64,000 bases of DNA. Source: Rhodocollybia butyracea. Taxonomy: Eukaryota > Basidiomycota > Agaricomycetes > Agaricales > Omphalotaceae. A program made the translations under genes and the position numbers. This document shows, piece by piece, positions 1 to 64,000 of this stretch (position 1 is the stretch's first letter; every line of letters begins with the position of its first letter). The DNA lies in the NCBI GenBank assembly GCA_015501585.1, contig JADNRY010000164.1, positions 1 through 64,000 on the forward strand, given 5' to 3'. The notes under the pieces are model-generated. The model saw only the letters and a program-made list of their open reading frames with translations. It had not been told where the DNA came from and searched no databases.

Positions 1-41
1 TAATAAATGACGAACACATGCTAATATGTCAATTCATATAG

Positions 42-131
42 CCTAACCCTAACCCCTAACCCTAACTGGGCCTTACGGCCCGGTAACCCTAACCTAACCC
101 TAACCGGCACTACGTGCCGAACCCTAACCGG
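42..131 (+). repeat. Telomeric CCCTAA tract with two embedded palindromes
   Basis: Degenerate CCCTAA/CCCCTAA units are interrupted by two perfect hairpin-forming inserts: GGGCC-TTAC-GGCCC and CGGCAC-TAC-GTGCCG. The same arrangement occurs in the second repeat copy, so the palindromes belong to the element and are not random errors. The C-rich strand reads inward, as expected at a left chromosome end. Confidence 0.85.
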
Positions 132-546
132 TAAGTTAGGCCCGTAGTTGTGGGCGTCTCTTCTTCGGCCTGTCGGCTAGTGACCCGTAGACGCCTGGGG
201 CGCTAAACAGGTAGCGCGCTTAAGGTAACGTAAGATTTTGATCGACAGCTGTCCCCGGCGGATCTCGGCGTTTTGTGCTAACCCACGAGATGTCAAGTGG
301 CTTTGATGCTAAGTCCGTCTTCTCGGGCTTCGGTCTTACTATTTAGGATTACGAGTTAGCCAATGCGACCGTACATCGGAACGACGCTCACTAAGCGTCT
401 AATGTATAAGGAGTATTGTTATCCCCTGGCAGCGTGGGACTGACCAATGGCACTAACAACGCTCGAACATGTGTTCCAAGATACAGGCAAAGTTCGTCAA
501 GTACCAGAAGTACTATCGACGAGCAGTGTAAGTCTGTGACGATGTG

Positions 547-620
547 AAACAGCCCTGATGAGCTATAAAAGCGAAACAGGATTTGGTGTAAGAAAGTATC
601 TTACACCCTGTTGGCTGTTT
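547..620 (+). ncRNA. Hammerhead ribozyme, type I, copy 1
   Basis: All conserved hammerhead parts are present in order. Stem I 5' strand is 547-554 and the CUGAUGA core is 555-561. Stem II is a 3-bp GCU/AGC stem closed by AUAAA (562-572). GAA follows at 573-575. Stem III pairs 576-579 with 608-611, then a five-base bulge, then an 8-bp extension 585-592/600-607 closed by a seven-base loop. U612 is position 17, and the stem I 3' strand is 613-620, giving eight pairs. Predicted self-cleavage is between 612 and 613. Stem I is the open helix, so this is type I, the type reported in Penelope-like elements. Such elements usually have a short stem III, so the long one here is atypical. Activity is inferred, not shown. 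Confidence 0.92.
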
Positions 621-705
621 TTCGCTCTTACCCAACAAACTAACGAACTTGGCCCTTCCAAAAACGCCTCGTTCGCTTCGCTCACTTGTCGTTTTTGTCA
701 GGACC

Positions 706-718
706 ACCCCTAACCCCC
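706..718 (+). repeat. Short telomeric tract at the RT truncation point
   Basis: About two CCCCTAA-like units lie directly between repeat copy 1 and the first readable codons of the truncated reverse transcriptase. A telomeric junction exactly at a 5' truncation is what chromosome-end attachment followed by telomere capping would leave. Confidence 0.7.
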
Positions 719-1681
719 TTTATATTACGGTAGATACATCGACGATTGTCTTGCCCTAATTTATGCCTCAACTGCAGCCGAGGCACTAGATATTTGTAGT
801 AAGACAATACAATTCGATGGCTGTGTAATAGAATGGGAATGTCGTAATAATTACGGTACGTTCTTGGATATGACCATATATATCGACGACAATGGTGCAA
901 TTCAACATCTTCCGTTTCGGAAAGCGAAATCCCATCAAGAAAGAATACCTTGGGCAGTGCTCATCCACTCGATGTTCGACGTGGAACTTTCATAGGAGAA
1001 ATGTCCCGTTTAGCCACACTTAGTAGCACTCAGTCACACTACTTAGACGCCATATCAGGCCTGGCGGCCTTGTATGTAAAGCGTGGTTATCCTACCCAAG
1101 CAGTTTATTCTTGGCTGAATAAATACAAAAAAGAACGGTGGGAGAAACGACTCTCAACCAAAGACAAACAGGACACGGAAGATACCGTTCTTGTTCTTAA
1201 GTCCGAGTTTAACACTGCATGGGATTATTTCAATGCGAAAGAACTTGGGAAACGTATTACGGATTATTGGAATTCGTGGTGGACACACGCGGAAACTGGC
1301 TCGTATACGGGCCTTTATCCGGCGTATAAACACGCAGCATCAGACTTAGTTGATCGCTCGGGCGACTTCGAAACTTTAATTGTGGAGAGGGACGACCTAG
1401 GCACTGCTTTGAAGGATGTAACTGTGCCGGATATACGCAAAACCAATTTTACCAAAGCTCGTTGGTTAGTCTCTCGGAAACGTACGACTAACCTTTTCGA
1501 CCTTGCTAGTTCTTGGAAGAAAATTGTAATACAAACCCTGGACGAAGATGCTGTAAAAGAAATCTCCCAGGCACCATCTATTGACATGGATGCGGATATG
1601 TCGGACCAAGATGCTGGTCCTTCCCGCAATGTTGGTGGCGCCGTACCTGGAGACCTTGACTTCGTCTATCACACTGTGTGA
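719..1681 (+). pseudogene. 5'-truncated, endonuclease-less Penelope-like reverse transcriptase (Coprina/Athena type)
   Basis: The remaining part starts in the RT palm, with catalytic YIDD encoded at 735-746 inside GRYIDDCLAL. The next palm block, NNYGTFLDMTIYID, follows at about 846-890, and the thumb-region signature GTFIGEMSRLATLSS lies in the later frame, followed by a RGYP motif. The frame changes once near 950-958, consistent with loss of one base, and the reading frame then stays open to the stop at 1681. The C-terminal tail after the thumb is acidic and shows no GIY-YIG endonuclease, which is the hallmark of telomere-associated Penelope-like elements. Everything upstream of the palm C motif is missing. 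The reading direction, 5' end toward the telomere, fits priming from a chromosome-end G-overhang. Family membership is inferred from motifs. Confidence 0.82.
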
Positions 1682-2072
1682 TTTAAATTAGATCTGACTG
1701 CGATCGTACGGAGGTGAACGTGAAACGCCGCCGAAAGACCGCACCCTACGGACGTGTTCTTAATTGATCACGATTGTATGCCCCCCTCTTCCTAGTAGGC
1801 GTTTCGCCGAACGGTCGTAATGACGGCGGACTTAGTAAACCAGCGTAAAACCTGACGAACAGTTCAATGTTGTGACAGGGGGTGTGCATCGCGCGAGGTG
1901 TAAAACCCTCCCTGTCCTTGTAGGAAGTAGCTTGTAACCAAAACCAGCGACGTGTACGCCGGATCTTAAATTAATTACTTATTGAAAGTTCTTTTGAACA
2001 CACTATCTTGTAAGTACTACGATAACTGCGTCTCCCGCAGACGGTATTAACCGAGGTCTTTTAGGGAAGTTG
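1682..2072 (+). other. 3' untranslated region of the Penelope-like element
   Basis: No ORF of note. The segment lies between the RT stop codon and the next telomeric tract and occurs once in the window. It contains inverted patches but no second hammerhead core that I can find. Confidence 0.5.
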
Positions 2073-2100
2073 AACCCTAACTCTAACCCCTAACCCCTAA
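2073..2100 (+). repeat. Interstitial telomeric tract
   Basis: Four imperfect CCCTAA/CCCCTAA units mark the boundary between the 3' end of the truncated retroelement and the next, more internal element copy. Confidence 0.8.
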
Positions 2101-2117
2101 ACGTACGTACTGTCATC

Positions 2118-2832
2118 TAATAAATGACGAACACATGCTAATATGTCAATTCATATAGCCTAACCCCTAACCCCTAACCCTAACTGGGCCTTACGGCCCG
2201 GTAACCCTAACCTAACCCTAACCGGCACTACGTGCCGAACCCTAACCGGTAAGCTAGGCCCGTAGTTTGGGCGTCTCTTCTCTCGGCCTGTCGGCTAGTG
2301 ACCCGTAGACGCCTGGGGCGCTAAACAGGTAGCGCGCTTAAGGTAACGTAAGATTTTGATCGACAGCTGTCCCCGGCGGATCTCGGCGTTTTGTGCTAAC
2401 CCCACGAGATGTCAAGTAGCTTTGATGCTAAGTCCGTCTTCTCGGGCTTCGGTCTTACTATTTAGGATTACGAGTTAGCCGATGCGACCGTACATCGGAC
2501 GACGCTCACTAAGCGTCTAATGTATAAGGAGTATTGTTATCCCCTGGCAGCGTGGGACTGACCAATGGCACTAACAACGCTCGAACATGTGTTCCAAGAT
2601 ACAGGCAAAGTTCGTCAAGTACCAGAAGTACTATCGACGAGCAGTGTAAGTCTGTGACGATGTGAAACAGCCCTGATGAGCTATAAAAGCGAAACAGGAT
2701 TTGGTGTAAGAAAGTATCTTACACCCTGTTGGCTGTTTTCGCTCTTACCCAACAAACTAACGAACTTGGCCCTTCCAAAAACGCCTCGTTCGCTTCGCTC
2801 ACTCGTCGTTTTTGTCAGGACCAACCCTAACC
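2118..2832 (+). repeat. Subtelomeric repeat copy 2 (pLTR-like, carries hammerhead ribozyme)
   Basis: This is the internal copy of the block at 1-716, with the same order: AT-rich head, CCCTAA with two palindromes (about 2160-2248), unique core, hammerhead, hairpin-prone tail. It differs by a handful of substitutions and one-base indels, for example one T fewer after the ribozyme. Its inner end runs into CCCTAA repeats and then unlike chromosomal sequence, so it marks the junction between element array and chromosome. Confidence 0.85.
2665..2738 (+). ncRNA. Hammerhead ribozyme, type I, copy 2
   Basis: Identical in core and stems to copy 1: CUGAUGA at 2673-2679, a 3-bp stem II, GAA, an extended stem III with an 8-bp upper helix, U at position 17 (2730), and stem I closed by the strand from 2731. 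Predicted cleavage between 2730 and 2731 lies 2118 bases downstream of the copy 1 site. Cutting at both would release one RNA carrying the whole retroelement remnant. Confidence 0.92.
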
Positions 2833-2850
2833 CCTAACCCCCTAACCCCA
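2822..2850 (+). repeat. Innermost telomeric tract (old chromosome end)
   Basis: Four CCCTAA/CCCCCTAA units. Inward of this point no telomeric repeat continues, so this is the likely original chromosome terminus onto which the elements were added. Confidence 0.75.
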
Positions 2851-4117
2851 TATAGCAACTGCAGCGGTGAGAGGATAAATTTACAGGATCGACGATAAGC
2901 ATGGCTGAGAATTCCAGGAGACGTCTGCTTGTCTCTGTTGACAAAGAAATATAAAAGAGCCAACACGGCCGCAGCGCTCGCGGGCCTATGATTCAATGCG
3001 TTGTCTAGTCTGTGAAGGCGGGGCATAAACAAGTCAATTCGAGTTCCTTCACCCAAGCAAAGAAAACTCATTTTTGACCAAATGCAAAAATCCGCTTCTG
3101 GTGCTCGTGGTGCACAAAATCTCGAGTTCTCCCTCCCAATCCCCCACTACCGAGTTTTGCCCCAGCAGGACTAAGCGAGCGCGATGTTCGCCCCATGCGA
3201 GGAACGTGGGTGCGATCGGAGGCGGGAGAGCGTACCATACACGACCTGTAAGCCAACAAAGAAAGACAGGGTTGTTAATGAAGCGTGTTCAAAATAAATA
3301 AAAAAAGAACTGAAAAAAGCCGTCGAACACAGAATATATTATAGCAGATAAAATGGGAAGAAACTCACCAAGTAACTCAACATTGTGTGATTTCGTTCAA
3401 CCTCCAGCTCATCTTCCAATGCATTCGGCGACCGCATTGTATAGTCTTGGTGAAAAGGTAGGCGGGGTAGGTGATGCCGAGGATTGTGCTGGAGAGTTGG
3501 TCAGCGGTGTTGATACTACAAACCAACACCATTATCGTTTCCAGTGTCAAAAGACTCCTCAAGGTCCGGTTTCGTAAACGGGGCGTAGTATCTATAGTGA
3601 GACTCATCCGGTAGGAAGGCCAGAAGGATATGACGGATCGTTATCCATCTCCGTATCGTCTACTCCAGTTCCCTCTGCGGAATACGTCAATACTGGATTC
3701 GGATTTTTCGAGTCGGGTTTTTTGGTGGTCGGGAATCCTGAAGGCCCTGAAGCTTGAAGGAAGTTTGAAGCAGAGGGTTAAAAGATATATTTCGTCCCTT
3801 TGCCAGAGTACATTTGCCTGAGAGAAGTAGACAAGTCTTTCGTCTACCTTGTTAGCTTGCATTTGAGCTCAATATAAAAGTACACTCACGGTAATTACTG
3901 CTCATTAGTACTAATTTTGGCGTAACTGAATCTCTACACTTCATGAATTGCACAAGAGCACTTGGATAATCTTGGATTGAGAAATGGTCATAGCGGTTAA
4001 AAAGAAAAAAGTAATATCAAGAAGCGCCCGGAGATTCCTGGGCCGGGCTTTTTGCAGTGAGATTTTGTAACAGTACGGATCAATCCCCGCCGGACCTACT
4101 TAAGACTCGATTGTACA
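2851..4117. other. Gene-poor stretch
   Basis: Only short overlapping ORFs on both strands (under 95 codons). None resembles a known family or has convincing splice-linked extensions. I see no gene here. Confidence 0.5.
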
Positions 4118-4227
4118 TAGATAGAGATTAGTTTACTCTGAATCCAGCGCTATCCCTGTCGTTCCGAGTACCTAGATAGAGATTAGTTTACTCTGAATCC
4201 AGCGCTATCCCTGTCGTTCCGAGTACC
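4118..4227. repeat. Exact 55-bp tandem duplication
   Basis: The unit beginning TAGATAGAGATTAG occurs at 4118-4172 and again at 4173-4227 with no difference that I can see. It is non-coding and just upstream of the DUF6534 gene, so it may lie in that gene's promoter region. Perfect identity suggests a recent event. Confidence 0.9.
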
Positions 4228-4429
4228 TAAGTATACACTACTTACGCAACGTTACAACGTCTACCTAGCTTTCTGAACTGGCGAATTTGGAGACGTGAGT
4301 ATTTTAGTCGTTTTTGAACGCAGTTTGAGCGCTGATGCTCTCAACAGTGAGCAACTTCAATATCTGGGCCACCGGAATAGTGGTGGGTTATTTTACCCGA
4401 TATGAGGATTTATTGCGTGGAGCTAATGT

Positions 4430-5790
4430 ATGCATAGTCTGTGTTCATTGTCGGAGAATTTGGTGAGTCTACTGCGTCTATTCTTTGCCCACACCCTTTC
4501 AACGTACTGCTCTCAGGCTGTGTTACTGGTACATCTGTTCTTCTCAGAAAGTCCACCCTTCATGTCTCTGATATTATCTTTTACTCAATGGAGTGTTTGG
4601 GATCATCGCGTATGTACCTACCACCTGGTAAATCAAAACCGCACTAAAGCAAACTAGGCTAGTTCGTGTGCGTACTTTCGAGGAGCTAGCCAGTGATTTG
4701 AAGGTATGGCGCTCTTATATGGTGTATGTTCGATCACTGATACTTACCTACCCCAGGGACTCTCGATAACTGTCAACGCTCTCGCTGCTGCTGGTGACAT
4801 CCTCATAGCCGGTATTTTGTCGTTCTTGTTGCAGAAATCTAAGACCGGGTTCCGGGGGCAAGTTTTCTTCCTTTCTTGGACTTATGAGGGTGTACTGACT
4901 ATTGCTGGATTGATTCCAGGTCTGATTCGATGTTGAACACGCTGGTGTGCTCTACCATCTCAGGTATCATACTATGTTCGTTGGGTTGCTGATTCAAGAT
5001 TGTAGACTCTCTATGCAGTTAACACTGGTATGCTGACGAGGTAAGCTGTAGCTTATGTCCTCAAAGCCAGTGACTTACCTTCATTTGCTAGTTTGTGTGC
5101 TGTGGCATCTTTGGTATCAGTGACTACTCCCATCTCAAGCTTGCGCCTTTGTTTTCTATTTATTTGATTTTTGCAGATCGTCGCTGCCCCAAACACATTT
5201 ATCTACATTGCATTCTTCTTCTGCATGGGTCGCCGTAAGTCATTCTCATCTTCTTGCGTTTAACCAAACTGACCATATGTATGATTTATCTATTTGTTAT
5301 GGTTCAAAAGTCTACACTAACTCCCTGCTCGCTACTCTCAACGCTCGCAAATCAATCCGTGACCGTGGCGATAATATACATACTACCATCGGTGGAAACT
5401 TCTCTTTTTCGTTCAGGAGCATTACGAAACCAACATCGTTTTTGTCCTGGTCGTCAAAGGTATGCAAAGATGTAGTTATGTTCCCGCGCCCGTCCGTATC
5501 CGCTTCTCCGGTCATCTGTACCTGTTACTCCTCAATTGCTCCTACTCCGTTGCTTCTCTGTTACGAATGAACTGCAATTCACTAATTCCACAATTCTACA
5601 GCGCAAACCTGAAGACAACACCATCCCCGCCCGCCTTTCTGTTCAGATTGCTAGGGAAGTCAGGTCTCAAGACTATGGTCGACAAACCAGTTCAAAGAAT
5701 TCGCATTCAGTAGAGGAGGAGTATGAGCTTGAAGAATTGTCTGTGAATCTTTCGCATGTGGTACGTGTGATCTATATTCTCAAATTCTGA
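4430..5790 (+). CDS. DUF6534 multi-pass membrane protein
   Basis: The C-terminal two thirds can be spliced into one continuous frame. Exons end at 4857 and then span 4920-4963, 5019-5040, 5092-5113, 5177-5234, 5311-5459 and 5602-5790. The family signatures are the helix VNALAAAGDILIAGIL, then KSKTGFRG, then VNTGMLTSLCAVASL, then APNTFIYIAFFFCMGR, then the hallmark YTNSLLATLNARKS, followed by a polar acidic cytoplasmic tail. The first of these introns appears to use a GC donor (gcaagt) with a normal AG acceptor. DUF6534 proteins are seven-helix-like membrane proteins expanded in mushrooms, with no known biochemical role. The N-terminal exons between 4430 and 4757 are uncertain; a plausible piece reads TQWSVWDHRV. 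It may be intact. Confidence 0.75.
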
Positions 5791-6193
5791 GTCTTTGGTT
5801 TTCAGTTCTTTTTGGGTTATGTTCTGGGAGCTACTGTTGAACTGATTGTAATTTTAGGACCTGGACTCGATCAGTCTGCCTCAAAAGGTACATATTGAGG
5901 TCTTTTGACATGTGTCTTGCCTCCTCCGTTGCGCTCATTGCTTGCTTGTTCGATTGTTGGGTTGTGCTGCCAATCCAGTTCAAATAATCTAATAAATATC
6001 CATCTTGCTTATTATCTACCGACTCAATACCTGCTTTTACAGTCTTGATCTGCCTTGCACATGACACACTGCATCTCCAGTGTACTGTTCAATCCTGTAT
6101 GCTCTTTTGTTACCATGATATTGATATCCATTTGTTCTGCATTTATATATAAAATCGGTCAATCTGAGGTGTGACAAGAGGCTGCAAATTAAC
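5791..6193. other. Intergenic, no supported gene
   Basis: Contains a short minus-strand ORF at 5831-6067 with no recognisable feature and no supporting splice sites. Nothing else seen. Confidence 0.4.
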
Positions 6194-6448
6194 TTGGATG
6201 CTGCAACGCAATGTTCAAAAACATGCGGTGCATCATGCTGTCCAGCTTTCCTTGTCGGTCTGGCTGGCCATTGGATTGTTATCATGGGCGCCGTGCTGAC
6301 ATATCGTACCATTATCCAGCGTCTTACACTCTATGAGTGGCTCGGCTGTTCTCGTCTCATCGATGATTAACAGGCTCACCAAATCGCGCATCGTCGACTG
6401 TTCGAGTCATTGGCCTTAATTGGGTATTTACCGGTAATACATGTGTAA
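6194..6448 (+). pseudogene. Relic of a REase-kinase gene
   Basis: The frame encodes CCPAFLVGLAGHWIVIMGAV followed by IIQRLT and a WLG motif. This pattern of a cysteine-proline, a GLAG-W hydrophobic strand, then GAV-T-R-IVQ-LT is the linker between the nuclease-like and kinase domains in fungal REase-kinase proteins. The gene at 21882-23753 has a diverged equivalent (IVHN then SITGPNIQALGAVNTGEIY). An in-frame TAA at 6368-6370 interrupts it, and the frame then continues to 6448 with residues that still look like the family. Neither the nuclease core nor the kinase domain is present. It is a decayed fragment, judged by eye. Confidence 0.5.
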
Positions 6449-8734
6449 ATCGTCAAAAAAGAATACGCGTAATGTCTAACATAGAGCTTGCAGCACAAAA
6501 GAGGGAAAAAAACACAGCTAAATCAGAGCATACCTGGACACAGAATTCCCTTCGTTTATTTAAACAAGATTGAGAAAACAGAAAAAGAATGGATTAGTAT
6601 GATTCAGTGAAACAAGACTAGATGGTCGGATTCATTAGATAGATCAGGGGGATTGCTAAGGGGAATGTAGGGATGCATCTTGTCCTTGTCTGTGTTCTCA
6701 ATCGCGGTTAACTGCGAAAGAAACCGGATGCTACGGACAAGGGGGGCGAAGTATTCATTAGCTGACGACGAGTTCTATTTCGTCTCTGGTAGCGTCTCAG
6801 ATACATGGAGTATTTCATCGCCATACGAAGATGCATATTAAGAGTACAAACGAGAGCCTACATTCTTAGGACTCGTCCCTGAACATCGGGGAAAAACACT
6901 GCGAGATTTAGTTGTAGGCTATCTTCGGATACGAGGCCTTCGAGGAATGGGATGGGAAGGAGGAGTAGAGGAACACTCAGAAATTGAGACTGACAGGATT
7001 GGATTCGGTTGCGAAGAGGATTGTTGAACGGGAGGAATGTAGCGGAGGGGAGACCAAGTGGAAGTTGAACGGGGTGAGGTGTATCGAAGAGGCCGATCTA
7101 TCAGCAGCAGTCGATTAATCAGCCCTGTAATGGACTCTCCCTCATCGCAATTTTCTCTCCCGCATACACATTTCTCTACACGTGCAACTCGAAACACCTT
7201 AGCCGATTCTCATAGTGAAGACACAGGTGAAGAACACCAAGGATTGAGGCCACGTTCTCTGCGGGGTCGGCAGTGGCAGAATGGTGAGGTGGAGGTATTA
7301 TACCTGTTCCGTCTTCACCGCTAGATGCATGATTTCTTGTGCCACGACAAGCGATGTATCGTATTTAAGGAAATTAAAGGAGAGGGGGAAGGAGATACGT
7401 TCGACGCAGTGAGAAGAGGAGGACACGCTGAGGGTCGTACAAAACGTAGTGCTGAGGCACTTTCGGTGCTATCGTAGCTGATGTCTATGGCGCTGGAATA
7501 AGATACATTAGCAGCGAGGAGGCAGAACAGGGAAGTACATACGGGGAGGTACATACTTGGCGTGGTTATCTCAACACCGTCGGTGGGGGAGAAGACAGCT
7601 CCTAGAGGCTTTGGGATGGGGTTCGTACACTAGGCTGTACACTAGACGTATTGCTGAGGCAGTTTCGGTGCCGCCGTAGTCAACGTCTATAGAGCGGGAA
7701 TACCATTAGTTAGCGACAAAGAAGAACGGAGCAGTACATACTTGACGTGGTTGGTAGTTCCGTCCAACGTTGACTACGAATGCCACTTATATGTGGGAGT
7801 AGCCTTATGAGTGAGTCTCACTCCAGTCCATGAGGAAAATGCGTTCCATTTCATTGCGGACGTCTGGAAGATTGAACTTCGCGTTGGCATCGTGATGGGA
7901 TCATCCATTGCAAACGAGTGAGATTGAATATTGAGCCCTGAAACTGCGGTGTATATGTTAGTAAATCGATCATTGAGCACGAAGAAAACTAGAACTGAGA
8001 GCACGATGTATATGAATAGAGCGAAAACAGAAAAACAATGGAAAAAATAGATAAAAGTAAGAGAAGGGTGCACGTACATTGTCGCTACGTACGCACAGGT
8101 AGTGCGCTCTTCTCCTTGCCAATCCCTGGGAACATATGGCACGGCCTCCCTCTCCTCAAAAATCCAGCCCTTTGTTCCAAAAAAAATCCAATCCAGCGTG
8201 TATTGTGATCAAGGTAGGCATCAACTTGCGCAGCGCCATCGGCTTTCAGCTGAAAGAACGTAGGAAGGGAAGGATGGAGCTGGGAAAGGGAGCTGTTGAA
8301 GCTGGGGAATTGGCGTTGCTGATACTGCTCTGGATGTCTGAAACCTAGCCAGAAGCGGCATAGAGTTCAACTAGATATCGCTGGTTAGAATAAGCTTATC
8401 GGTAAAGAATGAAACACACCTCTGCTACAGCACTGGAGCTCGTTGCCAAAGAAAGAGAGGTACAACGAGTTATACGAAGCAAAGGAGAATAGAGCGGTAG
8501 ATGTCCATGCATTGAGAAGACGAGTAGCGCGCGCTGCCTTTATGGAGTCGTGTACAACGTCAACGAGCTGTGAGTTAGATGCAATGGCGATGTAGCGGGG
8601 CAAGCTTGCAGTAGCTGTGGCGGCTTTTTGCGCGGTTTCTGGTGATATTGCCGTGAGCGAAGTCCAAGGAGACTTGTAGCCAGAATTCAAAGAAGGGCTG
8701 AGTATGCAAGTCATGCGGCCATCCTGAAGAAGAG
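6449..8734. other. Gene-poor stretch with a diverged tandem duplication
   Basis: Short ORFs only. One diverged direct duplication lies near 7425-7567 and 7625-7755, sharing GCTGAGGCA, TTTCGGTGC and AGTACATAC blocks at about 200-bp spacing. The minus strand at 8385-8784 has two overlapping ORFs of about 100 and 70 codons without recognisable motifs. I would not call a gene. Confidence 0.45.
7425..7755. repeat. Diverged ~200-bp direct duplication
   Basis: Two halves share ordered blocks (GCTGAGGCA...TTTCGGTGC...CGTAGT...GTCTAT...GGAATA...AGTACATAC...GTGGTT). The second half begins about 200 bp after the first. Non-coding in either frame that I can support. Confidence 0.6.
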
Positions 8735-9491
8735 ATGTCTTCGTGTATCAAAGCGATGAATGGATCGGAATGCTTGGGTAGCACGGAAGGTGACCTAGAG
8801 ATGATTTGGGTTAGATATCAGCGAAAGAAGACGCAAACGAAAAAAAAATGGTATGAGGATGTGACACAAATGGAATTAGAGGAAACGCAAAAGGACAGAG
8901 ATGGGATACCGAGAACTGGTCGGTATCGTATGGCGCTTGAAGGAGATCACGTGCATATATCACTGGATCTACAACCGGTCTACAACAGTAATAAACAACT
9001 ATTCTCTAAAATGCGATTCCAGTAAGTCTAACGCACTTTCCTTGCTACTCTATTAGACTTATTAACAACTTGTATGAAATTTCTCAGCAATAAACAGAAA
9101 AAACACGACACTAATTGTCATAAACCAGTTGCCAATGGTGTAGGGATGCAGTAAGTGATCAATAATTTCGATGTTCAATTGTTGCTCGACTAACTTTTGC
9201 TCTAGTTCAATGCCAATGCAACGTACAAGAAGCCCAGCGAATCTAACCGACTCAAACAGTTCTTTATTCACTCGATCCTCGAACTCGATCACACCGCGAT
9301 TTGAAGATGAGGACTTCAGTGAATTTCACGACCTCTTTACTCGCCCACCACCAAAGGCTCCCCTCATTGTGGTTTCTCGGCCACCTCTTACGCCTGAAGA
9401 AATTATTCAGGAGTTTCGAGTTCTCCGTGATAGGATGACAGAGTTGGAAGAACAGCTCGTTCGTGCTTTAAAAGCAAACGGCCATTCTTAG
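8735..9491 (+). CDS. Hypothetical protein with C-terminal coiled coil (three exons)
   Basis: Three exons join in one frame: 8735-9021, 9088-9150 and 9206-9491, with canonical GTAAGT donors and CAG/TAG acceptors. The phases agree, including a 63-bp middle exon that keeps frame. The product is about 211 residues. It has a basic lysine-rich early part, a central Ser/Thr-rich region, an acidic DEDFSEFHDLF patch, a PPPKAPLIVVSRPPLTPEE segment and a short coiled coil near the end (FRVLRDRMTELEEQLVRALK). I do not recognise the family. The true start could be at an internal ATG such as MNGSECLG, or further upstream by splicing. The agreement of phases is the main evidence that it is real. Confidence 0.6.
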
Positions 9492-9779
9492 GGTGAAGGA
9501 ATTTTGCTAGAGCTTACACTTTGCTACCTACTGCTGTAACGTTTAGATCATAATGTTCAAACACTTAATCTTCTTTTGTAGATATCTTTATCCGTTGTTA
9601 AATACCAGAAACTCAGAATGCTGTATTCTTTCTTTCTGTGACTATGCTGCAATACCATCAACTTACTCATTCTGACTCTGACGCTCTGAGGGTCACCACC
9701 TAGGCCAACTTGGACGAAGTATCTCCGAACGCTAGACGATTGACTGATGATTAGTACATGTGGCTAACAAGAATATGGC

Positions 9780-10475
9780 CGTTATTGTCTACAGAAACAA
9801 ATCCTAATCTACTTTCCTCTTCCATCCATGTTCGCCTACACATTCACAACCACAGCCCCAGTCCCATCCCCAGCCTTACCCAACCTCAGTGTATCTACCT
9901 TCTTCATCAGCAAGCTCCATGACGTTTTCGCATACCGGCATATCTTCGTCGTGTTTGTTCCCTAACGAGCGAGGCAGCGGGAGCACATTCGATAGTGAGA
10001 CATATGAGTAGGAGTGTAGCAGCTGTAGCTGCACACGAGAAGGGAAAGAAACTGGGCACTGATATCAAGTAAGCTTCGGCGTAGATGACGTCTACGCCGC
10101 CGCCGCCGAGTCTCTTTCATCGTGCTACGATGACGACGCATCGATACCGTGGAAGGAGAGGGGGATACAACGCTGCATATTCCGCATTCTGCTTTAGCTT
10201 CTGAGCCAACTTGTACTGGTGCCGGTGCTTGTGCTGCGAGGATCCATACTATAAATATCAATATTATTCCACCGCCACCTGTTCCAAAATTGACTAGTGC
10301 CTCGGATCGGGAAGGTGAACAGGAACGAGCAGCTGGAAATGGGGCTGGAAATGGCAGTGGGGTAGTGCAGAGTGCGGAGATTATGGATATCCCGCCGGTT
10401 CCACTCCCAGCGTATCTCTCGCCGAGGGAGAAGAGGTCCAAGTTGATGTGAAGGGAACGGGATGGGACTCGGGAG
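9780..10475. repeat. Dispersed ~700-bp repeat, copy A
   Basis: Colinear with 29090-29790 over about 700 bases at moderate divergence. Shared landmarks include ACAAATCCTNATCT, CAGCAAGCTCCA, GGCAGCGGGAGCACATTCG, TGCACACGAGAAGGGAAA, TCTCTTTCATCGTG and TGCGAGGATCC. At the left end both copies can be read as the last codons of a plus-strand protein (LPNLSVST...SKLHDV..YRHIF, then a stop soon after). On the minus strand the same part gives low-complexity Ser/Arg-rich ORFs, which I treat as shadows. It may be a duplicated gene end plus downstream region. Confidence 0.7.
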
Positions 10476-11092
10476 GGTGAACGATGTCGATGAGGCCCCC
10501 AGTGAAAAAGTCCGTAGGGCTGGGCAGACTCCCAGTCAGTGAAATCGATTTCAACGATCCGACTAGATCTAACTGGCATGTGGCGAAATTACCCGCTACC
10601 CGTTGCCTCGCCGCTACTGCCTGTACTACATATGCTCTGTCGTTGAGGCGCTCATAAAGGCGCTCATAATTTATGAGCGCCTATCACAGAGTTCTCTCTC
10701 AAGTTTGATCCTAACGAGCACTTTTCCACTTGAACACAGAACAGCCGTCTGTATACAAACAGTGATCGGCGTACACCATCTCAGTCTCCCACTTCCGGCT
10801 CTACTGCGACATATATCTTCGGATTTCCGTTTTTCTCTCAGCTACCTTTTCGATGGTATCCTTTCCAGCAACGACTGTCGGGATATCAACGGTGTCGAGT
10901 CTCGCTTCCAAAGTCTTCTGCAAATCCGTAGAAGGACCCGCTGATAGCCGTCTTCTGTCAGAATCAACATTCGGGATACACCTAGTTCTCTGATTAACGA
11001 GTCACCAGCCCCTTCGTATCCTTCAACAGACGGAAGTACGGCATCCGTGGCAACCAGAAGTGACGATGCGATATAAGCTACTAGGGAACTAA
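10476..11092. other. Intergenic, no supported gene
   Basis: A plus-strand ORF at 10603-10944 lacks recognisable features and shows no clear splice continuation. A short palindrome-like CGCTCATAAAGG...ATGAGCGCC block sits at about 10650-10681. Nothing else seen. Confidence 0.4.
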
Positions 11093-12305
11093 TTACTTGA
11101 AAGTGACACTAGTGAAGGCCAGGGCAAGATAATAGGAAGCATAAAGGACAGCGAAAAGGTCCGGAAACGCTCTCAAATCACCACTGGCAGCAAGCAGTAA
11201 TAAAAAGAGGGAATATAAAGGCGTAACTGCGCAAAACGCAAATAAGTCATGATTTTGGATGATATCTCGTAAATAGACGTACCGGACACACAAAAGATGA
11301 GTTACAATGTTGGAGGCGGGCGAAAGAGGAGCGACAAACAATGGATGGAGACACCGCGATGGTGTGACTTGAAACGGTCGCTCCTCGTAGCATGGAATGA
11401 TGACGGGGCCCAAAGGACTGGGCGCGGATAGTATAGCGGGATTGAGGGCATTCATGTGAGGCGAAGGCTCGCAAAGATAGAAGGGACAATGCGAAGTGCT
11501 ACCGCGGTACGACAGCATAGACAAACGGATGACATCGATGATAATGACTTGAAGAACCACAATATCTCCGCAAAACTCGGACAGCAGTAAGCATTTCCGT
11601 GTATGAAAAAAGGAGACCCGAGTGAAAAAGAGGGCACAGAGCGAAGGGAAAATCGAAGTACCCTGGAGCCCAATGACTTGAATAAGGCTCGTAGCTTCTA
11701 GGTAGCGGCGATGAAACACGCATGGGATTAGCGAGGTAGAGAGTCTATGCGAGAGTTAACGTTCATTAACATTAGTACAGAGGAACCATAAATTGATACA
11801 GTAACGCATACCTTATACCACCACTGGCTTCCATTCCCTCCAACTTCATCATCATACTGCGCTCCTAAAGATTGCGAATGAACTGCTGAAGGAATGTAAT
11901 GATTACATTCCGAACCCACTCATCTCTAGGATTCAGCGCAAGGATGGCGATCGAAGCCAGCTGATACCATGACAGAAACATTCGGTGTTCCCCAGACGGC
12001 GCCATGAAATTCTGGAAAGTCGAATTCAGGATAAATGTAACCGTCAAAGCAAGGCTGAAGCATCGCAGAGCGTAGAGGCCAGCTGTCATGACAGAAGCAT
12101 AGGTGTCCCTCAAGGGCATGCTAGTGAAAATAGCGCTGCTGGAATAGCGCTTCTGGAGTGCGACACCATTCAGATGTCTGCCCGAGTTTGGATGATTGAA
12201 AAGGCATGAGATGCCCTCATGGTTGAACCAACTCACGGAGCATTGGTCCGCAAAAGGGCGAACTTGGCTTCGTCGTTCTTCTCGTTTTTTTTTCAGAATA
12301 GGCAA
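11093..12305 (-). CDS. Possible spliced membrane protein, unrecognised
   Basis: Minus-strand ORFs 11865-12305 and 11093-11719 are both rich in hydrophobic segments (for example LALTVTFIL and LYSLFLLLLAA). A plausible intron with GTATGC donor and CATAG acceptor lies at about 11744-11815. It would join a segment ending GNGSQWWYK to TLYLANPMRVSSPLP, but other frames are also open, so the exon chain is not resolved. I do not recognise a family. It could be a decayed membrane-protein gene or chance open frames in a hydrophobic-codon-rich region. Confidence 0.25.
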
Positions 12306-13024
12306 CGAGGGAATGGTGTTTTCTACACCAAAGGAAAAGACTATGAATACAGAGTGAGTGACGACTTTTTATCATGAGAACTTATGCTTACCTGGCCGCA
12401 TACGGAGGCGGCGAACATATGCCCGCCCACCCCGCATACGTCCTAGCCCCTGGTCCACCCTTGAACTCCGTCTCGAACGAATTTGTGAGAGCGAGGATGG
12501 CATTGGTAACTGCTCGGGCAGTAGCTCGTGAGGCTGACAACGCAGCACATAGATCTGAGTCGCTATCGTTGTCGGGTATATTCCTCTACAGCAGAATCGT
12601 TGCCTTCTGCTCCACCGCAGCCACTGGCCTCTGCTTCGTCTTTGGTTTCCCGGGTTACGTCGAATGTAATGGAGAGAGGGTCTCGGTATGCGCCTGAGCC
12701 GGCGCTGTATTCAATGATAGCATTGTTGTCATATAGCTCGACTTTTGAGGACTGCAATACGGGGTTGGTGAAGCTCCAAGGAGGATATGAGCTTGAAGTT
12801 ATAGGAAACGTGGGTGGACATACCGATAATCTGTTGTTTCCAGAAGTGGCCGGAAGTCAAACGAATGGGAACAGGTGACCGAAATGACTAAGGATTGACG
12901 GATGGAAGGAGCGAATAGACCTGGTTAAAAACGATGAGTTGTGGACAGAGGGTCAAATGAAGCAAGGTAGAGTCTATGGCGAAGGAGAATGACGGAAAGT
13001 GAACGGGATAGGGCACTCACATAT
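12306..13024. other. Stretch without a supported gene; holds a short dispersed repeat
   Basis: Short ORFs only. At 12398-12440 lies a motif GCATACGGAGGCGGCGAAC followed by ATATGCCCGCCCACCCC, which recurs at 55124-55159 and partly at 55266-55287. Confidence 0.4.
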
Positions 13025-13750
13025 ACAACCGTCCGGTAATTCAACACTCATCGAACCCTTCCTGCTTGACTTGGGGTAAGCTTGAGGAGAGCCGGCGTGA
13101 GCGAGCAACTTCAGGTTCTTGATGACATTCGTACTACCCAAAAACGGCGTCAGTAATAAAAGATGTAAACGAAAATAATGTACTCACTTGAACCTGTTCA
13201 CCCATCGCAAAACAGCTCAATATGTACCTTAACGCTCTTGTAGATTTCCTCGCGACCCCCTGATAATCCACACCAACTGCAGCAGGTCTCCGTCCTTCAG
13301 TCGGTATGGGCACGAATCTTGGCCGGCGGGTCCTAGACGGATGGGATTGAGAAAAGTACCAAAAGACGACTCGTCGCGTATGAAGAATTTCGGTGCAGCG
13401 GAACCTGGAGCTGATGATGTACCACTCGAGCTAGTGTCGATCCACATTTCTGCAGGAGCGCGACTGAAGACTTCGCTTGTAAAAGCGAATTTGATTGAAT
13501 TGGGATTGTTGTTATTGACTAACCCGCCATTCGGAAGAGTGTGTTACTGGTACGATCTGGGAAGCGGCCTTATTCGTAGATCTGGGTCGCCAACATGTGT
13601 ATCGCGAGTGGTAGCGTCGAATGCGTAGCGAGCGACATGATGCGAAATGAGAAATGAGGTGGAGATGGAAAGGGCCAGAGGTGAAGGAGAATGGAGTAGG
13701 TGGAGCGCAGCGGGATAAAGTTGGGATGAATGAGTACGGTGTGACACGGG
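13025..13750 (-). pseudogene. FHA-domain protein (Dma1-like), frameshifted
   Basis: The minus strand encodes a nearly complete FHA domain split among frames: an entry strand DTHVGDPDLRI then GRFPDRT; the central FTSEVFSRA-AEMWID; then FFIRDESSFGTFLNPIRLGP (FHA serine and asparagine loop); and KDGDLLQL followed, in shifted frames, by GVDYQG and EEIYKSVKVHIELF. These are the usual FHA strands with the expected S-R-A and G-T-F-L-N core. At least three one-base shifts are needed, two of them in G runs (plus-strand 13256-13260 and about 13273). An intron then leads to NLKLLAHAGSP...PDGCIC. Dma1-type FHA-RING ligases look like this N-terminally, but I cannot find the RING cysteines downstream, so that assignment is tentative. 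Confidence 0.65.
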
Positions 13751-14209
13751 ATGACGGGAAGCTGGTACTGGAGCTCAGAGGGTTGTTAGTGGCCACAGCT
13801 CCTGCGGAACACTATCGTCTAAGCATTGATGGAAATCCAAGGCCAGCCGAGTTAGCTGGGTCCGGTTTAATGGTTGCGGAAACAGTTCACAGCACCTCCC
13901 GAAGATCTTTCTCGCGGAAGTGGTAGAGGTTGGCCGAGTCCGTATGATGATGGTGATATCTCTTGATGAAGAGGGTCACTTGAAGGGTTGGATGTGGAAG
14001 CGTTTCTTGGTCGTCCGCTGAGAAACGAGCCGGGAATTGTTGAGCGTAGGGGAGAAGATTCCGTTCCGTTGTGTCCATGATTCTAGCTAGATAATTAGAA
14101 CCGTCAATTTTTTCAATCAGATAAATTCGTACCTGCGTCCTATCCAAGTTCTAACCCAGATAAAATATCGTTACCTTTTAAATTCTGGTCCCGCCGTAAA
14201 GAGTTAATA

Positions 14210-15897
14210 ATGTTTGACGACCTGAAGCTTCAAGTCTCGGGTTCTCTAGGAAGTAATCGGTGTAATTCTGACCCATATACTAATGTATCAGGCAAAACGT
14301 CGTTAAGTCTCTCAGGAAAACGCACGATTTCGTTTCCAGCGGCAGATAATAGCGAGAAAACTGGCGAAAATTCAAAAAGGCTCGATTTCTGTTATGAAAG
14401 GCAGAGTGTTGTTGTTGTGGATAGTGATTTGCGGTTTTCGTCCGGAACGATATGATGGTGGAGGATGAAGCGAAAAAAGCTTGAGCCTCGGGCCGGTGTC
14501 AGGTGTATTACGCATTGTCAACACGTTGAAACTTGCAAGTAAAGCCATGGCTCTGACACTGGCTAAAGGACTACGTTTCCTCTATCTTCGAGTCCTGACC
14601 GTTATGAATCTGGATTATCTCCCGACGCCAACTAAATCTCCGTGCTCTTTTATATTCTTTCCCGTCACTGACGAGAATCGGCATGAACAAAAAGCTCTAT
14701 TGGCTTCCAGGTCCCCGTTCAAAATACGCGATTCACGCGACGTCCAGGAATCACTTGTGGAGCTTGGAGACCCCTGCGATCATCTTGTAATCACACAAGT
14801 CCGATACTTCCAGAGAGATGTCGCACCGCTTCATGAATTCATGGTGGTCGACTTCAAGGATATTCTGCGGACAGATGCCAACGTCAATAACTACATTCTC
14901 CTTGAGAGATGGGGCTCTAACTTTCAAGCACCTAACGGTGCCCGGAATAAAGTTGAAGAACATGAGCTTGCTGAAGCTGACGAAACCGGGTAAGCCAACC
15001 AAATCCCAAGCCGTTGTCCTTGAATTTCCTACGCTAACCTAGTTCCGCAAACAGCCTCATATGTCCCGTATCACTCGCTCAAAGCTCTTCCTCTGTATCG
15101 CTTAACCTCAGCTCTCATTCATCCCACTCCTCCTCCGTGGCAAACGACCGGTTCATTATTTCTTTCCGTCGTAAGTTAGCAGACGTAGATATATTGGAGC
15201 CTTCGGGGTATACACGTCTGGCTACTCTTACACCTCCATCTTCTTCCTCATTTACTATGGCAAAATTAGCGGTTTTGACAGCATGTGTGACTGAGGACAT
15301 GCCCGTCTACAACACACTTGAATCGCAGTGCTTCTATTTTGGGAGGGTTATATGGGAAGTTATGAGGATGGAAATGGGCACTCCTTTGGATGCCATCGTT
15401 GCCCCTAACGATCTTGGACGTATGAAAATTGATCCTTTACATTGGGGGAGTCATTTTGTGAAGAGTAGAATGGCGGACAAGGTAAACAGTGTGAAAAGTC
15501 GCCATGGTGCTACGGCCATGAAAGCCAAGTTTGATGACGCTTGGCTTCTGTTTGACAAGAAAGTCCGGAAACGAGTTGTGGTAAGTTTTCACGCGTTAAA
15601 TGGCAAGTCTGATAACGTTGCTTTTAGGCACTCCAAAAACCAATTTTGGAACTGGAGGAGGAACGACAGCGGCGACAACAATCGGAGGCTCGTGTCTTAG
15701 AGGAACGACAGCGAGCCCAGGCTCGTATCTTAGAAGAACGACAGCGAGCCCAGGCTCGTATCTTAGAAGAACAACAACGATCGGAGGCTCTTATCATACA
15801 ACAGAAGCTGGAGGGGAAGCGGCGGGAGGAAGCCCTCATCCTTGAAGTGCGACGCTTAAAAGCGCAACTTGCGGATGCAAGTGCTTCACGGGTTTGA
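14210..15897 (+). CDS. Hypothetical agaricomycete protein with C-terminal coiled coil
   Basis: Well-supported exons are about 14481-14989, 15055-15580 and 15628-15897, with matching phases and canonical splice sites. An ORF at 14210-14455 may supply an upstream exon. The middle contains conserved-looking blocks: RDVAPLHEFMVVDFKDILR, NYILLERWGSN, and after a serine-rich stretch TACVTEDMPVYNTLESQCFY, then FGRVIWEVM. The last exon is a long charged coiled coil built partly from an 11-residue repeat (EERQRAQARIL) encoded by an exact-looking 33-base tandem unit at 15703-15768. I recognise the pattern as a lineage-specific family but know of no function. No signal peptide or membrane helix is evident. 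The frame is intact across all three exons. Confidence 0.7.
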
Positions 15898-16088
15898 GGC
15901 TTGTAAAGGTATTGAGTCTTCTAATACCTGTTCGAGGCTCAGCTATCGAAAATGTTACCATCCATATGTAAAGTCAGCATTTGTACTATCAATAAACATG
16001 TTGTGGACCACTAAGCCTTCGAAGATATTAGAGCATTAAAATCATAAGTACAGAAAGTATATAGTTATAAAAAATGTTAGTACCGTAA
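15898..16088. other. Convergent intergenic spacer
   Basis: About 190 AT-rich bases lie between the ends of two convergent genes. It holds an AATAAA-like signal after the plus-strand gene (around 15990). Confidence 0.4.
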
Positions 16089-17563
16089 TTAATCTACGAG
16101 TGTACATAATTCCTCTACCGTAGAAAACATAGCCATCCGACGTTCAATTGCAGTAGCTTTTGCCGCCATCATCGCTTCATACCCTTCCGGGTCTTCCTCC
16201 GCAAACTTGGCCTCCGTACGACACCCATTTTCAACCCAACGGAAAATTGCTCCAGCTGAGAACTGAGTGAAGGAGCTGCGTCGATCGTCGGCGTGAACAA
16301 GGGTGTTGGAATGCGTGATAACAGCGGAAGGAAGGAGAATTGTTGCCGCGTGAGGAAAATCGATAACCAATTTCAGCTCCCACAAAATGAGCTGAGTGCT
16401 ACGTCTCGCGTTAAACCGACCAGGGCTGTGATAGCACACCAACCAAATGCCCAATTGAGCTGATCCCGGTGCTTGAACGTCCAGACGTTCGACCCAAAGT
16501 TGAATCCAGCGCCGAGGAAGACACTTCCCACAAAGTTGGACAGATTCGCATCTTCTGGCTGAGCACGCCGTTGACATGCTCGTATTCTGCATATACACGA
16601 GGGGCCCATAGCTGGAAAGCACCTATAAAAGAGTTAGTCAAGAATAATATACAGTAGAACCAAAATATACGTACGGCTTTGATACAAGGCCATTCGTTGG
16701 AATAGTTTGGCATCGAGTAGCTCCTGAATGAGCGGCCTCTTGGCCTTTGGATTCATAAACACGGGAGACCGGTTACCCATCCCATCGTTGTACCGCAGTG
16801 ATAAGCAGAAAAGTTGCCACGTCTCTGAGGCTCAGGTGCGGACGATCCAATACAGTAGGCATGACCTCGAGTCTCCATCAAGTCATATCCACTCATGAGG
16901 TCGTCCGAGTACGATGGGTCTTCTGGTTGGCCGGCGAGAACAGCCACGATACGGCCCAGGCGATCGATAACCGGTGTAGGCGTCCTAGAAAGCAATGTTA
17001 ATAACAGAGCGAAAAGGAAAACAATAAAACACACCTTCCATCCCATTTCACATGCTCAAAGCCTTGAGCGAGGAGGTCTGCGAGTTGATAGAAGTTCCGT
17101 CGTTCTTCAACTGTCCCCAGCTGCTTCTTCGTGCCTGGTTTCCCGGTGTGAGCTCCCCGACAGGCGTCAAACGTCTCGGCATTCCGGTCTGTCTCAACAG
17201 CAGTGCCATGGGAGAGGACTTGGCGCAAGGCGTTTCGATGGCTACTTGTACGATCCGAAGCCTTTGCAAGTCGACGTTTGGTGGCGCGCATTTGGTGCTT
17301 GTGCGACTGCGCTGGGTTCGATGCCGTGTCCAACGAACCAGAGGGCGGGAGAGGAATACGTGGTGTATCGGAGTCAGAAGCTTCCTCCATGGTGACTGAG
17401 CAGTGTTTGCGCTTTGTTCCGACAGCTGAGAAGGTCGCTCCAACAGGGCAGGGTGAGGGAGATTCCAAAGGAGCGTACTCGATAAAGTCTGCCCCGAGGT
17501 CGTCCTCCTCGAGTGCCGCGTTCCGGTGGTCCTCCAATGCCTGTTCTACTGCTTTCTGAAAGT
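16089..17563 (-). pseudogene. 2OG-Fe(II) dioxygenase-like protein (TET/JBP type), frameshifted
   Basis: An upstream exon ending near 17003 carries an acidic/basic N-terminal region and RRNFYQLADLLAQGFEHV. Further parts read MNPKAKRPLIQELL, LWAPRVYAEYEHVN and AGFNFGSNVWTFKHRDQLNW. The HRD triad (codons at 16463-16471) would supply the H-x-D iron ligands. After a frame change come LILWELKLVIDFPHAAT, ILLPSAVITHSNT (distal His, codon 16311-16313), RRSSFTQFSAG and FRWVENG, then a stop at 16089. This order is the double-stranded beta-helix of a large agaricomycete family related to TET/JBP oxygenases, enzymes that act on DNA bases. At least two one-base shifts interrupt it, one in a G run near 16417-16423. 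Metal ligands are retained, but as it stands the gene cannot give the full protein. The substrate is unknown. Confidence 0.6.
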
Positions 17564-19756
17564 GGAAAACCGGGTTTAAGAACCTTGGATCTGCAATCCG
17601 GTGTGCAATGGAGTCTTGCCGACGTGCTGGAAAAAAAATTGGGTTATCAAAAGCATGAATCCGAGCCTAGACCGAAACGTACAGTTCGTAAAAAAAAAAT
17701 AGGGCATGTTACCAGGGGTTAAAGTTCTGTAAAGGACGGTCAGTAAAAGGAACTAAAGGTAGGTGCAATTCCTTGCCCGCAGACCCGAAACAGAAGCCGA
17801 GAGCAACCAAGACCACACCCTTGGGCTAGAACGTGGACCCAGCAACTTAAGGATTCTGTTCTTCGCCGTAGGTAGAAAATAAGGCAAAATAGACTTACAA
17901 AAACCGAATATCTGAAGGGCGAGCTGTGGTACCTGGTTAGGAATTCAGCGATTGAAGCTGGAAGGTGTGCCTGCCCCCTAAACTCGAAATACTGCCACAA
18001 CTTCAGCCCAGATAACACCCTTGGGGTAGAACGTAACTAAGCGTCTGAAGAAGCAGTTTTCCGAGTCTGAGGGGAAAAGGGACAGGATAGACGACTTACG
18101 TGCGGTATGGCCTTAGGTTCAGCTCCTGATCTTCCTAAAGCAGACGACAAGGCAGCCAAAGAGCAAGAGGATGGAAAGAGAAGCTAGGGGAGAAACGATA
18201 TCAGATGGAATTTGGGGAGGTGGGGTAGAAACGTACCGTTGACCCCGGAGTAGGAGAGCGGCGTAGGGCGAAAGACCTCTGCTGGAAGGGGTCAAGAGTT
18301 AACGGCTGTAATAGGTAAGGATAGATAGGTGACATACCAGATGCTGTAGAACCGCACGCGTCTGCTGTTGCGATAAGTGGTCGCGTTAGAAAAAACGGAA
18401 ATACAGGTTTCTTAACAAAGACGAACAGTTGCAATTGGTGAAGGAGGTGCAGTGGCCTGTTGTACACCTAAAAGTTAAGACAAGCGAGCTAGCCTCTGCA
18501 AGGAATAGTAACACACCCGTAGCCTGCAGGCTGAGCGACAGTAAATGGTGAAGAGATGGAGGCGTGGCGGTTCCTGGGCAGCTGCAGGCGAACTTGGACG
18601 ACGGTTGCACCTGGACGCGTCTGATTTACCCTACGGTGTCCCAGGAGATTTTCTGTTGTTTTCTGAAGGAGTTGCCAGCAATCTAGTGTAAACTATTAGA
18701 GTAGAAGCCAAAGCGGAAAGTCAGACCTACTAGTCAAACAGGCCTGCAACTCTTGAGGGATTTGGTGGTGGTGGTAGAATGTCAAGTTACCAAAGCAACG
18801 AAAGTTACGAAACGTTTGGAACTCACGTGCACGCGTCCACCATATGACCGGCGCTAAATCGCCAGGAACGTCTCAATTCTACTCAAGACCTCATTGTACG
18901 CGACAGGCCAAAATATGAATGATCTTTTGATTTCAAGGCTGAATAAGTACCCTTTTGCAAGAATATCTTGTAACCTATCATATTAGTGATTTATTTAGCT
19001 GTCGCTGTTAGCCCGGCAAACGGGGTGGGCAATATCCTCGAATCCCTCAATCTAACCTTGCACGACCTGCACCTATCGACAAGAATATTTCAGTAGCAGA
19101 ATTAAATTGGATAATCCGACCATATGGGACGACGAATGAGTGCGATTTCCAAGTCGTTGGCACGTTGGCTTTTTATATAACTCTTGCATCTAGGTGTCGA
19201 TTAGTGGAGTCCCCGGAGAGAACAGGAATTTGTATATAAAGGGCTAGCTTGAGGCAGCAGTACACAGAAACTGTAAGATTGTGAAGCCGAGAGCCATTGC
19301 TGTAAAAACTCGACCACAATAAGCTCCCAGCCGTTTAAGGATACGGGGCATTCCTCAACCGTTTACAAACACCCTTGTATTACAGCAAAGGTCTGGTTTT
19401 TTAAAAGAAAGAGCGTAGAAAGAAAAAAGGAAAAACCTACTCTACGATAATGTTACGATTTCGGAACCTTTTATAGGCTTCCCTCACAAGCAAGTAATAG
19501 CAAATTATACATTCATATAATAGCAAGTACAACATGCTTCATTTCGTATCTATGATTTACACATTACGGACATCTGCTAATGGAAAGGCGGCGTACAGGA
19601 ACGCGATAAAGAACATTAAAAGTCATCAGAGCAAGGCATTTAAGCGAACAGAACTCGTATAGAAAGCGATACAGAACTTCAAGCATGCAAGGGAGCGTGA
19701 ATATATGTATAAGCGAGCAGAGAAAGTGCAAAGTATGGGTTGAATGTAAGCAAAGA
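17564..19756. other. Gene-poor stretch
   Basis: Short ORFs only. A diverged direct duplication with exact 200-bp spacing is seen at 17811-17836 and 18011-18036 (ACACCCTTGGG-TAGAACGT). A TATA-like element (TATATAAAGGG) occurs near 19232 without a clear gene behind it. No gene supported. Confidence 0.45.
17811..18036. repeat. Diverged 200-bp direct duplication
   Basis: The block ACACCCTTGGG(C/G)TAGAACGT recurs exactly 200 bp later. Flanking sequence is only weakly alike, so the duplication is old or partial. Confidence 0.45.
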
Positions 19757-21694
19757 CTAGGCGTGCTGAGCAACGCTAAAGAGGGGAGGATCGTTCTCGA
19801 TGTCTACACAGGAGAGTAAGCAAAGCAAAAAGAATGAGATTTGAACTACTCACCGTCAAATTCCATAGGGCCTTGAGGAAGCAACTTGGCTTCATGCATC
19901 TCCAGGAAGGCCCCCACGACGACGAAGTAATTGACAAGGGGCGTAAAGCCATTCGATGAAGGCGTTGCCAACCAGCGTGCCCAGTCCGTTGTGGACACAA
20001 ATTTATTTGCAATTGTGGCGTCTCCAAGCCACTTGAAAATGGCTCTACGGAGAGGAGAGCATCGGAAGACCATGTAAACAAGACCTCGATAAAGGTCCTG
20101 ATACTTCTCTCGACCGTCACAGTGATAGCCTTTCACGATCTTCGCGACAGGATGATTGAACGTTGGCTCCCATTCCTTGGAAAAAGGGCAGTAGCAGAAA
20201 ACGCACGTGTTGGGGGGCGTCATCATAACTTGCCGGAAATGGACATAGTAGTTGGTGTACTCGCCGGACATTGGCAAAACGTACGGGAATAAGGGTGAAA
20301 AAGGGTCCAGCAACAATACCATAGAGCACTACAAAAGTAGGTTGAACCTGTTTTTGAGCATTAGTAACGATTTTTGTATTTTAGAATGAATTAGGAACAT
20401 ACCTCCCAACACGACTTGCAAGCAGGACTGACTCTACCCAAAACCGAGGAAGCACATAAGATGGAGAGATAATATTGGTTGAGAGCAGAGCCAGAATTCG
20501 CCAGTTCGGCGGAAAGCCCCACATAGAAGAACGGATTCCAGATGGAGAAAACGCTGAACCAGGATCCGAGGGCGAGCAAGAGGTAACATGGGTCTTTAGG
20601 GTTAGGGGCGACTTGGGGAGAAGGCTGCTGGCTCGTCGACTTTGTCCGGCGCAAAGACAGTCGGGGAAACACGGAAAATGCAGCACGGTCACGAGGAACT
20701 GCAATACGGCGAACAGGAGAGTTGGGCGAAGGTGGAGCGTCGACACGATGAATAGGGGAGCGTTTCGGTGGCGATAGTGGAGGAGAGGGAAGCCCATCAC
20801 GACCTGTGGACGGAGGAGAAGAACCCAAGCCCCGAACTAAATCCGGTACCATCTTGAAAAAATCCAAGATTTCCGAGGACGTGACCCCCTTGCCAGGTTG
20901 TCGGCTCCGGACATAGGTGTTGAATGCCATCGGGAGGGTAGCGAGATCAACCACAACAAGGCTAGATGGCTTGAAATGGGCCTAAGGAGGTTCGTCAGTA
21001 AAAAAAACACGACGATCGGAGGAATAGGTACTTGCCACAGTTCCAGGTTGAACAGGGTCCTAAAAGAACATCACTATAAGTCAGTCTGAAATCCGCAAAC
21101 AAAAATGGCTTACCGGAGTTGGAGGAGGAGGTGGAAGTTGCAGCTACGTTAGGATGTATTAGCGATGTAAACAGCGAGGAAACGAAATGCTTACAGGTTC
21201 TTCGGACCTTTGCCTTGGTTCCCGGTCCAAAAAGTCGAGCGGATAAAGAGGACATCCGGCGACCTCTCGATAGTACTATCAAAAGGTTTAATCGTAATAA
21301 AAAAACAATTTTCAAGATGACATACCAATGGTATGACCTTGTGATCATCCTGGATATGTATAAAAGTTTCAAAGGTCCAGCAGAGAATTTGCACGACGCG
21401 ATCCGTCCAAACGGACAACTAAAAGCCTTTTGATTGTTCATAAGTCGGACACGGGAGTGTTTGAGCTAAAACGCGGTTAAGAAAAATTAGAAAAGACTAG
21501 AAGAACACGTACCAGCTGTATCCACATAAAAATTCAAAGATACCGCGTCCTTGTGGGCTTGCCGGATATGCGTGGACAGCTGTTTCTTGTCGAGCAGATC
21601 GCGGCAAAAAGGACACCTTAAAGCACAAGTTTTAAGAAAAGAAAGAGAGAGAGACAAGGAGGACTTACTTTACGATGTCTTGATCATCAGCCAT
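19757..21694 (-). CDS. C2H2-like zinc-finger protein with membrane segment, multi-exon
   Basis: The start is MADDQDIVK, spliced to CPFCRDLLDKKQLSTHIRQA-H, a clear C-x2-C...H-x4-H finger. A second, less certain finger follows (SCPFGRIASC...HIQDDH), needing one frame change. A proline/serine-rich middle (about 20640-20800) precedes a strongly hydrophobic stretch reading LGSWFSVFSIWNPFFYVGLS and YYLSILCASSVLGRV. That stretch resembles helices of a monocarboxylate-type MFS transporter. A conserved-looking region follows (TCVFCYCPFSKEWEPTFNHP, YQDLYRGLVYMVFRC, TDWARWLATPSSNGFTPLVN). A last small exon ends DIENDPPLFSVAQHA before TAG at 19757-19759. I do not recognise the whole. It may be one gene or a fusion with a transporter fragment, and exon limits in the middle are uncertain. 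Confidence 0.5.
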
Positions 21695-21881
21695 AATCTT
21701 AAGAATAAATACCGTATTATAGGCGTAATACAGGAGGAGGTATAAAAGGGAGAGATGAAGTGGATAAGCGCGCAAAGACATCTGTTTTCACACCGTGTTT
21801 AGGGCAGGCCAGTTGGCGCTTGTCTGATGCCATTGTAAGTTGGACTACAAAGTGCTACTACTACTATACAGCGTGTATACG

Positions 21882-23753
21882 TTATTGAATTCTTCGCCGC
21901 AAAAAATGTGACACAGTTTGGCGATCGTGCTCAAAGGTAATCAGAAGTCCATCCATATGGTCCTCGGGTCGCCAGACAAGAGTGCTATTGTACACCCCAG
22001 TTGGGTATACGACCTCTCCTTCTCGCCCGGCCCAATCGTAGTCAATGAGCTGACACTCCCATTTACCATCGCAGGAACGCACAAACACATTTGTGTCGCG
22101 GAGATCGCCATGAACAAAGCCCAATTCATGGAACCGGCGTACAGACTCTTGGATCATGTCCTTGCAAGATGGCTCAAAGGTGGCAATTTCGTCGCATGGT
22201 GTCCACTCATCCCCTAAGGCCTCCATAACCACCATCCACCATCCCCCAGTGAGATCAGTATGGCTCAATAGGGCCGGAGCCAGATTAGATTGTGCTGCCG
22301 CTTTGTGAGCTTCAACTCCATACTGGCCGGATCCGAATTTAACGATGATCTGTCGGTTATTCTCGGTGCAAGCGGTGAATACAAGTCGAACGTCGCTGAC
22401 GCGCTCGACATATTTAAATGGAACTACTGTGTCAGAAGACGACTTGTAAGAGCGAACATAGGGGAAAGTAATTTGGTCCACATCAACTGCATGATCGACT
22501 GGCTTTTGATAAATCGCGTGAAGGGAGCGAAAGAGACGGCGAAGAGCGGACATGAATCTTATGAGAATCTCCATAGAAGTAGAGTCAAACTCGTTGAAAT
22601 AAAGTGGAACAGAGGACGAAAGGGGTTCGACGTATATTTCCCCCGTATTCACTGCACCCAGGGCTTGAATGTTTGGCCCTGTAATACTGGCTTTAAAAAT
22701 AAGCACGAGGGAAGGCTAACAACGTACCATTGTGGACGATGAGGAGCGAGGGAAGCCTGGTCTTTCGCCAATCGCCTTTGAGAGCATCATCCTCAAGGAT
22801 GAAGCGCACACCTTCCAAGTAATAGAGCACAATCTCAAAGACGGCATCGCAACCACCTTCGGTGAATTCAGTTTTGACTTCAACAAGCAATGGAGCAACC
22901 AGCAGTTCCATCACATCTGCCAGATCAAGGCCACCATCCGTTGTGTAGCCGTTAAACTTCTTCTTCGACACCTTCCAACCATCAAATAGTTCGGACAGTA
23001 ACTCGCGGAACTTGGCCTCTCGCTCTTTTTCAGGGTTGAGATAACTGGAAAGTTCATTTCTCCATTTGTGAGCGAGGGGGGACAAATCACGATCGAGAGG
23101 TCCAGAGACAACATCTTGCTTGAACTTTGCGAATTCGGCTTGCAAAAGGGAGAGTGGAACGGGATAGAGGTCCTTGCTCTTGGGCCTCCCAATACCAAGA
23201 GGTGCTGACTTGGCGTCCGAGATGAAGGTAGAAACATGGGCACCTGTGGAAGGGGCCTTCGGAGTACGTTTAGAAATATTGTTCATACGAATTTCGGTCA
23301 ATCTATCTCGTTCTTCGTTCAGCTGGTCGTATGAAGAACGGGGGACAAGAAAGACAGAGACAACGACAGAAGGGCCTTTCGGAGGGATGGGAACAGGAAG
23401 AGGGTCAGACTCCCAGATATGCCAATAACCGGTGTAATACTCAACCAACGGACACTGGCTGACACGATCCAGAAAGTATTTCCGGGTGCATACGGGATTG
23501 GGGTATCGGGAACCTATGAAAAGCGATGAATACATAAAAAGGCTGAGCATCACAAGTGACGCACCAGAGCAACCCATTCCACTTGCGCACCCCATGTCTC
23601 GTTGTAACCTTTGCGAATGGGCGTAATAAAGGACTCCAAATCATCTCCTGGACCACCATATTGGGGTGCTGCTTTTTTATTGGGATATTTGACCACTTTT
23701 TCATCCTCGAGGTCAGCGAACATATACCTGAGCTCCTTCGCATTATCTGTCAT
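21882..23753 (-). CDS. REase-fold domain fused to protein kinase-like domain (fungal effector/conflict type)
   Basis: Three exons: 23753 to about 23574, about 23515 to 22732, and about 22694 to 21882. The first junction uses a weak donor. Total is about 600 residues. After a conserved N-terminal block come LVEVKTE (E-x-K) and GGCDAVFEIVLYY, matching the PD-(D/E)xK restriction-endonuclease-like half of fungal nuclease-kinase proteins. The linker SITGPNIQALGAVNTGEIYV leads to the kinase half. That half shows the VKFG lysine, a helix-C glutamate in GVEAHKAAA, catalytic loop HGDLRDTN, metal-binding IDYDWAG, and a C-terminal RPEDHMDG motif. All key kinase residues are present and the frame is open, so the gene looks functional. 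Such fusions belong to the Crinkler-related network of secreted or conflict proteins. No signal peptide is evident. The targets are unknown. Confidence 0.72.
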
Positions 23754-23942
23754 GGTGGTAAGAAATCAAGTTCACTTGGACTTAGAATTCGTCATGTGAA
23801 GATTCAAGAATTTCTCCTGTTACAATCACCTGATTCTGGTTCACGTGTACTTCCGTAACGCGTCGTGACTCGTCGCGTACGTACTGCGCACGCGCGCGTA
23901 TAAAACTCTATAAAACTCTCCATCTCCATGTCTCCATTCCTA

Positions 23943-24200
23943 TTAGTTTACTTCCCCAGACAATCCCCTGAGGGCTTTCTTCACTAACGCTCTTTGCCGG
24001 TTCAGGTAACGACATCCCACACGACTACGATGGATAGCAGAAGTATAACGCTGCTTCGCCGAAATGAGGGTAGATTGCTGGGAAAACTTAGGTTGGAATC
24101 TTGTTCCTTGAGCCATGGACGAATACACAAAATACCCTAAAAGTGAACTTCCTTTTCTGCGCTTGTACTGCGCGCTCCACCTTCTCTTGCCAAACGCCAT
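23943..24200 (-). CDS. Small basic hypothetical ORF
   Basis: 85 codons, rich in Arg/Lys/Ser (begins MAFGKRRWSAQYKRRKGSS). It has no homology that I recognise, and it sits between the REase-kinase gene and a plus-strand pseudogene. It could be an exon of something larger or chance. Low confidence. Confidence 0.2.
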   Translation of the reverse strand: MAFGKRRWSAQYKRRKGSSLLGYFVYSSMAQGTRFQPKFSQQSTLISAKQRYTSAIHRSRVGCRYLNRQRALVKKALRGLSGEVN

Positions 24201-24367
24201 CAGGAATTGTTACACTTATCAATTTATTGATTGTCGTGTTCGTCTGCTTATAGGAGACTAATCAGGAATTTTTCCAACTCGTCCAGCTGCGGAAACGAGC
24301 TAGTCTGCCATACAAAATCACTAAGAGGGGTAAGTAAGAAAGGATATCTTGAGAAAATCTAATTGGT

Positions 24368-25488
24368 GTGGGCGGTGTCACGCTCCATACCATTTTGAGC
24401 ATGTATCATGACGTCTTACGGACCTCTCGACTATTTTATGGGCGTGATTTGTACCTTATCGGTACGAACTTCAACGAAGGGGAGTACCATTTGCAGGTCC
24501 GCATCAGTTACGCCATTCAGAGACTGGAGCAAATTATTGAGAATGGTGGGCATGCGGTTTGTCCCATAATGATCAACGTGGTCGATGCTTTAGCGAGGAA
24601 TGGGCGAGTAGCCATGTCTGTAGCTAGAGTCTTTGTGTCTTTCACTGGGTATGGCTTAGCAAGTGTCAACGATGTAGAGCAGGTTCAGCAACGATCCCAA
24701 CAACTTCTCCGCGCACAGCCATTTCTCAGAGGCCCTGATGCTTCAGTTGGTGACCTAAAGATATGCTTAGATACCTAACGGAAACTGGGTGCCAGAATGG
24801 AATACGTTTGGCGACGAGGGTCTTGTCCAGGTTACCGCTGCTCTTGCCCGCAACTACCATCTTGAGGCTGCTCCGACCAATTCAATGCGTGGAGGATATA
24901 GTCCCAGATTCGTCGCATCTGCTGCATACTTGGTGAGCATTCCCCCGTCTCCACATCTGTACCCTGGGCACAAACTGATTCTCGTCCTAGATATCTAGCG
25001 CTCTTGACGAGTGGAAGACAGGCACTTTTGCTGAGGTGCACTGAGAGTGGGACCCGAGGCGTAATTCGACCATAACAGAGTTTGAACAGGGGGTTATGAC
25101 ATTTAAGCGCAAGAACATCGAGAAATGGATACAGTTCCGAAACACCGTGGACGGATACGCGCTAAATGGCTCTACCGACCGGAACCTCCCCACCTTCAAC
25201 GAGAAACCGATATACAACGTTGGAATATTGACCTTGGAAAACACTCCACAGGATGACATGGAGGAGGCTAGCGATGTTTCTCAATCCGTAGTTGACCTGG
25301 AATTGATGTACGCACGAGAAGTCATAGCGGGGTCTGAGAGGAAAGAGGAAGAGGCTCGCACTGAAGTCCAGGCTGTAGAAGTCGACGAGGAACGTATGGA
25401 AGAGCAGCGGGAAAGGAGAAAGGAGAAGAAGCAGGCAGAAAGGAGAAGGAAAAGAAGAAGGATGAAGGGAGGTGAAAGAACGGGGTAG
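24368..25488 (+). pseudogene. Truncated paralogue of the large gene at 37398-42356
   Basis: The frame from about 24377 reads FYGRDLYLIGTNFNEGE, ISYAIQRLEQIIENGG, VVDALARNGRVAM and AQPFLRGP. This lines up with MHYARTPYMNATLFNKAE, SHAMQNLDEVVRNGG, HVDALRRNGNLAW and ARPFLLGP in the large gene. It continues GNWVPEWNTFGDEGL (compare GNWVAGW..NTLGDQVL), then DEWKTGTFAEV, where a TGA stop occurs before EWDPRRNS. The rest runs through a conserved TFKRKNIEKWIQFRNTVDGY block to a long Lys/Arg/Glu-rich tail. All sequence upstream of the last third of the protein is missing. Truncation plus the internal stop make it a pseudogene. Confidence 0.75.
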
Positions 25489-27174
25489 AGAGAATGGACC
25501 CAACAAAGAAAACCACAAAGCCAAGAAAAGAAAGTCGTCAGGGACCGAGGATGATGCAGAGACCTTGAGAAGTAACAGCAAGCGTATGCGGATAGACAAG
25601 GAAAAGGGAAGGAGAAAGGGAAGGAGAAGGAGAAAGAGAAAGAGGATGCAACGGGCAGGGGAAAAGAGAGAAAAAGAAAGTCGTCAGCGCGAGAGGATGA
25701 TGCACAGACGTCAAGTAGTGGCAAACGACGGCGGATGGAGAAGGAGGAATCTGGGAGTAAAAAGACGGCTTAAAAGGATAAACGCAGACTGAACGATAAG
25801 AATTGCAGATGAGTAGGAGCGTTGTGGGTAGCTAGTAGAATGTCTCGAACAAAATGCACCAAACTGATTAAAAAATATACTATTGAGATGAGCAAGAGAC
25901 TAAACAACGTGATATTAAGCTCCTACTCGATGTACGTTAGTAGTAGCCCACTATATTCGCTATTATGTAGTATGCGCTAGTATATTTTCGTGGGCTGGAA
26001 GCTCCTACGATATGTTGAATTGAGAATGAGACTAAGAGGGCAATGTCAACGCCAATATGAGCCAGAGTTACAGGCTAAGGAAACGAACCTAAGCATTCTA
26101 TACACGGCATGGTGCCACCCCTCCTTGAAATTCTACGGCTCCATCTACGGCTCCAACTGGACTGCGTCATTAGCCGGCGCTAGCGCCAACTATGTTCCGC
26201 GATCCAAGTACTGCGCTAATAGTAAGCTCCTGGTATTTCGGAAGGGGACACGTTGAAATCACACCTCTCCGCGTTTAACGTTCATCGATTATCTCCCTTC
26301 GGCCAAACGTGACCGACAACAACGGACGGTGTTATGCTGTAGCTCCTGTGACACCAGCGTCGTCCGTAGAGATCGTTTCTCCGTTTTCATAGTGGAAGAA
26401 TGGGTAAGTTTTGAGAGGTGTCAATGAAGTTGTGTGCATGAGGAGCGCAGATGGAAGACCAGGAAATTGGGGGCTAAGCGCTAAGGGACAGAAGGATTAG
26501 AGAGGGCCAGAACTAAATCATGGAGACGTACAAAATTACCCAAGCTTTGGGTATTCCTCACTTCGTGATCCCGACCGGGACCGCTTCCCCTTAAGATGTT
26601 ACGGGGGTCGACCCAGACTTCCGGGTCCAGCACCTGATATAAAGCTGTTTAAGGCAGAGAAAGTATTTTGTCAGGCTTGTGGAAAGTGAATAAAGAATAC
26701 GCATACTCACCCTCTATGCCTCCTTCCTGCTCTTCCGACTTGAAGGGACCAGAGTCGAAGCCAACAGCGATTACGAGCACAAAAACAGATCAGAGGACAC
26801 TTGATGAATCCATCGTGTGCGTGAAAGAGAAGGGGGACAGAGGAATAGTCCAAGTGAGCAAGTAACCAAAGGACCAATCGGGATATGACAGTCGTAGGCA
26901 GATGGAAGACTGGAGATGAGTACTAGTACTGAGTACTGATGAGTGGCCGAACGGCGGCGGAGAGAAAGGAACTTATGCTGAACGATGGGTGTAGCGTTAT
27001 GGAAGAATAACTTCGTTAGGTACAGAGCTCGAGGAACGTATTGTGATCGAAGTCCTTGGTGAGTTTTGTGTGAACACAGATATGTCAATTTCTGGGGGCC
27101 TCCAAGGCAATAAAGCGAGTTTTGCACTCAAAAGATCCAAAGGAGGGGTACCAAATGTTCATCAACGTAGCTTT

Positions 27175-27205
27175 GAAGGAAGGAAGGAAGGAAGGAAGGA
27201 AGGAA
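27175..27205. repeat. (GAAG)n microsatellite
   Basis: About seven uninterrupted GAAG units. Simple repeat, likely length-variable. Confidence 0.9.
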
Positions 27206-27603
27206 AAACCGGCTGAAGAAAAGAAGAAAAGCTCAGAGTCAAGCGCTATGTATCTGAACTCCTTGTTTCAAAGTAGGTGAAAGGATCTTCTGTCGACTTA
27301 TGTATTACAATGTTATGATTACAAGGGGCCGGAAACCGCACGGCAAAGGATCGGAGTTTGAAAAAATCGAACACGAGGGTCCCTCGAACCCTGGCCAGTG
27401 GCCACTAGGCTTTATATGTGAAGGTTTTCTCTTCACAAAAGACAGCTAGCTAGGCTAAATGGTCCGTGGCCCGCCTCATTAGAGCGTATTTGCAGCCGCT
27501 AAAAACGTTACATGTAACGCGGAGACGCCGATGAGACAAAACACATGACTTCAGTAGTTATTGTTGTGCTAGCATCTGACATGGAGTGACAATTTTCCTT
27601 TTT

Positions 27604-27775
27604 TAGACATATCTGACCACTCTGGTCAGTTTGAGTCGGATCGACGCAGGATGGTTCTTCCTTTTATGGGAATACCCGAGTGCGATGGTTATGGATCTCC
27701 CCTTTTTTGGAAATATCTGACGATCTCACAGAGTTGTGTTGTGCCAGAACTTCCTTTTCTGGGAATACCTGGATT
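27604..27775. repeat. Degenerate short tandem-like blocks
   Basis: Three loosely repeated blocks combine TATCTGAC, CTTCCTTTT and GGGAATACC at about 60-75 bp spacing. They may be remains of a tandem array. Confidence 0.35.
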
Positions 27776-28306
27776 ATTTTTGAAAACAGCATTAAATGCG
27801 TAGCGAGTGCTTCAACACGTGATAAATGAGACGCTGGAGAGACGAATCCCGCTGCAAATACGCTCTATTGAATCACATGCACGCATTCATCATGTGATCG
27901 GAGCTCAAATTAAACGCTTTGGAGTTGACATGTTCACGGTTGTGCGGGTTTGCACAAAAGCTGTTCTTAATATGGGTCTTTTCTTCTGTCGTCTGTCCAC
28001 GCACTCCTTAACTCTCTTTCCAGTACGGGTAAACTGGAAATGCGGCGAGAACTCTAAACTCGGAACCACCGACAAATGCATCACTTCCCAAGCTCGGACT
28101 CGCACTGTTTAGTTATTGCTGGCATGACGCTGTGCATACTAGGAGTGGCGCTGCTATGATCTAGTGGACCTGAAGGGTACGCCAGTGTCCAATATCAATC
28201 CCCGCAAGGAGGACCGGCTTAACTCTCGATACTGCTATATCGGACTTATCGCACTCGAATTCTCAAACTTTCCAACATTCAGAATACCTTTCAATCCGTA
28301 CTTTCT

Positions 28307-28581
28307 ATGGACTCGAAGAAAGTTTCTTCTGGCGATGGACCGAGGTTTTACGCAGGGTGCGAACATGCGTGTAGCGATGAGGTTGAGCGCTTGAGCATGC
28401 GGGTGTGGCAGTTTGGTGAACCTCTTGGAAGAAGCAACTTGGATGAGGTCAGTATTTTAATTTTTGCTTCAAAGCATGAACGAGGTTTGATGTTTTTCCG
28501 CCCAGATAAATCCTTTCGCAGGAACTTCTCAAACGTCGCTGCTTCCGAGGCCAGCCCAAAATTTCCCGTCCCCGTCGATGA
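28307..28581 (+). CDS. Small hypothetical protein, two exons
   Basis: Exon 28307-28447 ends in frame at LGRSNLDE, with a GTCAGT donor. Acceptor CAG at 28519-28521 opens a second exon, ELLKRRCFRGQPKISRPRR, followed by TGA at 28579-28581. The result is a 66-residue protein, or more with an upstream exon, and it includes the motif VWQFGEPLGRSNLDEE. I do not recognise it. It may be the C-terminal part of a longer decayed gene. Confidence 0.3.
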
Positions 28582-28599
28582 TAAACCTAAACTTCCGAT

Positions 28600-29089
28600 G
28601 TCATCATCCCTTTCTTCGTCTCGATAACCCCTTACGCCGTTTACGCCTATCGGCTTTACAGAACCATATCCATCTTCTCGCTCAAAGCCACATATCTAAA
28701 CTGAATCTCAATCCAGATTTTTCGAGGGACCATCCATGACCTGTTCCTTACACGATCTCGATGATGAGATTCGTAGGCATCAAGGGAAACCGCTTCCAGT
28801 CGCTGAGAGTGAGTTGATGAGACGGGGTTTGCGCAGCCGGTTTAGTTACTCTGGCCACTGGTGAAATAAAATTTTAAAGACTTGGTGTGTTCTCTCGGGC
28901 TCGCGGGGCGTCCGTCCGTCGGCGCAGGTGGCATCAGGTGGTACGGGGCCAGTCGGTGTGGGGACCGGCGACGCAGACGGTTCATCGAAATTCGGATGAG
29001 GTTCTGGATATATTACAATGCTAGGGACACCCACTACCGCCGTAAATATCCATGACCTCACCTCGTTCGGAAGCGGGATCGCAAACCCC
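28600..29089. other. Intergenic, no supported gene
   Basis: Only short ORFs without motifs. Confidence 0.4.
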
Positions 29090-29790
29090 TACGCACCTAT
29101 GTCACCCTGTCGACGGAAACAAATCCTCATCTGCTCTCCTCTTCCCATCCACGTTCACCTACACGTTCGCAGTCCCATCCGCATCCCTGCCCTTACACAA
29201 CCTCAGCGTATCCACCCTCTCCTCCGTCAGCAAGCTCCACAACATTTCCACGTACCGTCATATCTTCAGCGTGTGAGGCAGCGGGAGCACATTCGATAGT
29301 GAGACACATGGCATGGGTGTATGTATGGATACAGCTACGGTGTAGCAGCGGTAACTGCACACGAGAAGGGAAAAGAAACTGAAAAGTTCATTAAGTACTC
29401 TTCGGCGTAGACATCCGTCTACGCTGGCGATGGGTCTCTTTCATCGTGTTACGACGACACCTCCAATATGAGGGTATCGTGGAAGGAAAGGGAGATACAA
29501 TCCTTCATATCCGCAGCTTCCACTTCTGCGCCAAATAGTGGGGCTGGTGCTGCGAGGATCCCGACCACAAATATCAGTGTTATTCCACCAATCGTTGAGT
29601 AGTGCCTTGGAATGGAGAAAGGGAATGGGAACGATGAAGAGGACGAGCGGCTGGAAATGCAAAGAGGGTAGTGCAGCGTGTGGAGATCATGCAGTTCCTC
29701 CCCAGCGTAGCCTTGCCGAGGGAGAAGAGGCTCAAGTTGATGTCGAGGCAATGGGATGGGAGGGTGAGAGTGCTCTTTCGGTTCGCTTCA
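29090..29790. repeat. Dispersed ~700-bp repeat, copy B
   Basis: Colinear with copy A at 9780-10475, with the same landmark order. In this copy the left end reads SSVSKLHNISTYRHIFSV then stop, homologous in frame to the copy A protein end. Indels distinguish the two, notably a shorter GC-rich segment after the TCATCGTG block. Confidence 0.7.
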
Positions 29791-31742
29791 CAAGATGAGG
29801 AGTGCGATGGCTGATTTGGTTGTGGTTCCGTGTATCCGCTCTACCGCAATTTCTGGTAAGCTCACCTGTTAATGCTTGTCATCTTACCTGTTTACTTTAC
29901 TTTCTTGTTTATCATGTTCACTCATCCCATTTGTCCGGAATTCTCATCTCCATTTGCATCATTATCGCTTTTCAGTTTTCGTCTATACTCATTATAATAC
30001 ATAAGTCTATTTTCATCCTTCCGTCCTTTTTTCACTTCGTCTCGTCCCGTTAGCGCTCGGTTCCAAGTCTGCCTTGAATACGTCCTTGTCTTCCCAAATC
30101 CCTGCTTCCTATTCGACTGGCAACAAGCTCCGTCTTAGCAGACAAATCCTGCCTCCTCGGTTCATTCCTTAATTTACAGTATTCGCCTACTGTCTACCTG
30201 ATGCTCCCGTCCATGAAATTGGAGGAGCCGAATATTCAGATGATTTTCTGCTAGAGGTCAACGCACTCAGTCGTTCGGTGCCTTCTATATACTTGCAATA
30301 TGATGGTACAAATGAACATATGGAGGTCTCCTTGCTCACCACGCATGCGTTTGAATCCCTAAACTCTTTAATACTGATGACGTTGCTGTAACTTTGAGTG
30401 AACGACACTAGATTGAGATAATTACGCCCAGTCTAAGTTTCCTCTTCTTGGTTTGTTCAATCGTTGTTCTTCTTTTTCTGTCCTTTTTTGGACCGATTCC
30501 ACATGGTAGAAGCTGCATGATTACTTGTGTGCATGGGACTAGCAAGTTTTGAGATATGCGACAGTCGATCATCGATCAGGGTCAGCGCTCGTTTTCCATA
30601 AATGTTTATGGTCGTTGGCAGCTCTGAATAAATATTGCTATCATTATGTAGTCATGCCGATGCCATATATAAGGCCACGTTTGAATTTGTTTGGTCTTTT
30701 TTTACCACCATCTCTGCAACTCTTCCTTTGCCCTCAAGCCATCTTCGAGACCTTTTCCTACCACGCTTCATAAAATTAAAAATAGGCAGTGTGGAGAGCT
30801 CCCATGCGTGCCTAGAAGCTGTGGGATAGTCAGAGTACATTGGCCTTGTACGCGTACTATCATTGGGCACTGCTCCTCCACCGCGAGGACGAGTCTGCAT
30901 TTGGCCGTCGCGCCTGCGTGCTTTCTCAAGCTCTGGAATTGGTCGATGACAAGATACATAGCTTGTGCTTTGCTGGCCTGGAAAGTCTCAACGACTTGCG
31001 ATTGGTGCCGGGGGGAAGGGCTGATGTGTACGCTACCGTGACCGATGTCCTACCAGGTACGTCTGTCCTTTTTATAGCCCTTGAAGCTTGAACGCTAACA
31101 TTCCTTTAATCTAGGATTGTTCACTCACAGCACTAGTTGAGCGACCACACAACTTTGACAGGATTTTGACCGTTCTTTAGTTACTCTACTCATTACCTCG
31201 CAGGGTTTGGACCCTTATGCCCTTCTGGACTGTAACACCGTATGTTTCCACTACGGATGGCAACGCGGGAGTCTCCATGTATGTATGTTTTGAGCTCTAC
31301 CATATCTCTAGCTGATGCAGTTCAGCTGATGCGGACTATTCATTAATGCGGATGCAGCGTTGACTACGATCTGGGTAAGCTTAATTATTTTCTAATAGCC
31401 GTTGTGCGCTGACTATGTTTCGTAGGAAGCCGTGAGATATAGCGTTCGGAACTGCTCAAGCACACTGGTTGCTTGCATTGAGGGTTCGAGTTTTTGTAGC
31501 GAGTGCCATGCCTAAGCCTTGAGGACTCCAGTAGAGGTATCTAGGGCCCAGATACCTCTCCTGAAGCCCTTGGGGTAGGAGGGAGTCTTGTATTCGATTT
31601 ACATTAAGTTTACATTAGGTTTAGGTTTAGGGATTGTATTTGAATGTCCCGATCCATACAACTATGATTTGCATGGGCGCTTAATTTGGCATTGCCTCGT
31701 TCAAGGGGCACGTTGCTCGTGTACTTCCACTACTCCCTTGCG
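29791..31742. other. Gene-poor stretch
   Basis: A possible exon at 30840-31091 (83 codons, contains FGRRACVLSQALELVDDKIH) and a pair of open fragments at 30187-30408 are not linked convincingly to genes. A degenerate telomere-like G-rich run (TTAGGTTTAGGTTTAGGG) is at about 31615-31633. Confidence 0.4.
31615..31633. repeat. Degenerate telomere-like run
   Basis: Three imperfect TTTAGG/TTTAGGG units in the G-rich orientation, opposite to the telomeric tracts at the left end. Short enough to be chance. Confidence 0.4.
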
Positions 31743-33301
31743 ATGGATTCAGAAGGCATCGAGCTTATTAAGATCAGCCAAGTTATCAATCCCGAAGATG
31801 TTCATCGGCTTAGAGAGATTATCCCAGAGCCACACATTCCTCACCAGCCTTTCGACTGGTCTCCTAGCGCCCCATACGATGGAAAGGTTCGCGTTTTATC
31901 TCCATGCTTATACCGCTGTGTCTTCATAACTCGCATCGTAGCTCTTGCGTCATGTCAACGTTCCTCTTCCTCCAAAAGTTATCATCACCGACCTAGACCA
32001 GGCAGCGATCAAAGCGCAACGTCGAGCAGGGCTCATTCTGAGTCACTATGTGAATGACGTTCTTAATTTCAAGGCAGACAAGTCTATGGAATATCTGCAA
32101 GGACGCCATACCGAAATGATTTCCGCTAGAACCAGAGGAGAGGAACTTATCGTGCATTCATGGGGACTATTGTCCGCGATCGGGAGCTCACATTTGCCAA
32201 CGTTTCGCCAAACCCTTTCTCGGTCCGTATTTACACCTCGGATGGAAAGAGAGTCCTGTCTGCCTTTCAGCTTGCTGCTCCTTCCGAAATGGTGAAGAAG
32301 AATCGACAGCTGACGGAAGCCAACTTGATGCCTAGTGTGAGCGAGCAACCTGGAACACCCTCAAGTTCAACACTGAAAGGATACAAGTCGCATAGCATGC
32401 CCGTAAGTGGATGAAGGGAGTTTATGTCTTTGGAAAAAAGTAACCTTTAATCAATTAGGATAACTTTCGCCTGAATTATGCTCAGGCGACTCAGAGGCTC
32501 TTGTCGCTCGTCCCTCCCGAGAGATACGATTCCAAGAAACGGCACGCAGGGCAAGACAAGAACCTGCAGACCTCCAACTATACTGTGCACCGTGGCTGGA
32601 ATGGGCAAGAGGAGCGTCAGGGTGAAAGATGTGGGACACTCCACGTTATACAAGGATGGTGCCAGACGGGGCACGGTGGCCAGGTAAGTCTCTAACGACT
32701 TTCTCAACTTGTACATTGATACGAAAGTTGGCTGCTGTAGTACATGTCGCTGTCAAAATCCTTCACTTCCAATCCGCAAGCGTATCAGGCGCATGATGAT
32801 TGGTTTCAATCTTCCATGCAAGCCAACGTTTGGCTTGATGCACTTTTTGAACACGAATATCCGGAGTGGCACGCTCATTTGTCCAAAGCCCACAAAGCAG
32901 CGCGATGGTTTCAGAGAGACCCTGGACCTCACAATGGTAGGGTGATCATTTACCACAAACACAGTAGCGATCATATGGACGATGGGGATCTTGCCCCTAC
33001 TGCCGTATGCGTGGTTTCCGGAAACTACATGGGGGGGTTTTTGGATTTGTTGGATATAAAGACACGGCTACACTATCGACCTGGAGCGGTGGTAATTGGG
33101 TACTTCGGTAGGCTCTGGCATGTGGTCACACCACACGAGGACCGTCCTTGCACTCCAAGTGAAGATGTGGTCAAACATGGCCTCACCCCAGGACGCGTTG
33201 CTACCGTTAGCTACTTCCCAGCCACAAGTTTTGCTCAGCTGCACGATAAACCTGAAGGTTGGGCCAAGAAGACAAACTGGGGAAGAAGTAAGACAGAATA
33301 A
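31743..33301 (+). CDS. 2OG-Fe(II) dioxygenase-like protein (TET/JBP-related)
   Basis: From ATG at 31743 (MDSEGIELIKISQVINPED) exons run to a GTTCGC donor near 31886, then LLRHVNVPLPPKVIITDLDQ through about 32157. There one base seems missing before FANVSPNPFSVRIYTSDGKR. Two further introns (32402-32459 and about 32688-32740) precede the last exon. That exon has GRVIIYHKHSSDHMDDGD, VSGNYMGGFLDL, RLHYRPGAVVIGYFGRLWHV and GRVATVSYF. H-M-D (32972-32980) and the distal His (33119-33121) match the metal ligands of a double-stranded beta-helix dioxygenase, and GRVATVSYF provides the usual downstream arginine. The family resembles TET/JBP relatives expanded in mushrooms, but the substrate is unknown. 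Apart from the possible single frameshift it looks complete, ending at a TAA. Confidence 0.6.
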
Positions 33302-36300
33302 TGTACTCAGTTTCGGTCGATGTACGTTGTAACAAAGTTTTAGTTCCAGTTTTGAATGTCAATCATTTCTGCGAACGTTCCTTCACATCTAGACATATTC
33401 TTCTGGAGGGTTAGGAGATGTGTACACCTCACCCACTGCTTCCAAAAGATTTCCAGGTAGAGGGCAACATAATCACTCATTTGATGCCTTTCGTACAATA
33501 AAGTATGAGGTGCAAATGAACAAATGTCTCCCTCTGCAAATATATATACCGTCCAGTGGTTGTGCACTTCATTCTAGATGCCCAAGAGCTGGCAGTGCGC
33601 TAGCCCCAGATGATGGAGTTGGCATTGGATTAGAAGCGTCCCTCGCGGCATCTGCAGGTCAGATATTGTAGCGATGGTTGGAAGCTATGTGAATTCGCAG
33701 GATCCTGCTTTCGGGAATGGAATTAGAATCCAACTAGGTGCCGGGAAAGCTGAACGGTACGTTCGTGATTTAACCTCATCAAGGCATATCTATTCTAGGC
33801 AATGTACCCTCCATTAATTTATCAAACGCGACGTTAACCCTACAATGCTCGCATGTTCTTTCTTATCTTTCGTTTACTGAAGGGTTCCTTGTCCCCATTG
33901 ACCGGGAATATGACCCGAATTGCGAAAGCTAGTAGCTACATGTATAGAAATTAGTGCTAGAAGTTTTTTGTCGCACATCAATATAAGTTCAGGAGAATGA
34001 GACAATCGTTAAATGACAATTTAGTAACATCTTCCGAGTCGCAGTCGCACGCTCGCATAATCTACAGCATATCGCAGTCGCACTCGCACGATACCCATCT
34101 CGTGGAGGTAAATACAATTTGCAGCGACGAGGTAATACCAGGATTGAGAGAATTGAGATATGTATTTGGTAGCAGCAGCGGCACAACTCAAACGACCCGT
34201 GGCACCTGAAACATACAATGCGTGCTCCATCCGGGGAGGGTCATCCGGGCTTGGGAGTAGGCTGGTAGTGGAAGTGGCGGAAGGATCGGGATGCGGATGC
34301 GGAAAGAGATGCTGAGGGATACTGAGTTATGCGACGAGTATGAAGAGAGACCGTTAGCAGCTAAAGAATTCAAAGGACCTAGATAACACGAGGCATAGGT
34401 CAACTACGGGGGCTCATCCAGGCCTGAGAGGTTGCTAGCGGAAGTGGCGGAAGGAGCAGGATGTGGATGCGGAGAGGGATGTGGAGCGGAATGCGGTGGG
34501 GAGGGACACGGAGAGTACAACGAACTCATCGTTAAAAGAGCATACTCTAGCCGCGGAGGAGGGCCAAGGTAATGTATGGAGACCGGATGTTCAAATTGAC
34601 AGAGGGATGACGCGGTCTTGCACATCCTTGAGAAGCTCGAGGTGCTGTAAAAGCACTAGGAACAGTAGGAGAAGCGAGAGTTGCAGGTCTCCGCGAACGA
34701 GGTAGGTCCCATGACTGAATTGACACCGAATCCAATTCGTCCACACCAAAGCCGGCCACCCATCCTGCACTGTTGGTACTCGGTGATGAGTACGACGAAC
34801 TTGCCAAACCAGGGCTCCCAAAGATCTGCGAGGCAGAAGCAGAAGAAGCTCTCCTCTTGCCAAGAGATTCCTTCGACGCCTCCGAGAAGCCAGGAGTGCG
34901 CGAGGATATCTAAAGAAGACGTTTCGGAACAGTAGGAGCAATAGGACCATTAGCAGCGATGGGAATATCGAGAGCAATGGAACCATGAAGAGAGATAGCA
35001 TGAACAGCATGAACCCCACCAAGGATTTACGGAACGAAAGGCTCTGCAGAGGCTTCAAGATGGGCATTTCCTGCGGCACCCGGATCGAGTTTGTTTTTAT
35101 GTAAAACCAGGCGTATGAGTCTTTCCTTGGGAAAGACGATGGCGAGCGAGGCCGAGAGGTGCATGATTTGGAGGAAGACTTCTGCGTTGGTTTTGGGTAT
35201 GGGTTTGTAGCAGTCGACGTGGAAGCGGCAATAGAAAGTTGAGTCTGTTTATTACTTTTAGTTTTTTAGATCGGAGGCCTTCCACGCTGTGAAGAAGAGG
35301 CTGTAGCGGGTGTAGAGGGTTGTTAGGGTTCGAAAGGCTTCAGAGTTTCAGTTCTGGGGGATGGGACGAAAGCGAGGTAGAAGTAGGGGTACGAAGTCGA
35401 AAGGGTGGTCGAGGTCGAAGCAAGAAAAGGAGGGGCATTAAGTAGAAATAGCAGTCAACACCTTTGCAGGGCGCCGAGAATCCAAATCCACGTCCGAACC
35501 ACTCTTCCGAATCAGAGATGTCGTAAGGCTATCCAATTCATCCTTCTCATCGTCCTCTTGTTGGTGTTCTCCCCCTTGAATTCGTCACTACATTCGTCAC
35601 CCGGGAGCCAATAGCCGTCGGACCACCCGCCTGTTGTAGTTCCATCCTTTCCTAGTTCCTCTCCTAGGCCAAGACGCGGACAGGGGAAAACGACAACGGA
35701 GGCACAAGCTTTCCTTTGCCTTTGCATTTGCCTTTAACCCCCGTTCACTTGCCAGCAACATACTCTCTCGCAATCCTCTAATTCACCGCGTATTCATTGC
35801 CCTCACCGGACTCGAATTCACTCCTAGATAAAGCGCCTCCAACTCAGACCTGGGAACACCAGACAAAGCCACGAGATCCCCACTGTCCCTCAACATATAG
35901 CATCACCATCATTCCCATCCACAAGTACGTCACTAGAAGACGTCTCGCGCTGCGAAGCCAATTTAGGTTTCTTCCGCGAAATGGGAGTGGGCTCGGGGTA
36001 ATACGTTTGGGAGGCTTACGCGAAACAGAGACGAAGGGGAAGTGAGTTCGTCATAGGGATTGGACGGAAAGAGATTGCGAACGACAATCTCGGCCATGAA
36101 ATTTGAAAGGCGACTCCTCGACCTCGGTCTTCGCCTAGTTTAGGAAGATTCTGGGTGCTGAGTTCAGAAAGTATTTGCCGACGGCAGCATTATGCGATGT
36201 CGAGGCGTTCATTGCATCTCGGAGCAAGAAGGCAAACGAAGAATCTTCCATTTCAAAGGGTTACATGTTTGCATTTAGTGTTGTCGATGAGTCTCGGAGT

Positions 36301-37397
36301 ATCAGCGGGTCGTCCTCTATCTAGCATGCTGAGACTCGACAGAGTCAACGAGCGGGCTCTAAGGAGTCTCCGAGTACCTTTGGATGAGGAACCAGGTAGT
36401 GCGCGTAGGTTGCATTGCGAGGGAGGAAGATGCCTGTGCCTACCCCTACACCATGAGTGGTAGGGAGATTCCAGGTCCAAGTGGCGTTTCTTAGTCGATT
36501 TGGCCTCGCGCTCCAGTTGAAAATGGCGTGAAGAGAGAGCCGGGAATCTACGATGCAAAAAATCTTAACGATGTTTAGATAGGTTTAAGCTTTTCTTACT
36601 GTTGGGTTATCAGCAAAATCTAAAGCTAATGATACGAGGATTGAGGATGGGTTAAAAGTCTAGGGAAACATGCTGAGCATCGCGGGCATTCTGGAGTCAG
36701 CGAATGAAAAAAACTTACAGTAGGCTACAATCTCAACACTTTCCTCGAGGCTACTGCGAACACTTCATACAATTTGTCTCGTTCTGCAAAGGCTGGAGTT
36801 GTAGTGAAAAAAGGAGACGATCTAGAAAAAAAGATTCGTACAATGCTCTTCTCTCCAAATCATCCCCAATCTGCAAACTCCATTGCTTGTCAAAGCCCGA
36901 CGTCCATCTCTTTCCTCTACTATCATCTCCCTCACAACTACATTCCGATTCATCCACATTTGAATATTCATTCTGGTACAACCTGAGCGAAGAATTCGAG
37001 CTTTTTGATGTGGATTGTCTATATTACTGAGCGAGCTGTTATAGCTACAAGTCTGGTTGAGTGTTGTCAATGCTGAAGGTCCGCATCAGAGCTTAGGGTT
37101 CCTCAGCAGTGGAAAAAAAAAGAGTGAGCGACGAGTGGAAGGTGGTGGTGCTAATCGAAAATAATAAATAACTAAGCGCCCGTTTGGGCCGGGTTTCCGG
37201 TAGTTGTACTACCGGTGTTGGAACCTTCATGCATGCGTGAATAGCTATAGGGATGGGACGTTGCAGACACTGGGGCTAATATTAGCATTCGCGAGTGTCT
37301 ATAAGAACACAGTACCGCACAGTCATAATTCCAACCAATTTTGCTTATTCGAGTTTATTTACTAGCGAACGAAAAAACATTGATAGTGATTAATTGA
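33302..37397. other. Gene-poor stretch, partly low complexity
   Basis: Many overlapping short ORFs, including hydrophobic or Arg-rich ones that mirror each other on both strands (for example 34591-35079), indicating simple-sequence shadows. A diverged direct duplication with about 185-bp spacing lies at 34227-34320 and 34406-34500. No gene supported. Confidence 0.45.
34227..34500. repeat. Diverged ~185-bp direct duplication
   Basis: Both halves contain CTCATCC-GG...GAGAGG or GGGAGT, then GTGGAAGTGGCGGAAGGA or GCGGAAGTGGCGGAAGGA, followed by GATG-GGATGCGGA-AG. Clear by eye, diverged. Confidence 0.6.
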
Positions 37398-40300
37398 TTA
37401 CTGAGTAGCGAGATCCTGCAGTCTTCTCCTCTTGGGAGAATTTCCACCCTCGGCCTCGTTCGTTCTTCTAGGGTTTTCCTCTGCTCGTCTTCGCTTCCCG
37501 GCGCTTTTAGACGATTCTGGAACGTTCTGGTCAAGACCCTTCCCCTTTTTCTCTGCAACCTTTGCTTTACGCTTCTCCTTCTGCTCCTTCCTCTCCTTCT
37601 TCTCTTTCCTATGCTTCTCTTTCTCTTCCTTTCTCTTCCTGTGCAACTCCGTCTCATCACGTTGCGCCGCCAACACCATCTGGTGGTTCGCCTCACGTTC
37701 ATCTTCAATCTGCCTATCGAGAATGGCACCAAGATCAGCCGTCTTCTCTGGTGTGTCATCTGCTGCCTTCTCGGGATCTGAATCCGGTTCAACTGCGTCA
37801 AACAAGCCCGCGTTGAAAAATGGAGCTTTGCTCCATCCGGGAAGAGCTACGGGTGAGGGGCCGCTCAATAGAAAGGTGTCAAGTTTCCCTCGAAACTCCG
37901 TCCAGCGTTCTTGCTTGGTGCGGCGGAATGTTAAGATTGCGCCCTCAATCTCAGAAACCCTGTCTTCACGATGCGGGTCAGACTCCCAGTTTGTTGGTAC
38001 GTGGATTCCTGAGCTCCATTCATTGATTGCCGCGCAAATCTTGAACATCGATTAAACCGCGCAAATAATCATAGAATACGCTTTACTCACTAGGTAAACC
38101 GCTTGAGCTATCAATTTTGCACTGTAACCAACGTGAATTTCTGCAGCCGGCGCTTCCAGAATGTAACCTTTGGCCAGAGCAGCAGAGACTTCAAGAAGAA
38201 CCTGGTCACCTAGGGTATTCCAACCAGCAACCCAGTTCCCTTTCGGCGCCTACAATCGCTGTTCAGCTTGATAGTACCTCGATTGTGGGTCACTCACCTT
38301 AGCTTTTGGACCAAGAAGAAAAGGTCGCGCAATCAACAACTTCTCGCATCTCGTCTGGACATCCTCCTCATCTCCTGATGCGATATCGTAACCAGGGCGC
38401 TTTGCCATCACAAAATCCTTTGCCTTCATCCAAGCTAGGTTCCCGTTTCTACGCAAGGCATCAACGTGGTTGATGTTTTGGACTTGAGTCGCTTTTCCAC
38501 CATTGCGAACGACCTCGTCTAGGTTCTGCATAGCATGGCTGACCTTCAGCTGGGCATTTAACTCAGCCTTATTGAATAACGTAGCATTCATGTACGGAGT
38601 ACGCGCATAGTGCATGCGTGAAACTCTGCTAGTGTGTTGCCCTTGCAAGTCTAGAACTGAAGTGGAAGTTGGATCATCTGTGCGTTCGCTAGGCAAGTCT
38701 AGGTCAGGGCGCCAGTGTCTAAGGATTCCGGTAGTGACATGACGAAGGCTGTTTGTATCCAGCCCTAACAAGTTGGCCTTGAGACATGCGTCGATTTCGG
38801 TCCCTTCGAATCGATAACATGCGCGAAGTTGGGTCAGTCTTCCCAGCTTGGCAAAGATGTAATGCTCCAGGTCTTTGACGGGCGCGCTGTTATTTATAAC
38901 CGGCTCTTGAATCAAAGAGATAACCACGGGTCGAAGGACACCAAGGTAAAACAGCAAGTACCAAGCCATGTCAGCCTTCAAGCTAAAGAAGCACCGACGC
39001 TGCTTGTCGTTGTCTACTTTTGACAACGGCCCCACCAGGCACACCAGCCCATCGATGATTCGCAGGCAACGAATATAGCTTCCAGAAGAGTCGTAGGAGA
39101 GAGCTCCCCCCTGAGTAGCCCGAAGCGTCACCCCCATGGTTGGAAAAATACCTCGGATGAGATGTTCCTGAAGGGCTTCGACGTCATCTATCCAGTTCCA
39201 AATATTATCTTTGTTTGCGAGATCTCGACCGTGTGTTTTCGTATGCCAGAGCTGTTCTTTAAGTTCCTCCACGAAGTTTCCAATATAACCCTTGTTTTGT
39301 TGTTGTTTGAAGATCGATTGATGGGAGCGTATGTCGTCGAACAGGTTGGAGATGGCAAAGGACTGTAGAAACTTCTCCTGTAGTGAAAGAGGAACTAATT
39401 TTTTGAAGGCTTGCTGCAAAGCCTCAAGCTCGAGGTTATAATTCTTGGAAAAATCAGTGAGCGGAAACTCGAACTTGGTTTTTGCGTTGATCGAGTACGT
39501 AAAGCGGAGGTTACAGGGATGAACGCGAAACGTTTTATGGCCCTTGACGGCACGACTCCAGCTATCGGCTTCCTTCCAAATCTCGTGAATTATACCGAAC
39601 ACAGTCCTGGTCGTGTGTCTATCTTTGCGAAGAAATTGTTTGAGTGCCTTTTTAGATTCACTGCAACAACGTTTAGCTCAGGTTGATTGAAACAAAAGTC
39701 ACACATACTTTCCAAACTGATTGTCTGTTTTGGCCTGTACAGAAACTAAATCTCGTAAGTTTGGTCGAGGACCGTCTTCAGATGAGTCCGGCGGATCCAG
39801 AGCCAAACTCTCGTCCATGCTATCCTCTGGCTCGCTCTCAGGAGAATCCTCCGACTGGTCAGAGAAATCCTCTGATTCAGTTTCGGAAGAGTCGTCAGAG
39901 TCGGTATCCTCTGACGACTCTGAATCGCTGAGTTTATCGTCGGTGTTGTCAAGTCCGCTGGCGGCATCGTCAAGTTCCCCGTTGGCGTTGTGGAGTCCAC
40001 CATTAGTATTGTCAAGGTTTCCTTTCTCACCGGTACCGTCGGTATCGCTGGAGACTGGAAGGTGATAAGAGATCCTCCAACCTCCATTGGACATTGCCAA
40101 GAAAGTAGATGCACAAAGTACGCGGGCATGCCTTGCAACGTTTCCAGTCAGCGATGATGCATCCCTAATATGACCTAGATGAAGGGTTTGGCCAGCTGTG
40201 CGGCTACCCTGTAATGTCTCGAAAAGTAGAACATACTCTATAAGAGTCAGCTCTTTGGTAAGCGATGGGTTAGGGCTGCGAATGAGACGAATGATGATAG

Positions 40301-42356
40301 TATGAAGCAGAGGAGACAATGTGTCTAGTGACACTCTTGACGGGTTGGCATAGACCCGTTTCTCGAGACGTTCAAATGCTTTTAAAAGTTTCTCGTCCAT
40401 TCGTAGTGGAATGAGTTCCGTGAGCCTTCTTGAATCTCTCCATCGGAGCATAAAGGAGATGATATCGGTAGCGACTCTTCCGTAAGTTTTATAGCTGCTC
40501 TCTGCTTTGAATATTCGATAATTTAAGCCTGAGCTGTGAAACGATAAATATATAAACTGTAATTCGGATGAGTAAATGTCCACATACTATTTTTTCAGCA
40601 TTTTGGTGAATCCATGTGCATCCTTCACGCCTGTACTCGCGTGCTTTAGATAAAGGGGGAAAAAATTGGCACAAATGACTAGAGCTTCCTCTCGCTTCCT
40701 ATCTCGAGTACCTTCATCATACTTTTTGACAACGGAAAGGGGGGGTGCGACAATATCTGTGAGAACAGTAGGATCGAGACCCTCACCCCGAGCTTGTCGG
40801 ATGTCGGAAAGGGTTGGACGGTATTCGATACTAATAAGAAACAACCACATGTTTTCTGGGAGATATGGGGGTCGTTCCTGCTGCATGGATTGGGGCAAGT
40901 GATGGGCGGTTTCTCGTGCGGAGGATTTTGATTGGTAAGTGACACCATGGTAATCTTCAACGAAGAATGCACGCGATTGCCGTTTTTCTCTCCCACCTAG
41001 TAACGACTGCGACCATCGAGAGACTTTATGAACTTTGGGAAGGGCCCTCTGCGCATCATCTCGTATGCAAGATTTGCTTCCGTCACGAAGGTGACCGCGC
41101 CACTGGTCACTAGGGAGTTCGGAATGACAAAAGTGGCAAGTGATAGTTTTGATGGGAGGTTTAAGATAAGGAATTGGTCTTGAGAGTAAAACTTTGGAAG
41201 CACGGTCCACAATCGCAGTGATATCTGGAAGAAGCTTGGGGAATGAAGATTGAAGATGAGTAAGAAGTCGCCTTGCACCCAGCTGGCCTTCAGCAGTGTG
41301 CTTTGGTCCCTCCTTCGTTATGGTAAAAAATTTTGTAAACTCAGGCTTGTTGACAAAAATCTTTAGCTCCTGAAGACCAAGCATGTTATGGGAGGTCGCA
41401 CATGCGAATCCATCAAGAGTGTGCTCGTAAGACAATCCTAGCCAACTGACAACAGCGCAAGAGACGTCGCGGTAATTGTCATGACGGCCAGGAAGATGTT
41501 CGGAGCAAGTGAAGGAGCCTTGGGGGTGCAGATACGTGAACAGACCGTCAGATTCCTGCAGAGAGAAGACCCATTTCCCTAGTGCGTTCTGGTAGGACAT
41601 ATACTTGTTTGGAGCCGGAGCATGTCCCTTGAATCGGGAGTGAAGGACTGTTGGAATAAAAACACCATCGTCATCGGATTCGGATCGTTCGCCGTCATCT
41701 GAATAAACACTTCCGGAGTCGTCACGATCACCTCCATAGCCCATTTCATCATCCTCTTCGCCGTCGCTGGATCGAGTTCGAGTAGAACGAGCTCGTTCTC
41801 TAAGACCGCCAGACCACCCTCCACGGTCTTCCGCTTCGGATTCTTTGTCGGTGTTGTCACCCCATAAGCTTCCGGAGTCCATCTCTTCGTCCTCTCCCGC
41901 TTTACTTCCGTCGTTCTCTGCCGATTCTTTGCCATTGTCGTCTGGCTCTCCGGTGGATCCTGTGCATATTCGTTTCCCCCCTCCAACGTCCTCCTCTCCA
42001 TCCTCAGAGTCAGAACTGTAGACAACGTTGCGCCTTTTGCGTTTCTCTGCAGGTTTAGCCGCGGTTTCTTTAGTGCTGGAAGCTTTAGCTTTGGTGATAG
42101 ATGGTTTAGCCTTAACTTTGGCCTCGGCTTTGGCGGCTTTGGCTTTGGCTCTCGCTAGTTCCCATTGTGGCTCGGGCTCTGGATCCGGATAGGCGTCAGT
42201 GTCAGGCGGCGGGTGTGGATTCTGCTCTGCTATTAATTTTCTCTGGATGTAATGGGAGTAACGCGCGTGCGCAGGATTGCCACAGATACACTGTAGTTTT
42301 CCACAAGTTCCATTTCTGGGGAGTAATTTGCCATTCTTCTGCCACTCTTCAACAAC
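37398..42356 (-). CDS. Large uncharacterised protein with C2HC zinc-finger-like motif and charged C-terminus
   Basis: Well-defined exons, minus strand: 42356-40588, 40533-39709, 39660-38298, 38250-38091, 38039-37398, all with consistent donors and acceptors, about 1,590 residues. An upstream exon around 42403-42506 with C-x5-C spacing is likely. Features in order: Cys/His-rich LQCICGNPAHARYSHYIQRK; a Pro/Glu/Asp/Ser-rich acidic region with lysine/arginine clusters; a globular stretch with CSEHLPGRHDNYRDVSCAVV; a C2HC-like CHFCHSELPSDQWRGHL; a second acidic Ser/Asp tract; a region with YMNATLFNKAE and HVDALRRNGN; and a long Lys/Glu/Arg tail with nuclear-signal-like KRRR. I know no function. 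In exon 38250-38091 one extra G (plus-strand 38220-38222) breaks the frame relative to the paralogue. No helicase or transposase motif is visible. Confidence 0.72.
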
Positions 42357-42506
42357 CTTGAGTATATTTGACAAAAGCAATACTTTGATACTTACTAGCG
42401 GTTCCTCCAGTTGTTACGCTCCCAGAGTGAAACAGCCTGTTATGAGCAAGCTGCGTTCCATTGCCAGGTAGAGTGAACTGATATGCGCATTGTTCGCCAT
42501 ATTGGC

Positions 42507-43577
42507 AGGCGCTATCACATCAATCAGCAATGGAATCGATGGCCATTCATAAAAAAACATACTATACGCGTCTGGCTGGCCGGGGCATTGACAGGAAGTG
42601 CGAAGCTGTCAAAGTCTGAAAGAGAATTGCTTGTTTAAATCCAACATGTGATCATGAAACGTACTGATGAGTCATGAGTCATCGATTATTGAGCATTACC
42701 AAATTTTCCTGCACTGGACCAATACTGGACAAGTCGCAGTCCTCACTCTCATGTAGTGAAAGGAAAAGTACTTTGGTGTTTGATGAATCAAGTACTTAGT
42801 ATACATCCGTTACATACTTACAATATCGAACAGGCTGAGCAAGTACAGAGTAGAATGACGGCCGTACGTATGCAAAACCGCAACCTAACGATGCTAAGCA
42901 TAGCCTGTTAGAAGTAAAATCATATCCATGTATATTAAAAGACCAACCTGACGGAGTAATACTTGAAAAACCAAAGAGCTGGCCGAAGCTGGGCATTTGG
43001 TCCCATGCGCGAGCGGGTTCAACAGTAAGGTACGGGGATCTGGTTACAGAGAAAAGACTCAGAGATGATGCATGAACCACAGATATTCACTTATGCACCT
43101 ACGACTGATCGGACGTTGATCTTTAGGCGTGAGTAGCTCCAATATCTAAAATTTTGAATGTACAATTCAAAGGGTACTATGGGCACAATGAAGGACAAAA
43201 ATGTGCTTCACAGAAAGGGGTAGTTCAGACGTTCAGCGGCCGTTCATCTAGAACCGTAGTAAGCTCAGTAAACGCCAGCGAGAACGAAACGCATCAACAG
43301 AAAAGCAAAGACAAAAGCTCACATTTTTGTTGGCAAGGGCTGCAACTCGATGTGTGGAATGACAGATGATGATCCACAATATGCTTCTTGTTATCCCTAG
43401 CTCGAGAATTCCTGCAGCGCGGCACTTGAGGACGGCAGCGAAGTAAACCAAAAACACGAAACCAAACAAAAAAAGTCAGAAATGCGATATACAGTACGAT
43501 GAGGCGATTGACATACCAGGGGCAGCACCAACACGCTGAGCGTAGTTTCCCTTCCTCTTTTAAGACAGTGGACGTGA
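42507..43577. other. Upstream region, no further supported gene
   Basis: May contain the first exon or exons of the large minus-strand gene (for example DFDSFALPVNAPASQT near 42570-42617) and its promoter. Remaining ORFs are short and unrecognised. Confidence 0.35.
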
Positions 43578-43796
43578 TCAAAGACCGGCCTCAGCCAAAT
43601 GGGACGTAGAACAGGCAGCATCTCCACCCCTCCCGTCCACTACCTCATGTCGATTGCACTCAAAGCCTTCTCTGCAACGCTCTACAAGGTCAGTTTCCAT
43701 CACTGTGCCTCCAGCGTTCAAAGCGTAAGGTATGCCTCTATCCAATCCCTTTCCGATATCTGCCACTAAGGGGAGCTCGCTAGGCGCTTTATCCAC
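43578..43796 (-). repeat. Fragment also present in diverged form at 47085-47180
   Basis: The minus-strand frame KAPSELPLVADIGKGLDRGI has a diverged counterpart at 47085-47180 (GDLPLVVDIRKG). The flanking CAGCGTTCAAAGC or TACTCAGAGCATACGG blocks also line up. It is probably a duplicated gene piece of unknown identity. Confidence 0.45.
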
Positions 43797-44189
43797 AATT
43801 ATTAACTGCGCCTACACTCTCACTGAAGCGCTGTTCCCAATGCACATCATCTAGTCAGAGAAGGTAGGCGTTGTCGGCCGTTAGCTCAGCGAGAGCCTAG
43901 AGGAAGGCCTCCCCTCAACGAATGTCGTGTAGAGCTAAGGTATCTGCAGTAACAATCACCGCACCTAAGAGAGCCAGTAGATGTATCAGGGTCAAGAAAG
44001 AAACGATGCGCAATTACTCACACGTGGCTATCGACCAACTGAAGACAAGTGGAATATTAATATTCCCCATACCAGGTGGAAGGTCCACAACTAGAAGATC
44101 TAACCCTGGTCCCTGGGCCAGGTACGCCCGTAGACCGGAGCATCTGGAATAAAAGTTCCAATCCCGGTTTGTCGTAAGGAACAGACGGC

Positions 44190-45018
44190 GTAAGTGGCCT
44201 CATCAGCCCTGATCGCATGAATGATCCTTGGCCTGTTGCCAAATGCTTTGATCCCCGGTTCGTTTTTGAGGACGTTAACTTCGTTCAGCTCGAGAAGAAT
44301 GTCACTGGTGATTTCTGGTTTAGTGAATTTTTCACGGGTCTCTGACCGAAGCCTTGAGAGGTAAGCCAGGTGATGATTTGGGGCACAGACCATGGGGACG
44401 GAAGGGTTTTTGAGAGGTCAGAGGGCCAGAAGAGATTTCATCAGAGGAAGTTGGGTTTTCGCCAAATTTGGTATCGCGTACGTATGAAGGAATCCCAGAT
44501 ATGACGCTGTGGTGCAGTGATTGGGGAGGGGTAAAGTGAAAGGTACTTGAGTTGGTTGGGAATGAAGAAGCTGAGGGCGAAGGTAGAGCTGCGAGTGCTT
44601 CTGGATCGTTCTTCATTTAATGGCTGAAGAGTGCCGGATGTTGAACCCAAGTCTGGTGCGGTGTAGCGTAGCTTTGCGGGAATAACCCTGTCTTGCCTGC
44701 GAGATTCCGGCCCTCTTTTTACATACCTGCCCCCTTCCTGCCCGTATGAATTGTCTTTTTCCAATACTTGGATTCGTTCGCCTGCCCTGAAAGGCACTTC
44801 GTCGTCGTTCTCTGACATGAAAGCATGAAGGGCGTAGAAGTATTCCATTCCGATGAGTTAGAGCCGAGCCGGTCACGGTTGTTCGTTGAGCTCGACCCTA
44901 CGTAGTGGTGGCAGTATTCAAGATCAAATGACCCTTGAACCCCACGCACGTAGGACCAGTACTTGGATTGAGATTCCCGGAAAGGTTGGGCATCAGCATT
45001 CGAGGAGCTAGAGTCCAT
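44190..45018 (-). pseudogene. Boi1/2-like polarity protein (SH3 + SAM), frameshifted and truncated
   Basis: The minus strand encodes an N-terminal SH3 domain: YALHAFMSENDDEVPFRAGE, RIQVLEKDNSYG, then in a shifted frame GRNLAGKTGLFPQSYATP. A serine/proline-rich linker follows. Then comes a SAM domain reading KFTKPEITSDILLELNEVN, LKNEPGIKAFGNRPRIIHAI (about 44330-44200). SH3 then SAM is the architecture of Boi-type scaffold proteins that link Cdc42 polarity to exocytosis. The GDGWW part of the SH3 is scrambled by frameshifts, and no PH domain follows. This is therefore a decayed, incomplete copy of a conserved cellular gene, probably with an intact parent elsewhere in the genome. Confidence 0.7.
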
Positions 45019-48000
45019 CGAAACCCTCTGCGATGAACGTGGACTTCGCCGGTGCGAATTTGGAAGGAAGAGGAGACCTCAGGAAAGAGATGGTTGAGGT
45101 TGAGTCCGCAGGTGCTGGAATGATTCTATCGCCCGCCGTAACACAGAATGAGAGAGTACTGAAGGGGAGGGCCACAGGAGGTGGGGCGGGTGGGGGAGGC
45201 AAGGGATACCGCCCAACTTGAGATAAAGTAAAATGAATTACCCAGATCTCTTCATAAGGTTCCTAGGCGCGCGGGTAAGAGCATCAACTGGAGCTTCCGG
45301 AAGAAACGATGCCGTGGAAGACGTAGGGGTAAGAGTGAAAATCAAGCCGGAGCCGCTCTCCTCGAGCGTATATAGTAGGAACATGCGTGTCATGTTCGTA
45401 GCACGCTCATACTAGATACTAGCCAGTTCGTACACTTCGTGCAGGTTCGTAAGAGCTGAAAGATCAAGCGCTGCAGAGGCCAAGTCATCCACGTTATGGA
45501 ATGACGATCATAATGAACTGAGGTCAGTAACTTTCCAGTTGTACACTTCAGAGATTCATGGGTGGACGAGTAAACAAGTCTGGCATGGCACTGATAAGTG
45601 CTGACAACCAAGGAGATATGATATGAAACTGAGAGCTAGAAAGCCAGTGCGAGAGATGACGAAAGAACAGCTATTCCAAAGTTAATAAAAACACGAGAGA
45701 GAATTGAAACGTAAGTACTTGCCTTGAACGTCAAATTGTTCCAGAACCACCCTATTCTGGCCAGGAGTGACAAAATCTTTGGCGCCCTTGTCCTAAAATG
45801 GCTTATTTGAATCTTGGATGCTCGAAAAGCTCCAAGCCAAGATGTTGTGATAGAACTTTGGAAATGGCGGTAACTGCTGTGGTTGCAGTACCTAAAGTCA
45901 TCCTGACCCCTTCGGCGCAACCGCAGAGCTCCCAAGAAAAAGTGAAGTGAAGATGAAACCGCATAAGCCAAAACCGGCAGCTTTATTTAGACGCCGTGGT
46001 ACTGCCGGTAGTCTCCCGGCCCGCAGTATAGAGGCGGAAAAGAGGCGGAAAGCCATGTGCGGCTTGCTGCAGTATGAGTATGCGAGGGAACGAAGAGCAG
46101 TACAATGACAACGAAAGAATAGGATTAGATTCTTATACTTAGTTACCACATGGTATGTATGTAAACAGACCAAACAATCAGATAGAAAAAGTCTGGCTGC
46201 GCCTGAGTACTGAGTACTGACAAGCGGGATAGTAAATATCCGTAACGTCTTCTCCATAGACCACCGATGATGACAGTGGCTCAGTTGTAACCTCAACTTG
46301 AAGCGAGCAAAAATCAACTCAATCAAACAGAAGAGATACATTTAATTTGGCTTACCTTTGTTGCCAGTGAAACTTTTTCACTTTCACTATCCACGCTGCC
46401 ATGCCTTGAGCCATGGGCGAAGACGAGGGTATCATTAGATACTCTGCGCACGCTGAATTCGTCTCTGAACTTTAAGACATAACGTCAAGTATTCTGGCCT
46501 GGCATGCATATTTTCTGGAACGAGCTTGGGGGTTGAAGCTAGGGTGGTTGAACTCCAATATTAACTCTGCACCCGATGTCCCCAATGATGCGGCTGCTGT
46601 CTCTTAAGCGATACTGATATCTTTGTTCATGAATTTTTAGGTATCACTACCTATGCCCAATGGTATTGTTACACTCCATTTTGTAAACCAGAAATTACTT
46701 CTCCAACTGACAATTTTATACAACAAGTAGCCATGCGTGCACTTGCATAGCTGGTCACACATACCAGGAGTAGGAACACTTGGCGGTTCAAGTCCCCAAG
46801 TACCATCGAGCACACCCGTCAATGATGCTACCTTCTCCACCGAAATTCACTACCTACATCTTAGAAGCTCGGGGATCCTGGTGATTAAAAAGTACAGAGC
46901 TTGATGTCAAATACAACGTACACACCTGTCTTTATGATCGATGTACTTATATTGAGTGTTCAAGATCATAGCTAAATGCGAAATCTGGACAGTTAAATCA
47001 AGAAGGAAATACAAAAAAATTTAAACATACAGATTTCCCAGCATCTTTGTTCGTTCTATCTGCAGCCTCACTTCATATCATTCTGGTTCACTCTGCCTCT
47101 AGTACTCAGAGCATACGGTTCGCCTATCGCCTCCCTTTCTGATATCTACGACTAGCGGAAGGTCGCCAATAGCATTGCATGTACGCCCTGACCAAATGCG
47201 CTGTTATCATTGTTTTGGTTGTGAGAAGGCTCTTTCATTAGGTCCATCGTTCACCCAGCGTGATACTGAGAGATGCATATGCTATAAAATAAATGCAAGA
47301 GACCGAACATTCATAATTAGAAGAACGCCGAACGCTGCCAAAACGCACCGAAACAGAATCATATTGGCTTCTAAACCAAATACATCTGCAACGGTGAGAA
47401 CCGCTTGTAGTCCAGATTCTTCAAAAATATTTCGCTGACGGACGAGTTTACAGCAGTGGTATTTTCCACCACATTGTGAGATGAAGAGAGGGATGGAAGG
47501 AGGAATCACTTAGTGAGGAACAGTGAGAACAGTTCAAAGCTCACCTCGAACACCCTTGCATAACGTCCTTCCGTGCGCTTAATCCAACTTTTTTTGATAT
47601 TCGTTGGATTTTTTGGAGCCGCAGCCCAACATTCCTTAAAGATTCAGGTGTGAGGCTATAACATCAACAACATTTGCTACGTCGTGATCAATGTGGATGG
47701 ACCTACATGGGGTACTGTATTCTGAGACAAAGAATGAGAGAAATGGCGAGGTTAGGAGAAGAAGACTCAGACCAAGAAAAGTTGGATCTGCGATAAAATC
47801 TGCATATCGTTCATCCACCAGTGACAAATGATTAATGAAGTTTCATGCAATTAAGACCATCCCATTTGCCCCAATGGGCATACATTTGACACCAGCTTCC
47901 TCGCTGATGACTGCGGCTTGTTCAAGAGGTCCAGAAGGGAAGCTCAAAGTGTCGAGAGTGGTTTTGCTGCGCACAGAATGATGGTAAGTGAAGCTTTCAG

Positions 48001-48699
48001 ATATGAATCAAAGCAATTACCGGTGTAACGTGTCTGAATGCACCAGAAATTATTGAGTTATTTGAAGGCTGTCACATTGAGGCGGTTGATTTGGCCAACT
48101 ATTAGGAAATGAAGCTTTGGGATTGACACCAGAGGTTGCCACTATAACTAAGAATAAGCATGTAAGAGGCCAAGATAGGTTGTGTTGGTAACAAGGCGAG
48201 AGAGAAACCTAGCAAGAACGACCGAATATACCAGCTGCAGTTGCGAGAATGTTATAGCAAGGCACGAGGACATACTCCATGAATGATATAATGCAAACAG
48301 CCATCCAAGACGTAGTTGAGAATTGACTCGTTGAACTAACAATGTTGAATGGTAAGAGCTGGAACACAAAAGATCACCAGTAAAGCTAATGTGACGCGCC
48401 AAACATGCAGAGCGATAAATGTTAGTAGCCAACTCGGGAGGCAAAGGCGTTATCAGCTAGCATTGGATGCAACAACTCAGAGCATATATTTGGCATGTTG
48501 GGATACTCCAAGAGAGTAAGAAACACCTGAGCTAAAGATTCGGCAGTCTGGGATATGATAAAGACATGGACAACCAGGAGACGTACCACTGGTACTCCAA
48601 GCACCACTTAATGATTGTTTCCACACTGCCAGATTCAGATTGAAGTTCTTGAAGTCCAAATATAGTGGCAAATCGGACAAGAGTGATGATAACCTGATG
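45019..48699. other. Gene-poor stretch
   Basis: Only short or unsupported ORFs. 45636-46341 on the minus strand has hydrophobic open frames without a family. 47085-47180 is the second copy of the fragment noted at 43578-43796. Confidence 0.4.
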
Positions 48700-49542
48700 A
48701 AATTGAACTTGATGGTACATGACGCGGTCGTACAAAACAAAAAAATGAGGTGGGTATGACCAATGTTTCTCATGTTTCTCATGTCGGATGACAGATTTTT
48801 AGGACTTTGTACTGGTTACCGTCATGCAGGCCTTTGCCACCCAACGTTTTTTGGGCTTACAGGTGCAAGAAGCGATGAAGACATGGACAGATGGGTCAAT
48901 TTGGCAGAATGGGTGCATGTCCACCCACCTGAGAAGGAACAACCTTCTCCGTCTCCACTGTTGCTCCAAAGCAATGAAGAACCTTACACCTGTAAGACTT
49001 GAACCAGCAACCTCAAGCTTTTATGTCACTTTATATTCCCAGAGTCAGATGTTTTGTTAAGATAATATTGTGAGCCTTGCACCTACCTTAGGGTTTTCTT
49101 TTTAGAGTTAGGGGTTTACAGGCAAAATCTCCATTGCAGATTTTCAAGATGAATCTACATATAACTCCCACATGTTGGTAGCTATGTGGTTGTGAGAAAA
49201 ATCAAGTCACATGAAAAAAATAAAATTGACTTTGAGGAATTTTTTTTAAAAGTGAAAAATGCTGATGAGGAGGCGTGGGAATTTTATGGTAAAGTGATGA
49301 AAAGGAAGGTGATCACATGACCTAGCTAGGGTTTTAATTTGAAGGTGATCGGATCAGTGGTTGGAAGGATTTAAATTTGGAGGGGCGGTGTTGCGGGGAT
49401 TCCGGGAGGGTATAACACCCTAGGGGTAAGCAGGTCCTCCAATGGGTGGCATATGATTCAAAGGGTTTGATCCCATCTGTGATTAAGTTGTGGATTTTGT
49501 CCTCGGACAAGATAAAAACATGTTCAGGGCGCAGTGTATGTG

Positions 49543-49613
49543 TACCCTTGGTGGGATACGAACCCACACCACTTTGGTCAAAGTAGAGCATCAAACCACT
49601 AGACCACAAGGGA
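49543..49613 (-). mobile_element. tRNA-derived SINE-like head
   Basis: On the minus strand: CCCTTGTGGTCTAGTGG (box A region), a possible anticodon-arm hairpin ACTTTGACCAAAGT, and TGGGTTCGTATCCCA (perfect T-arm with box B), ending CCAAGGGT, which pairs with the 5' CCCTTG. It resembles tRNA-Glu at the 5' end. The anticodon loop is not canonical, so it is more likely a SINE head or tRNA pseudogene than a working tRNA. Confidence 0.6.
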
Positions 49614-49857
49614 ATTAATAATTTCTGCAGTCAAAATCTATTGAGGTATGTGGAAATGTCCGCCTACAGTGTTGGTGAGCTGGGATGTACATATAATGTT
49701 CAATGGAGTTCTTTGCCTTCAGCGGTATTCATGGCCTAATAGTGCAATGGCACCACATTTAAACCCATGTCTCACCAACTGTTGTAACTGTGTTATCTGA
49801 GTGTTGTTATGGTGTCAATTTAAATTATTAAAAAAAGGCATCAAGATTCATATCAGT

Positions 49858-49930
49858 CTCAGAGGGAGTCGAACCCCAGCCCCTAAAATGGTACTGACCA
49901 AGGGCTAATTCCACTATACTATCTGAGGAT
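49858..49930 (-). mobile_element. tRNA-derived SINE-like element, CTCAGATAG family
   Basis: Minus strand: CCTCAGATAGTATAGTGG (box A) and GGGGTTCGACTCCC (box B arm), with TCTGAG closing the acceptor-like stem. Related to copies at 51663-51748 and 52974-53038. Confidence 0.6.
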
Positions 49931-50804
49931 TGCTATGAAATCAGCTTCCAGCCTAAATGGGATCGATGATGATTCCTCCAATACTAAAACATCTCTCCTT
50001 CAAATAAGACTTGGGCCAAGAACTTGTAAAACTCTCCTAGACTTTGAATCACACCCCAAAGGACATCTGCCAAATGCGAAACAAGTTTTCAAAAAGAAAA
50101 AATATTGTAGGTTCTCCTGAGACGGTTGGTGAGTATGTCGGACGAGCAGGTGAATGCGCCCCCCTGAAACAGAACGAGCAGCGATGCTCCAGCTGTTGAG
50201 TAGATTTTTCTTGTTACTGGCCAGCTATTGACAGTCAAACTTTACAGCGTAAACAGTTTGCAGTGCAGGTGCGATTGCTCACATCCTTAGGTTATGACAA
50301 GAGATCAAGTGAAATGACCGAGCCGCTATCAGGAATTGACAGGAGATGATGGCAAGTACATCCAGGTAGTGTGTCGTAGGACTAGCTTTAACCGGGCGGA
50401 CAATTCCTATTACACACTCAAACAAGCAAGTCACAGTGGCTTAGATGCCGTGATTCATCAAATGTCAGATCAGTTAGTGATAAAGACGCCATATATTCGG
50501 AACTTGATAATGCCTCAGTGGCATATGTGATTCGTCATTATTATTTAATGCAATCTACAAGGGTTCGATCCACTCAGGCAACATGGGCTTATAAGTATAA
50601 CAGATTTATTTTTTGTTTGATTGTCCAGAGCACTGGAGGTGATATAGTCCCAGCACATGCCCTTGGACAGTTTGTCGCTGACAAGAAACTCGAGCATGAT
50701 GTCATTGTATCTCTGGCTGTTGGTTCCTGGCTTGAAACAACACCTTACCCCATCAATAAAAAATGTAACAGCTCCTTTAGAAAGGAGTGGACGTATACCC
50801 TTAG

Positions 50805-50893
50805 TGGGATTTGAACCCACGCCTCCTCAGTCAGAGGTACAGGACATTGACGTTTATAGGACTGAAGTGTCATACCACTAGACTATAAGGGCA
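50805..50893 (-). mobile_element. tRNA-derived element with full acceptor stem and insert
   Basis: Minus strand: GCCCTTA pairs with TAAGGGT (7 bp including one G-U). Box A is GTCTAGTGGTATGAC and the T-arm is GTGGGTTCAAATCCCAC. About 25 extra bases lie in the anticodon region. It could be an intron-containing tRNA gene, but the anticodon arm does not fold cleanly, so I favour a SINE or pseudogene. Confidence 0.5.
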
Positions 50894-51120
50894 TTCTTAA
50901 ATTTCAGACGCTGATCTACAACACACACCTTGAAGGTAGTGTATTACAATGCTCAGAGCAGAATTTTTGGTTTGGATGACAATGACATCATTACCCCATT
51001 AAGTAACTAACAAGAAACCATTCCTTTTAGGAATATCTATCATTTACTCACAATCATATGCCACCAAATAAATTCTTTGAATGTGATTGTTAAAGAAAAG
51101 ATATGGGTGCTCTTATCCAT

Positions 51121-51197
51121 GGCCTGATGGTGCAACGGCATTATCATTCATTCAACTCATCTTATCAAGATGCTTTGGGTTCGACTCCCAAGCAGGC
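51121..51197 (+). mobile_element. tRNA-derived SINE-like element (GGCCTGATGG type)
   Basis: Plus strand: GGCCTGATGGTGCAACGG head, T-arm TTTGGGTTCGACTCCCAA, and terminal AGCAGGCT pairing with the head. A diverged relative of the head is at about 49735 (GGCCTAATAGTGCAATGG). Confidence 0.5.
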
Positions 51198-51662
51198 TCT
51201 AAGTAGATATTTCACTTGTGATCATATATGACGGCCAGTTTTTTTTATATCACAAGAAAAATATGGATGGGTTGGGAGGTCAACATGGGTCGTAGTCATG
51301 GCCAGATAGTCTATAAACTCAAGAAGCCCATCCCTTCCCGGGTCTTTTTTCTGTTGCCACTATCAGGATTTTCCAAACTGGTTAAAGGCAAGAGCCAGGC
51401 TAGGAGCACCTACACCTAATGGAAACAGGTCATGTGACATGAGTGAGTCATAAACCATTCCCCGGGCATAAGATATGGCTCATCAAACGTCACGTGGTGT
51501 CATTAAAATCAAGGTTCAATTACAGGTCAGCCTAATGTTCCTCAGAGTGGAACCAGTTACCATTTTTGGAATTAATGCTAGCTTTACATGGTTCTAACAC
51601 GCCAGAGAAATTGAGTATTGATATTGAGGAAAAAAAAAATTAACAAGGAATGGGGGCCAAAG

Positions 51663-51748
51663 TACACAGAGGGGAATTGAACCCGTGAGCTTGGGGATTG
51701 ATATTGACCCAAGAGCTAATACCACTATACTATCTGAGTATTGTTAAG
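51663..51748 (-). mobile_element. tRNA-derived SINE-like element, CTCAGATAG family
   Basis: Minus strand: ACTCAGATAGTATAGTGG, TATTAGC, then CACGGGTTCAATTCCCC. Shares body sequence AAGCTCACGGGTT with the copy at 52974-53038. Confidence 0.6.
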
Positions 51749-51844
51749 GTAACAACTGTTGTCATCAAAGGGACTTTGATTGGGCAAGGGTTATATGCCT
51801 TGAAGTCGTAAAGGAACAGGTCATATGGCATATGGGTGACCCAA

Positions 51845-52262
51845 GGCCTAATCCCATTGCGCAAAAGCCTACCCTAAAGAAAGGGATTCAAAAAACCAAT
51901 GACACAATGATGTCATTGCACTCTTATCTGGTTTCATTTGAATACAAAAGCCTAATCCCACTGCGCAAAAGCCTACCCTAAAGACAGGGATTTGAAAAAC
52001 AACAGTGTGATGATGTCATATATCTATTTTTACCGGGGCAATCCCATTGCGCAAAAGCCTACCCTAAAGACAGGGATTTGAAAAACCAATGATGCAATGA
52101 TGTCATTGCACTCTTATCTAGTTTCATTTGAATACAAAAGCCGAATCCCACTGCGCAAAAGCCTACCCTAAAGACAGGGATTTGAAAAACAACAGTGTGA
52201 TGATGTCATATATCTACATTTACCGGGGCAATCCCATTGCGCAAAAGCCTACCCTAAAGAAG
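51845..52262. repeat. 190-bp higher-order tandem repeat (104 + 86 bp)
   Basis: The block GCGCAAAAGCCTACCCTAAAG begins at 51859, 51963, 52049, 52153 and 52239. The spacings are 104, 86, 104 and 86, so two related half-units alternate to make a 190-bp dimer repeated twice plus one block. Confidence 0.9.
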
Positions 52263-52973
52263 CTATTATTTTTATTTTACCAGTTCTTCAGTTTGGAAGC
52301 ATTCACCGCTCTTGGAATTAACATTGTATCTATCAGATAGTCATAAAGTATTCCTTGGGCAGGAAATACCCATGTCAAGACACTTAATTTTTATGGAGAG
52401 CGGTACATTGAAAAAAAGCGCAAGAAATGGTCACTCAGTGAAATTGAACCCTGGCTGAGCTTGCGGGATATATTGATTGAGAGTAGCATTATTATGGTAA
52501 CAACAACTCTTGTCATCACAAGCGGGTGAGCAGTCTCATGGGAACAGGCCACATGACACACGAGTGAGCTATAAACCGGGCATCAGATATGGCTCATCAG
52601 ATGATGTCATTAACATCGGAACTGAAATTCAGTTCCGATAGTAAGCCTAATATGGTTGCGCACAATTTGAAAAACCAATGATGCAATGAGGTCATTGCAC
52701 AACATTGTCTCATCACCTGATCTACCGGTGAGTCACAAATGGCGCCCCAGGCATGAAATTTGACTCATCAGCTGTCACATGATGCTTGCCCTAACAGAAG
52801 AGGTCATATGATGTGCAGTGAGTCATAAACCATTCCCCAGGCATGAGATATGGCTCATCACCCATCACGTGATAATTAATTTCATTGTCCAGTGTGCTCG
52901 AGATTCGCCCCAAGCTTCGCACTCTTGGCGTAACCCCCACAGAGGATGTTCATGGATCTGTTTCTCAAGGTGC

Positions 52974-53038
52974 GCTCAGATGGGATTCAAACCCGTGAGC
53001 TTGCCGAGTGATAGGTTATACCACTATGCTATCTGAGC
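52974..53038 (-). mobile_element. tRNA-derived SINE-like element, CTCAGATAG family
   Basis: Minus strand: GCTCAGA pairs perfectly with TCTGAGC (7 bp). Box A is GCATAGTGGTAT and the T-arm region is CGGGTTTGAATCCCA. At 65 bases the fold is too short for a normal tRNA. Confidence 0.6.
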
Positions 53039-53099
53039 TTTGTTAAGATTAGGAATACTAAGATAAAGACACGTGATGCAACTGCTCACTATGTGGTGA

Positions 53100-53210
53100 A
53101 GTTGTATAGCAAAGTGGTACAAGGGAAAAAAAAAAAAAAAACAGTCCAAGGCTGAGAGAATGCACAAGGGTTCGAGTCCCTAGGCCACAATTGGTAGTGG
53201 TGCTATGTTT
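53100..53210 (+). mobile_element. tRNA-like head with internal A16 run
   Basis: Plus strand: TATAGCAAAGTGGTACAAGGG, then 16 A (53126-53141), then AAGGGTTCGAGTCCCTA (box B arm). The A run inside the tRNA-like unit may be expansion at the anticodon loop or the join of two elements. Confidence 0.4.
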
Positions 53211-54250
53211 TTGTTCAATGTCATTCCAAAGTGGGAATGACCAATACTTGATACACAGCCACCAAAAAAATAGCCGCCAAGATATAATTAGTGCATAGAG
53301 CCATGAATAAAGACATTTAGGCCACACATAGTACATGAAATATGTGTGAAAGACATGATAGGTGCCTTGTAACACCAAACCATGTTGGTGGATGGGCCAT
53401 ACACAGCTAACCCTGAAACTCTACGTGACCCTTGACCAAATTGCTCACAAAGACAGAAGAAGGTAATAAATTCACCAAATGAGCATAGGGGGAGGTAATA
53501 GTGGCTATTAGGTCCCTATAATAAATCATGTATTTAGCATAGATGCAACATACATTTGCCTAAAGGAAAAGCAAAAAGTACCAGAATGAAGCGGGGGATT
53601 TCATTAAAATTGCGCTAGAGGGCTGTATGGCAACATTGAGATATAACTTGGTACATGGAATATGAAGGAAATAGTCCCTAAAAGTGACTGGGATAGTCAA
53701 AATATTTTTATTTGAGACATACCTAACAAAGACCCCGATTTAGTGGTTTTGATGGCATATTAACTCTGGACACTGGTATACCCCCCCTAAGCAGGGTTGA
53801 CGGCGGAAGGTGAATGGAGTAGGTGATCAGAGGTCCTAATAAACTAATAACAAGTTACATGACCACCTGAATGTGCATACATGGATAACCATGACTGGTC
53901 CAAATTAGCGCCCCCTTGAAATCACACACTCTGTAGTAAAACACATTTTTTGTGACGACGACAACCCTGAGATAAAAACCCTCTATGATCCCCTAATCCT
54001 TAACCTCTAAGGAACATATCATGCCCTACAAGTCTCATCCACTGGTTATTTATTGCCAACATATATGCCATTCTTTCCCAGCCATCATTAAAAAAGGCAT
54101 TAAATTGCGAATTTCATTGCCGACGATGAGCTCAACATACAGGGCTATGGTGACCATAATGTTGGGTGAGGGATGTCAGGCTACCTTTTACAAATAAAAT
54201 TAAGCTGATCGGGGCAACATTGGCTCCAGGGCATCTCAAACGGCGCTTGT

Positions 54251-57200
54251 ATAAGCGCCTAGTTGGGATAGTATTAGAACTAAGTAGTGGTTCCTTCTCG
54301 TTAGCTTGCACAACAACTTGCTAACCTGCCAGCTGCTCCGCTCCTTCAGGCCTAGGGTGCTATTGGTCCCGCTCCAGAGACGACTCTAGATGAATAATGC
54401 CACCCGCTGGATGCAATCCAAAAACTGTTTCACAGGCCATAAATATTGTTTTTCGGTAAGCTGTTGTGCATATTCTATAATCAGACTACTTAATAACGCG
54501 TCTACAGGCAAGCAGAGGCACAGAGCTCGGAAGAGCTTAAACTGAAAATTTGTTCCCTAAGCCGTCTTGTCATCGGGTCTGAATAAAAATAGGTCAGTAT
54601 ACCGAGGATAACGATGACGTGTAGAAGGACGCACAATTGTCTTCCAGCAAAAATAAGCCACTGCTATACTGGTGGAATTCCTGCTCCTCGACGTTTTCTT
54701 GGACGAGAGAGATCTAGTGGCACTTTATAAACTGAGCGCAAACGTGAACCTAGTGTACTTTGTCTTCAGGATCAACATCGAGTTCAATCTAAGCATCAAC
54801 TATGTCAGAAAAGAGGTAATATGGCCAGAAATCGTTGATTTATGGTACCTCTTTCTCGTTCAAAGCCTGTAAAACGCCACTAAAATGAGAAAACCCTGTC
54901 CAATTATGACGATGAGCAGTCAGATACTTAAAGTAAGAGTAAGTGTGGAAGCGTGCACATGCAGACATGATCTTTCGTGAATCAAGTGACGGTGTAAAAG
55001 TTTTGTAAGACCTGAGTCCGGACTCCTGTAGCAGTCTGGCATACCATCAAGATCTTGCTTTTCTCGTGGCTGTGAGCTGTGATAAACAACGAAAGACAAC
55101 CGCAAGAAGATCATAATGAACTAGGAGGCGGCGAACATATGCCCGCCCACCCCACATACCTTCTAGGAACCCACCACAACACTTGTTGATTACACTCCGC
55201 TCGCCTCTTAATCAACAAAGTTTTAGAGTGAAAAATGAGTTCTGGTAGAGAGCTACAAAATAGCTGCATACGGAGGCGGCGAACATACTCTGTATATAAC
55301 TCGAGATAGATATAGAGATAGCATATGAGCCCAGTGGACGGGATAGGTCGAAGCAAAGAGATCCCAATTGTACGTGGGCGCAAAAAACTGCATTCAGATC
55401 CCGAACCACACCTAGTCCTCAAGGCCTCAAGGCGAGCGCCGTTAGCTCATACTACGGCCTTTTCCTAGCCAGAAGGAGGAAAACTTGGGAAAGAGGCTCA
55501 GTGAGGCAGCACGAGGGAAACACCACAATGCTCCGAAATAGGATGGGTAATAGTGACGATCCACGTCGCTGGTATCTGCGAGAACCTGTCCAATGTGTCC
55601 AAAGTCCCTCTCCTACATCCCGACCAGCTTCTACCTCGTTTCATAAAATCCTGGGTCCCGAGGTGATATAGGAGACGAAAGGTGATGCGTGATTGAGCAT
55701 GTGAGCGGCGCAGAGGGTATGAAGGATGGAAGGGATTCCAACGAAAGGATTTGGAGAAGGAGTGACGAACTCAGTAGCAGCCTAACCTTTCCAATAACGT
55801 CCTTCACCGAGAGTTCTGGAGCCTGGAACGGCGAGCATCCAAGAGAGAATCAACAAAGGTGGATGTTGAAGCGAGCAGTGAGATTTAGTCAATGAATACG
55901 TCGTGACGAATGGAAGATGCTGCTGCGTGATGGATAAACACTGCAGCCCACTATGAAAATACCGCGTGCTGGAAAATGCAGCTAATCTTCCCGTCCTTCT
56001 CCAGACCTCACTCCTCTCTACCAAATCCTTCCTAATCCCCAAACAGAGTCCTGGATAAGTGGTCTAGTGATACGAAGAATCTCCAGGCTGAGGAGATAGG
56101 CGAATGTCGGTGCAGAAGCGGGAAAACTCTGAACGGGATGGAGAGAGGCTGGAAAGTACACGTTAAACGTTAAACGTTAAGCATGAGCTCTGGAGTCGGT
56201 CTCGGGAACGGAGCCAACAAACCAATAGATGTTGTAGAGGCGCCGGATCAGAATCAGAAAACGACGACGGTAGCGGGAATATGGAGAGCATCGGGTACCT
56301 GAGGAGAGAGTTTGTGTCGCGATAGGCGCACACATTACTCTAGTTCAAAGCTCCAACATATTGAGAAGACCGCATGCTGAAAAAGCATTGCGGCCTCTCC
56401 ATTCATCTTCCCTTCCACTCGACATCAATCCTGGGTCCTGGACAGCGAGAGTTCGAGGGCAAAGTCTAAAGGAGATTGATGTGGTAACGAGAGGATCCGA
56501 GTTAAACAATTGAGCGGCGGCAGCAGCGGGTGTTCGTCAGCAGAAAGGAGATGCTCCGGCACCGAGTTCTTGGACAAGGCCAATCCATGCCAACACTTCT
56601 AAACGGATGAAGGACTGCCGCGCGCTGGAGTCCGTCTTCTCATCGACATCCCTCAGATTCTACACCCTCTTCCACCCACATCCAAATCCATCCCTAGAGC
56701 CCCAAAGCACACTCTTCCAATCTCTTGTGGGTCCTGCATGTGCAGAAAAGAGAAAGGTAAATAGATAAAGGAATCCCGAGGCTATAAGATGGATGGAGGT
56801 CAAAAGCGAAGATTTCGAATTTTAGGCGCTCGACGAGCGCCAGTAATACTACGACCGAGTACCTCGTTATGGGTTAACGTGTAATATAGATAGGCGGAGT
56901 GAGTCCTACCGGCGTTGAAGCTGCGGGTCCAACATGCCGTTTGCAAGGAATAGGGCATGGATAGATTGTGCCTGCGAAAAGGAATGAGCTCGCGAAATAA
57001 CGTATCTATGTATCAAGGGTAAAACTTACAGTGGCAGGAGCATAGAGGGAGGAGTATTGCGAAAGGTGAGCAAAATATCTGTAAATTCAATCAGTATTTC
57101 GAAAGACGCAGAACGCTATCCCCACCACCAGGACTCATAAGGGCTACACCCATGTACATTTCTGCGTAGACTCACGATCTGAGTGCGCCGATTTCGAGGA

Positions 57201-57950
57201 ACATGGTGGCAGGAGAGGTAACTCACCAATTATCTGGGTTCGGGGTGGAAGGACCGGATGTACTCTGCCTGCAAAACAACTATTAGCTTCCTGAAAAATT
57301 GTAACGTTAACCCCAGCCCTCGAACAAGAAACAAAAAGTCAAGCGCGACAAAGGCTACACCTATGGGGATGAGCGTGGGCCCAGCTTTGCTAGACATTTA
57401 GTTCCACGTTGTGTGGATGGGGAACAACCAGGAATAGGACTCACGGGTTCCTCAAAGGCCAGACTGAGCGAGGTAGAACTTGACAAAGGAAAAGAACAAG
57501 CTGCAAGTAGAAGCGGAAGCGCCGCGGTCGAGTACCCAGAGCCGCAAAGAGAATGCCCGGCGGTAAGACGTAGACTCGGCATCAGACAGAGGAAACTGGG
57601 AAAAAAGTCCAGCAATTAGGTGGATCGCTGCAAGGAGATAGATCGACCTAGGAAGAGGAATTAGCGACAGCATTTTGCCATTTGTAAGAAGACATACCAG
57701 GTAACCTATCATAATTCCGAATTACTAGACGGTCGAAGGCTGGGCTGGGTGGCACTTAGGGTTGGGGGAGTCGTTCTGCACGAAAGTGCTGTATGAGAGG
57801 GAAGGATACTGGCATGAGCAATTAAATAAAAGAAAAGAAAAGAAACATGCAAAGACTTACTGGTTTTCGACGAATAGAGGAAACCTCGCCGGTCAATTGA
57901 GCGTGGTGGGTGTTCAAGCTGAAAAAGAAACCAACAAGCCATGTGATCAC
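54251..57950. other. Gene-poor stretch with degenerate repeats
   Basis: 55560-56760 contains several loosely repeated segments (ATCCTGGGTCC(C/T), ACCGC(A/G)TGCTG, GAGCGGCG). Short copies of the GGAGGCGGCGAAC motif lie at 55124-55159 and 55266-55287. (ACGTTAA)3 is at about 56159-56180. No gene supported. Confidence 0.45.
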
Positions 57951-57972
57951 GCGTCCATCGTGTAATGTGCGC

Positions 57973-59952
57973 TTAATCGCCCGGTACACAGTAAAGTCGT
58001 TGGAAGATTGGGCAAGAACAGCTTGATTTGCCGAGGAAAGGACATAGCAGGCGATCGGCTAAAAGTTTAGTGGCGGGATTTGATAGAAATGTCCACACAG
58101 CATCGTGGATGGCTATACTGATATTCGAGTTGTATACCTTCTGGTCTTCGGCTCGAAGTCCGGGAAAATCCTTTGCATGTTCTTCCAGCACTGTAAGGGA
58201 GTTTCCGTGTTTGGGTGGAGGACGATTGTAAAGTTTGGAATGGGATTCCGAGTGTTCCGTAGTAGAAAGGCCAAGAACGTAGCCAGGACATTCACATTCT
58301 GATCCATACTGTTTTTTTCCTGTAGCCTACGAAAAGAAATGTTGCGTATATCACTGTAAAGATCTCAATATTTGAATGATTGGAATGAATAAAAGCTTGC
58401 CTTGGCCGTAGAGATCGTATCCAACGTCGCACAGTAGTGCCTAAGCTCTCGAGCTTGGGAATGATATTCCAGCAACAAAAAAGGGCGCCTTGGACAATGC
58501 GGTGATATTCAGGCTCGGCAGAAGGAACAAGAATTAGCACAGAGACTCGGACATCTTCAAAAACAGCTCCTTCAATGATTTCGTTCCAACGAAATTCATT
58601 GTAGATCTGGTTCATCGCGGAGGCTGTTCCAGGAGGGCCTGCGATAGTTGGGGGATCGCCGATATCACGTTCCCCCGCAAGAGAAAAGACTTTCTGAAAG
58701 GCCTTGTCAGAGTCTATATCGTGAGGAGAAGTAGCGATCTCGATGAACTGCTGTGAAAACAGCATGCCGCCGGAGTTGGAGCCAAGTGCAAAGGAAGACA
58801 TGGGCTAGATGGATCGTTGGTCAAATAATCAAATTTTGGTGTAAGCAGTAGGACGTACAGATTCTTGATCCTCGACTGTTGTGAAATCCATATCACGCAG
58901 CACAGCTTCCACCGTAAAACGTCTACCAGAGCCAGTTCGTATTGAGAAAAACGATATAAGGCTGCGCGGAAACCGCTTAGGGAGCGTTGGATTTGGTTCC
59001 TAGACAATGCGCAGACCTAGAGCGATAGGCAAGTTGTCCCCTTTCTTCATATAGTTTGAACAAGGTCTCCGAGACGTGAGCAAACAGCGAAGACATGTGC
59101 GCGAGGGCCGTTCATTTGAAAGAACTAGATAGTGGCAAGCCATCATTATGGGATGGAGACCAGAACAAAATGCAACACGTACGCCGTAATCTGCCTTGAC
59201 CCTTTCTCTTTTGCAATCCATTGGTCTTCTCCTGCCTTGTCTACCGGCTTTCGCTGTATCGAACGCGCCGCTTAATGATCTCACACACCACTCTATCACG
59301 AAGCCTCCGACAACATCCTTTGCCGTTCCTATCGCAGAGTATAAATGATAACTGGGAGAGGCAGGTCGAAGCCTAGTCTGGGCCGCTGGCTCGTTAAACA
59401 GGAGATCCGAGTAAGATTCAAAGAGTAAAGGGCGTTTTGGAAGGAAACGGGGTGAAATAACGGTGACCAACGAAGAGGATAGCATGGACGGCGCAGTGAT
59501 ACCTTCGGCGTCGGGATGAGCAGCAGAAAGCACATGTTGGTCGATGGCAACGAGCTCAGCAGATTCGGGCTTCGTTCCGAAAACCTTGCGAATACCTGGG
59601 AGCAAAAGATCATGTAAACCTAATGTTTGTGCACGCGAAACGAGGAAGTAGAAAAGCCGATGGTTCTATAAACCAGTTCTGGTACGGTATAGCGTTGTGG
59701 TAAGAGGATGGAGTTACGAAGGGCTCGTAATGCCGATCGAAAAGAGCAGCGAGACGAGAACGAGGATAGGCATTGACGATAGCCGTGACGGGTGAGTATT
59801 TGAATACCGAGTGACTTTGGCTCGATTTTGATAGCAAGGATGGGGAATGAGCGTGTCGCGAATCCGTAAATGCACTAATAAACAAGCCAATTTATTTTCC
59901 CTTACCGAGATAAAAGATCAAAGACTCACTTTTAACCAAACGCGAGAACATT
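57973..59952 (-). CDS. Unrecognised multi-exon gene(s) or decayed gene
   Basis: A likely start is MFSRLVK at 59952, spliced (GTGAGT donor, TTAG acceptor) to SAFTDSRHAHSPSLLSKSSQ and a 90-codon exon ending near 59610. Further open frames follow: IRKVFGTKPESAELVAIDQH (from about 59600) and MSSFALGSNSGGMLFSQQFI with IIEGAVFEDVRVSVLILVPS (58801-58292). A last piece, HAKDFPGLRAEDQKVYNSNI, is near 58180. How these join is not clear; one junction would need a 24-base intron, so frameshift is more likely there. No family recognised. Confidence 0.35.
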
Positions 59953-62743
59953 TTCCACCTTGACATCCAACGCTACTCATTACGTTCAACGTTCAACGTC
60001 AACGCGTCAACCTCTATCGACCATGCAGCTTCTCATTCCGCTTTCAGTGCCCCCCCCCCCCCCCCCCCGCAGCGCTTTGTGCTAAGCTTGCAGGTGAATT
60101 GACACGACAATCTCTCGTACTCGCCTCGTCTTCCAAACAAGTCCCAGCTTCTTTCTATTACCTGGAATCACTGAGTAATAGTACATGGTAGTCTCCGGTT
60201 TGTGAAAAGGGCGGCGTAGTAGTGCGAGAGGGATCCAGTTATACACAGCACAGAATCGTCTTGGGAGAATCGACATCGAAGATGCCTGAAGTAAATGATT
60301 GCGATTTAATGCTAGTGACCACGACTTCAGACGCTGATTAAATAATTATGGCTCACCAGAGTCTTCAAATTTCAAAGCTTCAAGCCGTTAGAGACAAATC
60401 CAGTCTTGTCCTTATGATACTGCGCCGAGTAAACCACCCAAAAACCACCGCATGCTTTCGAACGCACGCTCTTCCTCTTATGGTTGAGGAATTCATAGAG
60501 GGACCAGAAGTACTTGATATCAGCCTGATTGACGCGTGAAGTAGCTAGAATATACACGTTTAGTCTCAGATCGATGTGGCAGGGAACAAACTTCACAGTA
60601 TCTTAAGCGCCCATTTTCCTGGGAGGAATTGCGGACCGCACGAGCCGAATAACAAGCGCTACGATTTACCGCACACTTGAAAAACCGCCACAACAAGTTC
60701 TAGGGTGGTATTCTTGAGGTGCGTTGTTTTCATTTTACTCCTTCCTTATTCTGCTGTCCTCGGTTATATCCTCCACATCTCTACCTCTCTGCGCTCAGCG
60801 CTCAGTACTCGGTGCGAGATCTTTAATACCCGATTGCTGCTGTCTATATCCTTCGCATCTTTCATTTGGTGCTATTTTTCCAAGCTCAAGTCAGCTAATT
60901 CAAGTCCTATATTCTAGGTCACCCAGCGGTACTGTGAATGCTAGCGTACTTACCCAAAGGATTAGATCTTCTCGACGCAATTCAAGTTCTATTCTGGGAC
61001 CCGCCGTACCATTCGACCTCGTAGCCTACAAAGCTACGTGACTCCGGCCAACTTCATAGATCGCCCAACTCACTTTATTACTAACCTCCCTTCCGGAAGT
61101 CGCTAGGCCTTGGATGCAGCCCCAACGCCGATGGAAGCCAGCTACCAACTTGGATCAATACGGTTCATTGAAATGAAATTGGAACCCGAACTCAGGGAGT
61201 TTGTCGTACCCTGTTATCCGGTTTTGGGGCTGAATGTAGGAAATAGAATCCACTTCAAATCAAGTGCGTATACTTGTTTCCTCTATTTCACGCGTGCATT
61301 CTGACCCCTTCGTTTACAGGCACTGGTGGCTCATGTATATTCTTTCCCCGTCAAATCTCTTCGGAACCATGGACCCAGCCCCTCGTGTTTCCTCGTAAGG
61401 ATCGGATTTCGTCGAGAATGAGAACCTCCGGCCGTTTCGCGTGAGTTCTTCTTTCCGGGCATATCCCGGCTACTCAAATTTCTCCAATACATTCTCATTT
61501 CGTTGTTTACAGTCGCAAGTCTCTTTGGTTCTTCCAGTATACCAGAGTTGTTTCCTGGTAGGTGACCTCGAACTGCTGAGTACGTTGTATTTATGGCTTA
61601 TGGAACTCTTCATCGGCAGCCGGAGGCTAAACAAACTACTGATTATGCATCCTTTTCCCCTTCCCGTTCTCCCCCGCTAACTCCGCATCGGACGAGCAGT
61701 AGACATAGCAAACGTTGTTGCCAGAGGGGCAGTGGCCTGCGCTTCACCTCGACTTATCCACGGGAACCCCGTCCGAAAGACTAGCGACAAGCTCGACTGT
61801 AACCCGTGACCTCTTTCAGACTTTGGCACCCTGTCAATCTTGCATAACTCCAGCCTGAAAAGCACCAGCCTTAGCTCTAACTTGTCGACGTGAGTTTTTT
61901 TTTTCCTTCCTCCCATGTTCCGCCAACGTTAAACATTATGTACTTCGGCAGTAAGTCAATCGAATGTCTTATGTCCTATGCTCTTTCACAATCCCATACC
62001 ATCTCCTACATCCTCTTGCGGTAAATAAACCAGCTTCCGATAACGTGCAGTCTCTTGAGAGCTATCAACGACTGTCCGAGACGAGGTATCATCGTAAGTT
62101 TAGGACTTTCTGGTTTAACTGTCTTCTAACCGCTTACTAAATATGAACTTGAGCCTGCTGCATTCCTGGTACCGCGTTTATTGTGAAAGCTTTGTTTCGT
62201 TTTATGTCTGGGTTCCATGTCTTTCAATGCAAGTCTGTCGCTCCTCAAACTCTGCCCAGACGCGGCGTGGTCAACGCAAGGTTTAAGTCCTTTTCTGGAC
62301 TCTAAGGTCTCTACTTCAACGCTCGCTTCTGTGTAAAACTAGTCTATATATCTGTTCTGGCAGGTATAGCAAGTACCTTCAAGTTGAATTGATTGGTGGT
62401 AATGGGATCGAAGTCACTACATTCTATGCATGCAACGAGAAACCGTCATCATCATTAGGGAGAAGGTTTAGTAAAAGATTGGCTCAAGACCCTGGGTTCG
62501 GACCCTCATCGACTTAGACTTGGACTGAGGTTTTCGTTCCGCTGAATGTCAGATAGTAATAGTACTGTAGTGGTATAAGAATATCTTTCAGCATTATCTT
62601 ATCTATTCCAAGGTCTAAACTTTGAAGTGCATCAAGCGCTACATGCACGCCCAATACACGCCCTATGCACGTGAACACCTTGCTGCTTCGTCTTCAACTT
62701 CCACCATTGATTGCATACCTAACATATCACAACTTCCTCCATA
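59953..62743. other. Gene-poor stretch
   Basis: Short ORFs only, none recognised. Contains a 19-base C run at 60050-60068. The 110 bases before 62744 may hold the promoter of the NTPase gene. Confidence 0.4.
60050..60068. repeat. C19 homopolymer
   Basis: Nineteen consecutive C. Length is likely unstable and hard to sequence. The G-rich strand could form quadruplex structure. Confidence 0.9.
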
Positions 62744-64000
62744 ATGGCAACGATTCCTAACGCTGCCAATCCCATTCCCGGTTCCTCGGGCTACAGTCTG
62801 GACCGTCCTCGAAGTCAAATGATGGTGCGTGCCAGACCTACCAATCTGTACTGACTTCTCATACTACTTTTCTAGACTGCAGCAAGGGGCCTTCCCTCCT
62901 TTATCCCTCTCAATATCCCAATGCCGATGGGTATCTGGCGCTTTCCCTTAGTACTCCGACGTGCGCAACCAACAACGCCCTTTGCTTACTCACTATGCTC
63001 GAACAAAGATGCTCATTCTACCTTTGCCAGCGAATTTCAGAAGGAATACTCAATCCAACATCGCACGATACTGCGAAATTCTGGATTCATGATGACCGCA
63101 CCTGATGTGCAGTTACCTTCCGCGGCATGGAAACACAAACAGTCCGGTTCGATTTTTTTTGCTCGTTGTAGTGCATACGACTACATCGACAAAGACGGCC
63201 GCAGCTACTATTGCGTTGGCTGGTTGAACCTACCAAATATCATCTCCAACGCCTCCTCTGTTAGATTAGAAGCAGAAGGCTTTTCTTCCAGTAGTGACTT
63301 CCGTTTCCACTGCAGCGTGCGTGAGGGTGTCATTGATGTTTACTGCAGCGATTCGATCTCTGAGTGCCATGACTGGATTGAAAGTTACAAGGGAAATCTG
63401 TTTGATCTAATCTTTCCAGGACCCTCTAGACCTTTTTCTGCCACACTTCAATCCCCTTACTGCAACACGTGTGCTGGCATCCACTTGCACAAGACCTGTC
63501 CTTTTTTGACTCTTTCGAAAGGTGACAAACCACACCTGGAAAACCCCTTTCGCACCCCGACACATCCCGTGCTTGAACGACATGACCTTGTGGAGGCCAT
63601 TATCGATCGCGTGGCAACTGACCACTTCCTCCTGGTGAGTACATTTCCTAAGCTGGTTGTATTCTGTTGTATTGCTATCGTATTTACTTGACATTGACTA
63701 TGTAGATCGAGGCACCACGTTGCTCAGGAAAATCAACGTTATTGGAGGACATCGCGGTTGCTGTCATGGATCGACCTACGGAGTATGCTATCCATTACAT
63801 GGGCAATCGGGTTGACCCAGCGACCCACGAGATGCTCATGCAGTACCCCACTGCACTCCGTGAATACTCATCGGGGTTAACATGCGACATCACATCGGCG
63901 CTTGACGCAATTAAAAATAAGTACGACTTGATGAAGCTTTTAGAAAGTGAATGGTCGATGGAGTTCGAGTTCTGGATCTTTATCGATGAAGCTCAATTGT
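62744..64000 (+). CDS. P-loop NTPase gene (Crinkler-like NTPase), 3' truncated by window
   Basis: Three exons in phase: 62744-62824, 62876-63634 and 63706 to the window end. The start codon MATIPNAANPIPGSSGYS follows an untranslated leader. Residues 28-280 are a region of unknown fold with CNTCAGIHLHKTCPF, possibly zinc-binding. Then LERHDLVEAIIDRVATDHFL precedes the Walker A motif EAPRCSGKSTLLEDIA (63709-63756) and the Walker B motif FWIFIDEAQL near 63971-64000. Arrangement and surroundings fit the NTPases of the Crinkler-related effector family, in which an NTPase is often followed by an REase domain. That part lies outside the window. A generic AAA/STAND-like ATPase is the alternative. The visible frame is intact. 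Confidence 0.6.

Follow-up and report, generated by a model that had tools for sequence, protein, structure and literature searches.

The 64-kb window, which is the whole stretch of 64,000 nucleotides analysed here, from contig C455 of Rhodocollybia butyracea, opens with a head-to-tail pair of copies of one probably Penelope-like retrotransposon, each carrying a type I hammerhead motif. We consider it likely, with a probability of roughly 85%, that these are copies of an endonuclease-less Penelope-like element (PLE) that spreads by chromosome-end priming, that the ribozyme is kept for the fold of the RNA 3' end and/or for trimming, and that the inserted RNA is uncleaved at its own 3' ribozyme. 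The observations behind this reading are the anatomy of the element, the distribution of its copies, their 3' anchoring and junctions, the lack of copies ending at the cleavage site and the covariation of the ribozyme stems between two element families.

The two motifs lie on the forward strand at positions 547-620 (distal, or outer, copy) and 2665-2738 (inner copy), 2118 bases apart, and both were identified by sequence reading together with a motif descriptor. In the distal motif, stem I consists of AAACAGCC (547-554) paired with GGCUGUUU (613-620), giving 8 bp with an open end. The core is formed by CUGAUGA (555-561), GAAA (573-576) and UU, with U612 as H17, and the 3-bp stem II pairs GCU (562-564) with AGC (570-572). 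Stem III starts with 4 bp between ACAG (576-579) and CUGU (608-611) and, after a 5-nt bulge, continues as a capped 9-bp helix of GGUGUAAGA (585-593) and UCUUACACC (599-607), in agreement with the unusually long stem III described previously for this DNA. The inner motif is the same sequence shifted by +2118. The original prediction had placed cleavage at 612/613 and 2730/2731, 2118 nt apart, and our reading of the sequence agrees with both sites. It had also stated that both repeats carry a complete hammerhead with identical core and stems, which proved correct, as the direct repeats 381-621 and 2499-2739 are 100% identical across the 241 nt around the motif and the descriptor matches both. 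With a CUGANGA / GAAA / UH core, three stems and an opening at stem I, the pair look like genuine type I hammerheads, for which self-cleavage is predicted from the sequence.

With minimum stems of 4, 3 and 4 bp for stems I, II and III, respectively, the descriptor matched exactly these two motifs and none besides on both strands of the window, and gave 0 matches on 100 first-order Markov sequences of 64 kb. A looser descriptor returned the same two motifs in the window, against 1 match per 40 shuffles (0.025 per 64 kb), while the core words alone are unremarkable (11 matches in the window vs 7.0 expected). Rfam at gathering score found two tRNAs and no hammerhead in the whole window, and Hammerhead_1 (RF00163) had no match at E<=1 in positions 1-3500. 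The search of this genome with a hammerhead covariance model that accompanied the original prediction as a check came out negative, with no Hammerhead_1 match at E<=10 (73 of 15107 candidates scored) at a threshold that gives matches in 11 of 14 control genomes. Energy modelling gives -28.1 kcal/mol for a rival fold in which CCUG pairs with CAGG vs -24.7 kcal/mol for the bare hammerhead, and the best fold that keeps every hammerhead pair, with extra pairs among core bases, reaches -27.9 kcal/mol. The lead of the rival fold is 0.2-3.4 kcal/mol, varying with the strictness of the hammerhead definition, folds holding all hammerhead pairs make up about 7% of the predicted ensemble, and the rival fold is still preferred over the hammerhead in a 211-nt context.

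Contig C455 begins within the distal copy, without a terminal telomere array. All features of the two copies are on the forward strand. The 3' part of the distal copy occupies positions 1-717 (98.5% identity to 2118-2834), and its 3' tail, with an imperfect inverted repeat AAAAACG...CGTTTTT, lies at 613-706; the tail pattern occurs at 14 places in the genome, all adjoining a hammerhead. A short telomeric junction, CCCCTAACCCCC (707-718), separates the distal copy from the 5'-truncated inner copy. The latter begins with the end of a reverse transcriptase (RT) at 719-1681, from YYGRYIDD onwards, which is continuous with the RT ORF on contig C983 and open in two frames (714-995 and 851-1681). It continues with a 3' UTR (1682-2060) that is found at 7 places in the genome, every one in a hammerhead-carrying copy, and with an internal telomeric-repeat module containing two GC-rich hairpins (2061-2240), for which telomeric runs exist at the same place in six other long copies. 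The fold of this module is no better than that of shuffles (z -1.46). The module sits about 600 nt before the 3' end of the long copies, and no copy starts at it among the 7 long enough to tell. Sequence comparison places the inner copy's 3' region, the "715-bp repeat", at 2118-2834, and a terminal telomeric tract (2825-2849) forms the join between element and non-element DNA. On C201 and C983, the long copies have the order RT ORF, 3' UTR, inner telomeric module, "715-bp repeat" with hammerhead, tail and terminal CCCTAA tract, and their RT ORF ends where the RT remnant of the window ends. On C983, the RT ORF of the same element runs directly into telomeric repeats at the contig end. For C455, we infer a chromosome-end position. 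Elsewhere, the window contains a near-perfect 55-bp tandem duplication (4113-4229) and 2.2 tandem copies of a 190-bp repeat (51850-52261).

RT motifs recognised by eye mark the element as a probable PLE, in line with the original prediction. Pfam gave only a weak RVT_1 match to the RT ORF (E 0.011), with RVT_1 found in 6 of 18 sequences across the ORF and 17 relatives, and the best NCBIfam match, Drt3a (1.3e-4), was far under its cut-off. At least 511 proteins matched the RT at E<=0.001 among 8000 scored candidates sharing most words, and the named relatives among the matches listed were from Lentinula edodes (60% identity), Armillaria ostoyae (50%) and Psilocybe cubensis (44%), which points to a basidiomycete host. 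No GIY-YIG endonuclease family of Pfam was found in the C983 ORF, which is 5'-truncated, and no endonuclease family was detected in the ORF and its 17 relatives at E<=0.01. No relative came from phages or from viral contigs, the latter searched at the protein level, with a DNA pattern and by alignment, and a search of solved structures by sequence gave nothing convincing.

A search of the genome (95.6 Mb, 1381 contigs) with window positions 540-640 as the query placed the motif at 20 sites on 16 contigs, 12 of which have a single motif. With a pattern confined to sequence upstream of the cleavage site, 19 of the same 20 places were recovered at up to 3 mismatches, the 20th having an inserted A. 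In the stretches read, all 20 motifs are near the 3' end of one retroelement family. Copy counts drop away from the 3' end, from 20 for the hammerhead to 16 for the mid-repeat (including three partial matches), 7 for the 3' UTR and 1 for the whole 5' end, with the 16 and the 7 all falling within the 20. The whole 5' end is seen in the C201 copy only, part of which is matched by C1083, and the outer C455, outer C1326 and C457 copies are cut by the contig end, making their 5' ends uninformative. Initiation at the inner telomeric module was tried as an explanation and rejected, since the hammerhead is present in each of the 7 copies that have the 3' UTR, although the shorter copies cannot tell. 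Loss of core bases in other genomic copies had been named beforehand as grounds for rejecting the original prediction; the core is kept in 18 of 20 copies and lost in two, C1083 having G-to-A at the first base of GAAA and the outer C470 copy having an extra A. For both altered copies, the nearest contig end is over 20 kb away.

A telomeric tract (CCCTAA repeats, 7-36 nt) is present at the 3' junction in 17 of 20 copies, in line with the association with telomeric repeats in the original prediction; no such tract was recognised by pattern in C423, C573 and C1083. Counted from the cleavage site, the tract starts at 93-97 nt in 14 copies and at 38-46 nt in 3 (overall range 38-97 nt). As judged by eye, it is followed by another element copy in 3 of the 17 (outer C455, C1326 and C201) and by other DNA in 14, and the flanking DNA differs between copies except in C423 and C573, which have a common flank. 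A G stands immediately behind the tract (CCCTAAG + flank) in 8 of the 17 tract-bearing 3' junctions and also at the 5' junction on C983, a pattern that would arise if TTAGGG were added to ends with a terminal C. The long inverted-repeat tail is missing from a subfamily that comprises the inner C201 copy, both C470 copies, C423, C573 and C1083; the tract was recognised in 3 of these 6, starting 38-46 nt past the cleavage site. The long 3' tail occurs at 14 places with the ribozyme directly upstream in 14/14, and the cleavage site is the 3' end of 0/20 copies. As no copy ends at the cleavage site, the inserted cDNAs came from RNA that was uncut at the 3' ribozyme.

In order to relate the copies to contig ends, one position per contig was used, so that 16 of the 20 copies entered the statistics; contig ends were taken as ends, with telomeric sequence seen at the C983 end only. 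The 5' end of the element points toward the nearer contig end on 14 of 16 contigs (binomial p 0.004), the exceptions being C201 and C470, and the distance to the nearer end is at most 10 kb for 10 of 16 copies vs 3.2 expected (P 7e-5), with C80, C478, C25, C809, C470 and C1083 lying further away. Proximity to contig ends is weak evidence by itself because repeats also break assemblies, but the orientation bias is unexplained by such breakage. The wrong-way arrays on C201 (first 10 kb) and C470 (106-116 kb) may be misjoined scaffolds or internal telomeric arrays. The element shows the features of a telomeric endonuclease-less PLE, namely a 3' join to reverse-complement telomeric repeats, a 5' end toward the telomere and 5' truncation. 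Together, the 3' anchoring, the junctions and the orientation are what priming by the chromosome end predicts.

Across the 20 copies, which are of unequal length, 5 of 74 motif sites are variable, compared with 84 of 453 sites elsewhere in the repeat (Fisher p 0.011); conservation equals or exceeds that of the motif in 17 of 453 windows, and a stretch just upstream (2605-2655) has variability as low as that of the motif. Covariation within the family is weak, with one compensatory pair, a level that 53 of 500 shuffles reach. The genome also contains a second, dispersed PLE-like RT family, with 27% identity over 199 residues to the RT of the first and with a different type I hammerhead close to its 3' end. 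In its C503 copy, which is broken by stops, the core words follow the RT at a distance of 287 nt. A pattern of the core and three stem II pairs yielded 9 second-family loci, in which the core and part of stem II are thus present by construction; these loci include L034 (1501-1524, on C491), L035 (on C503), L036 and L038-L041. RT-like sequence lies upstream of the motif in 4 of the 9, and a full type I hammerhead forms in 6, with a stem I of 5 bp and a stem III of 4-5 bp. The type I descriptor fails at L033, L035 and L037, L035 being the C503 locus where the second-family motif was first noticed. Independent loci number fewer than 9, as L039 and L040 are near-identical (99.7% over the stretch compared) and L033 and L034 are partial duplicates. 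Rfam placed sub-threshold type III matches in 7 of 9 loci, a reading that we rejected as the type I reading forms in 6.

Between the first and the second family, 8 of 12 compared stem pairs, in stems chosen by eye, are changed on both sides and all are still paired, one as G-U, so that covariation of the type I fold is found between the two RT families. By eye, a CGCTCT stretch behind stem I is also similar in both. In most comparisons within the second family, pairwise similarity extends about 55 nt beyond the cleavage site; it stops sooner for L041 and for some distant pairs, and runs further in duplicate pairs. The distance to a contig end is at most 10 kb for 2 of the 9 loci, and telomeric runs are absent from 8 of the 9 stretches, L041 having some about 1.1 kb upstream of its motif. 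As the second family is mostly dispersed and without telomeric runs, it is the elements, not the telomere, that the hammerhead accompanies.

In the mechanism that we propose, the RNA 3' end would consist of the hammerhead fold, the 38-97 nt tail and the CCCUAA repeats, the last of which would anneal to a chromosome's G-rich overhang. The element RT would then extend the chromosome end by reverse-transcribing the RNA from the 3' terminus, with early stops in most rounds and hence 5' truncation, and telomerase or a further element copy would cap the extended end. Repeated rounds would build tandem copies with their 5' ends toward the telomere, and paired ribozymes would come to stand at arbitrary spacing as a result of these successive end additions. 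The ribozyme would be retained for the 3'-end fold and/or for trimming upstream read-through RNA, which would free the 5' end of the next copy, and the RNA that is inserted would be the one uncleaved at its own 3' ribozyme. Transcription, annealing to the overhang, in vivo cleavage and 5' trimming are the steps that we infer here.

The original prediction had read the ribozyme pair differently, as the borders of a self-excising unit in which a 2118-nt RNA (613-2730) is cut from a telomeric transcript for processing; such an RNA might also be circularised. Both cores are intact on one strand and a read-through transcript could be cut twice, much as retrozymes use paired hammerheads (PMC6155905). 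The other copies in the genome do not bear this out: paired motifs are 2118 (C455), 625 (C1326), 4674 (C201) and 1359 nt (C470) apart, the last pair also having other DNA in between, most contigs (12/16) have one motif, none of the 20 insertions ends at a cleavage site, and the terminal CCCUAA tract would be lost from the cut RNA. Because four contigs show four spacings, 2118 is one truncation length and not a unit, and the spacing of paired motifs is set by the extent of the inner copy's 5' truncation. Ribozyme-bounded RNA left no visible footprint as an insertion template, and we regard its excision as a defined unit as very improbable. We rejected a conserved 2118-nt unit on the variable spacing, and a retrozyme on the encoded RT and the four different spacings.

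Other readings concern what the ribozyme does in an element that inserts from uncleaved RNA. It might mainly make 5' ends, with the ribozyme of the upstream copy trimming read-through RNA in arrays, the next RNA beginning in the tail and its own 3' ribozyme left uncut or cut late. This would account for the retention of a cleavable motif although insertion needs the motif uncut, and on C201 the near full-length copy does lie directly after the distal hammerhead and tail, where a trimmed RNA would begin 152 nt before the presumed start codon; as the whole 5' end exists in one genomic copy only, and all 14 long tails retain the upstream ribozyme so that no insertion starts at a cleavage site, we think it rather less likely than not that this is the main function. 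That the hammerhead is a structural signal alone, to which the RT binds or which makes the telomeric tail accessible, with vestigial self-cleavage, appears somewhat unlikely to us. The use of uncleaved RNA for insertion and the conservation reaching slightly upstream of the motif (2605-2655) would suit such a signal, as would a proposal that the fold exposes telomeric repeats (PMC6431247) and the report that, for an Anolis PLE in vitro, insertion was unaffected by hammerhead mutations, with unprocessed RNA as the dominant substrate (PMC11167929). Set against these are the catalytic core kept in 18 of 20 copies and the presence of the core in the second family with different stems, the core there being partly by construction. 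One could also model a two-state switch, in which the hammerhead fold would cut read-through RNA to form the next copy's 5' end while the rival CCUG/CAGG fold or RT binding would keep the 3' motif uncut and spare the CCCUAA tail for docking, with the same placement near the 3' end common to the dispersed PLE-like family; we think such a switch distinctly unlikely. Within our preferred reading of chromosome-end priming by an uncleaved RNA, the role that we favour for cleavage is the trimming of read-through RNA, which would generate the 5' end of the next copy.

Elements of this kind are already known. Coprina-type PLEs, reportedly described by Gladyshev and Arkhipova in 2007 from basidiomycete hosts, are said to lack an endonuclease and to be telomere-associated, and they would resemble the element here in these three respects. 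Cervera and De la Pena reportedly described PLE hammerheads in 2014, with fungal and protist variants said to be stable as monomers. The motif here resembles PLE hammerheads in being type I and in lying in a repeated non-coding part, and it has, like the fungal variants, a genuine stem III. Animal PLE motifs usually have no stem III, unlike this motif, and the long stem III here (4 + 9 bp) contrasts with PLE and Terminon motifs termed minimal (PMC7761336). Like plant and animal retrozymes, the element has hammerheads within direct repeats; retrozymes are non-autonomous and spread as ribozyme-bounded circular RNAs (PMC6155905, PMC7761336), whereas here an RT is encoded and the spacing is variable.

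The closest published arrangement is that of the bdelloid Athena elements and Terminons, in which a ribozyme fold lies beside reverse-complement telomeric repeats at chromosome ends, and the element and telomere arrangement here fits it (PMC6431247). The original prediction had called a ribozyme-bounded unit with telomeric repeats at a chromosome end distinctive; the association is seen, but with the bdelloid case described in that source its distinctiveness does not stand. Athena/Terminons share with our element an RT without endonuclease, a 3' hammerhead followed by reverse-complement telomeric repeats, 5' truncation by short telomeric stretches and head-to-tail arrays at chromosome ends (PMC6431247, PMC12477314, PMC7761336). 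Compared with them, our element differs in its length of about 4.6 kb (from one near full-length copy, on C201), in that no giant accessory ORFs were seen, in its TTAGGG-type repeats and in the 38-97 nt tail between cleavage site and telomeric tract. A link between PLEs and telomeres is also stated for Agaricus bisporus (PMC7473861). No description of a fungal telomeric hammerhead was found in the titles and abstract openings searched, a scope outside which key 2014 and 2017 papers fall, and we claim no priority; the present contribution is one clear case, with insertion footprints and a comparison of two families. The role of the hammerhead in PLEs is termed a mystery in a review (PMC7761336), and this genome offers a test bed, with a telomere-associated and a dispersed family whose hammerheads each have their own stem III. 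In both families, inserted copies run past the cleavage site (38-97 nt to the tract in the first, mostly about 55 nt in the second), which points to templates uncleaved at the 3' ribozyme, consistent with the in vitro work on an Anolis PLE, in which the ribozyme cleaved only once protein was added (PMC11167929).
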